From Schleiferia thermophila (GTDB taxonomy: Bacteria > Bacteroidota > Bacteroidia > Flavobacteriales > Schleiferiaceae): 64,000 bases of DNA. Below the pieces are notes generated by a model. That model made no database searches. It saw only the letters and a program-made list of their open reading frames with translations, and was not told where the DNA came from. Both the position numbers and the translations under genes were made by a program. Position 1 is the first letter of the stretch. Every line of letters starts with the position of its first letter. The stretch spans positions 388,513 through 452,512 of the forward strand of contig NZ_QPJS01000001.1 in assembly GCF_003337435.1 (NCBI RefSeq), in the 5' to 3' direction. Positions 1 to 64,000 of the stretch are shown in pieces.

Positions 1-2
1 TA

Positions 3-539
3 TGTAGGCCTTTTGTGATGGTTTTTGGTTGTATTTTGGGCCTTGGAGTGGGGACTTTTGACAATCTGTCGACATGGCTGGAGCCGGCTCTCAGTTCAAC
101 AAATTTTTCACATCATGCTGGACAGATTATGGGGATTGCTATATCAGCTGGTGTTATCGGGGTGGGCGTGATATCTCCCGCAGTGGCACGATATAGGTGG
201 CACATCGGATATTTAAAATTTGTATTGGTGTTTGTCCTTTTATCTATGGTTTTGTTGACCGTTTATCCGAAATTGGTTGTTTTTTACATTTTAATTATCA
301 CCAGTAGTGTGTTGATGTTTCCGGCTTATCCCCTTATAATGGAGATGGTGGCAGAGCGTTTTTTGCAGGGGGGATTGGCAGCAGGTGCAGTTGGTATGGT
401 CAGCCGGGTCGTAACGGTCACACTTACCCTGCTGGCATCTGCTTACATCGGCGATGCCTCTCTGTTTTTTCGATTTTTATCGATACCGCTTTTGGCAGGT
501 GTTGCTTTGATTACTTTGTGGAATGACACAATAATTTAG
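3..539 (+). CDS. MFS transporter, C-terminal part (5' end outside window)
   Basis: The frame is open to the left edge, so this is the tail of a longer gene; an internal GTG at 15 is probably not the real start. About 175 residues are visible, with roughly five or six hydrophobic helices separated by short basic loops such as the ARYRWHIGY loop after the second helix. The arrangement of a helix rich in Gly followed by a long loop, and the late segment with PAYPLIMEMV and a following Gly-rich helix, resembles the second half of FLVCR/DIRC2-like members of the major facilitator superfamily. The substrate cannot be told. It is followed by an 80-base gap and purH on the same strand. Confidence is good for an integral membrane transporter and moderate for the MFS assignment. 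Confidence 0.6.
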   Translation, partial: CRPFVMVFGCILGLGVGTFDNLSTWLEPALSSTNFSHHAGQIMGIAISAGVIGVGVISPAVARYRWHIGYLKFVLVFVLLSMVLLTVYPKLVVFYILIITSSVLMFPAYPLIMEMVAERFLQGGLAAGAVGMVSRVVTVTLTLLASAYIGDASLFFRFLSIPLLAGVALITLWNDTII

Positions 540-585
540 TGCAATGAAGGTGTTATTCTGTGACAGGCAATTGAACTACCCAAAT

Positions 586-593
586 TACATTTG
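586..593 (+). promoter_or_regulatory. candidate Bacteroidota -7 promoter box upstream of purH
   Basis: TACATTTG matches the Bacteroidota -7 consensus TAnnTTTG exactly and ends 26 bases before the GTG start of purH. A TTG lies upstream at 571-573, but the 12-base spacer is shorter than the usual 17-23, so the -33 element is unconvincing. Confidence 0.35.
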
Positions 594-619
594 TCCTGTT
601 TTTTTCTAAATTTTCATTA

Positions 620-2125
620 GTGTCAGTAAAGAAAATAAAAACTGCCTTAATTTCAGTATTTTACAAGGATGGATTGGAACGACTTGTGCGCGAGCTTCGC
701 GATAAAAATGTGGAAATTTTTTCAACCGGAGGGACTCAGGATTATATTCAATCGCTCGGAGTACCAGCTACATCAATTGAGGAGATTACCGAATTTCCCG
801 AAATTTTAGGAGGAAGGGTTAAGACCTTACATCCAGCAGTATTTGGAGGAATTTTGAGAAGAGATTCCAATCTGGATGACCTGCTGCAAATTAGTCAATA
901 CGGTATCACGCCTTTCGACCTGGTAGTGGTGGATTTATATCCGTTTGAAGAAACAGTAAAATCGGGAAAGTCGCATCAGGACATTATAGAGAAAATTGAC
1001 ATTGGCGGCATTAGCCTTATCAGAGCAGCAGCAAAAAATTTCACCGACGTAGCCATAGTGTCCTCAAGGTTTCAATATGATCGTTTTCTCGAACATTATC
1101 TGTCATACGAAGGCTGCACAGACCTGGACTTCCGCAAAGAGCTGGCAAGGGAGGCTTTCCGCATCAGTAGTACGTATGACAGAGCTATTTTCCATTGGTT
1201 TAGTGATTTGCCATTGCCATCGGAAAAAGTGCATTCGCTACGCTACGGAGAGAATCCTCATCAGCGCGGGTGGTTTGAAGGGGACCTTTCCGAAATTTTC
1301 ACTCAACTATCGGGTAAGGAGCTCAGCTACAACAACCTTCTGGATATAGACGCTGCCTTGGCCTACCTAGGCGAATTTGACGAGACCTCATGTGTGATCG
1401 TAAAACACAATAATGCCTGCGGACTTGCTTCAAGAACCGATGTATTTCAGGCATGGACGGATGCACTGAAAGCGGACCCTGTTTCTGCATTTGGAGGTAT
1501 TATAGCCTTCAATGCTCCTGTGGATACAAAAACAGCTGAAGCAGTTTCCGGAATTTTTTTTGAAGTACTCCTTGCTCCAGGCTTTGACAGTGAAGCCCTC
1601 GAACTACTGCGATCCAAAAAGAACAGAATTATTGTCCAAATCCATCCATTTGTACCCAACAGACTCACCAAGCGGTCAGCACTCAATGGGTATTTGGTAC
1701 AAGACAGGGATTTGCATACCGATAGTGCTGAGGATTTCAAATATGTAACGCGTAAAAAACCCACCCATCAAGAGGTGAAAGATCTGATTTTTGCCTCCAA
1801 AATCAGTAAGCACACCAGAAGTAATACCATAGTATTGGCCAAAGATCACATGCTGTTGGCTGCCGGGACTGGGCAGACTTCAAGAGTGGATGCCTTGAGG
1901 CAGGCTATTCTGAAGGGTCAGACCTTTGGTTTGAGTCTGCAAGGTGCTGTGATGGCAAGTGATGCATTTTTTCCGTTTCCGGATTGTGTCGAAATTGCAC
2001 ACCAGGCTGGAATTACTGCCATTGTTCAACCCGGTGGGTCCATCAAAGACCAATTGAGCATCGACTACTGCAATCAGCACGATTTGGCTATGGTATTTAC
2101 CGGTTTTAGACATTTTAAACATTAA
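620..2125 (+). CDS. purH: bifunctional AICAR transformylase / IMP cyclohydrolase
   Basis: PurH catalyses the last two steps of IMP synthesis in the cytoplasm: formylation of AICAR with 10-formyl-THF and ring closure. The 501-residue length is typical. The N-terminal MGS-like cyclohydrolase domain (about 1-190) carries the STGGT and GGRVKTLHP motifs; the C-terminal transformylase domain carries the KHNNACG and SAFGG segments and ends in a VQPGGSIKDQ motif close to the C terminus. The start is GTG at 620; no ATG is available that keeps the conserved KIKTALISV beginning. It lies 14 bases before mreB and may be co-transcribed with the cell-shape genes, although the functions are unrelated. Confidence 0.97.
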   Translation: MSVKKIKTALISVFYKDGLERLVRELRDKNVEIFSTGGTQDYIQSLGVPATSIEEITEFPEILGGRVKTLHPAVFGGILRRDSNLDDLLQISQYGITPFDLVVVDLYPFEETVKSGKSHQDIIEKIDIGGISLIRAAAKNFTDVAIVSSRFQYDRFLEHYLSYEGCTDLDFRKELAREAFRISSTYDRAIFHWFSDLPLPSEKVHSLRYGENPHQRGWFEGDLSEIFTQLSGKELSYNNLLDIDAALAYLGEFDETSCVIVKHNNACGLASRTDVFQAWTDALKADPVSAFGGIIAFNAPVDTKTAEAVSGIFFEVLLAPGFDSEALELLRSKKNRIIVQIHPFVPNRLTKRSALNGYLVQDRDLHTDSAEDFKYVTRKKPTHQEVKDLIFASKISKHTRSNTIVLAKDHMLLAAGTGQTSRVDALRQAILKGQTFGLSLQGAVMASDAFFPFPDCVEIAHQAGITAIVQPGGSIKDQLSIDYCNQHDLAMVFTGFRHFKH

Positions 2126-2139
2126 TAAAATATTCTAAT

Positions 2140-3165
2140 ATGGGATTTTTTGATTTCCTTACCGAAGAAATCGCTATCGACCTGGGTACTGCCAACACCC
2201 TTATAATTCACAGGGATAAAGTAGTAGTTGATGCACCCTCTATCGTGGCGATCGATCGAAATACGAACAAAATCATAGCTGTAGGCCATCAGGCCAGAAT
2301 GATGCACGGAAAAACGCACGAAAACATAAAGACCATCCGCCCGCTTAAAGATGGGGTGATTGCCGATTTTGAAGCCTCTGAGCACATGATAAGGGAGCTG
2401 ATCAAAAGCATCCCAGGGCTGAAAAACCGATTTTTCACCCCCTCTCTGCGCATGGTAATTTGCATACCTTCGGGTATTACAGAGGTCGAGAAAAGAGCAG
2501 TGCGCGACAGTGCCGAACATGCCGGAGCCAAGGAGGTCTATCTTATTCAGGAACCAATGGCTGCGGCCATTGGCATTGGAGTGGACGTACAGGAGCCGAA
2601 AGGCAATATGATCATTGACATTGGAGGGGGGACCACCGAAATAGCCGTTGTAGCACTGGGAGGTATTGTGTGTGATAAATCCATAAAAGTAGCCGGTGAT
2701 GTATTTACCAACGACATCAGTTACTACATGCGTACCAAACACAATCTGTATGTAGGCGAACGCACCGCAGAGGAAATAAAAATTCAGGTTGGAGCAGCTC
2801 TCGATGAACTCGACAACCCGCCAGATGACATGCCTGTTCAGGGCCGAGACTTGCTGACCGGAAAACCAAAACAGGTAGTGGTCAATTACAAAGAAATAGC
2901 CCGGGCTTTGGAAAAGTCCATCATCAGGATAGAAGACGCCATCATGGAGGCCCTCTCCATGACTCCTCCTGAACTAGCAGCTGATATTTACAACAGCGGA
3001 ATATATATGGCAGGAGGAGGAAGCATGCTTAGAGGACTCGACAAACGCATCTCTATGAAAACTGACCTGCCTGTATATGTAGCTGAGGACCCCTTAAGAG
3101 CCGTAGTACGAGGTACGGGCATAGCTTTAAAAAACCTTGATAAATTTAATTTCCTCAGCCGCTAG
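2140..3165 (+). CDS. mreB: rod shape-determining actin-like protein MreB
   Basis: Bacterial actin that forms membrane-associated filaments and places the elongation machinery for peptidoglycan. Full length (341 aa). The actin-fold nucleotide motifs are visible: phosphate-1 AIDLGTANTLI near the N terminus, phosphate-2 DIGGGTTEIAV near residue 160, and the adenosine motif AGGGSMLRG near residue 290. The N-terminal GFFDFLTEE is short and amphipathic, as in MreB proteins that bind the membrane. It heads the run mreB-mreC-mreD-mrdA-rodA on one strand, the standard elongasome cluster. The gap to mreC is 50 bases. Confidence 0.98.
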   Translation: MGFFDFLTEEIAIDLGTANTLIIHRDKVVVDAPSIVAIDRNTNKIIAVGHQARMMHGKTHENIKTIRPLKDGVIADFEASEHMIRELIKSIPGLKNRFFTPSLRMVICIPSGITEVEKRAVRDSAEHAGAKEVYLIQEPMAAAIGIGVDVQEPKGNMIIDIGGGTTEIAVVALGGIVCDKSIKVAGDVFTNDISYYMRTKHNLYVGERTAEEIKIQVGAALDELDNPPDDMPVQGRDLLTGKPKQVVVNYKEIARALEKSIIRIEDAIMEALSMTPPELAADIYNSGIYMAGGGSMLRGLDKRISMKTDLPVYVAEDPLRAVVRGTGIALKNLDKFNFLSR

Positions 3166-3215
3166 CCGGTTTTTCATTACATTGACTCAAATCCAATCCA
3201 TACCCTTGAAGAAGG

Positions 3216-4049
3216 ATGAATAAAGTCTGGTCTTTTTTAATCAAAAACGCATATCTGATTTTATTTATCCTGATACAGGGGTTTTGTCTATCCCTCACCA
3301 TTCGGCACAATGTGTATCAAAATTACGTTTGGTTTACGAGCAGTACCTATGCGGTAGGTACTATACACGACAGAATTTCGGCCGCCTATGAGTATCTAAG
3401 TCTTAAACAACAGAACCAGGTGCTCCAAACAGAAAATGCAGTACTTCGTACGGCACTGGAAGAGTTTAGAAACTCTTTTATATACGAATCGGGAAGAATA
3501 GAAGACACATTACTGAAGCAGGTGTACACCTATCAGGAAGCCAGAGTGATTCACAGTACCATTCACCTGCAAAACAATTATCTTGTCATCGACAAAGGCG
3601 AAATCCATGGTCTGAAACCGGGTATGGCGGTCATTTCACCTATCGGTGTGGCGGGTATCATCAAAGATGTGGGCTCACGCTATTCCACTGCTCTTTCAGT
3701 GATTCACAGTAAATTTTCCATAAGTGCCCGCCCTGCCAATGCCAAAAACTTTGGCTCCCTAATCTGGAATGGCAAAAACTATCGATATGCACAACTGATC
3801 GACTTACCAAGGCAAACTCGGATCCGAAACGGAGATACGGTCGTCACAGATGTGCGCAGTCTTATCTTTCCCGAAGGAATAGGTGTAGGCATTATCAAAA
3901 GTTACAGAACCAGGGAGCCGGGCGATTTTATTGAAGCTCAGATTGAACTTTTTACAGATTTCAGCAGCATACACCAGGTCTATGTCATTGATTTTATTGA
4001 TAAAAAAGCCATTGAGGATTTAAAACTGCTCATTAATGAAGGCAAGTGA
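3216..4049 (+). CDS. mreC: rod shape-determining protein MreC
   Basis: Bitopic membrane protein that joins cytoplasmic MreB to periplasmic PBP2/RodA. 277 aa: a short cytoplasmic start, one transmembrane helix at about residues 10-28, a coiled coil at about 65-90 rich in Leu, Gln and Glu, then the two-lobed beta domain with the LKPGMAVISPIGVAG segment near 140-155. Position between mreB and mreD supports the call. It overlaps the start of mreD by 14 bases, suggesting translational coupling. Confidence 0.95.
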   Translation: MNKVWSFLIKNAYLILFILIQGFCLSLTIRHNVYQNYVWFTSSTYAVGTIHDRISAAYEYLSLKQQNQVLQTENAVLRTALEEFRNSFIYESGRIEDTLLKQVYTYQEARVIHSTIHLQNNYLVIDKGEIHGLKPGMAVISPIGVAGIIKDVGSRYSTALSVIHSKFSISARPANAKNFGSLIWNGKNYRYAQLIDLPRQTRIRNGDTVVTDVRSLIFPEGIGVGIIKSYRTREPGDFIEAQIELFTDFSSIHQVYVIDFIDKKAIEDLKLLINEGK

Positions 4050-4566
4050 TGCAATGTCATGGACTGTAGCACTTGTGGCTGCTTTAGTACTGCAGGTTGG
4101 AGTATTTGACCAGATTAAACTTTCCGGATACATCAATCCACAGATTGTACCTGCATTATTCCTAGCTGCTAAACTGTTTCTTCCCAAATACTTGCATCTG
4201 TTGCTTTCATTTCTTACGGGTCTTGCCATCGACTGGTGGTACAACACAGGGGGAATTTATGCTTCCGCACTTTCTATGATATCTTTTATTCCTTTGGAAA
4301 GGTTGTTAGGCTTACTGGTTACCAGTGATCTCGGGATTATCCGTGTGAGCACTGTGGGATTCAGACGATATTTCGTTTATATATCCATTTCTTATGTGGT
4401 ATTTTTCGCATGGTTGTATGTATTGGATTCCATGGCGTCTATAAAATTTTTAGTTTTGGGTTCGAAGATCTTATACTCCACTGCCATAAGTTTATTGATT
4501 GTTGTCCCCATTGAAATTCTCCTAACACCTGATGCAACCCGTGTAGGAAAAAGAAGATTGAAATGA
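4036..4566 (+). CDS. mreD: rod shape-determining membrane protein MreD
   Basis: 176 aa, almost entirely hydrophobic, with five or six predicted transmembrane helices and little soluble sequence, as in MreD. Sequence identity in this family is low, so the call rests mainly on size, topology and its place between mreC and the PBP2 gene. The ATG at 4036 lies inside the end of mreC; a second in-frame ATG at 4054 just after the mreC stop is an alternative start. The stop overlaps the mrdA start as ATGA. Confidence 0.88.
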   Translation: MKASDAMSWTVALVAALVLQVGVFDQIKLSGYINPQIVPALFLAAKLFLPKYLHLLLSFLTGLAIDWWYNTGGIYASALSMISFIPLERLLGLLVTSDLGIIRVSTVGFRRYFVYISISYVVFFAWLYVLDSMASIKFLVLGSKILYSTAISLLIVVPIEILLTPDATRVGKRRLK

Positions 4567-6419
4567 AGCGAATCACGGTTTTTGTAATCTTTCTCATAGC
4601 CGTGTGGATGGCTTTCACAGTCAGGCTTTTCCACATACAAATTGTGGACAACAGTTGGAAACTCTCTGCCGAAAACAATGTGATTCGCACCCTTAAGATC
4701 TACGCTCCCCGGGGTGAAATAGTCGACCGTGAGGGTCGGGTTATTGTTGCCAATCAAGTGGCCTATGATCTGATGGTCATTCCCATGCAGGTCAAAGAGA
4801 TGGACACGGCCGAGTTTTGCCGGCTGTTTGCCATATCGAGGGAGTTTTTCGAAAAGCAACTGGAGGCAGCACGGAATTACAGCCGATACAAGCCATCCGA
4901 ATTTATCCGATACATACAGGCCAAGGACTATGCATATTTACAGGAAAAATTGTTTTTATTTCCAGGCTTTTTCTTCCAACGACGCACCCTGCGATACTAT
5001 CCGTATTCATCGGCAGCCAATGTCCTTGGCTTCATTGGAGAGGTGGACGAAAGCACCGTTAAAAACAATCCTGAGTACAGCAGAGGAGATTTCATCGGTG
5101 TTGCCGGCATTGAAAAATCTTACGAACGATATCTGAGAGGTAAGCACGGTGTAAAGAGAATACTCGTAGATGTGCGAGGGCGGGAGAAGGGCCCTTACAA
5201 AGCCGGTCTCTTTGACTCACTCGCAGTGCCCGGCAGCGACCTTATGGCAACCATCGACATCGAACTGCAGATGTATGGTGAAACACTCATGCGCAATAAG
5301 CGCGGTAGCATTGTAGCCATAGAACCCTCAACTGGTGAAATTCTCCTACTTGTCACCAGTCCCACATATGACCCAAATTTGCTGGTTGGTCGCGACAGAA
5401 ACATCAATTACAGAAAGCTTTACAACGATTCTATCAACAAACCACTCTACGACCGTGCCCTGCTTGCTGAGTATCCTCCCGGTTCCCCGTTCAAAATACT
5501 TCAGGCCCTGGTAGCACTTCAAGAAGGAAGCATTCAACCTTCAACTACGTTTACGTGTGGAGGAGGTTTCAGAGCCGGCAGTCTTTTTGTGCGGTGTAAG
5601 TGTGGCACCTCGTATCCATTACCTCTTCAAGTCGGCATCTATAAATCGTGCAACAATTACTTCTGCAATACCTACAAGCGCACCATTGAAAAATATCCCG
5701 ATGCCCCTACTGGTGTTGAAATCTGGAGCCGTCATATGAAAAGCTTCGGTCTGGGTACGTACTTCAACAACGACCTTTCCACCGGCAGACGAGGGTTAGT
5801 ACCAGATTCAACATATTACAATCGAAAATTTAGAACAACCCGCTGGAAAGCACTCAACACCATTTCTCTAGGCATCGGACAGGGTGAAATGCTCGTTACT
5901 CCTATTCAACTGGCCAATGCAGCAGCTGCGATTGCCAACAGAGGCTACTTCTATACGCCCCATCTGGTTAAGCGCATAGATGGTAAACCGATTACTGACC
6001 CACATTACACACAGCCAAAAAAAACTACAGTAGATAGCATTCACTTTGAAACTGTGATCGAAGGGATGTTTCAGGTCTTCGAACAAGGAACGGCCAGAGC
6101 CTCACGAATCCCCGGAATTGAGCTCTGTGGAAAAACGGGAACCGCCCAAAATCCCCATGGCCAGGACCATTCGATTTTTATGGCCTTTGGTCCAAAGAAC
6201 AACCCCAAAATTGCCATCGCTATCTTTGTTGAAAATGGCTACTGGGGCTCTCGCTGGGCTGCTCCGATTGCCTCCTTGATCATCGAAAAATACCTCACCG
6301 GAAAAGTAGAGCGTAAAGAACTCGAAAGACGCATGATGGAAGGCTCTCTTCAAGACGAGTATGACCGTCAGCTGATCAGAATTTTCGGACAGAAACTTTT
6401 GACAACCAGCGGCAGATGA
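4563..6419 (+). CDS. mrdA: penicillin-binding protein 2, elongasome transpeptidase
   Basis: Class B PBP that cross-links peptidoglycan during elongation. 618 aa: one N-terminal membrane helix (about 5-22), the PBP dimerisation/pedestal region with the APRGEIVDREGR motif, then the transpeptidase domain. Active-site motifs are present in order: SPFK with Ser308, SCN at Ser362, and KTGT at Lys524. The SxxK motif reads SPFK, a mild variation on the usual STFK. Its start overlaps mreD (ATGA) and its stop overlaps rodA (ATGA), matching the obligate partnership of PBP2 with RodA. Confidence 0.96.
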   Translation: MKRITVFVIFLIAVWMAFTVRLFHIQIVDNSWKLSAENNVIRTLKIYAPRGEIVDREGRVIVANQVAYDLMVIPMQVKEMDTAEFCRLFAISREFFEKQLEAARNYSRYKPSEFIRYIQAKDYAYLQEKLFLFPGFFFQRRTLRYYPYSSAANVLGFIGEVDESTVKNNPEYSRGDFIGVAGIEKSYERYLRGKHGVKRILVDVRGREKGPYKAGLFDSLAVPGSDLMATIDIELQMYGETLMRNKRGSIVAIEPSTGEILLLVTSPTYDPNLLVGRDRNINYRKLYNDSINKPLYDRALLAEYPPGSPFKILQALVALQEGSIQPSTTFTCGGGFRAGSLFVRCKCGTSYPLPLQVGIYKSCNNYFCNTYKRTIEKYPDAPTGVEIWSRHMKSFGLGTYFNNDLSTGRRGLVPDSTYYNRKFRTTRWKALNTISLGIGQGEMLVTPIQLANAAAAIANRGYFYTPHLVKRIDGKPITDPHYTQPKKTTVDSIHFETVIEGMFQVFEQGTARASRIPGIELCGKTGTAQNPHGQDHSIFMAFGPKNNPKIAIAIFVENGYWGSRWAAPIASLIIEKYLTGKVERKELERRMMEGSLQDEYDRQLIRIFGQKLLTTSGR

Positions 6420-7672
6420 GAAAAAGAAACTCCATTTTTGAAGGGATAGACTGGTCGGTACTTTTGCTTTATTACCTGCTGGTAATCATCGGTTTTTTCA
6501 GTGTTTTGGCTGCTGTTTACAATCCGGACACGTTTTCCCTTTCGAATCTATCGCACAACTACAACAAGCAGATGATTTTCATTATTGCATCCACTGTGAT
6601 CGGATTGTTCATACTAAGTCTGGAAGGCAGGTTAATAGAACCCCTGTCATTCCCCATATATCTGCTCACTTTGGGATTGCTTGTAGCAGTTCTTTTTTTA
6701 GGAGTAAAAATTTCCGGGGCGCGTTCATGGTTTCAGTTCGGAGCTTTTAGTCTACAGCCAGGTGAATTTGCCAAACTATCTGCTTCTATGATGGTGGCTG
6801 CAATACTAGCGGGTGCCAATCGAAAAAATTTTAACAAAAAGCTTTTTCTAGCCATAGTGGTCATAGCCATCCCGGCACTGCTCATACTGCCACAGCCTGA
6901 CCTTGGCAGTGCAATAGTTTTTTCTTCATTTCTGTTTGTCTTTTACCGAGAAGGTTTACCGTTGTTTTATGTATTGATCTTCATTGCTTTGGGTGTATTT
7001 TTTATCCTGGCACTGGTGATAGACCCTGACATACTTTCCGTGGTACTTGGTGGCATGGGTGTCTTTGTTGCCATTCTATTGCGGAGAATGCGCAGGGTTT
7101 GGTTAACCATTGCAGCCGTTACGGCATTGCTGGTTCTTTTCATTCAATCGGTCGATTATGCTTTCTACAATCTCCTGGAAGATCGGCACCGAAACCGCAT
7201 CAACATCATGCTTGGCAAGGCGCACGATCCCAAGGGTATCGGGTACAATACCCATCAGAGTATGATTGCTATTGGTTCAGGGGGGGTATGGGGTAAAGGA
7301 TTTCTTCAAGGCACACAGACGAAGTACGATTTTGTCCCCGAACAGCAGACAGATTTTATCTTTTGTACCATTGGGGAAGAATGGGGTTTTGTAGGGTCTT
7401 TTCTTTTTATCTCGCTTTACCTGCTTTTTATTTACCGGATTTTTGTGTTGGCTGAGCGACAAAAGCTTGCATATGCACGGATCTTTGCGTATTCTGTTGG
7501 GAGTATTATTTTTTTTCACTTCACGGTAAATATTGCCATGACTATCGGTTTGTTTCCTGTGATAGGAATTCCATTGCCATTTATAAGCTCTGGTGGGTCT
7601 TCGATGTTGGCTTTTTCGATGATGATTTTCATCTTGCTCAGGCTTGATACGTATAGGCAGGAAATTTTGTAA
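6416..7672 (+). CDS. rodA: SEDS-family peptidoglycan glycosyltransferase RodA
   Basis: Polytopic SEDS glycosyltransferase that polymerises lipid II during cell elongation with PBP2. 418 aa with about ten transmembrane helices. Conserved SEDS segments are visible: QPDLGSA near residue 160, the GKGFLQGTQT and FVPEQQTDFIF region near 285-310, and FISSGGSSMLA near the C terminus. The central region (about 180-240) is longer than in E. coli RodA, as is common in Bacteroidota. It is the last gene of the mre cluster and is followed by a 200-base spacer before a convergent gene. Confidence 0.96.
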   Translation: MRKRNSIFEGIDWSVLLLYYLLVIIGFFSVLAAVYNPDTFSLSNLSHNYNKQMIFIIASTVIGLFILSLEGRLIEPLSFPIYLLTLGLLVAVLFLGVKISGARSWFQFGAFSLQPGEFAKLSASMMVAAILAGANRKNFNKKLFLAIVVIAIPALLILPQPDLGSAIVFSSFLFVFYREGLPLFYVLIFIALGVFFILALVIDPDILSVVLGGMGVFVAILLRRMRRVWLTIAAVTALLVLFIQSVDYAFYNLLEDRHRNRINIMLGKAHDPKGIGYNTHQSMIAIGSGGVWGKGFLQGTQTKYDFVPEQQTDFIFCTIGEEWGFVGSFLFISLYLLFIYRIFVLAERQKLAYARIFAYSVGSIIFFHFTVNIAMTIGLFPVIGIPLPFISSGGSSMLAFSMMIFILLRLDTYRQEIL

Positions 7673-7761
7673 AATAAGAGCTATTTCTCCACAAAGATTT
7701 CTATCCTGTAAATCTTTTAACTTAGTAAAGGCAGAATGTTTGTGATTTCAAGTAAAAATCT

Positions 7762-7793
7762 GTGCAAGTGTTTATTTACATAAATTCTTGCAC
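7762..7793. terminator. possible hairpin between convergent rodA and paaD
   Basis: Seven-base arms GTGCAAG (7762-7768) and CTTGCAC (7787-7793) flank an 18-base AT-rich loop, in the only spacer between two converging genes. There is no clear T tract after either arm, so function as a terminator is uncertain. Confidence 0.25.
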
Positions 7794-7873
7794 TGCGTTC
7801 CTTATCACACCTTCTCTCTGCGGATTGGGGATTAGCAGAATTGAAAACATTCTAAAACGAGGTTGTGCGACCG

Positions 7874-8368
7874 TCAAATGCACTTAAAGTAGTCAAAAGG
7901 TTCAAGGCAATCCAGACAACGATACAATGCTTTGCAGGCTGTAGAGCCAAACTGGGAGACCATTTCTGTGTGTAAGGATTTGCAATGCGGACATCTCACT
8001 GCCGATTGTTTTCCGAAGAGCACACGCTTATCGGGGGTACCCTTTGAGGGTGGAGCTATGCCATATGCTTCGAGTTTGGCACGGGCTTCATCGGTCATCC
8101 AATCCGTTGTCCAGGGCGGTGACAGTTTTTCTTTAATCACTACTTTTTTGTATCCGTGAGCTGCGAGAGTTTTACTGATTTCTTTTTCGATGGCATGCAT
8201 GGCCGGACATCCGGAGTAGGTAGGTGTGATGATTACTTCTACAGTGCCGTCATCCTTTAGGTCAATATCCCTTAGGATGCCCATGTCCTCAATGGTAAGC
8301 ACCGGAATCTCCGGGTCAGTAACCTGGCTGAGCAGTTGTCTTATGTGTGTCTGGGTTGTCTGATTCAT
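7874..8368 (-). CDS. paaD: PaaD-like iron-sulfur assembly protein of the phenylacetyl-CoA epoxidase
   Basis: 164 aa with two parts. The N-terminal MIP18/DUF59 domain (about 1-100) contains [16 protein letters not shown] and the YSGCPAM motif with the conserved Cys. The C-terminal zinc-ribbon-like part (about 120-164) has CPHC, then [12 protein letters not shown], and ends [11 protein letters not shown], which is the signature ending of PaaD. In other bacteria PaaD helps mature the PaaABCE oxygenase that epoxidises phenylacetyl-CoA. No paaABCE genes lie next to it here; paaG is 37 kb away. Its ATG overlaps the thyA stop in the order thyA then paaD, so the two are translationally coupled. Confidence 0.9.
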
Positions 8369-9159
8369 ACGGCTACTTCTGCCTTAATGTGGGGATGAGG
8401 GTCATAACCTATAAGGGTGAAGTCTTCAAATCGGAAATCAAAAATGGTTTTTACTTCCGGATTCAATAACATTCTCGGGAGTGGTCTTGGTTCGCGGCTG
8501 AGCTGTAAATGAGCTTGGTCCAAGTGATTGAGGTAGAGGTGAGCATCGCCGAAGGTGTGTATAAACTCTCCGGGTTCCAGTTCCGTGACGTGTGCTACCA
8601 TCATGGTGAGTAGGGCATAGGATGCAATGTTAAACGGCACCCCAAGAAAAACGTCGGCACTGCGCTGATAGAGCTGGCAGCTCAGTCTACCGTTTGCCAC
8701 ATAAAACTGAAAGAGGGTGTGGCAAGGGGGCAATTTCATGCGGTCAATGTCTGCGACGTTCCAGGCGCTCACAATGAGCCTTCGCGAATCTGGATTTTTT
8801 CGGATCTGGTCGATCAGATTGGAAATCTGATCAATTTTTCTACCATCGGCTGATGGCCAACTGCGCCATTGGTAGCCATACACTGGTCCAAGGTCGCCGT
8901 TTTCATCCGCCCATTCGTCCCATATGGTTACCTTATTTTCCCTCAAATAACGAATGTTGGTATCCCCTTTCAAAAACCACAGCAACTCATGTATGATCGA
9001 TCGGACATGGAGTTTTTTGGTCGTGACCAGTGGAAACCCTTCCGAGAGGTCAAATCTCATTTGATATCCGAATATGCTAATTGTACCTGTGCCTGTCCTG
9101 TCGTGTTTGCGCACTCCTTTCTGTAGAATGGTGCGCATCAGCTCATGATATTGCTGCAT
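8365..9159 (-). CDS. thyA: thymidylate synthase
   Basis: Folate-dependent ThyA that methylates dUMP to dTMP with methylene-THF. With the start at the ATG whose product begins [10 protein letters not shown], the protein is 264 aa, the same length as E. coli ThyA. Visible motifs: DRTGTGT near the N terminus, the catalytic [11 protein letters not shown] segment, [20 protein letters not shown], and the dUMP-binding [13 protein letters not shown]. The frame is open further upstream to 9351, but that extension runs into the 3' end of the preceding lipoprotein gene and has no family similarity, so it was rejected. The stop overlaps the start of paaD (ATGA). Confidence 0.96.
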
Positions 9160-9185
9160 TTTTAGCGTTTTGATTCTTGAGAGTA

Positions 9186-9941
9186 TTATCGTATATCGAG
9201 GGTTAACTCGCCAAAGTGAACGAATTTGAAACCGGCAGTCTTCGTTCCAATGGTATCGATATGGGTAGTGCCTCTTGCCAGATGGACTTTTATTTTTTTC
9301 TTTTTGTTGAAAAAGAGAAATGTGGGTGGATAGTAATATTCCCCATCCCATTCGGCCAGAGTATCAACAAAAAAATGGTCAGCTCCCATGATATCAAATT
9401 CAGTGTATAAGAGTACAGGATTATTTGCTGGCAACATTGAATCAATTGGCCATATGATGGTAAAACCTTCTAATGTATCCACCTTTTGCTCTTGTGTAAG
9501 GCCTTCTACAGCAAAAAACATAGGCATGGGTGCATAAATTGGATAGAAAAAAGAAGGAAAATTTTGATCCGTAGATTCTAAGGACAGGATGCGCTGATGA
9601 CCGGTAAGGCTGTCTGATTTGAGCAGGTTTCCGTAGTAGTGATTTAAGCGAAATGCCAAAGGCGTAGTATGCCACAACAACTCACCAATAAAGCGATTTT
9701 GAAAATTGTAAGCAAAAAAATCAGTGCTCAGCCTGCTGGGTTGATACAGATTGTCTGTTGCAGCTCGGTAGGTACTCATTTGCTCAAATCTGAAGTCCAA
9801 TGTACGCGGCAGGTCAAAAAGACTATGAGCAATACTGGCGATGCCAGATGTAGGAGGTGTATTGGGCAGCTGCGGTCTTTCCTCGCGGCTGCATGACATC
9901 ATTACAAACAGCGCTATGAATGGTGCAAAGAGTTTTTTCAT
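9186..9941 (-). CDS. hypothetical lipoprotein
   Basis: 251 aa beginning [18 protein letters not shown], a basic end, hydrophobic core and a lipobox Cys at position 17, so it should be exported and lipidated. The rest is a soluble protein rich in Phe, Tyr and Asn, without a motif I recognise. The frame extends upstream to 10037 but that part overlaps the end of dsbD and precedes the lipoprotein signal. It sits 26 bases ahead of thyA and 47 bases after dsbD, so it is probably in one transcript dsbD-lipoprotein-thyA-paaD. Its function is unknown; gliding or envelope roles would be guesswork. Confidence 0.75.
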
Positions 9942-9988
9942 TCTTTTAAAATTCCCTGAACAAATATACTTGTTGCCAACGGGCTTTT

Positions 9989-12070
9989 TTACTTTTTGGG
10001 AAGACTTCTGAATTTGCTGATCCCTTCTTCCATCCAAGCGAGGTAGGCTTCTATGTTCGTGTTGTATGCTTCGGGCTTGTTGAGCGGTGTGAGGTCCTCG
10101 TGCCCTATGATCACATAGTAGGGCTGGCTATTGGTGCCATAGTGCTTTGCCTGAAATTCAGCCCAATAATTTCCAATGTTTCTGATTTTCTGACCCAGAA
10201 TTTCTGAGTAATACTGTTGGTCAACTGGCAGAGGTGTTCGTTCGTCTACATAGAGTGAAATGAGCACAAAATCGTTTTGCAATTTGGAAAGCACCCTTGG
10301 ATCGCTCCAGACTTTTTCTTCCATCTTGCGACAGTTGACACATCCCCAGCCGGTAAAGTCCAGTAAAATTGGTTTATTAACTACTTTGGCATATGCCAAT
10401 CCCTTGTCAAAATCATGAAAGCAATTCAATCCATGCGGGCAGCTCTCCGGATGCGCACCTTCGATGTACTCGGACACACTGTGTTGAGCTGTTGTACTCT
10501 TGCCTAAAGGAGCTTCGGTGTACCACATCGGTGGGGTGAGTCCGCTGATCAGCTTTAAAGGGGCCCCCCACAGACCCGGAATTAAATAAAGAGTAAACGA
10601 CAGGGAGATAACTGCCAACATCAGCCTGCCTACTCCGATTTTTTCACTCTTGCTGTCGTGTGGCAAACGGTAGAAACCAAGCAGATAAATGGTCAGCAGT
10701 ATGCCGATGGCTATCCAAATCAAGATGAAGTATTCTCTCAGCAAAATGCCAGACTGCCAAACCAAATCGGCAGTTGAGAGAAACTTGAAGGCCAGTGCAA
10801 GTTCGATAAAGCCGAGGACAACCTTTACACTGTTGAGCCAGCCCCCGGAGCGAGGCAGGGAATTGAGCCATCCGGGAAATGCTGCAAACAGAGTAAATGG
10901 AATGGCCAATGCCAGAGAAAATCCTGTCATCCCGATAAGAGGTCCTTTAATACCACCACTGAAGGCTTCAAAAAGCAATGTGCCAATGATAGGACCGGTG
11001 CAGCTAAAACTGACCAATGCCAGTGTAAAGGCCATGAAAAAAATGCCGATAACACCTCCTCGCTCGCTGGCACTATCCGCCTTATTTACCCAGGACGAGG
11101 GCAAAGTGATTTCAAACGCCCCGAAAAATGAAATGGCAAAAATGACCAGCAGTGCAAAAAACAAAAGATTGACGTATGGATTGGTGGAAAAGGCATTCAT
11201 GGCCGCTGGCCCGGCTAAACGCGTGATGGTGTAAGTAACACCCACATACAACACCATAATGCTTAAGCCATAGATGAGCGCATTGCTGATACCTTGTGCC
11301 CGATTTTGGCTTTGCTTCGTAAAATAGCTTACCGTAAGGGGAATCATAGGAAATACACACGGGGTCAGCAGAGCCGCCAATCCTCCTAAAAAACTAAAAA
11401 TAAACAATCCGGTAAATGAAGATTTTTCCCCCTCTGAAGTAGTGAGCTGAGCTGTTGTGACTTCTTCCGAAACAGCTTCATCAGGAGCCATTGCCATTTC
11501 ATCATCGGCTGAGGTGGTTTCTTCCAGAACTTCTTCAGAGGCTTGAGTATCCCTAGATGCTGCATAGTTGATGGGGTCCTTCTCAACAGGAAGCTGAGTT
11601 TCTTCTTTGGGTTGTGGAGGGACAATCTGAAATTCAAAATCCACAGCAGTGGGTGGCAGGCAGGTCTCATCGTTGCAAACCATGTACTCCAGATATCCTT
11701 TTGCTACAAATGGCTTGCTGCTGAGCATCCGTATCCTTTGTCTGAATTCTGCAGACTTACCGAAATATTTGACTACCATGTTAAAATTGGGGTCAAATTC
11801 TTCTTTTGCCACGCCTTCTTTGACCTTACCGACCAGTTTGTAATCAGCACTTTCTTCAAAATTAAACGAAGTAGGAATGGGGCCACTGCCCACCGGTAGA
11901 GTTGAAGAATACAAATGCCAATCACCTTCTATACGGGCTGTAAAGACCAATTCAGCTTCATTATTTTCTAAATAATTAATTTTGAATCTCCAGCTGACCG
12001 GTGATTTGAAAGCCTGAGCTTGTCCGGCCAGCATCAAGAACAAAAAAACCGCTGTGTTTAAAAATTTCAT
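9989..12070 (-). CDS. dsbD: thiol:disulfide interchange protein DsbD
   Basis: Carries electrons from cytoplasmic thioredoxin across the inner membrane to periplasmic thiol proteins. 693 aa: signal peptide (about 1-20), an N-terminal DsbD-alpha-like beta domain (about 25-150) with a YMVCNDETCLPP Cys pair, a Glu/Ser/Thr-rich linker (about 160-215), eight or so transmembrane helices with LLTPCVFPMIPLT and SFSCTGPIIG (one Cys each), and a C-terminal thioredoxin-like domain with Cys577-Val-Asn-Cys580. All three redox centres are therefore present. It is divergently oriented from ppa. Confidence 0.94.
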   Translation of the reverse strand: MKFLNTAVFLFLMLAGQAQAFKSPVSWRFKINYLENNEAELVFTARIEGDWHLYSSTLPVGSGPIPTSFNFEESADYKLVGKVKEGVAKEEFDPNFNMVVKYFGKSAEFRQRIRMLSSKPFVAKGYLEYMVCNDETCLPPTAVDFEFQIVPPQPKEETQLPVEKDPINYAASRDTQASEEVLEETTSADDEMAMAPDEAVSEEVTTAQLTTSEGEKSSFTGLFIFSFLGGLAALLTPCVFPMIPLTVSYFTKQSQNRAQGISNALIYGLSIMVLYVGVTYTITRLAGPAAMNAFSTNPYVNLLFFALLVIFAISFFGAFEITLPSSWVNKADSASERGGVIGIFFMAFTLALVSFSCTGPIIGTLLFEAFSGGIKGPLIGMTGFSLALAIPFTLFAAFPGWLNSLPRSGGWLNSVKVVLGFIELALAFKFLSTADLVWQSGILLREYFILIWIAIGILLTIYLLGFYRLPHDSKSEKIGVGRLMLAVISLSFTLYLIPGLWGAPLKLISGLTPPMWYTEAPLGKSTTAQHSVSEYIEGAHPESCPHGLNCFHDFDKGLAYAKVVNKPILLDFTGWGCVNCRKMEEKVWSDPRVLSKLQNDFVLISLYVDERTPLPVDQQYYSEILGQKIRNIGNYWAEFQAKHYGTNSQPYYVIIGHEDLTPLNKPEAYNTNIEAYLAWMEEGISKFRSLPKK

Positions 12071-12099
12071 TTGGCTGGGGTTTCACACGTAAGAAAGCT

Positions 12100-12131
12100 G
12101 CAAAATAAATAACATTTACCCCTTTTCAAAA
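12100..12131 (-). promoter_or_regulatory. candidate promoter for dsbD
   Basis: Read on the minus strand: a TTTTG element (12127-12131), 19 bases, then TATTTTGC (12100-12107), 29 bases ahead of the dsbD ATG. The spacing matches the Bacteroidota -33/-7 layout, although the -7 box is one base short of the TAnnTTTG consensus. Confidence 0.4.
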
Positions 12132-12202
12132 GAACCTGACACACCTTTTGGAATCTTCCCTACAGTTGACAATCCGCAATCCGGTTAATACCCGAATAGA
12201 CG

Positions 12203-12210
12203 TACTTTTG
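12203..12210 (+). promoter_or_regulatory. candidate -7 box of ppa
   Basis: TACTTTTG fits TAnnTTTG exactly and ends 21 bases before the ATG at 12232. A transcript starting just downstream could only use that ATG, which argues against the longer frame beginning at 12148. A -33 TTG at proper distance is not evident. Confidence 0.4.
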
Positions 12211-12231
12211 CTTTGCATAAAAAAATCCCGA

Positions 12232-12777
12232 ATGAGTTTAAAAATCAACAATCCATGGCATTCAGTTGAAAATCAGGCTGATTTCATTCAATCAACCGTC
12301 AATGCCATCATCGAAATACCAAAAGGCTCCAGAGCCAAGTATGAGCTCGATAAGGAAACCGGCCTTCTCACCCTTGACCGTGTGCTCTACTCCTCGGTAT
12401 ATTATCCGGCCAATTACGGCTTTGTCCCCCAGACCTTTTGCGACGACAATGACCCGCTCGACATTCTGGTGATTTCACAGGTAGATACCGTCCCGCTATG
12501 CATCGTACAGGCACGAGTGATAGGCGTCATGCGAATGCTCGACCAGGGAGAAGCCGATGACAAACTCATTGCAGTAGCCGCTGGGGATCCATCCGTCAGT
12601 CATATTACAAGTATCACGGAATTGCCCCCGCATATGATTGCCGAGCTCAGAGCCTTCTTCGAAGACTACAAAAAGCTGGAGCATAAAGAAGTAAAAGTAG
12701 AAGAGTTTCTCGATGTCAATATTGCTCTTCAAATTCTCAAAGATGCCATTGACCTGTACGACCGCACATTTGATTAA
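12232..12777 (+). CDS. ppa: family I inorganic pyrophosphatase
   Basis: Soluble hydrolase of pyrophosphate, which drives biosynthetic reactions. 181 aa from the chosen ATG, typical for bacterial family I enzymes. Seen: [17 protein letters not shown] near residues 27-43, the [10 protein letters not shown] segment, the metal-binding DDNDPLDIL motif and [10 protein letters not shown]. The upstream extension of 28 residues (from 12148) is unlike the family and lies across the probable promoter. The Nudix-type regulator gene follows 23 bases later on the same strand. Confidence 0.96.
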
Positions 12778-12800
12778 ACTTCACTACTACAATTGCCCTG

Positions 12801-13538
12801 ATGAACAGTAAAAACCTTAACCCCAATGTATCCGTTGACTGCGTTGTTTTCGGTTTTGACAACGAAAAGCTCAACATCCTCCTTATAGAGCAAAAACCGA
12901 TTAATCCCTCCATTAAGCCTCAAAGTGCACTTCCTGGCGATCTGGTGCTTGAAGAAGAGAGCCTGGACGATGCTGCCTGCCGTGTATTGCATGAGCTTAC
13001 CGGCCTTACTGGAATCTACCTAAGGCAGTTTAAAACCTTTGGCGATCCCAATCGAGTTCGCGATGTCAAAGACCTTGCCTGGCTACAGACCTACCGCGAG
13101 TATCCCCAGGCACGGGTTATAACCATTGCTTACTATGCCTTGGTTAAAATGAATGACTTTTCCCCTGAAGCCAGCTCTTTTGCCGATCGCGTTTATTGGT
13201 GCGATATTCATAATATTCCACCCTTGGCTTTCGACCACAATCTGATAGCAGCTGAAGGTCTTCTTACGCTTCGCCGTGAGTTTGAAGCACACCGCATTGG
13301 ATTTGAGCTCTTGCCCAAAAAATTCACACTCTCGCATCTTCAGCGTCTGTATGAAATAATCCTCGATCGAAAGTTTGACAAACGAAACTTTCGAAAAAAA
13401 ATCCTACGCGAAAACATTCTCACCCCTTTGATGGAGAAGCAGCAAGGTGTCTATCACAAGCCTGCCCGTCTCTATCAGTTTAACCTTGAAGAGCTCCAGG
13501 AGCATACTGCCTTCAATGGCAATCCCATCGCTATTTGA
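12801..13538 (+). CDS. Nudix-domain transcriptional regulator (NrtR/AraR-like)
   Basis: 245 aa: an N-terminal Nudix fold (about 10-145) and a C-terminal winged helix (about 165-235) with LSHLQRLYEIILDRKFDKRN, as in NrtR-family repressors. The Nudix box is degenerate: it reads GDLVLEEESLDDAACRVLHE, in which the second Gly is Asp and two of the catalytic Glu positions after the Arg are Val and Leu. That suggests ligand sensing rather than hydrolysis, as known for regulators of this family, whose Bacteroidota members can sense sugars such as arabinose or ADP-ribose-like molecules. No sugar genes adjoin it, so its regulon is not apparent. The next gene is an SDR, 29 bases on. Confidence 0.85.
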   Translation: MNSKNLNPNVSVDCVVFGFDNEKLNILLIEQKPINPSIKPQSALPGDLVLEEESLDDAACRVLHELTGLTGIYLRQFKTFGDPNRVRDVKDLAWLQTYREYPQARVITIAYYALVKMNDFSPEASSFADRVYWCDIHNIPPLAFDHNLIAAEGLLTLRREFEAHRIGFELLPKKFTLSHLQRLYEIILDRKFDKRNFRKKILRENILTPLMEKQQGVYHKPARLYQFNLEELQEHTAFNGNPIAI

Positions 13539-13567
13539 CCATTTGTCCATACAATCCAGCTCGTCCT

Positions 13568-14272
13568 ATGAACCACCTGGCTGTAATCACCGGCACGCAT
13601 CGAGGCCTTGGTCATGCTTTGGCCAAACATATGCTCAGCACCGGCCGTTATATGGTTTGGGGCATTTCCAGGTATAATGAGATAGAACATCCCAATTTCC
13701 ATTTCCATCAGACCGATCTGTCTTCTTCAGATGCTGTCGACAGTTTACCTGATATACCTACTCACTTTCACAGCTATACCCTTATCCACAATGCCGGCAT
13801 CCTTCAACCCATAGCCCCTGCTCACCGGATACAACCTACCGAATTACAGCGTATATATCAGATCAATATTCTTTCAGCACATTTATTGAGCGCCTGGTTT
13901 ATACGGCAGACACTACCGGTCACTGCCTCCAAACACATCCTGCACATCAGCTCAGGCGCCGGACGGTACCCGGTCACGCATTGGAGCGCCTATTGTGCCA
14001 CCAAGGCTGCCCTTGATATGCTCAGTCAGTGTCTTGCACTTGAATATCCACAGTACAGGGTCTATGCACTTGCTCCCGGCATGGTCGATACCGATATGCA
14101 ATCCTTTATTCGCAGTCATACACCAGATACCTTTCCGGAGGTCCAACGCTTCAAATCTGCAAAGGAGCTCAATCAACTACTTGATCCCTTAATGGTTTCA
14201 AATAAAATCATACATTTGATTGAAAATTCAACTACCAGTTTACCCGTCAAAATCTCCATCAAAGACCTCTAA
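13568..14272 (+). CDS. SDR-family oxidoreductase, sepiapterin/benzil-reductase-like
   Basis: 234 aa short-chain dehydrogenase. The Rossmann motif TGTHRGLG sits at residues 8-15, the IHNAG motif near 78, the catalytic Ser in HISSGAG and the YCATK (YxxxK) motif near 150, followed by APGMVDTDMQ. The closest subfamily by eye is sepiapterin reductase/YueD (benzil reductase), NADPH enzymes. The start is taken at ATG 13568; the frame continues upstream to a TTG at 13535 inside the previous gene. A PTPS-family enzyme is encoded at 44360, which would fit pterin reduction, but they are far apart and this link is only inference. Confidence 0.8.
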   Translation: MNHLAVITGTHRGLGHALAKHMLSTGRYMVWGISRYNEIEHPNFHFHQTDLSSSDAVDSLPDIPTHFHSYTLIHNAGILQPIAPAHRIQPTELQRIYQINILSAHLLSAWFIRQTLPVTASKHILHISSGAGRYPVTHWSAYCATKAALDMLSQCLALEYPQYRVYALAPGMVDTDMQSFIRSHTPDTFPEVQRFKSAKELNQLLDPLMVSNKIIHLIENSTTSLPVKISIKDL

Positions 14273-14285
14273 ACCAACATCTGCC

Positions 14286-14825
14286 ATGAAAAATCACTAT
14301 ATTCCCATCCTCCTCACCGCACTGATGCTCGCGGGCGCCTGCCGTAAGCGGGTTGAATACATTTACATGGACCCTCCTACACCCCCGCGTGCATTGGCCG
14401 ATCGGCTACCCGGTGATTGGACTCCGTCCTTTGTCACTTATTCCGCACAGATTGATCTCGGTCAGCAAGGGCTGCCCCCCATCAATGTTTCAGGCATTAC
14501 CGAAAACCCCAATGGACGACTCACTGTGCAAAAAGACCCTAACACCCTCACCATCCAACTGCAGTTTACAGCTTCCATAGACCTGGGGCTGGGATTTCCC
14601 GTCCCATTGCCGGTCAACATCAACTTGACAGGCACTTATGATATCTCAACCGACGAAAAACAAATACTACTTACCCAGACCAATGGTGAAAAACTCACTC
14701 TCAAAGTCTTGACCAACGAGCACAACGTGCAAGTCTGGAGAACCACTTATCCTTTTCAAACTCCCTTACTCGGGACGCTGCCAATTGACATGATCATTAC
14801 CTTCGTGAAGAATCAGGCCAAATAA
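14286..14825 (+). CDS. hypothetical lipoprotein with lipocalin-like beta-sheet sequence
   Basis: 179 aa starting MKNHYIPILLTALMLAGAC, a clear SPII signal with lipobox LAGAC (Cys19). The mature part is a chain of alternating hydrophobic/polar strands (for example LTIQLQFTASIDLG and ILLTQTNGEKLTL), the look of a small beta-barrel or lipocalin-like domain common in Bacteroidota lipoproteins. The frame is open upstream to 14220, inside the SDR gene, but the signal peptide fixes the start at 14286, 13 bases after the SDR stop. Specific function unknown. Confidence 0.75.
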   Translation: MKNHYIPILLTALMLAGACRKRVEYIYMDPPTPPRALADRLPGDWTPSFVTYSAQIDLGQQGLPPINVSGITENPNGRLTVQKDPNTLTIQLQFTASIDLGLGFPVPLPVNINLTGTYDISTDEKQILLTQTNGEKLTLKVLTNEHNVQVWRTTYPFQTPLLGTLPIDMIITFVKNQAK

Positions 14826-14917
14826 GACCATTTTCCCCGCAGGGACTTATTACAGGGTAGTTTGGGAATTGGCAGTTTGCTGGTGCAAGGGAACGGACGT
14901 GAGGCAAGAGAGCAATA

Positions 14918-15994
14918 TTACAGAAAAGGTGTTTTGACTACACGGGCTCTGAGATGCCTGCCCCGGATATCGATGAAAATTTCAGTGCCTGGGGCAGAAT
15001 GGCTAATGGGAACATAACCCAGACCGATGGCTTTACCGAGGGTAGGTGATTGAGTTCCAGAGGTGACGTGACCTATGGAATGCCCTTCCGCGTCGTGGAT
15101 GGAATAGTGCTGTCGGGGTATTCCCCGGTCTATCATTTCGAAGCCTACCAGACGTCGAGAAGGTCCCTTTTCTTTTATTTGTCTGATGATTTCGGATGCA
15201 GTGAAGGTTTTGGTAAATTTGGTAATCCAGCCAAGGCCGGCTTCAATGGGATTGGTAGTATCGTCAATGTCATTGCCGTAGAGGCAGAAGGCTTTTTCGA
15301 GTCGAAGAGTGTCGCGAGCACCTAATCCGCAGGGTTTGATTCCATAGGCTTGGCCTGCCTCCAGGACGGCCCGCCAGAGGTGTTCTGCGGCTTGATTGGG
15401 CACGTAAAGTTCGAAACCACCAGCACCCGTATAACCGGTGGCGGATATGATGACATCGTCCACATCAGCCATTCGGCCTTTTACAAACGTGTAGTAACCC
15501 ATGGTGCCAAGCTGCACATCGGTGAGGGTTTGAAGAGCTTCTGTTGCCTTGGGGCCCTGAACCGCAAGCAATGATGTCTGATCTGAAACATCGGTAAGCT
15601 GTGCATCGTAAATGTTTCTGGATTGAATCCAGAGGAAGTCTTTTTCAATATTAGAAGCGTTTACAACGAGCATGTAAGAATTTTCTGCAAGCATGTACAC
15701 AAGCAGATCGTCGACGATACCGCCCTGGTCGTTGGTCATGCAGCTGTACTGAACTTTTCCCGGGTATAGTTTGGATGCATCGTTAGTGGTGAGAGATTGT
15801 ACAAGGTCCAGAGCTTCCGGTCCCTGTATGAGAAACTCGCCCATGTGAGAGACATCAAAAACTCCTACTGCCTGACGCACGGCGTGGTGCTCAGCGATGA
15901 GGCCTTCGTATTGTACCGGCATTTCAAACCCGGCAAAAGGAACCATTTTAGCTCCCAGGGAGCGGTGTATGTGAGTGAGGGCAGTTTGCTTCAT
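14918..15994 (-). CDS. gcvT: glycine cleavage system aminomethyltransferase (T protein)
   Basis: Transfers the methylene group from the lipoyl-bound aminomethyl of GcvH to THF, releasing ammonia. 358 aa from the ATG giving [17 protein letters not shown]; seven extra residues are possible upstream. Family motifs: [66 protein letters not shown], and the C-terminal barrel with [19 protein letters not shown]. No other gcv gene is adjacent. It is convergent with the lipoprotein gene to its left. Confidence 0.96.
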
Positions 15995-16080
15995 GCAATG
16001 CTGAGTTTGGGGCAAAGCTAAGTGCCATTTGGCCTGCCAGGTCAGAAGTATGCTGAAAAAAAATTAAAGAAACAGGGCTT

Positions 16081-19000
16081 TCAGCGCAGTATGGTGAGGG
16101 TGCCGTATTCCTGTTTGCGATGTCGGCTGCCGTTGATTTCGTATTCGTAAATGATGCGATAGGGATATTGGCCCTGTGGCAACTTTTGGCCGCGGTAAGT
16201 TCCGTCCCATTCAAAATCGGCAGTATAGGTTTGAAAAACTACCTCACCCCAACGGTTGAAAATAATCATTTCAAAATACGTAATGTACTGGCTTATCGAT
16301 ACGCGAAATCGATCGTTACGGCGGTCGTCGTTGGGCGAAAAGGCATTCGGAACGAAAATCACCGGAAAACAGTCAAAACTGATCAAGATGCTGTCGGTAT
16401 AGATGCATCCGAGATCATCGCGGACTATGACGGAGTAAAACCCTCTCTCGGATACAGTAATCGTACGGGTGGTGTCGCCAGTGTTCCAAAGGTAGGAGGC
16501 AAACAGTCCTGGATCGAGGGTAAGCGTCTGTCCGGGGCATAAGTTGGTATCCGGTGGAAGCAATTGACCGGAAGGAGGGGTAACCGTAATGATATACACA
16601 AGGATGCTGTCGCAACCTTGCTCTGAAAGGAGGTTGACGGTGTATATGCCGGTCTGAGATACGACCTGTCCATCTGGTAGGGTAAGCGTTTCGCCGGTGC
16701 AAAGAGAGCCGGTAAGTGTTTGGCTGTAGGTAGGGAAGACCTCAATCGTATCGTATGAGATGGAAACACAGCTTCCGACCGGTGAAACATAGAAATATTC
16801 AATAGGATGTTTGCCAACACCAGCTATCGAGGGGTCAAAAGTATTGCCTGTAACGCCAGGCCCTGAATAGGTCCCACCGGGTGGACTGGCCTGGTTAAAG
16901 GTAATGGATGGTGAATTGACGCACAAATCAGGGAAACCACTCCATGTGATGGAATCCTGCACGCCTTGATGCAATACCACGGTGTCGGTAGTCAGCAGAC
17001 AGGAATTGCTCAGTACCTGAGCATAGTAGTTACCAGGCTGATTGGCTGGTAATACAGGTTGGTTGGCACCTGGTATGGTATTTCCGTTGAAATACCACGT
17101 AATGCTTCCGCTGGAATAATTGGCAATGGTAAGTGTATCCCAATCATCGGGGCACAGGGTATCTTTGGCAGACAAAAGCGATAGCTGACCGTCGGCCAAA
17201 ACCTGCAGGGTATCGCAGTAGTGGATGGAAGAAAAAACAGGATTTTGCGATCGAATGCGAATCAGATATTGACCGCTACCGACCGTTATTGGAATCTGGC
17301 AGGTGATCGAACTTCCACCGGTGGAATAATTGGGAATCTGACCAATTAGGGTGGGGGAGGCGAAAGAAAAATTCTGATCGGAAAGTTCGGCAAAAACGGT
17401 GGTAGGAGCACCAAAACCACCTCCAATAAATGCAACTGTAAAAATTTCCTCCGGACAGAGGCTTGTCTTGCTCACAGCCCTTATTTCCAGGTGTAGAGGA
17501 GTGGCAAAGAACCGGGCCAGAGCACCTGAGCTAGGGCCTTGGGGTGAATTTTGAAACCCGAAAATACCTAACTGCGAACCTAAGGTAAAAGTCCGGCAGC
17601 TTAGGATTACCGTATTGTTGAGCCCGAAAGTGATAGAGGGTTGGTCATCGTTGCCTGTGCCGCCGTAGTAGCTGGCCCATGTACGTGTGCCATTTATTTC
17701 AAAACGACCAATTATGATGTCTTGAAGGCCGATTTGATTTGGAAATTGAGAACCGGGTGTGGCCAGATTGTTTGCCGACGTGGTACCTGCAAAGAATACA
17801 TTGCCAGTAATATCAGTGGCCAGGTCCACCATGCTGGAGTTGTTTCCACCGTAATAGGTTCCCCAATGGCGGGTAGTTCCAGATGTATCAAATCGTACGA
17901 GAAACCCTGCACCACCGGGCGGAAGGGTCGGCGTGAAGCTTCCCGGGGTAGCAATGTTGTTTGGGCTGTTGGTGTTGCCGGCTATGTAAAGGTGTTGATT
18001 TCTTACAGCAATTCCAAACAGCTGGTCGGTACCGGTGCCTCCGTAATAACTGCTGAAAATACGCGCACCATTGGTGGTGAATTTTGCAAAAAATCCAGCC
18101 TGAGTGCCTGGTAAAGTGGTTTGATAAGCTCCAGTGGAGGCAATATTGGCCGTAGAGTTGGTACTGCCGCAGAAGTAAAAGCAATCGTTGGAATCAAAAG
18201 TAATTTTGCCGGAGGTTTCGGCCTGAGTACCTCCGAAATAGGAGGCGCTTAATCGTGTTCCAGAAGAGTCGAAAATAGCAAAAAAGGCGTCTTGCTGGCC
18301 AGCAAGTGTGGGCTGATGACTGCCGGGTGTGGAGATGTTGTTATTTGAATTGGTGGTGCCGTACAATACGACTCTGGTTCCGGTATAATTAACTGCAACG
18401 GAGGCACTTTGCTCTATTTGCATGCCTCCATAATAAGTAGCCCAAAGCCTCTGTCCGTTTTCATTGAATTTTACAAGGAAAAGATCTGATTGGCCCCCGA
18501 TGGCCGGTTGATGACTACCTGCTGTAGCAATTTGGTTGTTTGACGTGGTCTGACCTGCTACATAGATGTTGTTGATGGGATCCGCAGCTACACCTGTGGT
18601 GAAATCGAGAATGGTTCCACCGTAATAGGTAGCCCAAAGCCGGCGGCCACAGCGGTCAAATTTGACTATTATGGCATCAGTACCTCCGCCTGGCTGAGGC
18701 TGGTGGCTCCCAGGGGTGGAAAGATTTGCAGAAAATATTGAGGAAACGGAGCCAACGGCAATAATGTTTCGGGAAGAGTCAATGGTATTGGCCAATAGGC
18801 CATCCGAACCTTGCCCTGTGTAGTATGTGCTCCATACAATTTGTGGATCAATGATAAAAGGTCGATCGAGGCGGGAAAATAAATCAGCAGCGGGTCGAAA
18901 GTCAAACGTCAGTGATTGCCCCTTTTTACTAAATCTTCCGGCCATTTTACTGCCATCTGGCAAGACGATATAGGGGATTTCATCTGTAAAAGATATTCGA

Positions 19001-19554
19001 GATGATTTGGCTTTATAGCTTCCTTCCGGAGTAAGTTCAACGGACAGATCACTGCTGAATTCCATTTGTATTGCTGAGAGATCAGCGCCAGGTTGCGCAA
19101 TAAACTCATACCTTAGACCGCTTTGGCCCGGCACCATCTCCAGGTCGATACCAGCATACAGATTGCAGACCCGGAGTTTGCGTACGCTGTAAATGGGTCG
19201 GCCATCGTCGTGAACGGTATAATGTCGTTCAAAATAGGATCCCTGGCCCACTTCTTCCAGTTTTGAGCCCTGAAGGGCTCCCTTGAACTTCAAAGATGAG
19301 ACAGCTAAAGAAGTAGCTTGACTGTCAGCGGCATAGTACCACCTCCACTCTGTGGAAGATATTTCCATCAATGCTCCTGCATGCCGGATGTAGTATACTG
19401 GAGTCGGTCTTTTGATTCCAGAGTTGTATTGCCCTTCGTCGCGCATAATGTGGATATCCGCATCTGACAAGATTTCGGCGGACTGACCGCTTGACAGAAA
19501 CATACTCAGAGCAGTGGCAATACAAGCAAATATCCGACGCGCTCTTACCTCCAT
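16081..19554 (-). CDS. SBBP-repeat surface protein with CHU_C (type IX sorting) C terminus
   Basis: 1157 aa. Signal peptide at about 1-26. Residues about 30-250 form a DUF7948-like N-terminal domain. Then follow seven SBBP (beta-propeller-related) repeats of about 57-60 residues, each marked by a core such as WATYYGG, SASYFGG, FSSYYGG or WASYYGG. Further on are Ig/PKD-like segments with regular Cys residues (SLCPEEIF, TLCPDDW, SLCTGETL, NLCPGQTL), and the last about 85 residues form the gliding-motility-associated domain with FVPNAFSPNDD and FNRWGEVVF. The architecture predicts export by Sec and secretion or anchoring by the type IX system. Ligand unknown. It stands alone, 65 bases from gcvT. 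Confidence 0.9.
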   Translation of the reverse strand: MEVRARRIFACIATALSMFLSSGQSAEILSDADIHIMRDEGQYNSGIKRPTPVYYIRHAGALMEISSTEWRWYYAADSQATSLAVSSLKFKGALQGSKLEEVGQGSYFERHYTVHDDGRPIYSVRKLRVCNLYAGIDLEMVPGQSGLRYEFIAQPGADLSAIQMEFSSDLSVELTPEGSYKAKSSRISFTDEIPYIVLPDGSKMAGRFSKKGQSLTFDFRPAADLFSRLDRPFIIDPQIVWSTYYTGQGSDGLLANTIDSSRNIIAVGSVSSIFSANLSTPGSHQPQPGGGTDAIIVKFDRCGRRLWATYYGGTILDFTTGVAADPINNIYVAGQTTSNNQIATAGSHQPAIGGQSDLFLVKFNENGQRLWATYYGGMQIEQSASVAVNYTGTRVVLYGTTNSNNNISTPGSHQPTLAGQQDAFFAIFDSSGTRLSASYFGGTQAETSGKITFDSNDCFYFCGSTNSTANIASTGAYQTTLPGTQAGFFAKFTTNGARIFSSYYGGTGTDQLFGIAVRNQHLYIAGNTNSPNNIATPGSFTPTLPPGGAGFLVRFDTSGTTRHWGTYYGGNNSSMVDLATDITGNVFFAGTTSANNLATPGSQFPNQIGLQDIIIGRFEINGTRTWASYYGGTGNDDQPSITFGLNNTVILSCRTFTLGSQLGIFGFQNSPQGPSSGALARFFATPLHLEIRAVSKTSLCPEEIFTVAFIGGGFGAPTTVFAELSDQNFSFASPTLIGQIPNYSTGGSSITCQIPITVGSGQYLIRIRSQNPVFSSIHYCDTLQVLADGQLSLLSAKDTLCPDDWDTLTIANYSSGSITWYFNGNTIPGANQPVLPANQPGNYYAQVLSNSCLLTTDTVVLHQGVQDSITWSGFPDLCVNSPSITFNQASPPGGTYSGPGVTGNTFDPSIAGVGKHPIEYFYVSPVGSCVSISYDTIEVFPTYSQTLTGSLCTGETLTLPDGQVVSQTGIYTVNLLSEQGCDSILVYIITVTPPSGQLLPPDTNLCPGQTLTLDPGLFASYLWNTGDTTRTITVSERGFYSVIVRDDLGCIYTDSILISFDCFPVIFVPNAFSPNDDRRNDRFRVSISQYITYFEMIIFNRWGEVVFQTYTADFEWDGTYRGQKLPQGQYPYRIIYEYEINGSRHRKQEYGTLTILR

Positions 19555-19574
19555 TGCGGATCAATTGATATGAA

Positions 19575-19582
19575 CAAAAGTA
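19575..19582 (-). promoter_or_regulatory. candidate -7 box of the SBBP-repeat protein gene
   Basis: On the minus strand this reads TACTTTTG, an exact TAnnTTTG match, 20 bases ahead of the ATG at 19554. No TTG lies at the usual -33 distance. Confidence 0.35.
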
Positions 19583-19672
19583 CTTTCTTTAGCAGCCCCG
19601 GATGCCGATTTTGTATCCTGACGGCCCTCAATTGAAAAAAAATCGCTGAAATGCACGCCGAGGATGGTTTTT

Positions 19673-21040
19673 TTATTTTTTTAATTGAAAAAAATCGTCT
19701 TTCCGGGCAATCAGCTGCTCGGTCTGTACTTCTATCTGATCGCCCGAATGCATGTTTTTAAGCAGGACTGTGTGTTTTTTTGCTTCATTCTCTCCGATGA
19801 TTACGGCAAATGGAATGGAGGTTTTGTGAGCGTAAGCCAGTGACTTTTTGAGCCGGGCACCACCCGGATACAATTCAGTGCTGACGCCTGCATTGCGCAG
19901 TTGGGTGGCTATTTTTGCGGCATCGGGCATTTGGTCCTCACTGAGAGCTGTCACTAAAACTGTGGATTTCAGGGGAAGCTGCCCATCAAAAAGTCCCAAT
20001 TCCTCCATGGCAATCAGGATCCTGTCAAGTCCGAACGAGATGCCCACACCCGGTATACCATCTACACCGAATATTCCCGTCAGATCATTGTAGCGGCCCC
20101 CTCCACCTACGGAGCCTACTTCTACCCCCTGGACCACAACTTCGAAAACGGTACCCGTATAATAATCGAGTCCCCGCGCAAGGGTCGGATCAAATCTGAC
20201 CGGTGCAGCAGCAGATATTGACCGAAGGTGCTTCAGAATAAATTCAAGTTCCTGAATGCCCTCTTCATCCCTTGCTAGTGCTTCGCGCACTTGCTCCAGG
20301 TTTGGATTTTCATCAAAGATCCACCTGCTCAGAGCATCTATCCCCTCGGGGCTAAAGCCTGCATTCAACCATTCCTTAATGACTTCCTCTTTTCCGATTT
20401 TATCCAATTTGTCGAGGATGATGACGAAGGTGGCAAACCGCTCGCCTGCGCCGGCTTTTGCAGCTAAGGCATTGAGCAGTTTTCTGTTGTTGATCCGGAT
20501 GGTGACGGGTATGTTGAGCTTTTGAAATACTTCTGTGTAGATGAGCAGCAATTCTACTTCCTGCCAAAGTGAACTGCTGCCGACAACATCAGCATCGCAT
20601 TGATAAAATTCGCGAAATCTGCCTTTTTGAGGGCGGTCGGCTCTCCAGACAGGTTGAATCTGATATCTCTTGAAAGGCAGAGCAAGAGAATACATGTTCA
20701 TGGCCACATAGCGTGCAAAGGGTACCGTGAGGTCATATCGCAGCGCTTTTTCGCAAATAAGTGCCGCCAATGCGGAACTTTCCGCCTGATTCCAGGTCTG
20801 TGGGTCGACTTCTTTTTTAAAATCGCCGGAGTTGAGAATTCTGAAAATCAGCCTGTCACCCTCTTCTCCGTATTTACCCGTCAGGGTATCGAGTCTTTCC
20901 ATGGCGGGCGTTTCCAGAGGCTGAAAGGCGTATTTCTCAAAGACGTCCTTTATGGTGTGGATGATCAGGTTTCTTTTGTGCATCATTTCAGGGCCGTAGT
21001 CGCGCGTGCCCTGTACCAGCGTAGGCTTTATCTTATTCAT
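19673..21040 (-). CDS. hisS: histidyl-tRNA synthetase
   Basis: Class II synthetase that charges tRNA-His. 455 aa. Visible: GTRDYGPEMM at the start (motif preceding motif 1), the ETPAMERLDTLTGKYGEEGD segment, motif 2 with PVWRADRPQKGRFREFYQCD, the histidine-specific LARGLDYYTG, motif 3 region GVGISFGLDRI, and the C-terminal anticodon-binding domain from about 350. The first 8 bases overlap the end of the small HMA gene upstream, suggesting coupled translation. Confidence 0.97.
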   Translation of the reverse strand: MNKIKPTLVQGTRDYGPEMMHKRNLIIHTIKDVFEKYAFQPLETPAMERLDTLTGKYGEEGDRLIFRILNSGDFKKEVDPQTWNQAESSALAALICEKALRYDLTVPFARYVAMNMYSLALPFKRYQIQPVWRADRPQKGRFREFYQCDADVVGSSSLWQEVELLLIYTEVFQKLNIPVTIRINNRKLLNALAAKAGAGERFATFVIILDKLDKIGKEEVIKEWLNAGFSPEGIDALSRWIFDENPNLEQVREALARDEEGIQELEFILKHLRSISAAAPVRFDPTLARGLDYYTGTVFEVVVQGVEVGSVGGGGRYNDLTGIFGVDGIPGVGISFGLDRILIAMEELGLFDGQLPLKSTVLVTALSEDQMPDAAKIATQLRNAGVSTELYPGGARLKKSLAYAHKTSIPFAVIIGENEAKKHTVLLKNMHSGDQIEVQTEQLIARKDDFFQLKK

Positions 21041-21245
21041 TGTTTAAAATTTCTGCCCGGTATCCTTTGCTTTCCAGAATTTTTATCGCCTTATCCGGCG
21101 ATTCGGGATTTTTAACGGTTAGGATTTTTGGATTCGATGAGAGATCTACTTCCCAGTTTTCTTCTCCGAAAGCTTCATTGAGCTGTTTTGCCACATTGTC
21201 CACGCATCCCTGGCATTTGAGTGTGGTGGAATATTTAACCTTCAT
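21033..21245 (-). CDS. small heavy-metal-associated (HMA) domain protein, CopZ-like
   Basis: 70 aa, a single HMA ferredoxin-like fold with the metal-binding CxxC in LKCQGCVDNVAKQL (Cys10, Cys13 region). No signal peptide, so probably cytoplasmic. The loop has Lys before the first Cys where copper chaperones usually have Met-Thr. Metal and partner are unknown; no P-type ATPase is near. The stop lies inside the start of hisS (8-base overlap), so it is the first gene of a two-gene transcript with hisS, a curious pairing. Confidence 0.8.
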   Translation of the reverse strand: MKVKYSTTLKCQGCVDNVAKQLNEAFGEENWEVDLSSNPKILTVKNPESPDKAIKILESKGYRAEILNNE

Positions 21246-21308
21246 TTTGTACGTATTGTGTTTAAAAACTCAGCAGCAAAATTCAGATAAAAACGGAAGT
21301 GATGAAAT

Positions 21309-22229
21309 TCAATGGAATGTAAAAATACCGGAGGAGCTTTTTTCTCCATGGGTATTTGGCTTTGAGCGATTTGCTGCCAATTGCCGGATTTGCTTTGAAG
21401 TAAGGCGCGAGCCGTCATGACTCCATCCGGGAGGACCGAAGAGGTACATCAGAGCACTTTTAAAATCAGGAGCATTTCTCACATCACGCCATAGATCAGC
21501 CCACTCATGGAAAGCTATTTTTAGCGGATTATAGGTGTTGATGTTTTTTGTAAGTCCGTACACTGGCTTTTGTTTTTCAGCTACAAAAGTGCCAAATATT
21601 CGATCCCAGATGATGAAAATGCCTGCATGGTTTCTGTCCAGGTAATCGGGTTGGCTGGAATGGTGAACCCTGTGATGAGAGGGCGTGTTGAAGATCCACT
21701 CGAACCAGCCTGGCAACTTATCGATCACTTCCGTATGTATCCAAAACTGATACAGCAGATTGATGGATTGCATAGTTAAGACCATGATGGGATGGAAACC
21801 TACCAATGGTAGCCATGCCCAGAAGAGAAAACCCCCGGAAACGGTACCCGTCCAGGTTTGTCGGAGGGCTGTTGAAAGGTTGTAGCGCCGGGATGAGTGG
21901 TGCACTACATGAGAAGCCCAGAGGTATCTGACTTCGTGCGAAAGACGATGGTACCAATAGTAGGTAAAATCATCGGCCAGTACAATCAAACACCAAACCC
22001 ACCAGTCAAAGCCCAGGTCTATCCATCTGAATTGCCAGATAAAAAAATAAACCCCAAGGGCTATTGCCTTTCCCAATAAATTGACAATGACATTGCCAAT
22101 GCCCATGGAGAGGCTGCTGATGGTGTCTTTGGTTTCGTAGAGATGTTTTTTCTTCAACTCCGAAAAAATCAACTCAGCCAATACGAGCACAACAAAACCC
22201 GGAATGGCATAGTGTATCAGGTTTGGCAT
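21309..22229 (-). CDS. sterol desaturase / fatty acid hydroxylase family membrane enzyme
   Basis: 306 aa with about four to five membrane helices and the eight-His di-iron signature: YWYHRLSHE near residue 91, HVVHHSSRRYN near 106, and FNTPSHHRVHHSSQ near 185. This is the FA_hydroxylase superfamily, whose members hydroxylate or desaturate lipids using O2. In Bacteroidota such genes are common and substrate assignments vary (carotenoids, sphingolipid-like or ether lipids), so none is given. It is divergent from the ABC exporter genes, with 79 bases between starts. Confidence 0.88.
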   Translation of the reverse strand: MPNLIHYAIPGFVVLVLAELIFSELKKKHLYETKDTISSLSMGIGNVIVNLLGKAIALGVYFFIWQFRWIDLGFDWWVWCLIVLADDFTYYWYHRLSHEVRYLWASHVVHHSSRRYNLSTALRQTWTGTVSGGFLFWAWLPLVGFHPIMVLTMQSINLLYQFWIHTEVIDKLPGWFEWIFNTPSHHRVHHSSQPDYLDRNHAGIFIIWDRIFGTFVAEKQKPVYGLTKNINTYNPLKIAFHEWADLWRDVRNAPDFKSALMYLFGPPGWSHDGSRLTSKQIRQLAANRSKPNTHGEKSSSGIFTFH

Positions 22230-22234
22230 TTGGT

Positions 22235-22253
22235 ATACTTTCTAATAAAGTAT
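22235..22253. promoter_or_regulatory. short dyad in the divergent desaturase/ABC promoter region
   Basis: ATACTTT (22235-22241), a 5-base centre, then AAAGTAT (22247-22253) forms a perfect 7+7 inverted repeat, 5 bases before the minus-strand desaturase start and 55 before the ABC gene. It could be an operator for either gene; no regulator is assigned. Confidence 0.3.
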
Positions 22254-22308
22254 GATAAAAGTCACAAAGCTTGTAACAAATTTCAAATTTAAACCTTCTT
22301 AATTAAAA

Positions 22309-24105
22309 ATGGCTCTTAATTTGTCAGCAAAACAGGCAATTTCATTTATGGCTGATACCGCATACGTAGGAAGAAGACCCCTCCAGCGGTTTTTTCGCAT
22401 GCTGGAAAATTACAGAAAGGAAATTTACTACATTTTATTGCTAGGTATACTGGCAGCCCTTGTCAATCTTAGCTTACCACTTGGTGTACAAGCCATTATT
22501 AATCTGGTGATGGGTGGCCGGGTGTCCAATGCCTGGATATTGCTGGTTGTGATTGTACTAATCGGTGTGGTATTAGCGGGTTTTTTCCAGATACTTCAAA
22601 TGTCAATGGCTGAAACCATTCAACAGCGCCTTTATATACGGGCGGTGTATGAGTTGGCTTATCGGATGCCCAGATGGGATTTCAATCATTTACTTAAAGA
22701 ATACCCCCCGGAGCTGGCAAACCGATTTTTTGATGTGCTTACCATTCAAAAAGGGCTTCCAAAGCTGTTGAAAGATTTTATTACTGCGTTTATCCAGATT
22801 TTATTCGGGTTGCTGTTACTATCGTTTTACCATCCCTTTTTCATTTTTTTCGGATTGTTTCTATTGATTTATTTGGTGCTGATCTTTGTGTACAGTGGAC
22901 CTAAGGGCATGAAATCGAGCCTTATGGAAAGCAAGTACAAATACAAGACGGCTTTTTGGCTCGAAGAAATAGGAAGAGTCCTGCCCTCCTTTAAGCTCAA
23001 TGGTGGCAGTGATATCATCAATGAAAAACTACATCCCATCGCTGAAAATTACATCAAATACAGAAAAGAGCACTTCAAAGTACTACTCTTTCAGTTCGGA
23101 AATATTGTAGTCTTTAAAACCATCATCACTGGCGGCCTTTTGATATTGGGAGGAATCTTAGTGATCAACAGAGATATTAGTTTAGGCCAATTTGTAGCCA
23201 GTGAAATCATCATCATCATCATTCTGAACTCTGTTGAAAAACTTATGCTGAGTTTGGAGGTCATCTACGATGTGCTCACAGGTACAGAAAAACTCGGGCA
23301 GGTGATGGACATACCCCTTGAAAAGTACGACGGCATCTCCTTCAATGAGCTTGAGAAGGAGGGCCCCAAACCCATAAAGCTCACCATGAAAAATATTTCC
23401 TACAGCTTTGACCCGAGGCATAAATCCAGATTAACCGACATCTCGCTTGAGCTTGCACCGGGAGAGCGCGTATGTCTCAGTGGCCCGAATAATTCAGGAA
23501 AGTCTACCTTGCTGCACATAGCTGCGGGCTTATACACGAATTATTCGGGCGTCGTATTGTTCAATGATGTACCGATTCAAAATATAGAACCCTTCAGTCT
23601 TCGCAGCCGAATAGGTGACAACCTGAGCGATCAAAACATTTTCCACGGAACCATCCTTGAAAATTTGATGATGGGACGCGATGTAGAGCTCAGCGAAATT
23701 CTTTCTCTATGTGAAAAATTTGGATTGACCAATCTGGTCAATGAGTTACCAGATGGATTTGAAACTGAGATTTTTCCCAACGACAGACGTATTCCAAAGA
23801 GTTTTTTCAAAAAAATTCTGTTGATCAGATCCCTGCTCAATAAACCGGGGTTGTTGTTGCTTGAGGATATTTTATCGGAGTTGGAGACAGGATACTGTGA
23901 AACCGTATCTGAATACCTTACCGACAAAAACAATTCCTATACACTGCTCGCCATATCGAACCTATACACATTTGCTAAAAGATGCGATAAGACCATCATT
24001 ATCGAAAATGGAAAGGTCGTCGCTACAGGTCATGTCGATGACCTTATACGGGATGAATCCATCAGAAAGATGTTTCGGTTTACTATCGAAGGATTAGAAC
24101 CATAG
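22309..24105 (+). CDS. ABC-type exporter subunit with a non-canonical ATPase domain
   Basis: 598 aa with an N-terminal half of about five or six membrane helices (about 35-310) and a C-terminal nucleotide-binding domain (about 370-590). Walker A is normal (GPNNSGKST, about 391-399). The rest departs from canon: the Q-loop Gln position reads Ser, the LSGGQ signature is replaced by RIPKSFFKK, Walker B plus catalytic Glu reads LLLLED (Glu519-Asp520, order reversed), and the H-loop His is Asn551. There is no peptidase domain. It is followed 15 bases later by HlyD and TolC genes, making a tripartite export locus. Substrate unknown. Confidence 0.85.
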   Translation: MALNLSAKQAISFMADTAYVGRRPLQRFFRMLENYRKEIYYILLLGILAALVNLSLPLGVQAIINLVMGGRVSNAWILLVVIVLIGVVLAGFFQILQMSMAETIQQRLYIRAVYELAYRMPRWDFNHLLKEYPPELANRFFDVLTIQKGLPKLLKDFITAFIQILFGLLLLSFYHPFFIFFGLFLLIYLVLIFVYSGPKGMKSSLMESKYKYKTAFWLEEIGRVLPSFKLNGGSDIINEKLHPIAENYIKYRKEHFKVLLFQFGNIVVFKTIITGGLLILGGILVINRDISLGQFVASEIIIIIILNSVEKLMLSLEVIYDVLTGTEKLGQVMDIPLEKYDGISFNELEKEGPKPIKLTMKNISYSFDPRHKSRLTDISLELAPGERVCLSGPNNSGKSTLLHIAAGLYTNYSGVVLFNDVPIQNIEPFSLRSRIGDNLSDQNIFHGTILENLMMGRDVELSEILSLCEKFGLTNLVNELPDGFETEIFPNDRRIPKSFFKKILLIRSLLNKPGLLLLEDILSELETGYCETVSEYLTDKNNSYTLLAISNLYTFAKRCDKTIIIENGKVVATGHVDDLIRDESIRKMFRFTIEGLEP

Positions 24106-24120
24106 AAATACCGATAAAAA

Positions 24121-25452
24121 ATGCTAAACATAACAGATAACGAGCCGAAGAAAATTATCAAAGTCGAAAGTACGAAGGCATATAAACTTACCAGCGTTCC
24201 AATATTTTTCAATTACCTTTCCAAGGTTATGTGGACTGTGCTGGTATTGTTTCTCGTTATTCTATTTGTGCCATGGACGCAGAATGTGGAGGGATACGGC
24301 CAGGTGACTGCCTTCCGACCGGAGCAGCGTCCTCAGACCATTCAATCGCCTATTCCCGGCACTATCAGGCAATGGTTTGTGCGTGAAGGCGATACGGTCA
24401 ATGCCGGTGACACATTGGTTTTTATCACCGAAGTAAAGGACGAATATTTTGACCCTAATTTGGTGGAGAATCTTACCTCTGAGCTACAGGCAAAGGAAGC
24501 AGCTCTGATTTCCTATCAGGACAAAGCAAAGGCATTAGCTGAGCAAATTAAGGCATTAAAAGAAAGCCAGGAAATCAAATTACAGCAGGCATTACTAAAA
24601 GTGCAGGCCGATAGCAATGAATATGAAGCCGCCCAGATGCAGTTTAAATTCTCAGAAATACAATTTAAACGAACCGATACCTTGTACCAGGAAGGGGTAA
24701 AAAGCCGTTTTGACTGGGAACGCAGCAATCAGGCGTTTCAGGATGCCACTGCCAAACTGACCGCTGCCCGAAATAAATATCTTCAGTCGAAAGCAGATCT
24801 TCTGGGCATCCGAGCAGATTTTGCGGAAAAAATTTCCAAAGCCGAAAGCGACCGGCAATCGGCCATCAGCGATTTCTTTGCGACCACGGCTGAAGTAGCC
24901 AAACTTCGAAGTAAAATAAACTCGATCAATGTTCGACGCAGTTTTTATTATGTCACCGCACCTCAGCGCGGCATGGTAACGCGGATGACACGAGCAGGCA
25001 TTGGCGAAAACATCAAAGAAGGCGAACCGATTATGGAAATTATGCCCTTGCAGTATCAAATAGCAGTAGAGGTCTTTATCAGACCTGTTGACCTACCTTT
25101 GATGCACCTGGGAGAGAAGGGCAGAATTGAATTTGACGGGTGGCCGGCTATCGTATTTTCAGGGTGGCCGAGCATCACCTTCGGAACTTTTGGAGGTGAA
25201 ATCATTGCCATCGACAATGTGCTTAGCGAAAACGGTATGTATCGCATTTTAATGGTACCTGACAAAGACGATGTGCCCTGGCCCGAACAGATACGCTTTG
25301 GTTCTGGTGCACGGGCGATATTGCTGCTAAAAGACGTGCCAGTATGGTACGAAATCTGGCGACAGCTCAATGGATTTCCTCCAGAATATTATATACCCGT
25401 GGGCAAAGGTGGTAGCAATGGAGATAAATCCAAAAAGACAGCTTCAAAATGA
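24121..25452 (+). CDS. HlyD-family periplasmic adaptor
   Basis: 443 aa inner-membrane-anchored membrane fusion protein. One transmembrane helix at about residues 38-55, a lipoyl half-motif IQSPIPGTIRQWFVREGDTV at about 75-95, a long coiled coil at about 115-255, the second lipoyl half near VTAPQRGMVTRM, and a beta-barrel domain at the end. It would bridge the ABC protein to the TolC channel. Its stop overlaps the TolC start (ATGA). Confidence 0.92.
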   Translation: MLNITDNEPKKIIKVESTKAYKLTSVPIFFNYLSKVMWTVLVLFLVILFVPWTQNVEGYGQVTAFRPEQRPQTIQSPIPGTIRQWFVREGDTVNAGDTLVFITEVKDEYFDPNLVENLTSELQAKEAALISYQDKAKALAEQIKALKESQEIKLQQALLKVQADSNEYEAAQMQFKFSEIQFKRTDTLYQEGVKSRFDWERSNQAFQDATAKLTAARNKYLQSKADLLGIRADFAEKISKAESDRQSAISDFFATTAEVAKLRSKINSINVRRSFYYVTAPQRGMVTRMTRAGIGENIKEGEPIMEIMPLQYQIAVEVFIRPVDLPLMHLGEKGRIEFDGWPAIVFSGWPSITFGTFGGEIIAIDNVLSENGMYRILMVPDKDDVPWPEQIRFGSGARAILLLKDVPVWYEIWRQLNGFPPEYYIPVGKGGSNGDKSKKTASK

Positions 25453-26891
25453 TGAAAAGACTGTTGCTTACTGCTCTATCTACTGCCCTTATACACACAG
25501 CCAAAGCACAATTTGCTGATTCTTTTGACTCAGCGACCGTTATGCCACTTCAGGAGTTTATGAGCCTGGTGCTTAAGCATCATCCGGTGGCCAAGCAAGC
25601 GGCTTTGATTCCACAGGAGGGCAGAGCCAGACGCATGATGGCCAAAGGCAGCTTCGATCCGGTCGCCTTTTACTTTGCCTCTGGAAAAGATTTCAGCGAT
25701 AAGCAATATTACCGATATCAGGATGGAGGGGTAGAATTTTTTACGTATCCCGGTGTGAAATTCAATGCCACCTGGAGCACGGCAGGAGGGGACTTTCTCA
25801 ATCCGGAAAGCAACATGCCAGTGGGTGGGTTATTGGCTTTAGGAGCCGACATTCCGGTCTTGCGTGGACTGCTTACAGATCAAAGACGCCTTGCTCTGGA
25901 GCAGGCCAATCTCTTCAACCGATATTCAGTTCACATGCAAAGACGAGTGCTCAATGACCTGCTCTTTGAAGCCATTTCCGACTATTGGATGTGGTCGCTC
26001 AGATATGCAGAGTATGTGATGCGGGGAAAATTTGTGGAAGTAGCCCGACAGAGATTCCAATTGGTGAAATCAGCTTTTCTCAATGGCGATCTTCCGGCCG
26101 TTGATACACTGGAAGCCTACATACTGGTTCAATCACGTGAAATCGCTACCGAACAGGCGCGTGCACTTCTCAACGATGCCCGTCTGAAATTGTCCAATCA
26201 CCTATGGTCGCCTGAGGGTCAGCCTGTTGAGCTTTCCTGGTTTGCTATTCCTCAGCTTCTCAATCAGCCGGTGGAGTTTCCCGTTCCATTTGACAGTATA
26301 CTCAACATAAGTTTCGAATTTACCAGAATTAACCCTGAAAGTCAGTTGCTTGACTACCAGGTGCGGCTCCTGGAGGTCGAGAGAAATTTTCTCAGAAATG
26401 AGCTACTACCAAAATTCAATATCAAATACAACTTTTTGACCGAACAATTTGGGTTTTGGGCGGGCGAGGAAGTGATCATCGCTCCAAATAATTACAAGTT
26501 TGGCGTGGACATCAGCGTGCCGTTATTTCTCAGAAGAGAACGCTCAGCGTTAAAAATTAATGAATTAAGACTTACTGAAGCCAGACTTAACCGCGACAAT
26601 CGACAGACAGCCCTATTCCGGAAAATGCAACAGGAAGCCTTTTTGCTCGAAAATCAATTTGAACAAATCGGACTGGTCAGAAGCAATAAGGACAATTTCT
26701 ATGAATTGCTCAGGATCGAACAGCGAAAGTTTCAAATCGGTGAAAGTTCTCTTTTTTTGGTAAATGCCCGGGAAGTACAGGCCATAGATGCCGAGCTGCT
26801 GTATTTGCAGCTCCTTCACCGCTATCAGACCTCGATTGCTTCTTTTTTCAGAGCTGCTGGTCTGCTGTATACCTATCAACCGGAGTTATAA
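25449..26891 (+). CDS. TolC-family outer membrane efflux protein
   Basis: 480 aa with an N-terminal Sec signal (cleavage after about residue 20, ...HTAKA). The mature protein has the long helical repeats with heptad-like spacing of the outer-membrane efflux family, and a beta-type segment near ADIPVLRGLLTDQRR. It completes the ABC-HlyD-TolC set; the overlap with hlyD points to one transcript. Weak sequence conservation is usual for this family. Confidence 0.88.
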   Translation: MMKRLLLTALSTALIHTAKAQFADSFDSATVMPLQEFMSLVLKHHPVAKQAALIPQEGRARRMMAKGSFDPVAFYFASGKDFSDKQYYRYQDGGVEFFTYPGVKFNATWSTAGGDFLNPESNMPVGGLLALGADIPVLRGLLTDQRRLALEQANLFNRYSVHMQRRVLNDLLFEAISDYWMWSLRYAEYVMRGKFVEVARQRFQLVKSAFLNGDLPAVDTLEAYILVQSREIATEQARALLNDARLKLSNHLWSPEGQPVELSWFAIPQLLNQPVEFPVPFDSILNISFEFTRINPESQLLDYQVRLLEVERNFLRNELLPKFNIKYNFLTEQFGFWAGEEVIIAPNNYKFGVDISVPLFLRRERSALKINELRLTEARLNRDNRQTALFRKMQQEAFLLENQFEQIGLVRSNKDNFYELLRIEQRKFQIGESSLFLVNAREVQAIDAELLYLQLLHRYQTSIASFFRAAGLLYTYQPEL

Positions 26892-26925
26892 CTTTTTGAT
26901 GTAAACTAGAAGGAATCGATCTTTG

Positions 26926-26933
26926 TAATTTTG
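26926..26933 (+). promoter_or_regulatory. candidate -7 box upstream of the HMA lipoprotein
   Basis: TAATTTTG matches TAnnTTTG and ends 15 bases before the ATG at 26949. A TTTTTG at 26893-26898 lies 27 bases upstream, slightly too far for a regular -33 element. Confidence 0.3.
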
Positions 26934-26948
26934 TTTAAAATTCTGCTT

Positions 26949-27293
26949 ATGAAAACTTCCACATTGCTTCTTCTGTTGGCCCTTCTCCTTGGCTCATGTA
27001 CTTTCAACTCCTCGCAAAAGGAAACCTCTGCTGCCGACGTTACTGCTGTAGCCAATACGTCAGCAGAGCTTGAAATCAGAGGTATGACCTGTGAAGTGGG
27101 CTGCAAAAAACTCATTGAAAAAACAGTGCGTAAAACTGCAGGTATCACGAAATTTGATATTGATTTTGAGCATAATTCGGCACATATGGAATATGACTCC
27201 ACAATGGTCAGTGCAGATGATGTGGTTAAAATCATCAACACCATTAACAATGGGGCGTACACAGCCATAGTGCACGACGTAGCTGCACTTTAA
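26949..27293 (+). CDS. HMA-domain lipoprotein with a Cx3C metal-binding loop
   Basis: 114 aa: SPII signal MKTSTLLLLLALLLGSC (Cys17), a short Ser/Thr/Ala-rich linker, then an HMA-type domain from about residue 38. The loop reads GMTCEVGCKKLIEKTV, so the two Cys are separated by three residues instead of two. It should sit on the outer face of a membrane, facing the periplasm or cell surface. It lies 10 bases ahead of the heme A synthase gene, so a role in copper or other metal delivery near cytochrome oxidase assembly is possible but only inferred. The frame is open to 26931, but the signal peptide sets the start. Confidence 0.82.
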   Translation: MKTSTLLLLLALLLGSCTFNSSQKETSAADVTAVANTSAELEIRGMTCEVGCKKLIEKTVRKTAGITKFDIDFEHNSAHMEYDSTMVSADDVVKIINTINNGAYTAIVHDVAAL

Positions 27294-27303
27294 AACATCT
27301 TTT

Positions 27304-28440
27304 ATGATATCCATTCGATGGTTTGTCAGACTGATTCTCATTGAAATAACCCTGATTTACCTGGTGATACTCGCAGGCAGTATCGTACGGGCTACCGGCT
27401 CAGGAATGGGTTGTCCTGACTGGCCTACCTGCTTCGGCTACCTGATTCCTCCTACCGAAAGGCAGCAGGTGGAATTTCACCCGTATCAGAAATACAAAAA
27501 AGGAGCTTTCATAGTACACGAAGATGCACTGTACAGAGCCAGAAAAACTTTTGTATCAGGTCAGGAATTTTCGAAAAACGACTGGGAAAAGTACACGGTC
27601 CACGACTATGCGATTTTCAATCCGGTGCACACCTGGATCGAATACATCAACAGACTGCTGGGAGCATTGGCAGGTATACCGATGCTGCTGATCGCTGTAA
27701 CTTCAATAAGCCTTCGAAAACGTTTGAAAATAATACCAGTGTTGTCGTTTGCAGGGTTGTTTTTATTGGGATTGGTAGCATGGTTGGGCAAAAAGGTGGT
27801 CGATGGAAATCTTATTCCGCATTCCATTACTATCCACATGTTGGGGGCATTGGCCATTCTTGCTGTTTTGATAACCCTGCTGCTGCTTAGCCGTAAAACG
27901 CTCAAAAGCGACCTTACTCTGGACCGTACGCTAAGGCACTGGCTCGGGGCAGCAGTTTTTCTCACAGTTGTTCAGATCATTTTAGGTACACAAGTGAGAG
28001 AACAGGTCGATCTGCTGAATAAAGAGCTCATGGGAATGAACCGTGACAGCTGGCTCAGCACCATAGGTCTTACTTTTTACATCCACAGGTCTTTTTCCAT
28101 TTTGATTGTGATTATCAATGGAATTATCTTCTGGCGAAACAAAAATATCCGAAAACCATTGCGGCTTATCAACGTGATGATCGCCATTCTTCTGACTGAG
28201 ATTCTGGCAGGCATTGTCTTGGCTTATCTGGGCCTGCCTGCTGCTGCTCAGCCGGTTCACATGATTTTGGCTGCCCTGCTTTTTGGTGTTCAGTTTTATT
28301 TGTGGTTGCTTCATTTGATTGCGCGTGTTTCAGATCTGGAAGCCGACAATGATGCTTCCCTCTTTTCCTTTCAAAGGTCAACGCTGATCAGTGAGATGAA
28401 CTCCTCAACTAATAAAATCCACTCGTCCGACACGAATTAA
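27304..28440 (+). CDS. ctaA: heme A synthase (COX15/CtaA family)
   Basis: Integral membrane monooxygenase that converts heme O to heme A for aa3-type oxidases. 378 aa, eight membrane helices. Four expected heme-ligand His contexts are seen: NPVHTWIEYINR, HSITIHMLGA, FYIHRSFS and QPVHMILAALL. The N-terminal GSGMGCPDWPTCFG motif is typical of the family. The first periplasmic loop (about 50-105) is long, as in Bacteroidota members. ctaB and the oxidase genes are not in the window. Confidence 0.95.
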   Translation: MISIRWFVRLILIEITLIYLVILAGSIVRATGSGMGCPDWPTCFGYLIPPTERQQVEFHPYQKYKKGAFIVHEDALYRARKTFVSGQEFSKNDWEKYTVHDYAIFNPVHTWIEYINRLLGALAGIPMLLIAVTSISLRKRLKIIPVLSFAGLFLLGLVAWLGKKVVDGNLIPHSITIHMLGALAILAVLITLLLLSRKTLKSDLTLDRTLRHWLGAAVFLTVVQIILGTQVREQVDLLNKELMGMNRDSWLSTIGLTFYIHRSFSILIVIINGIIFWRNKNIRKPLRLINVMIAILLTEILAGIVLAYLGLPAAAQPVHMILAALLFGVQFYLWLLHLIARVSDLEADNDASLFSFQRSTLISEMNSSTNKIHSSDTN

Positions 28441-28444
28441 GACA

Positions 28445-28693
28445 ATGCGCCTGTTAGAAGTCATTCCTTATAAACAATTCAGAATAAGTATATATTCACA
28501 TGATTTACACTATTATGTGGAAATTGAGGGCGGACCTATGAAACAGTGCTTCAGATTTACCAAAGAGCTGGCTCCGGCAGATAAAGGTGGCGTTCGCGCA
28601 CTTCTGGATGAGGAATTTTTTGCCAGGACTAAAGAGATTTTTGATTTCATGCACCAAAATTTCAAAAATGCCATTGAACGTCAAAAAAGTTGA
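28445..28693 (+). CDS. small hypothetical protein
   Basis: 82 aa, soluble, with an alternating strand-rich first half and a C-terminal helix (about 55-80) rich in charged residues. No motif was recognised and no signal peptide is present. It begins 5 bases after ctaA and overlaps the next lipoprotein gene by 26 bases in another frame, so it is probably part of the same transcript. Coding status rests on position and a continuous frame of reasonable composition. Confidence 0.55.
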   Translation: MRLLEVIPYKQFRISIYSHDLHYYVEIEGGPMKQCFRFTKELAPADKGGVRALLDEEFFARTKEIFDFMHQNFKNAIERQKS

Positions 28694-29066
28694 ACTGCTA
28701 CTTCTGATGTTTTTTCTGTATTCCTGTAGTTCAATCAACGATGTACACTTATCTTCACATCCAGCAGACCTTACTCTTGCGGTCGAGCAGCCTTTCAAAG
28801 AGAATGAGTATCTGGCAATTGTAAGGGTGATTGCTATCCATGAATGTTTTACAACAAATCACTGTCAATGGCTTAAAAGCAAAAAAAACCTGATGGCCCA
28901 CTTTGTCTTTACTCATAAACGTACTGATAACAATCTCAATTTTAAAGCTTTAAAAGAACATTTTCCCGGAGTAAAAGCCGGAGACCGCATTAGAGCCTAC
29001 TGCATTGCTGAGCGTCAAAAACACGGGGAATATCTGCTCAGGGTGTATCAATATACCCTGCTTTAA
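28668..29066 (+). CDS. hypothetical lipoprotein
   Basis: 132 aa. The start MPLNVKKVELLLLMFFLYSC gives a good SPII signal with the Cys at position 20; longer readings from 28587 lie wholly within the previous gene. The mature part has a beta-rich, Lys/His-containing sequence ending in GEYLLRVYQYTLL, an OB-fold-like feel, but no family was recognised. It is the last gene before a convergent gene 12 bases away. Confidence 0.65.
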   Translation: MPLNVKKVELLLLMFFLYSCSSINDVHLSSHPADLTLAVEQPFKENEYLAIVRVIAIHECFTTNHCQWLKSKKNLMAHFVFTHKRTDNNLNFKALKEHFPGVKAGDRIRAYCIAERQKHGEYLLRVYQYTLL

Positions 29067-29077
29067 GGCACAACGTT

Positions 29078-29980
29078 TCAGCCAAAGAGTTTTAAAGCTT
29101 CGTTGTAAGCACTTTCAAAAGCCAGGAGATTTAAATTATTTGGGATCTGCTCGGAAAGCATGTAGCTGATCAGTTTTTCTGTGGGAAGATTTCCAGTTAG
29201 CTCATCCTTAGCCATCGGACAGCCACCAAATCCTCTGATTGCTCCGTCAAACCTACGACAGCCTGCTTTGTAAGCAGCGTCAATTTTTTCAAACCATTGA
29301 TAAGGGAGGGTGTGCAGATGTGCGCCAAAGGTGACTTCAGGCAGTGCAGGAATCAAAAGCTCAAAAACCTGGGAAATGGATGTATTTGTAGCAACTCCTA
29401 CCGTGTCCGATACACTTAATATCCTGATGCCTATACCGGCCAGAACTTTACTCCAGTTCAGCACAATTTCCGGTGACCATTTCTCGCCGTACGGATTGCC
29501 AAAACCCATGGACAGATATACGACCAGCTCTTTGCCGGCCGATTCTGCCATTTGGTGCAATCTTTCTACCAACACCAAAGATTCATCGATGGATTTATTG
29601 GTATTTCTCTTTTGAAATACCTCCGAGATCGAAAACGGATAGCCCAAATAGGAAATCTGCTGATAAGAGCATGCCTGCTCACCACCTCTCTCATTTGCCA
29701 CAATAGCCAGCAACCTTGTCTTTGACTGTGACATGTCTAGACCTGCCAGTACTTCAGCGGTATCGCGCATCTGTGGAATAGCTTTTGGCGAGACAAAACT
29801 TCCAAAATCCAGCGTGTGAAAATTTACTTTTAATAAAGCATTCAGATACTTGATTTTTTGTTTAGTGTGGATAAAAGTCTTAATGCCCTGCATTGCATCT
29901 CTTGGACATTCCACGATTGTAAATCCTGTCCCGGATTCAATTTGATGAGCGAATGCCTTCTTGTGTTGGCTTTCCAGCAT
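29078..29980 (-). CDS. hydroxymethylglutaryl-CoA lyase family protein
   Basis: 300 aa TIM-barrel of the HMGL-like/DRE-TIM family. The N-terminal metal/substrate motif reads VECPRDAMQG, followed by TLDFGSFVSPKAIPQM, GAHLHT (metal His pair) and the lyase signature IRGFGGCPMAKDELTGN with the catalytic Cys. HMG-CoA lyase splits HMG-CoA into acetoacetate and acetyl-CoA in leucine or ketone-body catabolism; EvGPRDGLQ of classic enzymes is replaced here by ECPRDAMQ, the common Bacteroidota form. The first 20 residues before that motif are unusual and the true start may lie further in. Confidence 0.85.
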   Translation of the reverse strand: MLESQHKKAFAHQIESGTGFTIVECPRDAMQGIKTFIHTKQKIKYLNALLKVNFHTLDFGSFVSPKAIPQMRDTAEVLAGLDMSQSKTRLLAIVANERGGEQACSYQQISYLGYPFSISEVFQKRNTNKSIDESLVLVERLHQMAESAGKELVVYLSMGFGNPYGEKWSPEIVLNWSKVLAGIGIRILSVSDTVGVATNTSISQVFELLIPALPEVTFGAHLHTLPYQWFEKIDAAYKAGCRRFDGAIRGFGGCPMAKDELTGNLPTEKLISYMLSEQIPNNLNLLAFESAYNEALKLFG

Positions 29981-30198
29981 TGATTGTACGAAATATGCGT
30001 TTTCCCCTATGCAAAGAAAAGCAACTTATGTCATTTGATGCATTTCTTTCAAAACAGAACATTTTTTACAAGGCAGATACCTTTGGTCATTGTCCTAAAA
30101 GAATAGATACTTCTAATTTCGCCGAAAGCGATTTAATGCAATCTTTATTTTCCATGAAATGCAAGCCCTTTCTTTTGCAGTTTGATAATATAGTAACG

Positions 30199-31824
30199 AT
30201 GAAAATTTTCTCTTCTCTTCTTGTCATGTGTGTTTTTTGTGCATCATTGTTGGCACAACCTAAACTGGTTGTTGGTATTGTGATAGACCAAATGAAATAT
30301 GAGTACCTGGAAAGGTTTGAACCTCTGTTTTCTGATAAAGGAGGTTTTAGAAGGTTTTCAGACCAGGGCTTCAATTTCAGAAATGCTCACTACAACTATT
30401 CTCCTACCTACACAGGTCCCGGCCACGCCAGCGTATACACTGGTACTACACCCATGTATCATGGAGTAGTTGGTAATGAGTGGTACGACCGATATAAAGG
30501 AAAACAGGTTTATTGTGCCGAAGACCCATCGGTAAGCACAGTAGGCGACAACAGCAAAGAAGGCATGATGTCTTGCAGAAACCTGATTGCCGGCACCATC
30601 ACGGACGAACTTAAGCTACGAAGCCCAGAAAGCAAGGTGATCGGTATATCGGTAAAAGACCGAGGAGCCATATTTCCTGCCGGACATGCTGCGGATGCTG
30701 CCTATTGGTTGACCGACGAAAGTGGACAGTTTGTCACCTCTACATACTATATGCAGCAACTGCCCAAATGGGTATCAGAGTTCAATGAAAAAAAACTTGT
30801 GGATAAGTTCCTTTCACAAAACTGGACCACACTCTTGCCCATAAATGAATATGCCTGCTGCGCGGACGACGACTATAGTCCCCACGAAGGTGTCTTTACA
30901 GGAATGGCCAAAGCGATTTTTCCCTACCCGCTTCCTTCACTTCGAAAAAAAGCTGGAAGAAAATTGATTAAAGGAACACCTTTTGGAAATTCAATTGTGA
31001 TTGATTTTGCCAGAGAGGCAATTCAACAGGAGCGATTGGGACAAAGAAATCAGACAGATTTCCTGGCTATCAGCTTTTCCAGTCCTGATTATATCGGACA
31101 TATGTTTGGCCCGAGAAGTGTGGAAATAGCCGATACCTACGCACGTCTGGACAGAGAGCTCGGTGAATTTTTTACTTTCCTCGACCTTACGGTTGGAGCC
31201 GGTAATTATTTGGTATTTCTGACTTCTGACCACGGTGTGGCCGATATTCCGGCCTACCTCACCGATCGAAGAGTTCCAGCCGGAGGCTTTGACTACACCC
31301 TGGTATCCGGCCTGAAAAAACACCTTTTTGATACCTTCGGAGATTCACTGGTAGAAAATGCAACCAATCTCAACATTTATCTCAATCATCAGATCATCGA
31401 ACGGGAGCGTCTGGACTACAGCAAGGTAATGGCCTCAGCCCGGCAATTTTTGCTTAAAGGCGAAGGCGTTTTACAAGTATTTACTGCCGATGAAATAATC
31501 CAGTCGCATGCCCTGGCATTCGAATCCATCAGCCTTACCTCCAGAGGGTATTTTAGCAAGAGAAGTGGTGATCTGCTGCTGGTGCTGATGCCGGGCTATA
31601 TCGAAGGCAGCAGCAGCCGACGTGGCACTACTCACGGCTCCATCTATACCTACGATACTCATGTGCCCATCCTGTTCTATGGCTACAACATCCGGCATGG
31701 CAATACTACCAGACCGGTATATGTCACCGACATCGCACCTACGCTGTCTTTCTTACTGAATATCCCCCTGCCCAATGCTGCTGTGGGCAGACCTCTTTTT
31801 GAATTAACCGAAGATTCTCAATAG
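30199..31824 (+). CDS. PafA-like alkaline phosphatase (phosphate-irrepressible type)
   Basis: 541 aa exported metallo-hydrolase with signal peptide MKIFSSLLVMCVFCASLLAQ. Catalytic landmarks of the PafA group are present: metal Asp in VIDQMKYEYL, Thr72 nucleophile in TYTGPGHAS, Asn93 in VGNEWY (21 residues after Thr, the same spacing as in the characterised PafA), Lys153 and Arg155 in SVKDRGA, and the distal metal ligands in LTSDHGVADIP. It would release phosphate from monoesters in the periplasm. The frame is open upstream to 29953 but that part precedes the signal peptide. A TACCTTTG box at 30078-30085 is a possible distant promoter. Confidence 0.9.
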   Translation: MKIFSSLLVMCVFCASLLAQPKLVVGIVIDQMKYEYLERFEPLFSDKGGFRRFSDQGFNFRNAHYNYSPTYTGPGHASVYTGTTPMYHGVVGNEWYDRYKGKQVYCAEDPSVSTVGDNSKEGMMSCRNLIAGTITDELKLRSPESKVIGISVKDRGAIFPAGHAADAAYWLTDESGQFVTSTYYMQQLPKWVSEFNEKKLVDKFLSQNWTTLLPINEYACCADDDYSPHEGVFTGMAKAIFPYPLPSLRKKAGRKLIKGTPFGNSIVIDFAREAIQQERLGQRNQTDFLAISFSSPDYIGHMFGPRSVEIADTYARLDRELGEFFTFLDLTVGAGNYLVFLTSDHGVADIPAYLTDRRVPAGGFDYTLVSGLKKHLFDTFGDSLVENATNLNIYLNHQIIERERLDYSKVMASARQFLLKGEGVLQVFTADEIIQSHALAFESISLTSRGYFSKRSGDLLLVLMPGYIEGSSSRRGTTHGSIYTYDTHVPILFYGYNIRHGNTTRPVYVTDIAPTLSFLLNIPLPNAAVGRPLFELTEDSQ

Positions 31825-31850
31825 TTAGTGTTTTTTGTACACTTATCGCC

Positions 31851-31858
31851 TATATTTG
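31851..31858 (+). promoter_or_regulatory. candidate -7 box of the GH13 lipoprotein gene
   Basis: TATATTTG matches TAnnTTTG, ending 21 bases before the ATG at 31880. TTG at 31835-31837 is 13 bases upstream, short of the usual spacer. It also supports starting at 31880 and not at 31835. Confidence 0.4.
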
Positions 31859-31879
31859 TTGCGTTTTTTACCAAATACG

Positions 31880-34243
31880 ATGCTTAAAACCACCTGTAAG
31901 CGCTACTGGATTGTATGGATTGCTGTGATTTCTCTTTCCTGCAGCCGCCAATTCGATGATTTCGAAGCATCGCGAGAGCAAGCCTTCATTTATCCGTTTA
32001 CTCCCATCAGGCTGAATATTGATACCACACTGGTTTACATAGACGATTACTTCCCTTTGATTGAAGTGGATTCTGTTAGGGTACCTGCTCCACTTGGTCA
32101 GTTGTTTCAGAAAGAGAACAGGGAATTGCATTTGTTTGGCAATCTAAAGGAAGCCATTGGTGTAGCCGAGTTTTTCACTGAAAAAGGCAAGTTTGATATA
32201 CCCATTTTCAGGTCCGATAAGGTAAAGCTCACCTATGTGCTGCCTCCATCGATACAATTCAAAAGGTCCATAGCCATCAAGGGCACCTTCAACAGTTGGA
32301 ATACTCTTGCCAATCCCTTTGAGCTGGTAGATGGAAACTATCAAACAACCATCGTGGCAGATCCCGGAAAATATGAATATGTGCTGGTAGTGGATGGCCG
32401 GGAAATGATAGACCCCGAAAACCCCGATACGGTCAGCAATGGAATGGGCGGTTTTAACTCGGTGCTGGACATCAGATCCGACCTTGCCGATAGCTGCAGT
32501 TGGGTAGAGGCTGTGGGCTACAACAAAGGAAAAATAACTATTCGCAGTCTTCGGGAAGGTCAGAAGGTAATCGCATTTTTTAACAATCAAAAAATACCAG
32601 AACAATTTATAAAAAAATACCCGGAGCATGTGGACATAGTTTTCCCGTTGGCTTCTGTTAGTTTTCCCCGCTCCTGGCTCCGGGTTTATTCTTTTTCAGA
32701 AGGGTGCAGAAATAATGAAATCTGGATTCCGTTGGCAGAAGGCAATCCGGTGAGCCATTACGGTCAGCTGACCAAAAACGATTGGCATGCCAGTATTTGG
32801 TACTTTTTAATGGTTGATCGGTTTTTTAATGGAAATCCCTCCAACGATCAGAAAGTGGAGGATCCAGAGGTTCTACCCATAGCTAACTATATGGGGGGTG
32901 ATTTGGAAGGCATTCGACGGAAAATAGCAGATGGCTACTTCGATAGCCTCGGAGTAAATGCTATATGGCTATCGCCCATCACTCAAAATCCTGCAGGGGC
33001 GTATGGCCTATGGGATAAAGGGGGTGTAAAAACGAAATTTTCAGGATATCACGGCTATTGGCCTGTGTCCAATGTCCGTGTTGACCATCGCTTTGGCACT
33101 GCAGAGGAACTTAATGCTCTTCTAAACGAGGGACATAAAAGGGGGTATCGCTTTGTGCTGGACTATGTAGCCAACCACGTGCACCAGGAACATCCCATCT
33201 ACCAACAAAACCCGGACTGGGCTACTTCTCTCTACCTGCCCGATGGGAGCTTAAATACCGAGCGGTGGGACGACTACCGGCTCACGACCTGGTTCGACGT
33301 TTTCTTACCTACTTTAGACCTGACCCGGCCAGAAATCGTAGAGCCCATGACAGACTCGGCCCTGGTGTGGGTAAAGGACTATGGTTTCGACGGATTCAGG
33401 CACGATGCCACCAAACACATCGACGAGCTCTACTGGCGGACATTGACCAAAAAAATCAAAACGCTCGAAAGAGTCAAACAGCAAGGCGATAAAATCTACC
33501 AAATCGGCGAAACGTACGGAAGCCCGGAGCTAATCGCCTCTTACATCTCCTCCGGCATGCTCGATGCTCAGTTTGATTTCAACCTCTATGACGCTTCCAT
33601 CCGGTACTTTGCCACAGGCCAAGAGGCTGACTTACAAAAACTACTTACTACCCTGAACACCAGTCTGAAAACCTATGGTATGCACCATCTGATGGGCAAC
33701 ATCACCGGAAATCAGGACAGGCCCCGATTTATATCCCTTGCATCCGGCGATGTGCGATTTGATGAAGATACAAAACTGGCAGGATACACCCGTATAATAG
33801 GCAAACCAAAAGAAATTGCCTATAAAAAACTACAACTTTTAATGGCATTTACCATGGCCATGCCCGGAATTCCGATTATATATTATGGGGATGAAATCGG
33901 CATGCCCGGCGCCAATGACCCTGACAACAGAAGAATGATGAAGTTTGATGATTGGGATAGCGATGAAAAAAACACCTTTAAGACCTCGCAAAATCTGATA
34001 GCACTTCGCAAAAAACTTTTACCTCTTATATATGGCACTACAAAGGTTTATACTGCAGATGATTTGCTCGTGATAGAACGAAATTATCTGGGCAAAAAAA
34101 TCTCAGTGTATATCAACAACACAGCTGAGGAAAAATCCATCGGTAGTGGGCGCATACTTTATTCTAATTCTCTGCATACTGACAAATTGGAGCCTTACAC
34201 TTTTGCACTGATTGAAAATTCGGATGCAGTTCTAGTAAATTGA
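31880..34243 (+). CDS. GH13 alpha-amylase family lipoprotein
   Basis: 787 aa. SPII signal ending at Cys19 (AVISLSC). An N-terminal E-set/CBM48-like domain near 130-180 has IKGTFNSWN and a GKYEYVLVVDG strand, as in glycogen-binding modules. The catalytic barrel follows from about 300: VDRFFNG, DYVANHVH (region I), FDGFRHDATKH with the nucleophile Asp (region II), QIGETYGS with the general acid Glu (region III). Region IV reads TGNQDRPRF, with Gln where most GH13 enzymes have His (NHD). Likely cleaves alpha-glucans in the periplasm or on the surface. No sus genes adjoin it. It is the last core gene before the AT-rich island. Confidence 0.88.
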   Translation: MLKTTCKRYWIVWIAVISLSCSRQFDDFEASREQAFIYPFTPIRLNIDTTLVYIDDYFPLIEVDSVRVPAPLGQLFQKENRELHLFGNLKEAIGVAEFFTEKGKFDIPIFRSDKVKLTYVLPPSIQFKRSIAIKGTFNSWNTLANPFELVDGNYQTTIVADPGKYEYVLVVDGREMIDPENPDTVSNGMGGFNSVLDIRSDLADSCSWVEAVGYNKGKITIRSLREGQKVIAFFNNQKIPEQFIKKYPEHVDIVFPLASVSFPRSWLRVYSFSEGCRNNEIWIPLAEGNPVSHYGQLTKNDWHASIWYFLMVDRFFNGNPSNDQKVEDPEVLPIANYMGGDLEGIRRKIADGYFDSLGVNAIWLSPITQNPAGAYGLWDKGGVKTKFSGYHGYWPVSNVRVDHRFGTAEELNALLNEGHKRGYRFVLDYVANHVHQEHPIYQQNPDWATSLYLPDGSLNTERWDDYRLTTWFDVFLPTLDLTRPEIVEPMTDSALVWVKDYGFDGFRHDATKHIDELYWRTLTKKIKTLERVKQQGDKIYQIGETYGSPELIASYISSGMLDAQFDFNLYDASIRYFATGQEADLQKLLTTLNTSLKTYGMHHLMGNITGNQDRPRFISLASGDVRFDEDTKLAGYTRIIGKPKEIAYKKLQLLMAFTMAMPGIPIIYYGDEIGMPGANDPDNRRMMKFDDWDSDEKNTFKTSQNLIALRKKLLPLIYGTTKVYTADDLLVIERNYLGKKISVYINNTAEEKSIGSGRILYSNSLHTDKLEPYTFALIENSDAVLVN

Positions 34244-34852
34244 GCTAATAATAACATCTAAATTACCGCTATACATTTGATTTATTATCCTTTACTGATT
34301 CTTTAAATGGCGGGGTGTAGTTTACTTCACTTTTGTGTAACTTTCATCCGTTTAGATAAAGAATTTTATTATTGTGATATCTTCTATTTATTTATACACT
34401 TTTTGGGATAGTATACGTATAGATGTCACATATTATTTTTTATCTATATCAAATTTGCTAAAGTTTCCTTTTAATTGATTTCAACATAAATGAATTCAAA
34501 AAATTCAAGCTCAAATTGAAAGTAAACTATTCTAAAAATTCCCGATAAATTAATAATGAAATCACAAAAAGTTGTCTTTTCACTGGTTTAATTTTATTTG
34601 ATCTTTATGCACTTACTTTTCTGATTGTATTCTTAAAACATAAATTTTCATATTTTTGCGTGAACACCTGATTGAATCCTAATTTTATTCCATGACTCAA
34701 TATACATTAAGGCGCAATGCTCTTTTAGAGTCCCAGGCAAGGTTAAATATTTATTTATGAAACTATCATTAAAATATCAAATTAGAAAAATTTTGGGAGA
34801 TAAATAATCCAATTAAATATCGACATCAATAAAATTTAAAAAATCATAAGCA
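34244..34852. other. AT-rich spacer at the left edge of the restriction island
   Basis: About 600 bases of strongly AT-rich sequence with no convincing gene; the longest ATG frame in the middle (34692-34760) gives only 22 codons. A promoter-like TTG (34625-34627) with 23 bases to TATTTTTG (34651-34658) lies 195 bases before mod. The abrupt drop in GC after the GH13 gene marks the start of probable foreign DNA. No tRNA or direct-repeat attachment site was found. Confidence 0.6.
34625..34658 (+). promoter_or_regulatory. candidate promoter for the type III restriction operon
   Basis: A TTG at 34625-34627, a 23-base spacer and TATTTTTG at 34651-34658 fit the Bacteroidota -33/-7 pattern. The predicted leader to mod would be about 190 bases. 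Confidence 0.35.
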
Positions 34853-36931
34853 ATGAATATACAATATATTACAAAAAACATTCAGATTAAAAACAAAGAT
34901 TTAGAACTATTAAAAACTCACTTTTCTCATTACTTTGATAAAAATGGCAAGTTCGACTTTGTAAAATTTCAAAAAGAATTAGAATCCCAAAATATAGAGC
35001 TCAGTTTTGAAAAAGAAAGCTACGGGCTCGATTGGCTGGGCAAAAGCTATGCACGGCTTTTAGCAAGCGACCCTGCAACAACCCTACTCAAAGCCGATGA
35101 AACACACAATCAAAAGCCAGAAAATGTCAATTCACAGAATTTACTTATAAAGGGCGACAACCTTGAGGTCTTAAAACACCTTGCCAACGCCTACTACGAA
35201 AAAGTAAAGATGATCTACATAGACCCGCCCTACAATACCGGAAATGATGGCTTTGTGTATAACGATGACCGAAAATACACGGTAGAACAATTGCAGGAAC
35301 TTTTAGGCATAGACAAAGAAAGAGCCAAACGAATTTTAGACTTTACCCAGAGTAAAAGTAACAGCCACAGTGCCTGGCTTACCTTTATGTATCCCCGACT
35401 TTACATTGCTAAACAGCTCTTACGAGAGGATGGGGTAATCTTTGTCTCCATTGATGACAATGAGGTAGCACAACTCAGGCTTTTGATGGATGAGGTGTTT
35501 GGGGAGGAGAATTTTGTTGCGAAATTTGATTGGCGTAAAAAAACAGGTGCAAATGATGCTAAAGATATAGCAGTTATAACAGAAAGTATTTTGTTATATG
35601 CAAAAAACAAACATTACACCATTGAAAAAGACATTTGGGGGCGAGATGAAAGGTCTGTAAATAAAAAAAGGTATAAATTATCAGATGAATTTATTGAAGA
35701 ACGAGGTAAATATTATTTGGATACTCTTGACAGAGGTGGTTTACAATATTCAGATTCTATGAATTTTGGTATTGAGGCTCCTGATGGTAGTTTAATTTTT
35801 CCTAATGGTCGTTCAGAGTTTAAAAATGATGGATGGATATGGAAATGGAATAAAGAAAAAATAAAATGGGGAATTGAAAATAAATTTATAGAATTCGTTA
35901 AATCAGAAAAAAGCTCTGGCTCAAAATATACAATAAAATATAAAGTTTATGAGAAGGTAGATAATGAAGGGAAACCGCGTGTTAGATCGGGCAGAGCATT
36001 TACTAATTTAATTACAGAACCTATCAATCAGCAGGGGAATAACGATTTTTCTAAATTATTTGATGGTAATACATATTTTACTAATCCCAAACCTATTGGT
36101 TTAATTAAATATTTAATTAGAACAATAGATAACGACACTTTAACTGTCCTCGACTTCTTCGCAGGCTCCGGCACCACAGGCGATGCGGTAATGCAACTCA
36201 ATGCCGAGGATGGCGGCAACCGTAAATACATCCTTGTACAACTCCCCGAACCTATTGACCCCAAGAAAAACCAAACGGCTTACGATTTTGTCAAAGACGA
36301 ACTCAAAGCTGAGCCAACGATTTTTGAGATTTGCAAAGAACGCCTGATCCGCGCTGCAAAGAAAATCAAAACCGAAACCATTGATAAAAATATTGCCGAA
36401 AAAGAAAAAGAACTGCAACAATTACAGAGTGAATTAAACTTAGAAGAGAGAGATGAAAAAATAGCTATCCTGAAACAAGAGATTGATGCTCTAAACAATC
36501 AAGATCTGGGATTCAAGGTTTTTGAAACCATGCCTATATGGGAAGATTACAATTTTGAAGCCGAAACTTTTGATAGCTCTCAAACACTTTTTGACACCGG
36601 CAAACTTACTGAAGACGATCTAAAAGCTCTTCTCATAACCTGGAAAACCTACGACGGTATGCCCTTGACAGAGGATTTAGAAACCATTACCCTGGATAGC
36701 TACACAGCCTATTACGGCAATGGCAAACTTTATCTTATGCACAAAGGATTTACAACCAATACCCTCAAAGCCCTCTTAGAAAAGATTGACAGCGACAGAC
36801 ACTTCGAGCCCAAAAGCATCATTGCCTTTGGATATCATTTTGAAAGTGCGCGCCTCAGGGAACTGAGTGAGAATGTAAAAAACTATGCCAACAAAAAGCA
36901 TATTGATATAGAGTTCATTATAAGGTATTAG
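34853..36931 (+). CDS. type III DNA methyltransferase (Mod subunit)
   Basis: 692 aa beta-class N6-adenine methyltransferase: the catalytic motif DPPYNTG (Asp124) precedes the SAM-binding FFAGSGTTGD (about 435-444). A target-recognition region lies between them (about 225-430). N-terminal residues 1-90 and the helical Glu/Lys/Gln-rich stretch at about 505-550 are typical of Mod proteins. Mod methylates one strand of an asymmetric site and directs the Res subunit. The target-recognition part is visibly more AT-rich than both flanks, suggesting recombination there. The recognition site cannot be predicted from sequence alone. It is followed by a short non-RM gene rather than directly by res. Confidence 0.95.
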   Translation: MNIQYITKNIQIKNKDLELLKTHFSHYFDKNGKFDFVKFQKELESQNIELSFEKESYGLDWLGKSYARLLASDPATTLLKADETHNQKPENVNSQNLLIKGDNLEVLKHLANAYYEKVKMIYIDPPYNTGNDGFVYNDDRKYTVEQLQELLGIDKERAKRILDFTQSKSNSHSAWLTFMYPRLYIAKQLLREDGVIFVSIDDNEVAQLRLLMDEVFGEENFVAKFDWRKKTGANDAKDIAVITESILLYAKNKHYTIEKDIWGRDERSVNKKRYKLSDEFIEERGKYYLDTLDRGGLQYSDSMNFGIEAPDGSLIFPNGRSEFKNDGWIWKWNKEKIKWGIENKFIEFVKSEKSSGSKYTIKYKVYEKVDNEGKPRVRSGRAFTNLITEPINQQGNNDFSKLFDGNTYFTNPKPIGLIKYLIRTIDNDTLTVLDFFAGSGTTGDAVMQLNAEDGGNRKYILVQLPEPIDPKKNQTAYDFVKDELKAEPTIFEICKERLIRAAKKIKTETIDKNIAEKEKELQQLQSELNLEERDEKIAILKQEIDALNNQDLGFKVFETMPIWEDYNFEAETFDSSQTLFDTGKLTEDDLKALLITWKTYDGMPLTEDLETITLDSYTAYYGNGKLYLMHKGFTTNTLKALLEKIDSDRHFEPKSIIAFGYHFESARLRELSENVKNYANKKHIDIEFIIRY

Positions 36932-36961
36932 TTTTTAGTTTTGAGTTATGAGTTTTGAGTT
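36931..36961. repeat. left arm of an imperfect inverted repeat around the four-helix-bundle gene
   Basis: 31 bases starting at the last base of the mod stop codon and ending one base before the next ATG. It consists of 7-base units of the TTTTGAG/TTATGAG type. Its reverse complement matches 37291-37321 at 25 of 31 positions. Confidence 0.6.
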
Positions 36962-37336
36962 ATGAAAGAAAGTGTTGTTAAAAATAAAAGTTTTGATTTT
37001 GCCCTGAGCATAATAGAATTGTACAAAATTCTGCAAGCTCAGAAAGAGTTTATTTTGTCTAAACAACTATTGAGAAGTGGCACTAGCATAGGTGCAAATA
37101 TTAGTGAGGCATTGGCGGGAGTTAGTAAAGCAGATTTTTCAAATAAAATGGCAATAGCAAGTAAAGAGGCTAGGGAATGTTTATATTGGTTACAGCTGTT
37201 AGAAAAAAGTAATTTGGTAAATTTTGATTTTAAACCTTTTATTAAAGATTGCGAAGAGTTAATAAAAATACTAACAAGTATTGTAAAAACAACTCAAAAT
37301 TCAACATTAAAAATTAAAAACAAAAGTAAAATTTGA
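36962..37336 (+). CDS. four-helix-bundle (S23/IVS-type) protein
   Basis: 124 aa, almost wholly helical, with the family signature SGTSIGANISEA at about 39-50 and a helix with KEARECLYWLQLLEKS near 80. This family was first seen as genes in 23S rRNA intervening sequences, and the related Avd protein serves diversity-generating retroelements; in most genomes the function is unknown. No reverse transcriptase or variable repeat is present here. The gene lies between mod and the AlbA_2 gene, bounded by imperfect inverted heptad repeats; the right repeat forms its last codons (QNSTLKIKNK). It starts at ATG 36962, 30 bases after mod. Confidence 0.85.
   Translation: MKESVVKNKSFDFALSIIELYKILQAQKEFILSKQLLRSGTSIGANISEALAGVSKADFSNKMAIASKEARECLYWLQLLEKSNLVNFDFKPFIKDCEELIKILTSIVKTTQNSTLKIKNKSKI
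37291..37321. repeat. right arm of the imperfect inverted repeat
   Basis: Lies within the 3' end of the four-helix-bundle gene; also 7-base periodic (AACTCAA/AATTCAA units). Pairs with 36931-36961 over 31 bases with six mismatches. Confidence 0.6.
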
Positions 37337-37392
37337 ATGAACTTTGAGAAAATTTAAATTATGTCAACAAAAAATCAGTTGATGGTATTAAA

Positions 37393-38880
37393 ATGAAAAA
37401 GGAATCATCACGTATAGAATACAAAAAATTATATTCCGATGACCTCGATATCGAAAAAGAAGTGGTAGCCTTTCTCAACTATCGCGAAGGTGGCTTTATT
37501 TACATTGGAATTGACGATTCTGGCAAAGTAGTAGGTGTATCTAACACGGATAAAATCATCCTCAAAATAAAAGATCGCATAAAAAACAACATACAACCAT
37601 CTGCCTTGGGACTTTTTGATGTAGTTGAGGAAACCAGAGAAAATAAACCCGTGATTAAAATCATTGTGGCAAGTGGAACAGAAAAGCCATATTTTAAGAA
37701 AAAATATGGTATGACCGAAAAGGGTTGCTTTATACGGGTAGGAACTGCCTCTGAACCCATGCCACAAAAAATAATTGATGAACTCTTTGCCAAAAGAATA
37801 AGAAATTCCATAGGGAAAATAAAATCGCCAAGGCAGGACCTCACCTTTGAACAACTTCGAATCTATTACGAAGAAAAAGGCAAACCATTAAATAAACAAT
37901 TTAAGAAAAACCTTGAATTGCTTACCGAAGATGGGTATCTGAATTATGTTGCCTATCTGCTTGCCGATGAAAATGGAACATCCATTAAAGTTGCAAAATA
38001 TGCAGGGAAAGATAGGGTTAACCTGATTGAAAATACCGAACTTGGATACTGCTCACTCATCAAAGCAACAAAAAATGTGCTGGATAAAATAAACATAGAA
38101 AACAGAGTGTATGCCCGAATTACTCCAAAGGAAAGAATTGAAAAACGGTTATGGCAGCCGGTAGCCTTAAGGGAAGCCATCATCAATGCCATTGTGCATA
38201 ATGATTATACGAGAGAAGTCCCGCCTAAGTTTGAAATTTTTGACGACAGAATTGAGATTACCTCTGCCGGCTCTTTACCCGATTTTTTGTCTGTTGAAGA
38301 ATTTTTCGAAGGCGTTTCAGTACCGCGAAACAAAGAGTTGATGCGAATTTTTAAAGATCTCGAACTGGTAGAACAATTGGGATCTGGACTACCACGGATA
38401 CTACAGTTTTATGGCAGAGATTCTTTTAAATTTACTGATAATTTCACCAGGAGCATCTTTTATGCTGACAAAGAAGTGCTAGAATACCTTAAAAATGAAG
38501 AAAGTGCCGCTCAGGTTACCGAGCATGATACCGACCAAGTTACCGAGCAAGTTACCCCGCAAGATACCCCCCATGATACCCCGCAAGTTACCTCGCAAGT
38601 TACCGACCGAGTTACCGACCGAGTTATCGACCAAGTTACCGACCAAGTTAAAAATTTATTATTAGCAATAGATAGAGAATATACAAGACAAGAATTAATG
38701 ACTATACTTAGTATGAAACACAATCAAACATTTAGAGAAAATTATCTTTATCCAGCATTGAAAAATGATTTAATAGAAATGACTATTCCAGATAAACCAA
38801 ATGATCCAAAACAAAAATACCGCCTTACAGAAAAAGGAAAACAGTTGCAAAAACAACTAAAAAAGCAGACAAAATTATGA
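37393..38880 (+). CDS. AlbA_2 (Schlafen-like) / HATPase regulator-type protein with QVTD repeats
   Basis: 495 aa. N-terminal AlbA_2 DNA-binding domain (about 1-115, EYKK..., FLNYREGGFIYIGIDD, GCFIRVGTA). Central GHKL-type ATPase fold (about 255-360) with REAIINAIVHNDY (N box), SAGSLPDFL and GSGLPRIL (G boxes). A linker of four-residue repeats QVTE/HDTD/QVTP/QVTD at about 374-419, then a winged-helix-like end (about 425-495). Proteins of this build are often misnamed RecG-like helicases; they probably bind nucleic acid and ATP and may regulate. It overlaps res by ATGA, so the two are translationally coupled. Whether it is required for restriction is not known. Confidence 0.85.
   Translation: MKKESSRIEYKKLYSDDLDIEKEVVAFLNYREGGFIYIGIDDSGKVVGVSNTDKIILKIKDRIKNNIQPSALGLFDVVEETRENKPVIKIIVASGTEKPYFKKKYGMTEKGCFIRVGTASEPMPQKIIDELFAKRIRNSIGKIKSPRQDLTFEQLRIYYEEKGKPLNKQFKKNLELLTEDGYLNYVAYLLADENGTSIKVAKYAGKDRVNLIENTELGYCSLIKATKNVLDKINIENRVYARITPKERIEKRLWQPVALREAIINAIVHNDYTREVPPKFEIFDDRIEITSAGSLPDFLSVEEFFEGVSVPRNKELMRIFKDLELVEQLGSGLPRILQFYGRDSFKFTDNFTRSIFYADKEVLEYLKNEESAAQVTEHDTDQVTEQVTPQDTPHDTPQVTSQVTDRVTDRVIDQVTDQVKNLLLAIDREYTRQELMTILSMKHNQTFRENYLYPALKNDLIEMTIPDKPNDPKQKYRLTEKGKQLQKQLKKQTKL
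38512..38649 (+). repeat. in-frame 12-bp tandem repeat in the AlbA_2 gene
   Basis: Eleven full and one half copies of a 12-base unit related to CAAGTTACCGAC, encoding four-residue units (QVTE, HDTD, QVTE, QVTP, QDTP, HDTP, QVTS, QVTD, RVTD, RVID, QVTD). Copy-number change would lengthen or shorten the linker without changing frame. Confidence 0.9.
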
Positions 38881-41744
38881 TGAAAGGTTTTCATTTTGAA
38901 AAAGATTTACCACATCAAAAACGAGCAGTAGAAAGCACGATTGCTGTTTTTGAAAATTTACAAATCCATCAGCCATCCGATGTAGATAAAAATTATATCA
39001 ATCCATCAATTATATGGGAAAATGATATTCAATACAAAAATAACATTAAGCAAATTCAAAGTAATAATGATATCAAAGAGGATTTTAAGAAAAGCAATAT
39101 CATAGACATAATGATGGAAACCGGTACGGGAAAGACCTATACGTACACCAAAACCATTTTTGAACTTAATAAAAACCTTGGTATTTTTAAATTTATTGTA
39201 GTAGTTCCTACTTTATCAATCAAAGCCGGTACCATTAGTTTTTTAAAATCAGAAAACTGTGTTGAGCACTTTAAAGAGCAGTATGGCAAGATATTACATT
39301 TACACATAGTAGAAAGCCAAAAAAGCAGTAAGAGTAAAAGAAACTATCTGCCCCCGTCGGTAAGCAGTTTTGTGAATGCGGGGAGTTACGAAAAAAACAG
39401 CATACAAGTAATGATTATCAATTCCGGTATGATTAACTCAGAAACTATGCAAAAAAGCTTTGATAAAAGTTTGTTTGATAGATATACCGTACCTTTTGAT
39501 GCTTTGGCAGCCACTCGCCCTTTTATGATAGTTGATGAACCACATCGCTTTGGAAAAGACAATAAAACCTGGGAAAATATTCAAAAAATGGAACCTCAGT
39601 TTATATTGAGATATGGAGCTACCTTTCAAAAATACGAAAATCTTATTTATACGCTCACAGCAGTTGATGCCTTCAATAAAAATCTTGTCAAAGGTGTAAT
39701 TGGACATATTACCGAGTTTGAAAGCGGAAAAAATACAATAATTAAATTTATAGACTCAGATGGCATAGAAGCAAGTTTTGAATTAATTGAGAACAATAGG
39801 TCAAAAGCCGTAAAAGTATCAAAAAAAGAAAGTCTTAAAAAAGTTCACCCCGAAATGACCGATTTATTTATTGAAAATTTGAATAAAAGTACAGTTGTTT
39901 TGTCCAATGGATTAGAGCTAAAAAAAGGCGATAAAATCAATCCCTATTCTTATGCAGAAAAATTACAAGAAATAATGATTCAACGAGCCTTACAAAATCA
40001 TTTTAAAATAGAAAAAGAGCTCTTAACAAGAGAAGTAAAAATAAAACCTCTGACTCTTTTCTTTATTGACAACATTGATGAATATCGAAATAAAGATGGA
40101 TATATCCGAAAAACAGTTGAGCAATACATCAAAGCCGAAGTAGAAGAATTGCTTAAAACAGAAAATGATGCTTTTTACAAAGTCTATCTTGAAAAGACAT
40201 TGCTTGACCTTTCGGCAACACATGCAGGATATTTTTCAAAAGATAATACAGAGAAAGATGAAGCCATTGAAAAAGAGATAAACGAAATTTTGCACGATAA
40301 ACAAGCATTGCTCGATTTAAATAATCCCAGACGTTTTATATTTTCCAAATGGACACTACGGAAAGGATGGGACAATCCAAATGTGTTCCAAATTTGTAAA
40401 CTTAGAAACAGTGGCAGCGAAATCTCAAAATTGCAGGAAGTGGGAAGAGGACTCCGTTTGCCTGTAAATGAATACGGAAACCGTGTAAAAGACGAAGAAT
40501 TTTACTTACACTATTTTGTAGATTTTACCGAAGGTGATTTTGTCGATAAATTAGTAAATGAGATCAATGAAAAATCTGGAGCAATTTCTATCGAACAGGT
40601 TCCAGAAAAGTTATCTGAACAAATGATTAAAAAGATTTGTGAGGTATATAAAACCACTGAAGATGAACTTTTACATGTATTGGATGAAAATAATGTGATT
40701 ACCAGAACCAATTCATTTAAACCAGGAGGATTTGATTATATTAAAAAAAACTATCCATTGATATTTGAGGGTGTTAACTCAAATAAAATTCGAAAAACAA
40801 CTGATCCTAAAAAGAAAGTTACAATAAGAACAGAAAAATATCAAGAACTAAAAGAACTATGGGAAAAACTCAATGAAAAAGTGATTCTGGAATATAAATT
40901 TGATAATGAAGCAAGTTTTAAAAATTTACTTTCCGATTTTTTTAAAGAAGAAAAAGATAAATTTTCTTCTGAAAGTATAAACGAAAGAGTCGCAAGAGTA
41001 GAATTTGAAGACGAAAAAGCTATTGTCAAGGATCCAGAATCAATTTATAATCGAAATATTGAAAGTGTTTCAACAATTAAATACAGTGATTTTTTGAAAG
41101 AACTTTCAAAAATTATAAACGTTAATATTGCAACTTTACATCATTCTATTAAAGAAGCAGAAATAGATATCAATAAATATCTTAATCAGAAAATTTTGAG
41201 AATAATAAAACAGAACTTTGATAATTTTTTAATGGCACAAGCAATTGAGAAATACACAATAGAATACAAAAAGACTACTAATACTATTCATCCAACAAAA
41301 ATTACTGACAATAATGGTAAAGTGCTTACCGAAATTTCAGCCTCGGATATTGGTATTTTATTTTCGGATGAATCTGTTGCTTCCAATTACCTTTTTGAAC
41401 AAGCTTATTATGATTCAGAATTGGAAAAAATAAATATTACAACAAATATAAAAGAAGTAGTAGTATTTACTAAAATTCCGAAAAATTCAATTAAAATTCC
41501 AGTTGCAGGAGGTAAAAGTTACACACCTGATTTTGCTTTTGTTTTGGAAAGTAAGGATGGTAATAAAAAATTACATCTTATCATTGAAACTAAAAATGTT
41601 GAAGACAAAAAAGAACTTCGTGAAGAAGAAAAAATTAAACTAAAACATGCTGAAAAGTTTTTCGGTGAAAACGTGAAAATTCATTTCAAAACACAATTGA
41701 AAAATGATGATTTGTTAAAAATAATTAAAGAAATAAAAAAATAA
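38877..41744 (+). CDS. type III restriction enzyme (Res subunit)
   Basis: 955 aa SF2 helicase-nuclease. Walker A METGTGKTYT at about 80-89, DEPH box VDEPHRFG at about 219, motif III-like RYGATFQ, motif VI region QEVGRGLRLP near 520. The C-terminal nuclease shows PDF and ETK (about 883 and 903) with the spacing of a PD-(D/E)xK site. It translocates/switches after meeting Mod-bound sites and cleaves unmethylated DNA. ATG overlaps the AlbA_2 stop. Composition is AT-rich throughout, like the rest of the island. The gene is intact. Confidence 0.95.
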   Translation: MMKGFHFEKDLPHQKRAVESTIAVFENLQIHQPSDVDKNYINPSIIWENDIQYKNNIKQIQSNNDIKEDFKKSNIIDIMMETGTGKTYTYTKTIFELNKNLGIFKFIVVVPTLSIKAGTISFLKSENCVEHFKEQYGKILHLHIVESQKSSKSKRNYLPPSVSSFVNAGSYEKNSIQVMIINSGMINSETMQKSFDKSLFDRYTVPFDALAATRPFMIVDEPHRFGKDNKTWENIQKMEPQFILRYGATFQKYENLIYTLTAVDAFNKNLVKGVIGHITEFESGKNTIIKFIDSDGIEASFELIENNRSKAVKVSKKESLKKVHPEMTDLFIENLNKSTVVLSNGLELKKGDKINPYSYAEKLQEIMIQRALQNHFKIEKELLTREVKIKPLTLFFIDNIDEYRNKDGYIRKTVEQYIKAEVEELLKTENDAFYKVYLEKTLLDLSATHAGYFSKDNTEKDEAIEKEINEILHDKQALLDLNNPRRFIFSKWTLRKGWDNPNVFQICKLRNSGSEISKLQEVGRGLRLPVNEYGNRVKDEEFYLHYFVDFTEGDFVDKLVNEINEKSGAISIEQVPEKLSEQMIKKICEVYKTTEDELLHVLDENNVITRTNSFKPGGFDYIKKNYPLIFEGVNSNKIRKTTDPKKKVTIRTEKYQELKELWEKLNEKVILEYKFDNEASFKNLLSDFFKEEKDKFSSESINERVARVEFEDEKAIVKDPESIYNRNIESVSTIKYSDFLKELSKIINVNIATLHHSIKEAEIDINKYLNQKILRIIKQNFDNFLMAQAIEKYTIEYKKTTNTIHPTKITDNNGKVLTEISASDIGILFSDESVASNYLFEQAYYDSELEKINITTNIKEVVVFTKIPKNSIKIPVAGGKSYTPDFAFVLESKDGNKKLHLIIETKNVEDKKELREEEKIKLKHAEKFFGENVKIHFKTQLKNDDLLKIIKEIKK

Positions 41745-42090
41745 TATACTACAACGCTACAATATTGATTTTCACTGATAAGAGAAAATTTGCAATGCAG
41801 CTGGTAAGTCTTTCAAATTTGAAAAAATTATGCATTTAAAGTAAGCTGGCTTTTAAGGTTGGTGTCAGGCCAACGATTAAAATCGTTGGGTATGAGGGGC
41901 GGTGTTTTTTTGTGACCAACGATTAAAATCGTTGGGTATGTGGGGGATGAGTCAAAAAAAATTTTTATCATTGGGCTAATGTTTTAATGATAGACAACGG
42001 TATTAACTGTTGGTTAAAATGGGATGGATGTTTGATGGGTTTGAGATATGTATACGTAAAGAGAATTAATGGTTTTAGAAATACATTGAT
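41745..42090. other. spacer between res and the transposase gene
   Basis: No gene found. It contains two copies of a 20-base palindrome (41870-41889 and 41916-41935), annotated separately. Confidence 0.7.
41870..41935. repeat. REP-like palindrome pair, left of the transposase
   Basis: Two perfect copies of CCAACGATTAAAATCGTTGG (9-base arms, AA centre), at 41870-41889 and 41916-41935, 46 bases apart and in the same orientation, each followed by GTATG and a G-rich stretch. The same unit recurs at 42568 and 42614. Confidence 0.85.
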
Positions 42091-42465
42091 ATGCCGCATT
42101 CATTTAACAGAATATGGATACATGCCATTTGGTCGACGAAAGAGAGGTTGCCTTTGATTGATTCTACTGTTGAGAAGGAAGTCTATCAGAATTTATCAGA
42201 GCAGTTTCGCGAATTGGGATGTCCGGTTAGAATCATCAATGGCATGTCAGATCATGTTCATTGTTTGTTTTTGTTAAATCCTCAGAAATCAATTGCAGAA
42301 GTTATCAAACAAATTAAAGGTAGCAGTTCATATTACATCAACAAAAAGAATTTAATTGACGGGCGATTTGCATGGCAGACTGGATATGCGGCTTATTCGG
42401 TATCGGAATCAGTCGTTGAAAGTGTGTATCAGTACATAAAAAACCAAAAGCAGCATCACAGGTGA
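42091..42465 (+). CDS. IS200/REP-associated Y1 transposase, C-terminal tail frameshifted
   Basis: 124 aa of the Y1 (HUH) transposase family. Seen: FNRIWIHAIWSTKERLPLI at the start, the HUH metal motif DHVHCLFLL near residue 50, the KQIKGSSSYYINK segment and the catalytic Tyr region near YQYIKNQKQHHR. The frame stops at TGA 42463, but the -1 frame continues to a stop at 42525-42527 with KSFQQVCDALDRIKKL, the expected tail after HHR in this family. So the gene either has a frameshift or a natural early stop. It is bracketed by two pairs of palindromes that are its probable substrates. Confidence 0.8.
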   Translation: MPHSFNRIWIHAIWSTKERLPLIDSTVEKEVYQNLSEQFRELGCPVRIINGMSDHVHCLFLLNPQKSIAEVIKQIKGSSSYYINKKNLIDGRFAWQTGYAAYSVSESVVESVYQYIKNQKQHHR

Positions 42466-42567
42466 AATCGTTTCAACAGGTGTGTGATGCATTGGACAGA
42501 ATAAAAAAGCTTTCTGTTGAGAGATAAGGAATAGTTGATTGGGGCTGGCGATGATTTTTATGTGTGA

Positions 42568-42633
42568 CTAACGATTAAAATCGTTGGGTATATGTGGCGA
42601 TGTTTTTGTGTGATCAACGATTAAAATCGTTAG
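42568..42633. repeat. REP-like palindrome pair, right of the transposase
   Basis: Two more copies of the palindrome at 42568-42587 (CTAACG...CGTTGG) and 42614-42633 (TCAACG...CGTTAG), again exactly 46 bases apart and in the same orientation as the left pair. Their outer arm bases have diverged slightly. Confidence 0.82.
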
Positions 42634-42674
42634 GGATGAGGGCGGGGGGAGGGGAGTATGAGCGGATAGCCCGG

Positions 42675-42701
42675 TCCCGTGCCCTTAAGGAGGGCACGGG
42701 A
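42675..42701. terminator. strong hairpin after phoH
   Basis: Perfect 10-base arms TCCCGTGCCC (42675-42684) and GGGCACGGGA (42692-42701) with a 7-base loop, 17 bases beyond the phoH stop on the minus strand. There is no T tract following it in the phoH direction, so it may act as an RNA 3' end or as another repeat element. Confidence 0.45.
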
Positions 42702-42717
42702 TGCGCCCTGAAAAAAA

Positions 42718-44094
42718 TCAGAGGAGCTCGTTGGCGAGATTGGCCAGTTCGGAACGTTCGCCTTTTTCGAGGGCGATGTGGGAGAAGAGTTTTTGGCCGC
42801 GGAGTTTGTGAATCATGTAGGAGAGGCCGTTGGATTGTTCGTCGAGGTAGGGGGTATCGATTTGGTAGATATCGCCGGTGAATACGATTTTGGTGTGGTC
42901 GCCAGCGCGGGTGATGATGGTTTTGACTTCGTGAGGGGTGAGGTTTTGGGCTTCGTCGACGATGAAGAAGATGTTGGAGAGGCTGCGACCGCGAATGTAA
43001 GCGAGGGGTGTGATGAGGATTTTTTCGTTTTCGACCATTTCGTCGATGGTTTTGGCTTCTTTGTCTTTTTCGTCCCACTGGTTTTTGATGAATTTGAGGT
43101 TGTCCCAGAGGGGTTGCATGTAGGGGTTGATTTTGGCTTTCATGTCGCCGGGGAGGTATCCGATGTCTTTGTTGGAGAGGGGTACGATGGGGCGTGCGAG
43201 GTAGATTTGCTTGTAATCGCGTCGTTGTTCGAGGGCGGCTGCCAGGGCGAGGAGGGTCTTGCCGGTGCCGGCTACGCCGGAGATGGCGACCAGGGGGATG
43301 GAGGGGTTGAGCAGGGCGTGAAGGGCGAAGGTTTGTTCGGCGTTGCGGGGTTTGATGCCGTAGACGGTGTGTTTGGCTACGTGTTCGAGGTGGGTGGTTT
43401 GGCTGTTGTAGAAGGCCAGGGCGGTGTTTCGGCTCGAGCGTAGGATGAAGAATTGGTTGGCTTCTGGTTTGAAGGTTTTTCGGCGTTTTTGGATTTTTTC
43501 CAGTTCGGTGCTTCCTTGTTGGTAAAGGGTGTCGATGATGTCCGGGGGGAAGTTGTCGATTTCGGCTTTTCCGGTGTAGAGGGTGTCGAGGTCTTTGATT
43601 TTTCCGGTTTCGTAGTCTTGTGCTTCTACGCCGAGTGCTTTGGCTTTGAGGCGGAGGTTGATGTCTTTGGTAACGAGGATGACGGGTCGGTTGGGTTCTT
43701 CGCGCATGAGGTTGAGGCAGGCATTGAGGATTTGGTGGTCCATTTTGTTGCCCATGTACACGCGGGTGGCGTCGATTTCGCCTCCTATGGCATTCATGAT
43801 GACTTTAAAGTTGCCTTTGCGTCCGCCGTTGAGGGAGATCCATTCGGTGAGGCTTTTGTCTTTGGCCTTGCGGTCGAGGTAGCGGATGAATTCGCGGGCT
43901 TCGTAGTTTTTGGTGTCGTTGCCTTTTTTGAATTCGTCGAGCTCTTCGAGCACGGTGATGGGGATGGCTACGTCGTGTTCCTGGAAGTTTTGGATGGAGT
44001 TGTGGTCGTAAAGGATGACGGAGGTGTCGAGTACGAAGATTTTCCTTTTGGAAGCTGTGGAGCGCCTGGCGGTTGATTTGGCGGTTTGGGGCAT
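42718..44094 (-). CDS. PIN-PhoH family ATPase (YlaK/PhoH2-like)
   Basis: 458 aa from the chosen ATG (MPQTAKST...). N-terminal PIN domain (about 18-150) with FVLDTSVILYDH, the Glu in VLEELDEF and Asp residues near VTKDINLRLKA, typical of an RNase. C-terminal PhoH domain (about 245-455) with Walker A GVAGTGKTLLAL, Walker B FFIVDEAQNLT and FTGDIYQID. PhoH2-type proteins are RNA helicase/nucleases in other bacteria. An alternative ATG at 44181 adds 29 Asn/Pro-rich residues without family similarity. The gene is GC-rich relative to the island, and long open frames on the other strand are its shadows. Confidence 0.92.
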   Translation of the reverse strand: MPQTAKSTARRSTASKRKIFVLDTSVILYDHNSIQNFQEHDVAIPITVLEELDEFKKGNDTKNYEAREFIRYLDRKAKDKSLTEWISLNGGRKGNFKVIMNAIGGEIDATRVYMGNKMDHQILNACLNLMREEPNRPVILVTKDINLRLKAKALGVEAQDYETGKIKDLDTLYTGKAEIDNFPPDIIDTLYQQGSTELEKIQKRRKTFKPEANQFFILRSSRNTALAFYNSQTTHLEHVAKHTVYGIKPRNAEQTFALHALLNPSIPLVAISGVAGTGKTLLALAAALEQRRDYKQIYLARPIVPLSNKDIGYLPGDMKAKINPYMQPLWDNLKFIKNQWDEKDKEAKTIDEMVENEKILITPLAYIRGRSLSNIFFIVDEAQNLTPHEVKTIITRAGDHTKIVFTGDIYQIDTPYLDEQSNGLSYMIHKLRGQKLFSHIALEKGERSELANLANELL

Positions 44095-44320
44095 AGAGGT
44101 GGAGTTTGCTTTTGCTAAGGTATTTTTTAATGGCTGAAGGGTGGGTATGGAGTGGTTTGGGTTTTTAAACAAATTATTCACATGAGTTGGGCAGAGACCA
44201 TTGCAATGCAGGTTTTGAGGATTTTACAGTTTCAGAGGCAGCTCAGGTGCCGCATGGGCCGATAGGCTGAAGGGTGGGCTTTGCGGATCGCCGACAGTGA
44301 GGGATAAGGCATCGGACTCA

Positions 44321-44328
44321 TACCTTTG
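44321..44328 (+). promoter_or_regulatory. candidate -7 box upstream of the PTPS-family gene
   Basis: TACCTTTG matches TAnnTTTG and ends 31 bases before the ATG at 44360. Confidence 0.35.
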
Positions 44329-44359
44329 CCACGTCTAACAGGGCGATAGATACAGATCG

Positions 44360-44773
44360 ATGATATACATACAGCGAAAAGAGCGGTTCAGTGCAGCTCA
44401 TCAGCTTTACAATCCTTCGTGGAGTGAAGAGAAAAATGATGAAGTTTTTGGCAAGTGTGCCAACCGGAATTTCCATGGCCATAATTTTACGCTTACGGTG
44501 ACGGTGAAGGGGGGGATTAATCCGGACACAGGTTTTGTGATGAATCTTACGGAGCTGAAGCACATCATCCGTGAACATGTAACGGACAAACTGGACCACA
44601 AAAATCTGAATCTGGATGTGGATTTTCTGAGGGGCAAGATGTGCAGTACGGAGGTGATTGCCATGGAGATTTGGAAAATTCTGGAGCCGCTGATTGCTGA
44701 ACGGGGTGCCAAACTGCACTGCGTGCGGCTGGATGAAACGGAAAACAATGCGGTGGAGTATTACGGGGAATAA
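44360..44773 (+). CDS. 6-pyruvoyl-tetrahydropterin synthase / QueD family enzyme
   Basis: 137 aa. The zinc ligands are in FSAAHQL and HGHNF, the catalytic Cys is in GKCANRNFHGHNF, with a Cys-x5-HGH spacing, and DHKNLN and the C-terminal ETENNAVEYYG provide the remaining active-site residues. QueD proteins usually show Cys-x3-HGH, whereas Cys-x5-HGH is the spacing of biopterin-type PTPS. So either role is possible: 6-carboxytetrahydropterin synthesis for queuosine, or pyruvoyl-tetrahydropterin synthesis. No queC or queE lies nearby. It precedes fabD by 46 bases on the same strand. Confidence 0.87.
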   Translation: MIYIQRKERFSAAHQLYNPSWSEEKNDEVFGKCANRNFHGHNFTLTVTVKGGINPDTGFVMNLTELKHIIREHVTDKLDHKNLNLDVDFLRGKMCSTEVIAMEIWKILEPLIAERGAKLHCVRLDETENNAVEYYGE

Positions 44774-44819
44774 TTGATTTATTTTAGCGGCCTTACCATA
44801 GAGATTGAAAATTCACTGT

Positions 44820-45698
44820 ATGAAAAAAGCGTACGTATTCCCGGGTCAGGGGTCGCAGTTTTCGGGCATGGGGCATTCGTTGTACCACAGCCATCAGGAT
44901 GCGATGAATCTTTTTGAGCAGGCCAATGAGATACTTGGATTCAGGATTTCAGACATCATGTTTGATGGAAGCGATGATGAGCTGAAACAAACGCGGGTAA
45001 CTCAGCCGGCCGTATTTCTTCACAGTGTGATTCTGGCACTGACGATGGAGGATTTTGCGCCGGATATGGTTGCCGGGCATTCGCTGGGCGAATTTTCTGC
45101 CCTGGTGGCTGCCCGGGCTTTGCGGTTTGAAGATGGATTGAAGCTGGTATATGCGCGAGCTATGGCCATGCAAAAGGCCTGCGATGCCGTACCATCTACC
45201 ATGGCGGCTGTGCTGGGGCTGGACGATGAGCAGGTAGAGCAGATTTGTGCAGGTGTAGAGGGGATTGTGGTGGCTGCCAACTACAATTGTCCGGGTCAGT
45301 TGGTGATATCTGGCGAAAAGGTGGCTGTGCAGCAAGCCTGTGAAGCTCTGAAAGCTGCCGGTGCCAAGAGGGCTCTGCCGCTGCCTGTGGGAGGAGCCTT
45401 TCATTCACCGCTGATGCAGCCGGCTGCTGAAGAGTTGGCAAAGGCCATTGAAAGCACCCATTTTAACAGGCCTATCTGTCCGATTTATCAGAATGTGACA
45501 GCTCAGCCGCACACGGATGTAGAGGAAATCAAGCGAAACCTGATCGACCAACTTACCGGTCCGGTGCGCTGGACGCAAACCGTACGCAACATGGTGGCCG
45601 ACGGAGCAACTGCTTTTGTGGAGGTAGGTCCGGGAAAAGTGCTTCAGGGTCTGGTAAAAAAAATAGCACCTGAAGTATCTGTTGAAGGTGTGCAATAA
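44820..45698 (+). CDS. fabD: malonyl-CoA:ACP transacylase
   Basis: Loads malonate on ACP for fatty acid synthesis. 292 aa from ATG 44820 (MKKAYVFPGQGSQ). The family motifs are FPGQGSQ, the nucleophile Ser88 in GHSLGEFSAL, the malonate-binding Arg region YARAMAMQ, and GGAFHSPLM with the catalytic His. Five residues upstream from 44805 are possible but not conserved. It stands apart from other fab genes. Confidence 0.96.
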   Translation: MKKAYVFPGQGSQFSGMGHSLYHSHQDAMNLFEQANEILGFRISDIMFDGSDDELKQTRVTQPAVFLHSVILALTMEDFAPDMVAGHSLGEFSALVAARALRFEDGLKLVYARAMAMQKACDAVPSTMAAVLGLDDEQVEQICAGVEGIVVAANYNCPGQLVISGEKVAVQQACEALKAAGAKRALPLPVGGAFHSPLMQPAAEELAKAIESTHFNRPICPIYQNVTAQPHTDVEEIKRNLIDQLTGPVRWTQTVRNMVADGATAFVEVGPGKVLQGLVKKIAPEVSVEGVQ

Positions 45699-45718
45699 CT
45701 CAACTAAAACTTTGTGGT

Positions 45719-46498
45719 ATGTCTGATTTTATTCAAAGTGAGCTGCAAAATCAGGTGTTGAACATCTACTTCAATCGACCGGACAAGTACAATGCCTTTG
45801 TGAGAGAAATGGCTCTTGCCTTTCAGGCGGAATTGGATAGGGCGTCTGAAGATGACAACATTCGGGCTGTGTATGTGTCGGGTAGGGGGAGGGCCTTCTG
45901 TGCCGGTCAGGATTTGGCTGAGGCCGTAGATCCAAACGGACCGGAATTATCCAGGATAGTAAGCGAGCATTACAATCCTATCATCTTGAAAATAAGGCGC
46001 TGTCCGAAACCTATCGTAATGGCCGTGAATGGGGTGGCTGCCGGAGCCGGGGCCAACATTGCCCTGGCCGGCGACGTAGTAGTGGCAGCGAGGTCAGCCA
46101 GTTTCATTCAGGCGTTTAGTAAGATTGGATTGATCCCTGACAGTGGGGGCACTTACACACTTCCGCGGCTGATCGGCTTTGGCAAGGCTTCCGCCCTGAT
46201 GATGCTCGGGGACAGAGTTAGTGCCGATGAAGCTTCGGCCTTGGGTATGATTTATAAGGTACTGGACGACGAAGTATTTGAAAAAGAAAGCCTGGCCATA
46301 GCTCAAACCCTGTCACAGATGCCTACTAAGGCGCTGGCACTTACTAAAAAAGCTTTAAACAAATCCTTTTCCAACGACCTGGTGACACAGCTCCATCTGG
46401 AAGACGAGTTGCAGACACAGGCAGGCAATTCACTCGATTATCAGGAAGGCGTCAAAGCTTTTCTGGAAAAGAGGAAACCAGAGTTTACCGGAAAGTAA
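45719..46498 (+). CDS. paaG: PaaG-like enoyl-CoA hydratase/isomerase
   Basis: 259 aa crotonase. The first oxyanion-hole segment is RAFCAGQDLAEAVDP and the second NGVAAGAGANIALAGD, followed by FSKIGLIPDSGGTYTLPR and a C-terminal EGVKAFLEKRKPEFTGK. These closely match PaaG, the epoxyphenylacetyl-CoA isomerase, over the whole length including the ending FTGK. It lies 2 bases ahead of menF, so a mistaken call as menB is easy, but MenB is longer and lacks these motifs. paaD is encoded at 7874; other paa genes are outside the window. Confidence 0.85.
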   Translation: MSDFIQSELQNQVLNIYFNRPDKYNAFVREMALAFQAELDRASEDDNIRAVYVSGRGRAFCAGQDLAEAVDPNGPELSRIVSEHYNPIILKIRRCPKPIVMAVNGVAAGAGANIALAGDVVVAARSASFIQAFSKIGLIPDSGGTYTLPRLIGFGKASALMMLGDRVSADEASALGMIYKVLDDEVFEKESLAIAQTLSQMPTKALALTKKALNKSFSNDLVTQLHLEDELQTQAGNSLDYQEGVKAFLEKRKPEFTGK

Positions 46499-46500
46499 TC

Positions 46501-47517
46501 TTGTATTCTGTGTCCGATTTTGTCATCTTCAGATATCCAGGCTTTCAATATGCCGAGATGGCCACTTTGAGCCGTGCGGTGGAATACAGCAGACCAACGC
46601 CCGAGGTACCGATTTTTGTAGTTGCAGGTTTTGATACGTCTCAATTCCTGCATCTATATGCGGTAAAAGAAATTTTAAGAGAGGTCAACTGGAGTTACGT
46701 CGATAGGGAAGTACGTAAGAATCTTGTGGGTATTCCACCATTTGAAGCTAAGAGCAAGGAGTGGTTTACAAAGCTGGTAGAAAAAGCCAAAAGCCGTTTT
46801 GATCAGTCGATTTTCACCAAAGTAGTACTTTCGAGAAAGTCACCGGTTTATATTGACCACCTTCAGATCTCAGATGTTTTCAAAGAGCTGTGCCGCCGAT
46901 ATCCCAATGCGATGGTTTTTCTTCTTTACACGAAAAAAACCGGCTGCTGGATTGGTGCAACTCCGGAATTGCTGCTTTCGGGCGATAAACTGCAGGTAAA
47001 AAGTATGAGTCTGGCTGGTACCAAGTATGAATTGGATCCGTCGCCCTGGGGGCAAAAAGAACTGCTGGAGCAAAAGATCGTCACGGATTATATTGCGGAT
47101 GTGTTTCGCGAAGAGCTGCACACCCATCAGATATCGGTTACCGGGCCCTATGAAGTACATGCCGGGCCGGTAAAGCATTTGAAAACAGATATACAAGCAG
47201 TTTCTACAGAATACATCGATCTGCTGTCGCTCGCGCAAAGGCTGCACCCGACGCCGGCAGTTTCAGGTCATCACCATCAAAAGGCCAAAGAGTTTATCCT
47301 GAGCCATGAGGGATATGACCGAAGATACTACACCGGGTTTTTTGGATTCTGGAATTTTGACAGGGCTGATTTTTTTGTGAATCTGAGAAGCATGGAGGTG
47401 TTTTACGATGGAGTAGTGCTCTATACGGGTGCTGGGATTACGGCTGATTCAATAGCCGAAAGCGAGTGGAGAGAAACAGAAATCAAAATGCAGACGCTGC
47501 TTAGCGTATTGAGATGA
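46501..47517 (+). CDS. menF: isochorismate synthase
   Basis: Chorismate-binding enzyme that makes isochorismate for menaquinone. 338 aa. The segment FTKVVLSRKSPV, GATPELLLS, SMSLAGTK, and LHPTPAVSGHHHQKAKEFI, then YYTGFFGFW and a C-terminal GAGITADSIAESEWRETE are the signature of the family. Only TTG (46501) or GTG (46510) can start it near the paaG stop; either gives a protein within the usual size for compact Bacteroidota MenF. It overlaps menD by ATGA. Confidence 0.93.
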   Translation: MYSVSDFVIFRYPGFQYAEMATLSRAVEYSRPTPEVPIFVVAGFDTSQFLHLYAVKEILREVNWSYVDREVRKNLVGIPPFEAKSKEWFTKLVEKAKSRFDQSIFTKVVLSRKSPVYIDHLQISDVFKELCRRYPNAMVFLLYTKKTGCWIGATPELLLSGDKLQVKSMSLAGTKYELDPSPWGQKELLEQKIVTDYIADVFREELHTHQISVTGPYEVHAGPVKHLKTDIQAVSTEYIDLLSLAQRLHPTPAVSGHHHQKAKEFILSHEGYDRRYYTGFFGFWNFDRADFFVNLRSMEVFYDGVVLYTGAGITADSIAESEWRETEIKMQTLLSVLR

Positions 47518-49076
47518 TAGGGTCAATGGATCAATTTGAGATTGTAAATGCGGTATTGTCCATATGTCTGGATGCAGGGGTGCGTGATGCAGTGGTCAGT
47601 CCGGGTTCGCGAAATGCCCCTCTGATGATAGCTCTGAAGAGAAATTTTCCGGAATTTCGGGTTTACAGTGTGGTGGACGAACGCTCGGCTGCCTACAAAG
47701 CCATTGGCATTTCCGATGTTTCCGGTCGGCCGGTAGTGCTCATTTGTACGTCGGGCACAGCAGCGGCCAATTATCTGCCGGCTGTTTGTGAGGCCTTTCA
47801 CAGGGCGGTCCCGCTGATTGTTATTACTGCCGACAGACCTGCACGCCTGGTGACTGCCCGCGACGGCCAGACCATTTTTCAGGAGCATCTTTTCGGCAGA
47901 CATGTCGATGCGTATTTTGGCCTTGATCCGGAGACGAATACGGAAAACATTCTTCAGCTTCTTGATGCATTATCCAGTACACTTTCAGTGGCTTCCAGAC
48001 CGGTGCACATCAACCTGCATTTGGATGAGCCTCTCTACCAGTGGAGAGTGAAATATCCATGGCCAGCGGACAAAAGGATGCCAAAACGGAATAGTGGTCA
48101 TACTTTCGAAACAGATGAGCTGAACGGCTCTCTCAAACCGATGGTAGTAATCGGGCAGAGCAAGCCCGGAAAGCTCCCTGCAGATTTGCTCAGAAAGCTT
48201 GTGGAAAAGGGTTTTCTTGTGGTAAGTGGCGGTTTGAGCAATCTGCCACCGGAATATTGTGTTGGTCATTTCAACCAGTTAGCAGTACATGAACTTCCAC
48301 AGCCGGACCTGGTAATAACGGTGGGAGGAGAAATTACCCATAAACCGCTTAAGCAATACCTTAAACGTATTGACAAATTAAAACACCTCCATGTAGAAAA
48401 AACACTTTATCCACCCGATACTTTTGGAAAAGGCGTGCGACTGATCCATGCGGAGGCGGAGGACTATTTACTCTGGCTTACAGCTCAACCTGCAGAGGTA
48501 GGAATTGAATTTGTGCAACTTTGGCTACAATACGACCAGTCAGCAGAAGATGTTCAGTTCAGAACCCAAGAAAGGGAAATTGCAAACTATTATTTGCCGT
48601 TGGCGATGGCCGCTTTCGAGCAGCAGGTGCTTTTGGCACTTGGCAATAGTGCAGTGGTCAGAAAATTTTTGAATGTTCCCAAGAGATTTCACCGAAATCT
48701 TTACGGCAACAGAGGTACAGCCGGCATTGATGGCACCCTATCGGCAGCTGTGGGGATGGCATTGGCAACTGAACTTCCGGTATGGTGTCTGATAGGAGAT
48801 CTGTCATTTTTTTACGATGTAAATGCATTGTGGCAAGTGCCATATCCTGAAAATCTTACCATATTTGTCTTCAATGACCATCGCGGGAGCATATTTGAGA
48901 TGATCGAAGGTCCCAAGGATTTTCCGGAAATCTTCGAATTGCAATCGACTCCGCACCCGTTTAACTGCGAACACATCGCCAGGCATTTCGGGTTGAAATA
49001 TGCTCGGATCGAAGAGAAGCTCGATGCGCACACCATTTCAAAACATCAAGGCGGACTTGTAGAGATCATGCTATGA
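47514..49076 (+). CDS. menD: SEPHCHC synthase (menaquinone biosynthesis)
   Basis: ThDP enzyme adding the succinyl semialdehyde unit from 2-oxoglutarate to isochorismate. 520 aa. Seen: the N-terminal Pyr-domain segment VSPGSRNAPLMIAL and a catalytic Glu in VVDERSAAYKAIG, CTSGTAAANYLPAV, ADRPARLV, and the C-terminal ThDP site GNRGTAGIDGTLSAAVG ... IGDLSFFYDVNAL ... FNDHRGSIF. ATGA overlaps occur with menF on one side and the flippase-like gene on the other. A second ATG at 47526 is possible. menB, menC, menE and menH are not in the window. Confidence 0.95.
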   Translation: MIGSMDQFEIVNAVLSICLDAGVRDAVVSPGSRNAPLMIALKRNFPEFRVYSVVDERSAAYKAIGISDVSGRPVVLICTSGTAAANYLPAVCEAFHRAVPLIVITADRPARLVTARDGQTIFQEHLFGRHVDAYFGLDPETNTENILQLLDALSSTLSVASRPVHINLHLDEPLYQWRVKYPWPADKRMPKRNSGHTFETDELNGSLKPMVVIGQSKPGKLPADLLRKLVEKGFLVVSGGLSNLPPEYCVGHFNQLAVHELPQPDLVITVGGEITHKPLKQYLKRIDKLKHLHVEKTLYPPDTFGKGVRLIHAEAEDYLLWLTAQPAEVGIEFVQLWLQYDQSAEDVQFRTQEREIANYYLPLAMAAFEQQVLLALGNSAVVRKFLNVPKRFHRNLYGNRGTAGIDGTLSAAVGMALATELPVWCLIGDLSFFYDVNALWQVPYPENLTIFVFNDHRGSIFEMIEGPKDFPEIFELQSTPHPFNCEHIARHFGLKYARIEEKLDAHTISKHQGGLVEIML

Positions 49077-50086
49077 TAGCATTTAAAAACGGCACTCATA
49101 TTCACTTACATCCCGCCTTGATTAAGGCTTATACGGCTCTCAGGAAGAGCAGGCTGGTGCTTTGGATAAAATTTTTGGTGATTGGCGCTTGCATATATGT
49201 GCTGCATAGCCGACTCAACGCATTCGATTTCAGGCCTGATTTTCTGTACAAGTATCCTGATTTGGGTAAAATATTATTCTTTTTTCTTCTGTTGGCGGGA
49301 ATAAATTTTTTCCTGGATGTCTACCTGTGGGCCATTATCTCAGGGGGTAAAAGAAAGAACAGGTTGAGACTATCGCACTACGCCAGGCATCACCTGATTT
49401 CAATGTCTCTGGGTTTTATCACCCCCAACAACCTTGGGGAATACGGCGGAAAGATGCGGCAGTTTAATGCTCCAACATCCAAAATTAAAGGTTTTCTGCT
49501 AGCGTTTCACTTCCGTACGGTGAAGACCGTGGCCAGAAATCTGATAGGACTGGCAGCAGTGATCTGGCTGTACACTACTGATCGATTGCCCTATTTAACC
49601 ACATGGCAAATCGGGTTGCTGGCACTTTTTGTCAGTGTGTATGCTTTATTCTATGTGTTTCTTGAAGACTTGCTACCCCTGATCAGTTCTTTTTCCATTC
49701 AAGGTAAGAATTACTTTCAGTTGTTTTTGCGAATCCGCTTTAGCTTGATTCAAAAAACAAAGTGGACACTGGTGTCGTCCATTAAGTTTTTGATCTATGT
49801 AGTACAGTTGACGCTGTTATTGAAAGTGAGCGAGCAGGACATTGGTCTCTTGGAACTGATGGCCAATGTTTGTTTTTACTATTCCCTGGCGTCTTATTTG
49901 CCTACAATACTTGCATTTGATCCGATAGTAAAAGGAGCAGCAGGGATTCTCATGCTAAGACATCTTGGGCTAAACGACTGGATTGTTCTTACATCGGTGA
50001 CAATGGTATGGGTGACCAATGTAGCTTTTCCTTCGATAGTGGGTAGTTTTTTGTGGTTGCGAAAGAAGAAACCCACTCATTTGTAG
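49073..50086 (+). CDS. flippase-like lysylphosphatidylglycerol-synthase-TM/UPF0104 family membrane protein
   Basis: 337 aa with about seven or eight transmembrane helices. The LGFITPNNLGEYGGKMRQ segment near residues 110-127 is the conserved (P/T)-x-x-x-GE motif of the LPG_synthase_TM/UPF0104 family. Function in Bacteroidota is unknown; some relatives flip or modify lipids. Start overlaps the menD stop (ATGA), so it is likely in the menF-menD transcript. Its 3' end overlaps the convergent permease gene by 10 bases. Confidence 0.85.
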   Translation: MIAFKNGTHIHLHPALIKAYTALRKSRLVLWIKFLVIGACIYVLHSRLNAFDFRPDFLYKYPDLGKILFFFLLLAGINFFLDVYLWAIISGGKRKNRLRLSHYARHHLISMSLGFITPNNLGEYGGKMRQFNAPTSKIKGFLLAFHFRTVKTVARNLIGLAAVIWLYTTDRLPYLTTWQIGLLALFVSVYALFYVFLEDLLPLISSFSIQGKNYFQLFLRIRFSLIQKTKWTLVSSIKFLIYVVQLTLLLKVSEQDIGLLELMANVCFYYSLASYLPTILAFDPIVKGAAGILMLRHLGLNDWIVLTSVTMVWVTNVAFPSIVGSFLWLRKKKPTHL

Positions 50087-51156
50087 GTCACTGTAGGGTC
50101 TAAAGCTTTGTAAATCATATCGGTTAACAGATTTACAACGACAAAAACCAGCGAAAAGGTCAAAACGCAGCCCATTAATACGGGCAGGTCGAGTGTGGTA
50201 GCCGATTCAACCACGAGTTTGCCAATGCCATTCCAGCCAAAAATATATTCGACAAATACGCTACCAGCGAGCATGGATGCCATCCAGGAAGATGCTACCG
50301 ATACGACAGGATTCAGCGCATTGGGCAGGATGTGGCGAACTATAATTTTTCTGGAAGAGAGTCCTTTGCTGAGGGCCGTGAGTACATACGGCATGGACGA
50401 CTGTTCCAAATAAGAGCTTCGCATCATTTGGGTAATGACACTTAATGGTCTCACGCCTAGGGTTAAAGCCGGGAGAAGCAGATTTTTCAGCACCAGTTGT
50501 CTCGATTCGCCCAGGTCATCCCATTCCCATAGATTACCGGTAATGTTAAGACCTGTAAGGTCATGGAGTACAAAGGCAAAAATCCAGGAAGCCAGTATAG
50601 CGCTTACGAAGGAGGGCAGAGCCATACCGGATACACTTATTAAGGTGATTGAGCTATCGATCCACGTGCGGTGAAAAGCACCGGCTACCAAACCCATTAA
50701 TACTCCTGTCAGCATCGAAAAGGCGAAGGACGTAAAGGCTAGGATCAGCGTATTTTGAAACCGCCAACCCAGCAAGGTCGAAACTTTTACACCTTGGTAT
50801 TGAAAGCTTTCACGTAGATAAGGCCATTTTATACAAAGGTAAACTGCCTTCAGGCGCAGGATTTTTTTATGAGGGATGTTTCGTTTTTCAGCATTTAGCA
50901 GCGGTATAGTGGCAACATCTGAATATGCGCTTACTACCGATAAATCGTTAAGATAGAGCAAATACTGCTTCCAGACGGGCAGGTCAAACCCGTATTGTTG
51001 CCGTATGGCGCGCAGCTGTTGTTCGTCTTCCCTCTGGTCTGTCATCATTCGGGCAGGGTCTGCCGGTATTATAAAAAACAGTACAAATACCAGGGAGGCC
51101 ACACCCCAGAGAATGGTAATGATGTACCCGAATTTCCGGAAAGCAAGGCGCCACAT
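50077..51156 (-). CDS. DppB/OppB-type ABC transporter permease
   Basis: 359 aa with an N-terminal helix (MWRLAFRKFGYIITILWGV) followed by the periplasmic loop with IPADPARMM and YGFDLPVWKQYLLYL, and a five-helix BPD_transp_1 region. The coupling-helix motif is seen near the loop with TALSKGLSSRKIIVRHILPNA (EAA-like). The loop between helix 1 and the core (about 30-120) is longer than in E. coli DppB. Partners DppA, C, D and F are not adjacent, so it is an orphan here. It overlaps the upstream convergent gene by 10 bases and lies 7 bases from the MauE/DoxX gene. Confidence 0.9.
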   Translation of the reverse strand: MWRLAFRKFGYIITILWGVASLVFVLFFIIPADPARMMTDQREDEQQLRAIRQQYGFDLPVWKQYLLYLNDLSVVSAYSDVATIPLLNAEKRNIPHKKILRLKAVYLCIKWPYLRESFQYQGVKVSTLLGWRFQNTLILAFTSFAFSMLTGVLMGLVAGAFHRTWIDSSITLISVSGMALPSFVSAILASWIFAFVLHDLTGLNITGNLWEWDDLGESRQLVLKNLLLPALTLGVRPLSVITQMMRSSYLEQSSMPYVLTALSKGLSSRKIIVRHILPNALNPVVSVASSWMASMLAGSVFVEYIFGWNGIGKLVVESATTLDLPVLMGCVLTFSLVFVVVNLLTDMIYKALDPTVTYK

Positions 51157-51163
51157 AGAACAA

Positions 51164-52309
51164 TCAGAACAGTCCCATATTCTCAGCTTTCTGTGGCGAA
51201 GGAGTATCCCAATGGCTGAACATAGCTTTTACCGTGCCTCGCTCCAAGACCATCAAGCCGGGGTTTGAGCGCACCATGGTTTTCAGCGTGGTCATATCGC
51301 AGGTTGCCCAGGGAAAAGCTGCTTGTACCTCATGCCGTATTGGCTCGAAATCGGTCGATGAGCTGCCTGTCAGACCAAAGACTTTGGCACCTTTGCTCTC
51401 CGCATATTCGGCCAGTTGATTGATGCGCGTAAAGTTTCTGAAATCCGATTTGTGGATGTCGTACATCACCACCAGCAATACTTTATCTGCCGACAAGACT
51501 TCGTCGGTTATATCCATATCGCCGAGCATCAGTTTAAAGTCGTGAATAGGAGGCTCATATCCGTCTTTTACTTTCACTGAGCGGGTTTTATCCGTCACGA
51601 TTTCCCAATCTTCCTTTTCCCACCAGCGCTCTGCTATGTAATCGTCGCTGTTTACTTCCACAATTTTGCCATCAGAGTGCCGCAGCGTGTAGATCGTCAG
51701 GTATTTAGGCGACTCCAGCCCTAACTCTTCTGCTGTTTTCATTCCCTCAACGATGCTTTTTCCCACGGCATAGGGCCGGAAATCAATAAATGGGAGATGC
51801 CGAAGCACATGGCGAGCCGTAAACAGGCTGATCAGGGCAGATGCAGCAGTAATACTGATCAACACCGCACTGCTGGCAATTGGCTGAATCAGGTGTCGGT
51901 ATACAATCAGAAAAACAATTAATACCAGAAGAATGACATCCTTTGTAAAGGATTGCCAGGGCGTAAGCGGTATGGCATCGCCGAAGCACCCGCAGTCGGT
52001 CACTTTGTTGTAGTATGCTGAGTAAAATGTCAGAAAAGTAAAAAATACGATCATGGCCAACAACGCGTAAAGCGTAAACCGCACTTTTAAACCAATAAGG
52101 AGCATGACCCCAAGTACAATTTCTATAGTGACTATAAAAATTGCCAGTCCTAGGGCATAAGGAGTCAGGAAGGGTAAATTCAAAACATCTGCTGCAAAGT
52201 AGTCTTCCAGTTTAAAGCCAAAGCCCATAGGGTCATTGAGCTTTACCAAACCGGAAAAAATAAACAGCGCTCCTACCAAAATCCTTGCTGTGGTGACTAA
52301 AGGTTTCAT
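51164..52309 (-). CDS. MauE/DoxX-type membrane protein with redoxin-like C terminus (BT_3928 family)
   Basis: 381 aa from the ATG giving MKPLVTTARILVGALFIFSG; the earlier frame start at 52417 overlaps the preceding gene. Residues 1-165 hold four helices of DoxX/MauE type with the VTDCGCFGDAIPLTPWQSF motif. The C-terminal part (about 250-380) has a thioredoxin-like strand order (KVLLVVMYDIHKSDFRNF, AKVFGLTG, NPGLMVLERG) but no CxxC, so it may not be redox-active by that route. Overlaps the DUF1599 gene by ATGA. In other Bacteroidota it often follows the same neighbour. Biochemical role unknown. Confidence 0.85.
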   Translation of the reverse strand: MKPLVTTARILVGALFIFSGLVKLNDPMGFGFKLEDYFAADVLNLPFLTPYALGLAIFIVTIEIVLGVMLLIGLKVRFTLYALLAMIVFFTFLTFYSAYYNKVTDCGCFGDAIPLTPWQSFTKDVILLVLIVFLIVYRHLIQPIASSAVLISITAASALISLFTARHVLRHLPFIDFRPYAVGKSIVEGMKTAEELGLESPKYLTIYTLRHSDGKIVEVNSDDYIAERWWEKEDWEIVTDKTRSVKVKDGYEPPIHDFKLMLGDMDITDEVLSADKVLLVVMYDIHKSDFRNFTRINQLAEYAESKGAKVFGLTGSSSTDFEPIRHEVQAAFPWATCDMTTLKTMVRSNPGLMVLERGTVKAMFSHWDTPSPQKAENMGLF

Positions 52310-52863
52310 GCGAAGGTTGATTTGACTTCTGACAACCGAATCAAAGCAAATATAGAATAGTTGACAATGTCCATGTAGTTGGCTTCCATGCCTTCTGAAA
52401 CGAGGGTTTTTCCGCAATTGTCTTCTATTTGTTTGATTCGCATTAGTTTTTGTAAAATCAAATCCGTGTAGCTACTGATTCGCATCTCTCTCCATGCTTC
52501 ACCATAGTCGTGATTTTTCTTATCCATCAGCTCCAGGATGGACTGGGCTTTGGCTCGGTACCAGTGTTTTGCTTCCTCAGGAGAAAGGTCTGGTTGGTCG
52601 GCTACACCGAGCTCCAATTGAATCAGAGCCATAATGGCATAGTTGATGATACCGATGAATTCGCTTTCCACACTGTCTCCCACTTTTTGAAAGCCTTTTT
52701 CTTCGATTGTGCGGATTCGTTGAGCTTTTATAAAAATTTGGTCGGTTAGCGATGGCATTCGCAGTATCCTCCAGGCAGTGCCATAATCTTGTAATTTAGC
52801 TGAAAACAGCTGAAAACAGCTTTCGATCACCTGTTCTGCTTGTTTTTTGGTGGTCTGAATCAT
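52306..52863 (-). CDS. DUF1599 protein with an internal duplication
   Basis: 185 aa. Two halves repeat the same pattern: KLQDYGTAWRILRMPSLTD then IKAQRIRTIEE, GIINYAIMALIQLE; and KNHDYGEAWREMRISSYTD then KLMRIKQIED, DIVNYSIFALIRLS. Each half thus holds a DYGxAWR motif, a (K/R)RI segment and a D/G-I-x-NY-(A/S)-I-x-ALI helix. Function is unknown; the fold is all-helical and might be MazG-like, which is only a guess. The start ATG 52863 is preferred over 52911 because the longer reading would begin inside the probable promoter. Confidence 0.8.
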   Translation of the reverse strand: MIQTTKKQAEQVIESCFQLFSAKLQDYGTAWRILRMPSLTDQIFIKAQRIRTIEEKGFQKVGDSVESEFIGIINYAIMALIQLELGVADQPDLSPEEAKHWYRAKAQSILELMDKKNHDYGEAWREMRISSYTDLILQKLMRIKQIEDNCGKTLVSEGMEANYMDIVNYSIFALIRLSEVKSTFA

Positions 52864-52908
52864 TTTTTCTGTTGTAGTTGTCTTTTTTGATCTGTTACGT
52901 GGTACAAA

Positions 52909-52916
52909 CAAAAGTA
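52909..52916 (-). promoter_or_regulatory. candidate -7 box of the DUF1599-MauE-permease operon
   Basis: Reads TACTTTTG on the minus strand, an exact TAnnTTTG match 45 bases ahead of the ATG at 52863. Confidence 0.35.
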
Positions 52917-53319
52917 TAATCAGCCAATAAAAGAAATTTTACGGTCAGTTGAAAATTTGCATCATTTCCTTTTATGCGTTTTTTAAAAAATTTTTTTGAA
53001 TACAATTTAAGTATCAATTTTTGCTTAGTCGAATGCCATTAGATAAAAATGAGAAACGGATTACAAGATAAAAAAGGGTTAATAAAATACCCTATCCAAA
53101 GAAAATAAACCGACAAAGCACCAAATATCATACAGTGAATGTATGCAAAAACTCAACTAAAGTACAATTTAACAACAGCTGCTGACTGAAAGCTTAAAGA
53201 ACGAGTGCAAACAGACAATTTTTTATTTGTAAAAATTATAAAAACATCTGAAAGGCACAGGCAAAACAGCGATAAAGGCTGAAATTAATTTTATATATTT
53301 TGCTCTTCAATGGAATACA
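52917..53319. other. AT-rich spacer between the DUF1599 operon and the patatin gene
   Basis: About 400 bases, no open frame of note and no tRNA or strong hairpin seen. It presumably holds upstream regulatory sequence of the DUF1599 operon and the 3' region of the patatin gene. Confidence 0.5.
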
Positions 53320-55482
53320 TTAAAACCAATATCCAACAGCCAGATACCCCAGTACTCTGGACGACTTACTGTTTCCCATCAGAGACAACTCAATCGGTCC
53401 GATGATAGAATTAAATCCATACGAAAGCGCAAAACCATCCAGGATCGGATTGTCGATAAGGTCTACGACCTCTTCCCCAATTTTTCCAATATTATATGTA
53501 AAAGTAATAAATTGATTGGGAGTAGTTTTAACGAAAAAATCTGCTCTGAAAATGGCTGATTGCCTACCGCTTAATTCCATATATTTATATCCTGCAAAAG
53601 GTACGATATGCTGAATGTAATTCTGTCCCAGGCTTCCCATAAAAACTTTGTATGGAAAAAACTGCGTAGTTCCAAACGACAATAAAGATTGAAAGGTTGT
53701 ATTTAAGCCTACTCTTCCATATCCAAAGGCCTGTTTGTAAATTCCTGAAACTACGGTTGTGGGTTTGATGTAGAGGCGAAATCTCTCTGTACGTGAGAGT
53801 ACCCGGACGCTCACATCGAATAGGGAGCCGCGTTGTGGCTTAAAGAATTGATTGAGATTGTCAAAGTAAATATTTCCGAAATAGTTCAGATAAAGCAGAT
53901 TGTCTCTTATGAGCGGGTCAATAGGCAAATTGGGTACGATATTAAAAAATTCTGTCTGAATTCCTCCGCTGATTGAAATGGATTTTGCAGGAATAGATTG
54001 AACAAAAACATCTGCACTAAAATCTCGGTAACTAACAAAATTTACCGGTGTTTCGTTTTGAAAAATGCTTGTTGAAAAAGTATTAAATCTGCCGCGTATT
54101 CCCAAGGTGGGTATGATCCCTCTATCCACTACATAAATAAGCTCTCCTCTTGGGTTGTCACCTAGGATTAAATCCAGATTGAAAAAAGAATTTCGGAATA
54201 TCATATTTTTTCGGTAATATGAGAACAAAAAAGCACTTCCAAAATCAGTGTCGAAATGGAGGCCAATACGCAGATATTGATTGTATTTAAAAGGTCTGAA
54301 AAGAAAATTTAATGCATAAGAGGTATCCGTAGCTGGGTACAGGTCATACTTGATGATTTCGTGATTTTTCTGACCATAGAGTTGGTCTACAAATTTATTG
54401 ATTTGAGCGAAGGATATTTTGGTTTTCTTTTTCATTCCGAGCGCAGATTCAATGTATTCGGTATCGAAATCGCTGGTACCCGATATTTTAATCGTTTTAA
54501 CAAAGATTTCGGATGCAGGTAGCTGGGATTGATAGGGTATAGTCCGCGGATATTTTTTCGCAAGAGCTACAAGGATATCCCAATACTGAAGTGCGTGCTT
54601 TCGGCCTTCCTGAATAAGTCGGTCCATCAGGTCAAAGGTCAACAGACCGGCCTCTTCAATCTTTGGTTGAATCAGGAGGTCGACTTCGCAAATATTGTCC
54701 TGGTATGCTTTAATATTGGCAAATGTGGCAGCCTGTTCGAGAATTTTACTGATGGAAGTGAGCTCTTCTTTGGAATACGCGGGGTTTTGTACATCTGATG
54801 CGATGATAAATTGGAGATTGCGTTTTTTCAGCAGGGCTATGGGCAAGTTGTCCATTACGCCTCCATCTACATAGAGTCTGCCGTCGATTTCATAGGGGGA
54901 GAATACGCTCGGAAAGGCTGTAGTAGCTCGCAGGATATCACTGAAAACACCTTCTTCGAACTCAACGAGCAGACCGTTTTCGATATCAGTGCCTGTACAA
55001 ACAAATGGTATTGGTAGTTTTCTGAAATCCTGATATCCCGGAAAGCTAAGGGTCAGTCTGGCCAAAGTCTGAAAAATGTAATGCCCGTAATTGATCCCTG
55101 GAGGGATGGTAATTCCTTTTTCTGTAATGGGAAGACTAAAGAGATACCGGTCAGAGTTTCTTTTGTCGAAAAACGATAGTTTGTTTCTTGCTACTTTGTT
55201 GTCGCTGATGGCTTGCCAATCTACTTTTTTCATCAGGGCTTCGATTTGGTGGCCTGAATAACCCATGGCGTAGAAGGCGCCGATTACAGCTCCCATACTG
55301 GTACCGGCGATGTAATGCACCTGCAAGCCTGCCGAATCCAGAATTTGCAGAACACCTACATGCGCCATGGCGCGTGCTCCTCCTCCGCTCAAGGCCAATC
55401 CAATCACTTTGTCTTGTGCATAGGCGGTGGTGCAGAGTATACCTAATGCAAAAAACTGAACGATGCGCTTAGCACTTTTCAA
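53320..55482 (-). CDS. patatin-like phospholipase with C-terminal outer-membrane barrel (type Vd-like)
   Basis: 720 aa. Sec signal (about 1-22, ...TTAYA). Patatin domain (about 25-290) with oxyanion loop GGGARAMAHVG (33-43), nucleophile Ser62 in GTSMG, and Asp206 in the DGG motif VDGGVMDN. A POTRA-like domain (about 320-390) and then a predicted beta-barrel domain (about 400-720) with alternating aromatic strands and C-terminal aromatic Phe (AVGYWF). The order signal-patatin-POTRA-barrel matches type Vd autotransporters such as PlpD. The start is TTG, overlapping the uvrC TGA as TTGA; no ATG would preserve the signal peptide. The lipase may be released or displayed. Confidence 0.9.
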   Translation of the reverse strand: MKSAKRIVQFFALGILCTTAYAQDKVIGLALSGGGARAMAHVGVLQILDSAGLQVHYIAGTSMGAVIGAFYAMGYSGHQIEALMKKVDWQAISDNKVARNKLSFFDKRNSDRYLFSLPITEKGITIPPGINYGHYIFQTLARLTLSFPGYQDFRKLPIPFVCTGTDIENGLLVEFEEGVFSDILRATTAFPSVFSPYEIDGRLYVDGGVMDNLPIALLKKRNLQFIIASDVQNPAYSKEELTSISKILEQAATFANIKAYQDNICEVDLLIQPKIEEAGLLTFDLMDRLIQEGRKHALQYWDILVALAKKYPRTIPYQSQLPASEIFVKTIKISGTSDFDTEYIESALGMKKKTKISFAQINKFVDQLYGQKNHEIIKYDLYPATDTSYALNFLFRPFKYNQYLRIGLHFDTDFGSAFLFSYYRKNMIFRNSFFNLDLILGDNPRGELIYVVDRGIIPTLGIRGRFNTFSTSIFQNETPVNFVSYRDFSADVFVQSIPAKSISISGGIQTEFFNIVPNLPIDPLIRDNLLYLNYFGNIYFDNLNQFFKPQRGSLFDVSVRVLSRTERFRLYIKPTTVVSGIYKQAFGYGRVGLNTTFQSLLSFGTTQFFPYKVFMGSLGQNYIQHIVPFAGYKYMELSGRQSAIFRADFFVKTTPNQFITFTYNIGKIGEEVVDLIDNPILDGFALSYGFNSIIGPIELSLMGNSKSSRVLGYLAVGYWF

Positions 55483-57293
55483 TTGGGCTCTGCTTTTTCG
55501 CCATGAAAGTATGAAAAAATCTTTTCAGCTTTTGCTTTACCGACCACCTGGATTAAATTTTCCATGTTTGCATCTTTGATTTTTTTCAAACTACCAAAAT
55601 TTTTCATCAAAAGAGCAGCTGTCTGATGGCCAATGCCGGGTATTTCGGTGATTTCGGTTTTAAGAGCAGCCTGGGTTCTCTTTTTTCTATGATGTGAAAG
55701 TCCGAATCTGTGCGCTTCATCCCGAAGGTGCTGTAAGAGTTTCAGAGTATCGGATTTTTTACTGAGCATTAATGGCAAGGGGTCGTTTGGAAAATACAGT
55801 TCTTCAAGTCTTTTGGCGATACCGAGAATTTTTACTTTGTTTTCAATCCCCAGTTCACGCAGACTTTCAATGGCTGCATTGAGCTGACCTTTTCCGCCGT
55901 CGATTACAATGAGTTGTGGCAAAGGTTGCCCTTCGTCAAGCATTCGTTTATATCTTCTGTACACGATCTCTTTCATGGTTGCAAAGTCATCAGGTCCTTC
56001 CACGGTCTTTACATTAAAGTGTCGGTATTCCTTTTTACTGGGTTTTCCGTCTCTGAATACTACACAAGCACTTACGGGATTTGTCCCCTGGATGTTAGAG
56101 TTGTCAAAACATTCTATGTGTCTGGGCTCTACTTCCAGGTTTAAATCGGATTTCATTTGCTGCATCAGGCGATTGATGTGCTTGTCCGGGTCGGTAAGCT
56201 GAAGGTTTTTAAGTCGTTCGATTCTGTGATATGCGGCATTTTTGATGCTGAGTTCGACGAGGTCGCGTTTGTCACCTCTGGCTGGAGTTATAATTTTTAC
56301 GCCAGGAATGTCGATTTCTACAGGATGAGAGGTGTATATTTCGTTGGCTTTTGAATCAAACACGTTTCGAAAGTGTGGTATCGCGAGCTCCAATATTTCA
56401 GCTTCGGTTTCTTCTATTTTCTTTTTAAACTCGGTGGAGAGGCTGTTAACTATACCCCCATCTACGATTTTCAGATAGTTGACATACGCAAACTCAGCAT
56501 CTGAGACCAGCCCAAACACATCGGCCTCTTTGATGTTGAAGTCTACTACACTGGATTTGGATTGATATCTAAGCAATGCATCAATTTTTTCTTTAGTTTT
56601 CTGGGCTTCTTCAAAGTTCAATTCTGCTGCAAGAGCATTCATTTGTTCGGTCAGGATTTGCTTTACGATATTTAAGTGGCCTTTGATCAGGTGTCTGGCA
56701 CCTTCTATTTCTTTTTGGTAGTCTTCTTTGGTCTGATATCCTTCACAAGGGCCTTTGCAATTGCCCATATGATATTCCAGGCACACTTTGTATTTACCGG
56801 CTTTTACTGCTTGCTCTGTCATGGGCATTTTGCAGGTGCGTACAGGGTAGAGGGTTCTGATGAGTTCGAGCACTGTCCGCATTACTTTGACAGATGCATA
56901 AGGACCATAGTAGGCTGATCCGTCGTTTAGTTTTTTTCTTGTAGGGAAAATTCGGGGAAATTCTTCATTTGTGATGCAAATCCAGGGATAGGTTTTGTCG
57001 TCTTTCAGGTTGATGTTGTAGCGAGGTTGATATTTTTTAATCAGGTTGTTTTCCAAAAGCAGAGCGTCGAATTCTGTATCTGTAACAATGACTTGTATAT
57101 CAGATACTTTTCTAACAAGCATTGTCAATCTTCCGCTTAAGTGTTCTTTTTGGAAGTAGGAAGAGACTCTTTTTTTGAGGTTTTTGGCTTTTCCAATATA
57201 GAGGATATTTCCATCTTTGTCCAGATGTTGATAGACGCCGGGTTTTTCGGGCAGGGATTTGAGAATGTTGGAAAGGTGCTCAGAAAGTTCCAT
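55479..57293 (-). CDS. uvrC: excinuclease ABC subunit C
   Basis: Dual-incision endonuclease of nucleotide excision repair. 604 aa: GIY-YIG nuclease (about 15-90, PGVYQHLDKDGNILYIGKAK), UVR domain near 205-240, the RNase H-like second nuclease (about 370-520) with ECFDNSNIQG and VIDGGKGQL, and a C-terminal helix-hairpin-helix pair with IPGIGHQTAALLMKNFGS. Complete. Its stop overlaps the unusual TTG start of the patatin gene. Confidence 0.97.
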   Translation of the reverse strand: MELSEHLSNILKSLPEKPGVYQHLDKDGNILYIGKAKNLKKRVSSYFQKEHLSGRLTMLVRKVSDIQVIVTDTEFDALLLENNLIKKYQPRYNINLKDDKTYPWICITNEEFPRIFPTRKKLNDGSAYYGPYASVKVMRTVLELIRTLYPVRTCKMPMTEQAVKAGKYKVCLEYHMGNCKGPCEGYQTKEDYQKEIEGARHLIKGHLNIVKQILTEQMNALAAELNFEEAQKTKEKIDALLRYQSKSSVVDFNIKEADVFGLVSDAEFAYVNYLKIVDGGIVNSLSTEFKKKIEETEAEILELAIPHFRNVFDSKANEIYTSHPVEIDIPGVKIITPARGDKRDLVELSIKNAAYHRIERLKNLQLTDPDKHINRLMQQMKSDLNLEVEPRHIECFDNSNIQGTNPVSACVVFRDGKPSKKEYRHFNVKTVEGPDDFATMKEIVYRRYKRMLDEGQPLPQLIVIDGGKGQLNAAIESLRELGIENKVKILGIAKRLEELYFPNDPLPLMLSKKSDTLKLLQHLRDEAHRFGLSHHRKKRTQAALKTEITEIPGIGHQTAALLMKNFGSLKKIKDANMENLIQVVGKAKAEKIFSYFHGEKAEPN

Positions 57294-57400
57294 ATTTCAA
57301 TAGTCAAAAACTTTATTGGTTTGTCACAACGAAAGACGCTTCAGGATATCCGGATGTTTTCCTGATTATGGCAGATAAAAGTATGGTTATAATGAAAAAG

Positions 57401-57424
57401 AAAAGCTCCCGATGGGGAGCTTTT
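57401..57424 (-). terminator. intrinsic terminator after the CHU_C surface-protein gene
   Basis: 10-base arms AAAAGCTCCC (57401-57410) and GGGAGCTTTT (57415-57424) with a GATG centre, 23 bases past the stop of the minus-strand gene. On that strand the hairpin is followed by CTTTTTC, a T-rich run. Confidence 0.75.
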
Positions 57425-57447
57425 CGGAAGCTGATTTTGGCAGTTTC

Positions 57448-59775
57448 CTATCTGAATATGGATACAGATCCGTTTCGGATTTCCACTTCATTGGTGATGG
57501 TGTTCAAATATTGTAGTGTGTAAAAATACACTCCATCAGCCACAGGTTGTCCGGTGTTTCGGTGGTTACCGTTCCATGGAGTTGCGGTTTCATAGTTGTC
57601 GCTTTCATATACAATATCGCCCCAGCGGTTAAAGATTCGAAGGCGGGCATTTCTGTGTAATTCGATGTTTTTGATGACGAATTCATCGTTTTGTCCGTCT
57701 CCATTGGGTGTAAATACATTGGGTATTTCGATAGGAATAGCAGGTGGGGGGGGGGGTGGAGGAGGATTTTCGGTGCACGTAAATTTTTCATAGTTTGATA
57801 TGCTGAGGTATTTGGCATTAATACCTGAGGTGTCATCGGCTACTACTCGCAGCCAGTAGTCTTGATTTGAAGTACCGTCGCAAGGTTTTTTGACTTCAAA
57901 TACTGTATCGAACGTCGGATTGCCCACAGCTTCTATTTTTTCCCAAACAATTTCCTGAGTCACACTATCTTCTATTCCTATTTCAACTGTATATCTGGGG
58001 TTTGGCCAACCATCGTAGTGATTCCATACCAGTCCCATAACTGAGTCGGTCTGATACAGTGTATCGAGCAGGATGCTTCGGATAGATCTCGTGATGTAAA
58101 AAGGTTGGGACATAACCAATTGAATCTGATAGTGGTAGATTCCTGAATTGACTTCCGGTGTGTTCAATGAAATATCTCTGAAAAAGAAATCGGTAGGAAC
58201 GTTTTGGAAGGCAATAAAATTGAAGGTCTGTCCGCTGTCGTCGCTTCGGTAGATGTTCCAACCATCTATAAGGGGAATGTTAACTGTGGGAGAATCAATT
58301 TCCCACTCCAGAAAAGGATGCATGTTTTTCTCAATGGTAACATTTTTGAGATCATAAAGGGGATTCGGGCAGTTGGTTACCCGGATGATGATGGCATAGA
58401 ATTCTGGTAATGGGAAACCACAGGAATTCAGGAGTGTATTCCCGTCATTTCCATTCTTGATGTAAAGAACATAATCTCCATTGACCGTAAAGGGTTTGTG
58501 AAGTCTGAGCTGAATTTTCTTTGTTTCCAGTGCAACATTACAATTTTTTATCACCCCAATTACAGGTCTTAAGATAGAGTCAGGGCCTACGATTCTAAAT
58601 TCAGATCCTTCATCGGTAATGGATTCACATTGGATATTTACATCAAATTCGAGTTCTACAAGGCTGTCATAGCAATTGTAAGGTACGATCGGGATGATCT
58701 TGCTCCAACCGGTAGGCGATGTTGGATCCTGAATTGAGTCGTTGTTGAGGGGATAACCATAATTGCTCATAAATCCGTGTACATAGCCACCGGCCGGCTC
58801 GGTTACGTTGGTAAATCCCGGAAGGTTGGTATTGATTTTTGGTCCGTTTTGTACTTCGGGTTTGCAGTTGTTGGTAAAGTTTACCTGCATGTCCCTTTGC
58901 GAAGTTCCAACCAGTACCCATACCTGAAAAATTGTATCCCAGCGATATTCTTCTACTTCTACCTTCAGGACAAATAACCCTGTGGTAGTGCCAGTGGTAA
59001 ATTTGAAACTTCCGTTGTTTTCGATGATGATCTGGGTACCCGGAGCTATTGGAAATGGCTGATTAACGGAATATCCCGGCTGCCACGCCATGTTGGCCCC
59101 CGGCCCGCAGTTTGGTCCCTCCTGAGGATTTGCCCAGCGGTATCTGACAGAGTCTCCGTCTGGTTCGATTGTAGCCTGAGACCAAACAAAATATTTTCCG
59201 GTACAAAAGGATTTTGCTGCAAAGGTGACAAATTGAGGAGAGGTGTTGTTGCCAATGTTGCTGTTGAGCAAAGCTTCTACATAGAGAGTTGCGCTGCCTG
59301 CTCCAACTAGATTTTGGTTTGGATTTCTACAACATACCACAGAATGGGAAAAACGAACGTCCGAACAATTTTGTGGAAGAGTTACTACGCCCTGATACCA
59401 GTGTGTTTCAATCGCCTGAAAGCCAGCACCTGGAGCAGTAGATACACATTCATCCTGTCCGGGTGTGAGAAAACCTCCACTACCGGGTCCGCTTGTAATA
59501 GGGGTGTAACCAAGTGTGGCGGGCGATATTTTGGGCAATGTGACATTCATGGTGGAGAAACAGCTGGAGCGTACACATAAACTTACACTTCCTGCCAAAG
59601 CTACTGGAGACGACTGCAATCGATACAATTTCACAATCACAAGATATTGTCTGGGAACATTGGTGCTATCCCCAATATATCGGTACATGATCTCTGCTCC
59701 CGCTACGTGTGTCGCATTTACCTCAGCCGTAAAAAACAAAAAGATCAGAATAAAAAAAGAGAGAATTTTATTCAT
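57448..59775 (-). CDS. secreted surface protein with CHU_C sorting domain and a homopolymer tract
   Basis: 775 aa. Signal peptide MNKILSFFILIFLFFTAEVNA, then THVAGAEIMYRYIG, the start seen in many gliding-associated Bacteroidota proteins. The long middle part has beta-rich domains and regular Cys. Near residue 673 lies a run of eight Pro encoded partly by eleven consecutive C (plus-strand G, 57746-57756). The last about 95 residues form the CHU_C domain, VFTPNGDGQNDEF and FNRWGDIVY, the probable type IX sorting signal. The frame continues upstream to a TTG at 59805, but the signal peptide fixes the start. Ligand unknown. Confidence 0.9.
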   Translation of the reverse strand: MNKILSFFILIFLFFTAEVNATHVAGAEIMYRYIGDSTNVPRQYLVIVKLYRLQSSPVALAGSVSLCVRSSCFSTMNVTLPKISPATLGYTPITSGPGSGGFLTPGQDECVSTAPGAGFQAIETHWYQGVVTLPQNCSDVRFSHSVVCCRNPNQNLVGAGSATLYVEALLNSNIGNNTSPQFVTFAAKSFCTGKYFVWSQATIEPDGDSVRYRWANPQEGPNCGPGANMAWQPGYSVNQPFPIAPGTQIIIENNGSFKFTTGTTTGLFVLKVEVEEYRWDTIFQVWVLVGTSQRDMQVNFTNNCKPEVQNGPKINTNLPGFTNVTEPAGGYVHGFMSNYGYPLNNDSIQDPTSPTGWSKIIPIVPYNCYDSLVELEFDVNIQCESITDEGSEFRIVGPDSILRPVIGVIKNCNVALETKKIQLRLHKPFTVNGDYVLYIKNGNDGNTLLNSCGFPLPEFYAIIIRVTNCPNPLYDLKNVTIEKNMHPFLEWEIDSPTVNIPLIDGWNIYRSDDSGQTFNFIAFQNVPTDFFFRDISLNTPEVNSGIYHYQIQLVMSQPFYITRSIRSILLDTLYQTDSVMGLVWNHYDGWPNPRYTVEIGIEDSVTQEIVWEKIEAVGNPTFDTVFEVKKPCDGTSNQDYWLRVVADDTSGINAKYLSISNYEKFTCTENPPPPPPPPAIPIEIPNVFTPNGDGQNDEFVIKNIELHRNARLRIFNRWGDIVYESDNYETATPWNGNHRNTGQPVADGVYFYTLQYLNTITNEVEIRNGSVSIFR
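57746..57756. repeat. 11-base G/C homopolymer in a coding region
   Basis: Eleven G on the plus strand (C on the coding strand) inside the polyproline linker of the CHU_C protein, about 100 codons before its end. Such tracts slip readily during replication. Confidence 0.95.
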
Positions 59776-60357
59776 TATTGGTGGTTTTGAAATTTTATCA
59801 GACAAATTAAGGGATTAATTTTTATTCATCAAAACAAGTAGTTTAAAATACTCTGGATCAATCAAACAAAGCAGGGTTTTTTAATTTTTGCTCTGCCAAT
59901 GATATAATCAGAACAATCAAACCATACTTTGGAAAACAATGTAAAACAATTTAAATCATACTATTTTATGTACTTAAAACAAGTGTACTTCGAAGAAAAA
60001 AGGGTTCTCTGTCTTTCCGAGCCCTAAGCATACGTTATTAGATTTTTCTTAGATTTTTGTTGAGTTTTGGTTACGGTATCGAAAACTTTGTCCCTCCAAA
60101 CTACTTTTTAATTTGAATAATTTCCGGTTCTTTGAGTTTAAGATAAAATTTGTTTGATTAAAGTAATTATTTTGATTTGCATACTTTGCTTTTTTCTCAG
60201 CAACTTGAAAGGTTTACATTTGAATTTGTGCTGTAGTGACTAGAAATTTCAATATTCATTGAGGATTTGGAATAAGTCTGTAAACTCAATTAGGTGAAAG
60301 GGGTTTTTAGTACTAAGTGAAAGTATTTTTGCTCAATTTTTAGTGAACGGCTGACGA
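59776..60357. other. AT-rich divergent spacer upstream of lepA
   Basis: No gene, tRNA or rRNA seen. Two TAnnTTTG matches on the plus strand are present (60215-60222 and 60324-60331); the second is annotated as the likelier lepA promoter box. Confidence 0.5.
60324..60331 (+). promoter_or_regulatory. candidate -7 box of lepA
   Basis: TATTTTTG ends 26 bases before the lepA ATG. The upstream -33 element is not clear. Confidence 0.35.
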
Positions 60358-62154
60358 ATGGAGCACATCAGAAATTTTTGCATTATAGCGCATATCGACC
60401 ATGGCAAGAGCACGCTGGCAGACAGGCTATTGGATTTTACCAATGCCATAAGCGAGCGGGAGAAAATGGACCAGGTCCTTGACAATATGGACCTGGAAAG
60501 GGAAAGGGGCATCACCATAAAAAGCCATGCTGTGCAGATGTATTATTCACTTAACGGCAAGGAATACACCCTAAATCTTATTGATACACCGGGTCATGTG
60601 GACTTCAGCTACGAAGTATCGCGAGCCATAGCTGCCTGCGAAGGGGCTTTGCTGATAGTCGATGCTTCGCAGGGGATTCAGGCTCAGACCATCAGCAATC
60701 TGTATCTGGCTCTGGAACATGATCTGGAAATCATTCCGGTACTCAACAAGATAGACCTTCCATCGGCCAATCCGGAGGAGGTCAGTGATCAGATCATCGA
60801 TCTGATCGGATGCGATAAGGAAGATATCATTCACGCCAGTGGAAAAACAGGTTTTGGTGTAGACAAAATCCTGGAAGCAATCATCACCAAGATTCCGGCT
60901 CCAAAAGGTGATCCGAATGCTCCGCTGCAGGCTTTAATTTTTGATTCTGTGTACAACCCTTACAGGGGGATCGAGGCTTATTTCAAAGTGGTAAACGGCA
61001 CCATTCGAAAGGGCCAAAAAGTAAAATTTATGGCGACTGACAAAGTGTATGATGCGGATGAAATCGGCATATTGCAGCTGAAGCAGTACCCACGTGAAGA
61101 AATTTCGGCCGGTAATGTGGGTTATATTGTTTCAGGTATCAAAGATGCCCGAGAGGTTAAAGTGGGTGATACGATCACCTCTGCTGATAAGCCGGCCGAT
61201 AAACCTATAGAAGGTTTTGAAGAGGTCAAACCGATGGTATTTGCGGGGGTTTATCCGGTGGAAGTCGATCAATACGAAGAGCTGAGGTCATCACTGGAAA
61301 AACTGAGGCTTAACGATGCTTCGCTCACATTTGAACCGGAGTCGTCGGCGGCCCTGGGCTTCGGGTTCAGATGCGGATTTTTGGGCATGCTGCACATGGA
61401 AATCGTCCAGGAGAGGCTCGACAGAGAATTTAACATGGATGTCATCACCACGGTGCCTAATGTATCGTATCTGGCTTACATGAAGAAAAACCCGGAACAA
61501 CCGGTGAAAGTAAACAATCCGGCTGACTTCCCCGATCCTATGAAGCTGGACCGAATTGAAGAGCCCTACATCAAAGCGCAAATTATTTCTAAAAGCGAAT
61601 ATGTCGGCTCTATCATGAAGCTGTGTATTGATAAGCGGGGTATATTGAAAAATCAGGTTTATCTGACCTCGGACCGCGTAGAGCTGACTTTTGAGATGCC
61701 GCTGGCTGAGATTGTATTTGATTTTTACGACCGGTTAAAATCCATTTCAAGGGGGTATGCATCCTTTGATTACTATCCGATCGGCTACCGGGAGAGTGAT
61801 CTGGTGAAGGTGGATATACTGATCAACGGGGATCCGGTAGATGCTCTGTCGGCTCTGGTGCACCGCTCCAATGCGTATGAAATTGGCCGAAAGATGTGCG
61901 AAAAGCTGAAGGAACTTATACCTCGTCAGCAGTTTGTGATTGCTATCCAGGCTGCTATTGGTTCCAAAATAATCGCCAGAGAAACCATCAGTGCTCTCCG
62001 AAAAGATGTAACGGCTAAGTGCTACGGCGGTGATATCACCAGAAAACGGAAGCTTCTCGAAAAACAAAAGGAGGGCAAAAAGCGAATGAAGCAAATCGGA
62101 AGTGTGGAAATTCCACAGAAAGCCTTCCTGGCGGTACTCAAGCTCAATGATTAA
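60358..62154 (+). CDS. lepA: elongation factor 4 (LepA), ribosomal back-translocase GTPase
   Basis: 598 aa, the normal size. G-domain motifs: G1 AHIDHGKST near residue 12, G3 DTPGHVDF near 80, G4 NKID near 130. EF-G-like domains II, III and V follow, and the LepA-specific C-terminal domain has [24 protein letters not shown] and [22 protein letters not shown]4 acts on stalled or mis-translocated ribosomes. It is a single gene, ending in a bidirectional terminator. Confidence 0.98.
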
Positions 62155-62157
62155 AAG

Positions 62158-62179
62158 AAGCCCCGTATTGAAGGGGCTT
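62158..62179. terminator. bidirectional terminator between lepA and the epimerase gene
   Basis: 7-base arms AAGCCCC (62158-62164) and GGGGCTT (62173-62179) around an 8-base loop, right after the lepA stop and just before the stop of the convergent gene. T/A-rich sequence follows on both sides. Confidence 0.75.
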
Positions 62180-62182
62180 AAT

Positions 62183-63172
62183 TTATTTACGGATGTATTG
62201 TTTAAAGTCGCGGTGCTCCTGCTTATAAAGTTCTTCTGTGGGCAGGGACTTGAAGTATTCATATGTGATTTTTAACCCTTCAGCGCGGCCGACTTTTGGT
62301 TCCCATCCGAGGATTTTCTTTGCTTTCGTAATGTCAGGCCTTCGTTGCATGGGGTCGTCTTTAGGCAGGGGTTTAAATACTATTTTTTGGGTGGTTCCTG
62401 TCAGTTTGATGATTTCCTCGGCAAATTCGAGTATGGTGATTTCATCGGGATTGCCAATGTTGACGGGATAGGGATAGTCGCTGAGCAACAGGCGATAGAT
62501 GCCTTCGATCAGGTCATCGACATAACAGAAGGACCTGGTCTGGCTGCCATCGCCAAAGACGGTAAGGTCTTCGCCTCTGAGCGCCTGGCCTATGAATGCG
62601 GGTAGTACGCGACCGTCGTTTAGGCGCATGCGGGGGCCGTAGGTGTTGAATATGCGGACGATTCTGGTTTCCAGACCGTGGTAGGTGTGATAGGCCATGG
62701 TCATAGCTTCCTGGAATCGCTTGGCTTCGTCGTATACGCCTCTGGGCCCGATGGGATTTACATTTCCCCAGTATTCTTCGGTCTGGGGGTGTACGAGTGG
62801 GTCTCCATAGACTTCAGAGGTGCTGGCTATAAGTATTCTGGCTCTTTTAGCCATAGCAAGGCCGAGACAGTTGTGCACACCCAGGGAGCCTACTTTCAGG
62901 GTTTGGATGGGTATTTTCAGGTAATCGATCGGGCTGGCTGGTGAGGCAAAGTGCAGTATGTAATCCAGAGGCCCGGGAACGTGAATAAATTTTGAAACGT
63001 CGTGATGATAGAATTCGAATTCTTTGTATTTGAACAGGTGTTCGATGTTTTTCAAATCGCCTGTGATCAGATTGTCCATGCCTACTACATCATATCCTTC
63101 TTGTATGAATCTGTCGCAGAGGTGTGAACCGAGAAAGCCGGCTGCTCCGGTGATTAATACCCTTTTGTTCAT
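62183..63172 (-). CDS. UDP-glucuronate decarboxylase-like SDR (NAD-dependent)
   Basis: 329 aa extended SDR. Rossmann GxxGxxG in [10 protein letters not shown] at residues 8-17, HFASPASP near 75, STSEVYGDP near 118, and the active-site YDEAKR (YxxxK) near 148, then [11 protein letters not shown]-like ([16 protein letters not shown]) and YPVNIGNP. The NTYGPRM plus GRVLPAFI set is that of UXS, which converts UDP-glucuronate to UDP-xylose, and not of GalE. UDP-sugar supply for surface polysaccharides is the likely role. The only neighbour is convergent lepA. Confidence 0.85.
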
Positions 63173-63653
63173 CGCTTGAATTTTGTGTAAAGGTATTCTG
63201 CCAATGGATTATATGGATTGACTGCGGGAAAAAATAACTTTTGCGGTGGGGTAGAGGAGTGTTGCCTGAGGGTGAGGAGGATGTGGATTCTGGGTGCAGT
63301 CAGGTTATGGGGTATGTAGGGTGTTTTTATGGGGGGGGTGAATGGTGTTTAGGGCGGATTGGTCGTGGAAGGGGTTTTAGGAGTAGGTAAAGAATGGGTG
63401 GGATTGGTGAGCCGGGAGGGTTGGAGAAGGGTTGGGTACTGGTTTTTGAGGCGGATGCGCCAGGGCGGAGGCGGATATGAGCCGCGGCAGGCGGGCGATG
63501 TGGCTCACGGGCGAGGAGGCGGAGCGGGAGCGAGCCACCGCAGCCCGATGAGTCACGCCCGATCTGCAAGGGGAATAGGAGCCGCAGACCGGCCCCCGGC
63601 CGCCCGGTAGGGAGCGGCCGGGGGAGGCGCCCAAACGGAATTGCAACAGGGGA
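63173..63653. other. very GC-rich, hairpin-bearing spacer with no gene
   Basis: 480 bases. The first part contains eight consecutive G (63331-63338). From about 63440 to 63630 the sequence is strongly GC-rich and carries inverted repeats, such as GTGGCTC (63500-63506) with GAGCCAC (63532-63538). Open frames here are of low-complexity Arg/Pro/Ala type and not convincing. It looks like a repeated intergenic element, untested. Confidence 0.5.
63593..63624. repeat. 11-bp perfect GC-rich stem downstream of the S46 peptidase gene
   Basis: CCCCCGGCCGC (63593-63603) and GCGGCCGGGGG (63614-63624) around a 10-base loop, 30 bases after the peptidase stop on the minus strand. No T tract follows, so it could be a terminator of the stem-only kind or part of a repeat family. 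Confidence 0.6.
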
Positions 63654-64000
63654 TTACAGGATGATGTCCATCTCGTCGAGCAGGTAGCCGGCTCCGGCGT
63701 AGATGTCGGTAACCCAGAGGATGTAGCGGATGTCGACCATGATGTTTCGGCAGCGGGTGATGTCGTAGTTGATGTCGCTCATGGTGCCTTCCCAGAGGCG
63801 GTCGAAGTTGAGTCCGATGAGGTAGCCGTCGGCGTTGAGGGCGGGGCTGCCGGAGTTGCCGCCGGTGGTGTGGTTGCTGGCGATGAAGCATACGGGCAGG
63901 CGGCCGTCGGAGTCGGCATATCGGCCGAAGTGGCGCTGTTGATAGAGATCGATGAAGCGCTGTGGCAGGTCGAATTCGTAATCGCCGGGGATGTATTTCT
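63654..64000 (-). CDS. S46-family dipeptidyl-peptidase, C-terminal part (start outside window)
   Basis: The last 115 codons, open to the right edge and ending at TAA (63654-63656). The catalytic Ser is in TTGGNSGSPALN. The LIGLNFDRLWEGTMSDI and CRNIMVDIRYILWVTD segments are the signature of family S46 (DPP7/DPP11), which removes dipeptides from peptide N termini in the periplasm of asaccharolytic and other Bacteroidota. The residue 18 after the Ser is Arg (NFDR), the residue that in DPP11 sets Asp/Glu preference, where DPP7 has Gly. The catalytic His and Asp are outside the window. No start codon is available inside the window. Confidence 0.9.
   Translation of the reverse strand, partial: KYIPGDYEFDLPQRFIDLYQQRHFGRYADSDGRLPVCFIASNHTTGGNSGSPALNADGYLIGLNFDRLWEGTMSDINYDITRCRNIMVDIRYILWVTDIYAGAGYLLDEMDIIL

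What the first reader, a model, noticed from the sequence alone, without database searches (positions are those of the whole stretch)
34853..41744. Type III restriction-modification operon with two extra genes between mod and res
Mod and Res are normally adjacent. Here a four-helix-bundle gene and an AlbA_2/HATPase gene lie between them, and the AlbA_2 gene is translationally coupled to res (ATGA at 38877-38880). AlbA_2 (Schlafen-like) plus GHKL ATPase plus winged helix is a regulator- or effector-like build. The coupling suggests it is a functional part, for example controlling Res or adding a defence layer. This is the best candidate for an undescribed system here; the alternative is a chance insertion that has kept the frame overlap.
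Basis: partly seen in the sequence, partly recalled or inferred. Interest (0 to 1): 0.65.

Follow-up and report, generated by a model that had tools for sequence, protein, structure and literature searches.

The report
Schlafen-like gene inside restriction operon
A gene resembling the RNA-cutting Schlafen proteins of animal antiviral defence sits directly ahead of the DNA-cutting gene of a bacterial restriction system, a place where different bacteria have repeatedly put such genes, which suggests a back-up alarm for when a virus disables the restriction enzyme.

Summary
The four genes are as described: mod, a four-helix-bundle (IVP) gene, AlbA_2-GHKL-wHTH, and res, the last two overlapping by ATGA. 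The premise that mod and res are normally adjacent fails: 41 of 60 mod>res loci in the window's phylum (39 of 58 unselected) and 12 of 25 in Pseudomonadota hold genes in the gap, chiefly known or candidate defence or toxin families. AlbA_2-HATPase genes are 10 of 89 unselected slot genes against 0 of 144 flanking genes, fall into 7 groups under 30% identity, and need 12 changes for 13 bearers on the Res tree. The window gene's closest relatives are mostly elsewhere: 36 of 78 lie in type I RM loci (0 of 40 random stretches), 15 directly before hsdR. Its first domain folds like SLFN/SAMD9 tRNases and keeps both essential glutamates. Best reading: an embedded, PrrC-like back-up effector guarding the restriction subunit; activity and trigger are inferred, not shown. 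The IVP gene is a separate IVS-like insertion. The same domain build is already reported beside BREX, so this is a new variant of a known kind.

The parts
34853..36931 (+). mod, type III DNA methyltransferase, 692 aa
   Evidence: N6_N4_Mtase and T3RM_EcoP15I_C; PADLOC MTase_III 623.8 bits
36928..37324 (.). IVS-like element around the IVP gene: ends 36928-36961 and 37291-37324 are imperfect inverted repeats built of about 7-nt units; probably a separate insertion
   Evidence: 34-nt arms, 79% complementary; 7-nt tandem array 36930-36965; ends pair in the predicted RNA fold, z -2.35, 1 of 100 shuffles as good
36962..37336 (+). IVP / four-helix-bundle gene, 124 aa
   Evidence: PF05635 91.6 bits, TIGR02436 106.3 bits
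37393..38880 (+). AlbA_2 (Schlafen) - GHKL ATPase - winged-helix gene, 495 aa
   Evidence: Pfam domains; AlphaFold2 model mean pLDDT 82.6, pTM 0.51; fold matches
37402..37761 (+). AlbA_2 domain, residues 4-123, with E4, E9 (and D42) in the places of SLFN13 E205, E210 (and D248)
   Evidence: residue match read off the HMMER alignment
38224..38412 (+). HATPase_c_4 (GHKL-type) domain, residues 278-340; E261, N265, H269, N313, G332 invariant in 40 of 40 close and 13 of 13 slot relatives
38515..38650 (+). in-frame 12-nt tandem repeat (11.3 copies) coding a VTDQ-type linker between GHKL domain and winged helix
   Evidence: linker lies at pLDDT under 50 (residues 380-412)
38641..38829 (+). winged-helix domain, residues 417-479
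   Evidence: PF21247; matches the C-terminus of Fic protein 4rgl, Z 12.9, 71 aligned, rmsd 1.0
38877..38880 (+). ATGA stop/start overlap of the AlbA_2 gene and res
   Evidence: read
38877..41744 (+). res, type III restriction subunit, 955 aa
   Evidence: PRK15483 1009.6 bits; ResIII and RE_endonuc

Best explanation
The AlbA_2-GHKL-wHTH gene is an accessory defence gene lodged in the mod-res gap, a slot that type III operons of this phylum (and Pseudomonadota) fill and refill with defence cargo. Proposed mechanism: the protein is made together with Res (ATGA overlap) and held silent, by contact with the RM complex or by the state of its GHKL ATPase and winged helix; when a phage blocks or removes Res, or produces a related signal, the Schlafen-type domain is released and cuts tRNA, stopping growth and phage replication. 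That is the logic of PrrC in the type IC operon EcoprrI, built from a Schlafen instead of a PrrC nuclease. Shown: gene order, overlap, repeated recruitment before R genes of type III and type I systems, fold, conserved Glu pair and ATPase motifs. Inferred: RNase activity, target, trigger, silencing.
For: Enrichment in the slot (10 of 89 against 0 of 144; 5 loci against 0.044 expected). Repeated recruitment: 12 changes for 13 rows on the Res tree, 11 forced by starred branches; 7 AlbA_2 groups. Sister Res carry other cargo: L140 (AlbA_2) with L161 (AAA ATPase), L186 with L142 (GmrSD), L135 with L137 (DUF488). Position: in 36 of 78 close relatives outside type III the locus holds hsd genes, 26 with two or more of hsdR/M/S; hsdR is the next gene on the same strand in 15 of 73 that have a next gene, 12 of them within 100 nt and several overlapping by 4 nt; L024 is hsdS-AlbA_2-hsdR; controls 0 of 40 random 20-kb stretches and 0 of 87 Res loci. 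Fold: residues 2-135 match the SAMD9 tRNase domain 9o0d (Z 10.8, 131 aligned, rmsd 3.1) and SLFN11 7fex (Foldseek E 1.8e-4). E4 and E9, aligned with the two glutamates whose mutation abolished SLFN13 activity (passages), are present in 38 of 38 close relatives that reach that far. The same build (Schlafen RNase + minimal histidine kinase + wHTH) is listed as back-up effector beside BREX in at least 1017 taxa (section 35 read). PrrC and PARIS are described as RM guardians (passages).
Against: No activity, tRNA target or trigger is shown. The third catalytic carboxylate of SLFN13 is D42 here but is D or E in only 6 of 38 close relatives (K in 26); in two slot relatives (L140, L186) E9 is Q. The winged helix and ATPase would also suit a regulator. 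Eight of 11 Res in the window's clade have no such gene, so Res does not need it. 42 of 78 close relatives have no hsd gene in the fetched stretch. Gene calls in the loci are crude (longest ORFs).
Confidence: 0.5

Rival explanations
1. It is a regulator of the operon: the winged helix binds DNA, the ATPase senses nucleotide or methylation state, and the protein times res expression so that methylation comes first; the AlbA_2 domain only binds nucleic acid.
For: C-terminal winged helix of MarR-like fold; overlap with res; a review passage says that translation of res of EcoP15I is delayed until modification is present.
Against: It sits in the middle of the operon, not at its head. Eight of 11 close Res do without it. 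The slot holds other cargo with no regulator look (YhcG nuclease, GmrSD, Fic). The Glu pair of the RNase site is kept in 38 of 38, which binding alone does not ask for. Some slot relatives (L135 399 aa, L140 387 aa) end soon after the ATPase domain with no winged helix in Pfam.
Confidence: 0.25
2. It is a stand-alone defence or selfish gene that merely hitch-hikes: the mod-res gap is a tolerated and transcribed landing site, deletion of which is costly, and there is no functional link to Res.
For: Fast turnover of unrelated cargo in the slot (16 changes of the filled/empty label); Fic, RhuM, YhcG, HipA and transposase-like genes are all found there; the IVP element and an IS200-like gene lie close by.
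Against: AlbA_2 genes are before hsdR too, in 15 of 73 close relatives with a next gene, and absent from 144 genes just outside mod/res; a mere landing site would not obviously pick the same neighbour in two RM types.
Confidence: 0.2
3. Chance insertion in one lineage that kept the overlap.
For: Only the window, L002 and L004 carry this AlbA_2 subgroup in type III loci, and the closest Res relatives lack it.
Against: The enrichment and repeated recruitment above.
Confidence: 0.05

Closest known systems
Schlafen RNase + minimal histidine kinase + wHTH back-up effectors beside BREX and BREX-related loci (PMC12839542, section 35 part 1 read)
   Same: Same three-part build in the same order; encoded within or beside a modification-based defence locus; listed together with other cargo seen in our slots (GmrSD, OLD ATPases, PD-(D/E)XK nucleases).
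   Different: There beside BREX core genes; here between mod and res of a type III RM operon, and in close relatives before hsdR of type I. The term 'type III restriction' does not occur in that paper's main text.
PrrC in EcoprrI (type IC RM; PMC12707154 and PMC3874165, passages)
   Same: Nuclease gene embedded in an RM operon; tRNA-cutting guardian set off when the RM enzyme is inhibited (for PrrC); L024 shows hsdS-AlbA_2-hsdR.
   Different: No PrrC-type ATPase domain in the window protein (Pfam): GHKL ATPase instead; RM type III; activity and trigger not tested.
Defence genes embedded in RM loci: TgvAB in a type I cluster (PMC11411939, passages); Payne et al. 2024 preprint (seen only as a citation); PADLOC HEC and PDC models
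   Same: Unrelated defence genes inside an RM operon. Slot genes of other loci match HEC-01A/B, Ppl, PDC-S02 and PDC-M59A.
   Different: The window AlbA_2 protein has no PDC or HEC match in PADLOC-DB 2.0.0, only three weak Argonaute-group matches of at most 29.1 bits.
SLFN11/13/14, SAMD9 tRNase domains
   Same: Fold of residues 1-135 and the Glu pair.
   Different: One lobe only, fused to GHKL ATPase and winged helix; the Asp position varies.
3lmm (DIP2311, Corynebacterium diphtheriae), uncharacterized
   Same: AlbA_2 plus HATPase-like region, Z 21.8 over 319 residues though rmsd 16.0; profile E 2.7e-30.
   Different: 15-19% identity; no function known from these calls.

Membership tests
Type III restriction-modification system | Mod with N6/N4 methylase and type III C-terminal domain | tested here: met
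Type III restriction-modification system | Res with SF2 helicase and PD-(D/E)XK-type endonuclease domain | tested here: met
   ResIII, RE_endonuc; PRK15483
Type III restriction-modification system | methylation and ATP-dependent cleavage | not testable with these tools
   needs methylome or enzyme assay
Schlafen-GHKL-wHTH back-up effector (as beside BREX) | AlbA_2 + histidine-kinase-type ATPase + winged helix in one protein | tested here: met
Schlafen-GHKL-wHTH back-up effector (as beside BREX) | lies within or next to core genes of a modification-based defence system | tested here: met
   between mod and res; enrichment
Schlafen-GHKL-wHTH back-up effector (as beside BREX) | three-carboxylate RNase site as in SLFN13 (E205, E210, D248) | tested here: inconclusive
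   E4, E9, D42 present in the window protein; Asp position not kept in relatives: D/E in 6 of 38
Schlafen-GHKL-wHTH back-up effector (as beside BREX) | tRNA cleavage on infection | not testable with these tools
   no assay
PrrC anticodon nuclease | gene embedded in an RM operon | tested here: met
PrrC anticodon nuclease | PrrC-type ATPase/nuclease protein family | tested here: not met
   Pfam finds AlbA_2, HATPase_c_4 and Fic-like_C only; so not a PrrC, at most works like one
PADLOC embedded candidates (PDC/HEC) | match to a PDC or HEC model | tested here: not met
   E up to 1e-3
23S rRNA intervening sequence (IVS/IVP) | IVP protein family | tested here: met
   PF05635 91.6 bits, cut-off 33.8
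23S rRNA intervening sequence (IVS/IVP) | complementary ends around the gene | tested here: met
23S rRNA intervening sequence (IVS/IVP) | lies inside a 23S rRNA gene | tested here: not met
   lies between mod and the AlbA_2 gene

The most novel reading that the evidence does not exclude
AlbA_2-GHKL-wHTH proteins are a general class of RM guardian, shared by type I and type III systems and usually sited one step ahead of the restriction subunit gene: a Schlafen tRNase kept silent by the restriction subunit and freed when a phage inhibits it, so that the eukaryotic Schlafen/SAMD9 antiviral nuclease and the PrrC guard strategy meet in one protein. The IVS-like IVP element in the same operon would be a second, unrelated parasite of the transcript.
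Probability: 0.3. Interest if true: 0.7.

Novelty: new variant of a known kind. Interest (0 to 1): 0.52.

Why it matters
If right, restriction systems of two types carry the same built-in alarm next to the gene most worth guarding, and the alarm uses a nuclease fold shared with human antiviral Schlafen and SAMD9 proteins. It also shows that the mod-res gap of type III operons is a cargo slot: reading what stands there in many genomes is a cheap way to find new defence genes, and explains intervening genes that look odd in a single genome.

Tried and rejected
Rejected: 'mod and res normally adjacent' (41 of 60 and 12 of 25 loci have genes between). Rejected: one-clade accident. Rejected: IVP as a part of the system; it is also present in one other slot of 85 mod>res loci (L169), near L122's mod, at a second place of the own genome with a stop inside, and in 1 of 40 random stretches. 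Called PARIS-like in my notes, then withdrawn: the AAA_15 + DUF4276 pairs of L145, L159 and L168 fit HEC-01A/B best, AriA more weakly; L161's ATPase fits NsnB best.

Against or limiting: the flank control is not free of defence genes: 6 of 147 flanking genes have a homologue among slot genes (mostly OLD-type ATPases, one GmrSD-like, one fragment), and GajA-type matches occur in 4. Family tallies show only the first 25 families, so a family with one or two flank members could be hidden there; the zero for AlbA_2 in flanks rests on my own profile, which found the same 12 slot genes as Pfam. The hsd profiles were built from the AlbA_2 loci themselves, starting from Pfam-checked members. The AlbA_2 tree has very long branches for L135, L169, L191, L199, so their placing is unsure. 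Both trees are quick searches. Reverse test with the other AlbA_2 family (551-557 aa; 5 of 249 and 20 of 247 genomes): of 28 loci, 4 have type III genes on the expected side (two of them the loci already known), 2 have a mod-like gene downstream, 5 have hsd genes, 17 show neither in the short flanks, so it is not tied to RM only. Pseudomonadota kinship is not told by the tool.

Rows left out: of the Res places, seven partial ones at G090, G141, G177:C129, G190, G246:C13, G358 and G386 were not fetched; G190; G915 and the second of G839. Of the 89 loci, 13 showed no mod (mostly contig ends) and 16 had res before mod (5 of them with a gene between, none AlbA_2). L125, cut at a contig end, has an AlbA_2 gene two genes before res and is not counted. 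One search kept 80 of 118 relatives.

Papers: full-text searches for this gene arrangement found none that describes an AlbA_2/Schlafen gene between mod and res; preprints and most subscription journals are not held, and Taboada et al. 2025 and Payne et al. 2024 were seen only as citations. One search (Prevotella RM paper, passages) gave nothing.

Full report
What is there. Four open frames on the + strand match the finding: mod 34853-36931, a 124-aa IVP gene 36962-37336, a 495-aa AlbA_2-HATPase-winged-helix gene 37393-38880, and res 38877-41744, with the ATGA overlap at 38877-38880. An IS200-type transposase gene follows at 42091-42465.

Is the gap unusual? I looked for Res in 395 genomes of the window's phylum (61 with a match), 395 of its class (32, partly the same genomes) and 299 Pseudomonadota (32), fetched 60, 27 and 32 stretches and called genes with profiles made here. 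With the window and L004 that makes 89 loci of the window's phylum: 60 mod>res, 16 res>mod, 13 without a visible mod. Of the 60, 41 have real genes in the gap (39 of 58 without the two selected ones); in Pseudomonadota 12 of 25.

What fills it? Pfam over 92 slot genes: Fic 13, AlbA_2 12, HATPase_c_4 12, DUF1016_N and YhcG_C 10, AAA_21 7, RhuM 6, DUF4276 3, IVP 2, GmrSD, HipA_C and HEPN 1 each, among 45 families of which 25 are shown. PADLOC: PDC-M59A 11, PDC-S02 10; L145, L159, L168 pairs are HEC-01A/B and the big partner of L140 is Ppl-like. Of 147 genes just outside mod and res, the commonest family is DUF4391 (12), then HTH_3 (6) and some OLD-type ATPases; 6 of 147 have a homologue among slot genes.

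AlbA_2 in the slot. Without the window and L004: 10 of 89 slot genes against 0 of 144 flanking genes, Fisher p 4.8e-5; 5 of 42 mod>res loci of the phylum sample against 0.044 expected. By locus 8 of 58 and 2 of 25. The proteins form 7 groups under 30% identity: window/L002/L004; L128/L130/L211/L221 (both phyla); L140/L186; L135; L169; L191; L199 (tree). On a tree of 83 Res the AlbA_2 label needs 12 changes for 13 rows, 11 of them forced by starred branches, and the filled/empty label 16; gains and losses cannot be told apart. Sister Res carry different cargo (L140/L161, L186/L142, L135/L137). In L140, L186 and L191 the AlbA_2 gene follows a large homologous protein; in L140 this has PHP and AAA/SMC matches, in L191 it is only 22-31% identical to the others. 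Junctions are tight: gaps of -4 to 0 to the next gene in L140, L186, L191, L199, -14 in L004, about 60 nt in L211 and L221, longer in L130.

The window's own subgroup. A scan of 84,980 species genomes kept 80 of 118 relatives. Only L004 (Bacteroidales MAG, mod-AlbA_2-res, no IVP) and L002 (Melioribacter MAG, AlbA_2 then a broken res, contig cut) lie before res. In the other 78, 36 stretches hold hsd genes, 26 at least two of hsdR/M/S, and hsdR is the next gene on the same strand in 15 of 73 with a next gene, 12 within 100 nt; L024 reads hsdM-hsdS-AlbA_2-hsdR (Pfam checks). The same profiles find hsd genes in 0 of 40 random 20-kb stretches and 0 of 87 Res loci. The row nearest to the window trio in the AlbA_2 tree, L046, lies in a type I locus. 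So this gene belongs to a family that frequents both type I and type III operons. In the window's Res clade 3 of 11 have it.

What the protein looks like. The model (mean pLDDT 82.6, pTM 0.51) matches 3lmm over most of its length and, over residues 1-135, the SAMD9 DNA/tRNase domain structures 7ksp and 9o0d (Z 11.0 and 10.8) and SLFN11. A profile of the slot proteins finds SLFN11, SLFN8/13 and SLFN14 structures at E 1e-12 to 1e-10. In those alignments the window's E4, E9 and D42 stand at the SLFN13 triad E205, E210, D248 (my reading with an offset of 13 for the chain numbering). E4 and E9 are kept in 38 of 38 close relatives that reach that far; position 42 is D 5, E 1, N 5, A 1, K 26. In the paper E205A and E210A were fully inactive (passages). 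GHKL residues E261, N265, H269, N313 and G332 are invariant in 40 of 40 and 13 of 13. The winged helix is nearly that of a Fic protein (4rgl, 49% identity over 71 residues), joined by a repeat linker whose length differs between relatives.

How it most likely works. PrrC, embedded in the type IC operon EcoprrI, cuts tRNA-Lys when T4 Stp inhibits the enzyme, and a review calls PrrC and PARIS RM guardians (passages). Schlafen RNases fused to a minimal histidine kinase and wHTH are listed as back-up suicidal effectors in at least 1017 taxa beside BREX (section 35 part 1 read). I therefore read the window gene as such an effector embedded in a type III operon, released when Res is blocked. The arrangement, recurrence, fold and Glu pair are shown; nuclease activity, trigger and silencing are inferred. 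A regulator of res and plain hitch-hiking remain open.

The IVP gene. Its element has complementary ends of about 7-nt units that pair in the predicted RNA (z -2.35). The other copy in the genome, which has a stop, has 51-nt arms of the same kind (z -3.2), and L169's copy too (z -5.1); L122's was judged by eye. This is the layout of a 23S rRNA intervening sequence outside rRNA (that layout recalled, not from a call), so I treat it as a separate insertion.

Novelty. Embedded defence genes in RM loci (TgvAB) and the domain build are known; the combination with type III mod/res and the shared place before hsdR and res were not found in the searches named under Tried and rejected. Hence a new variant of a known kind.

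Noticed in passing
window 36928-37324; L204 1356-1906; L169 8390-8870; L122 about 10660-11110: IVP (four-helix-bundle) genes lie in elements whose ends are inverted arrays of about 7-nt repeats that pair into a terminal stem, an IVS-like layout in intergenic gaps of operons.
   Followed up: partly
L140 931-4706, L186 2932-6704, L191 1005-5080: An AlbA_2-HATPase gene directly after a large protein (865-938 aa, homologous in all three; PHP and AAA/SMC matches and Ppl-like in L140), all between mod and res: possibly a two-gene cassette.
   Followed up: partly
type III loci: The mod-res gap holds many other cargo genes: YhcG/DUF1016, Fic, RhuM, HEC-01A/B, GmrSD, a PDC-M59A gene of about 340 aa beside a small Fic gene.
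   Followed up: partly
window 38515-38650: In-frame 12-nt tandem repeat coding a VTDQ-type linker; the same linker and winged helix occur in Fic protein 4rgl, and the repeat is shorter in L002 and L004.
   Followed up: no
flanks of type III loci: DUF4391 is the commonest gene just outside mod/res: 12 of 147 flanking genes.
   Followed up: no
L011 11365-15168: A hsdR frame with an inserted IS200-like Y1_Tnp stretch at residues 702-787.
   Followed up: no
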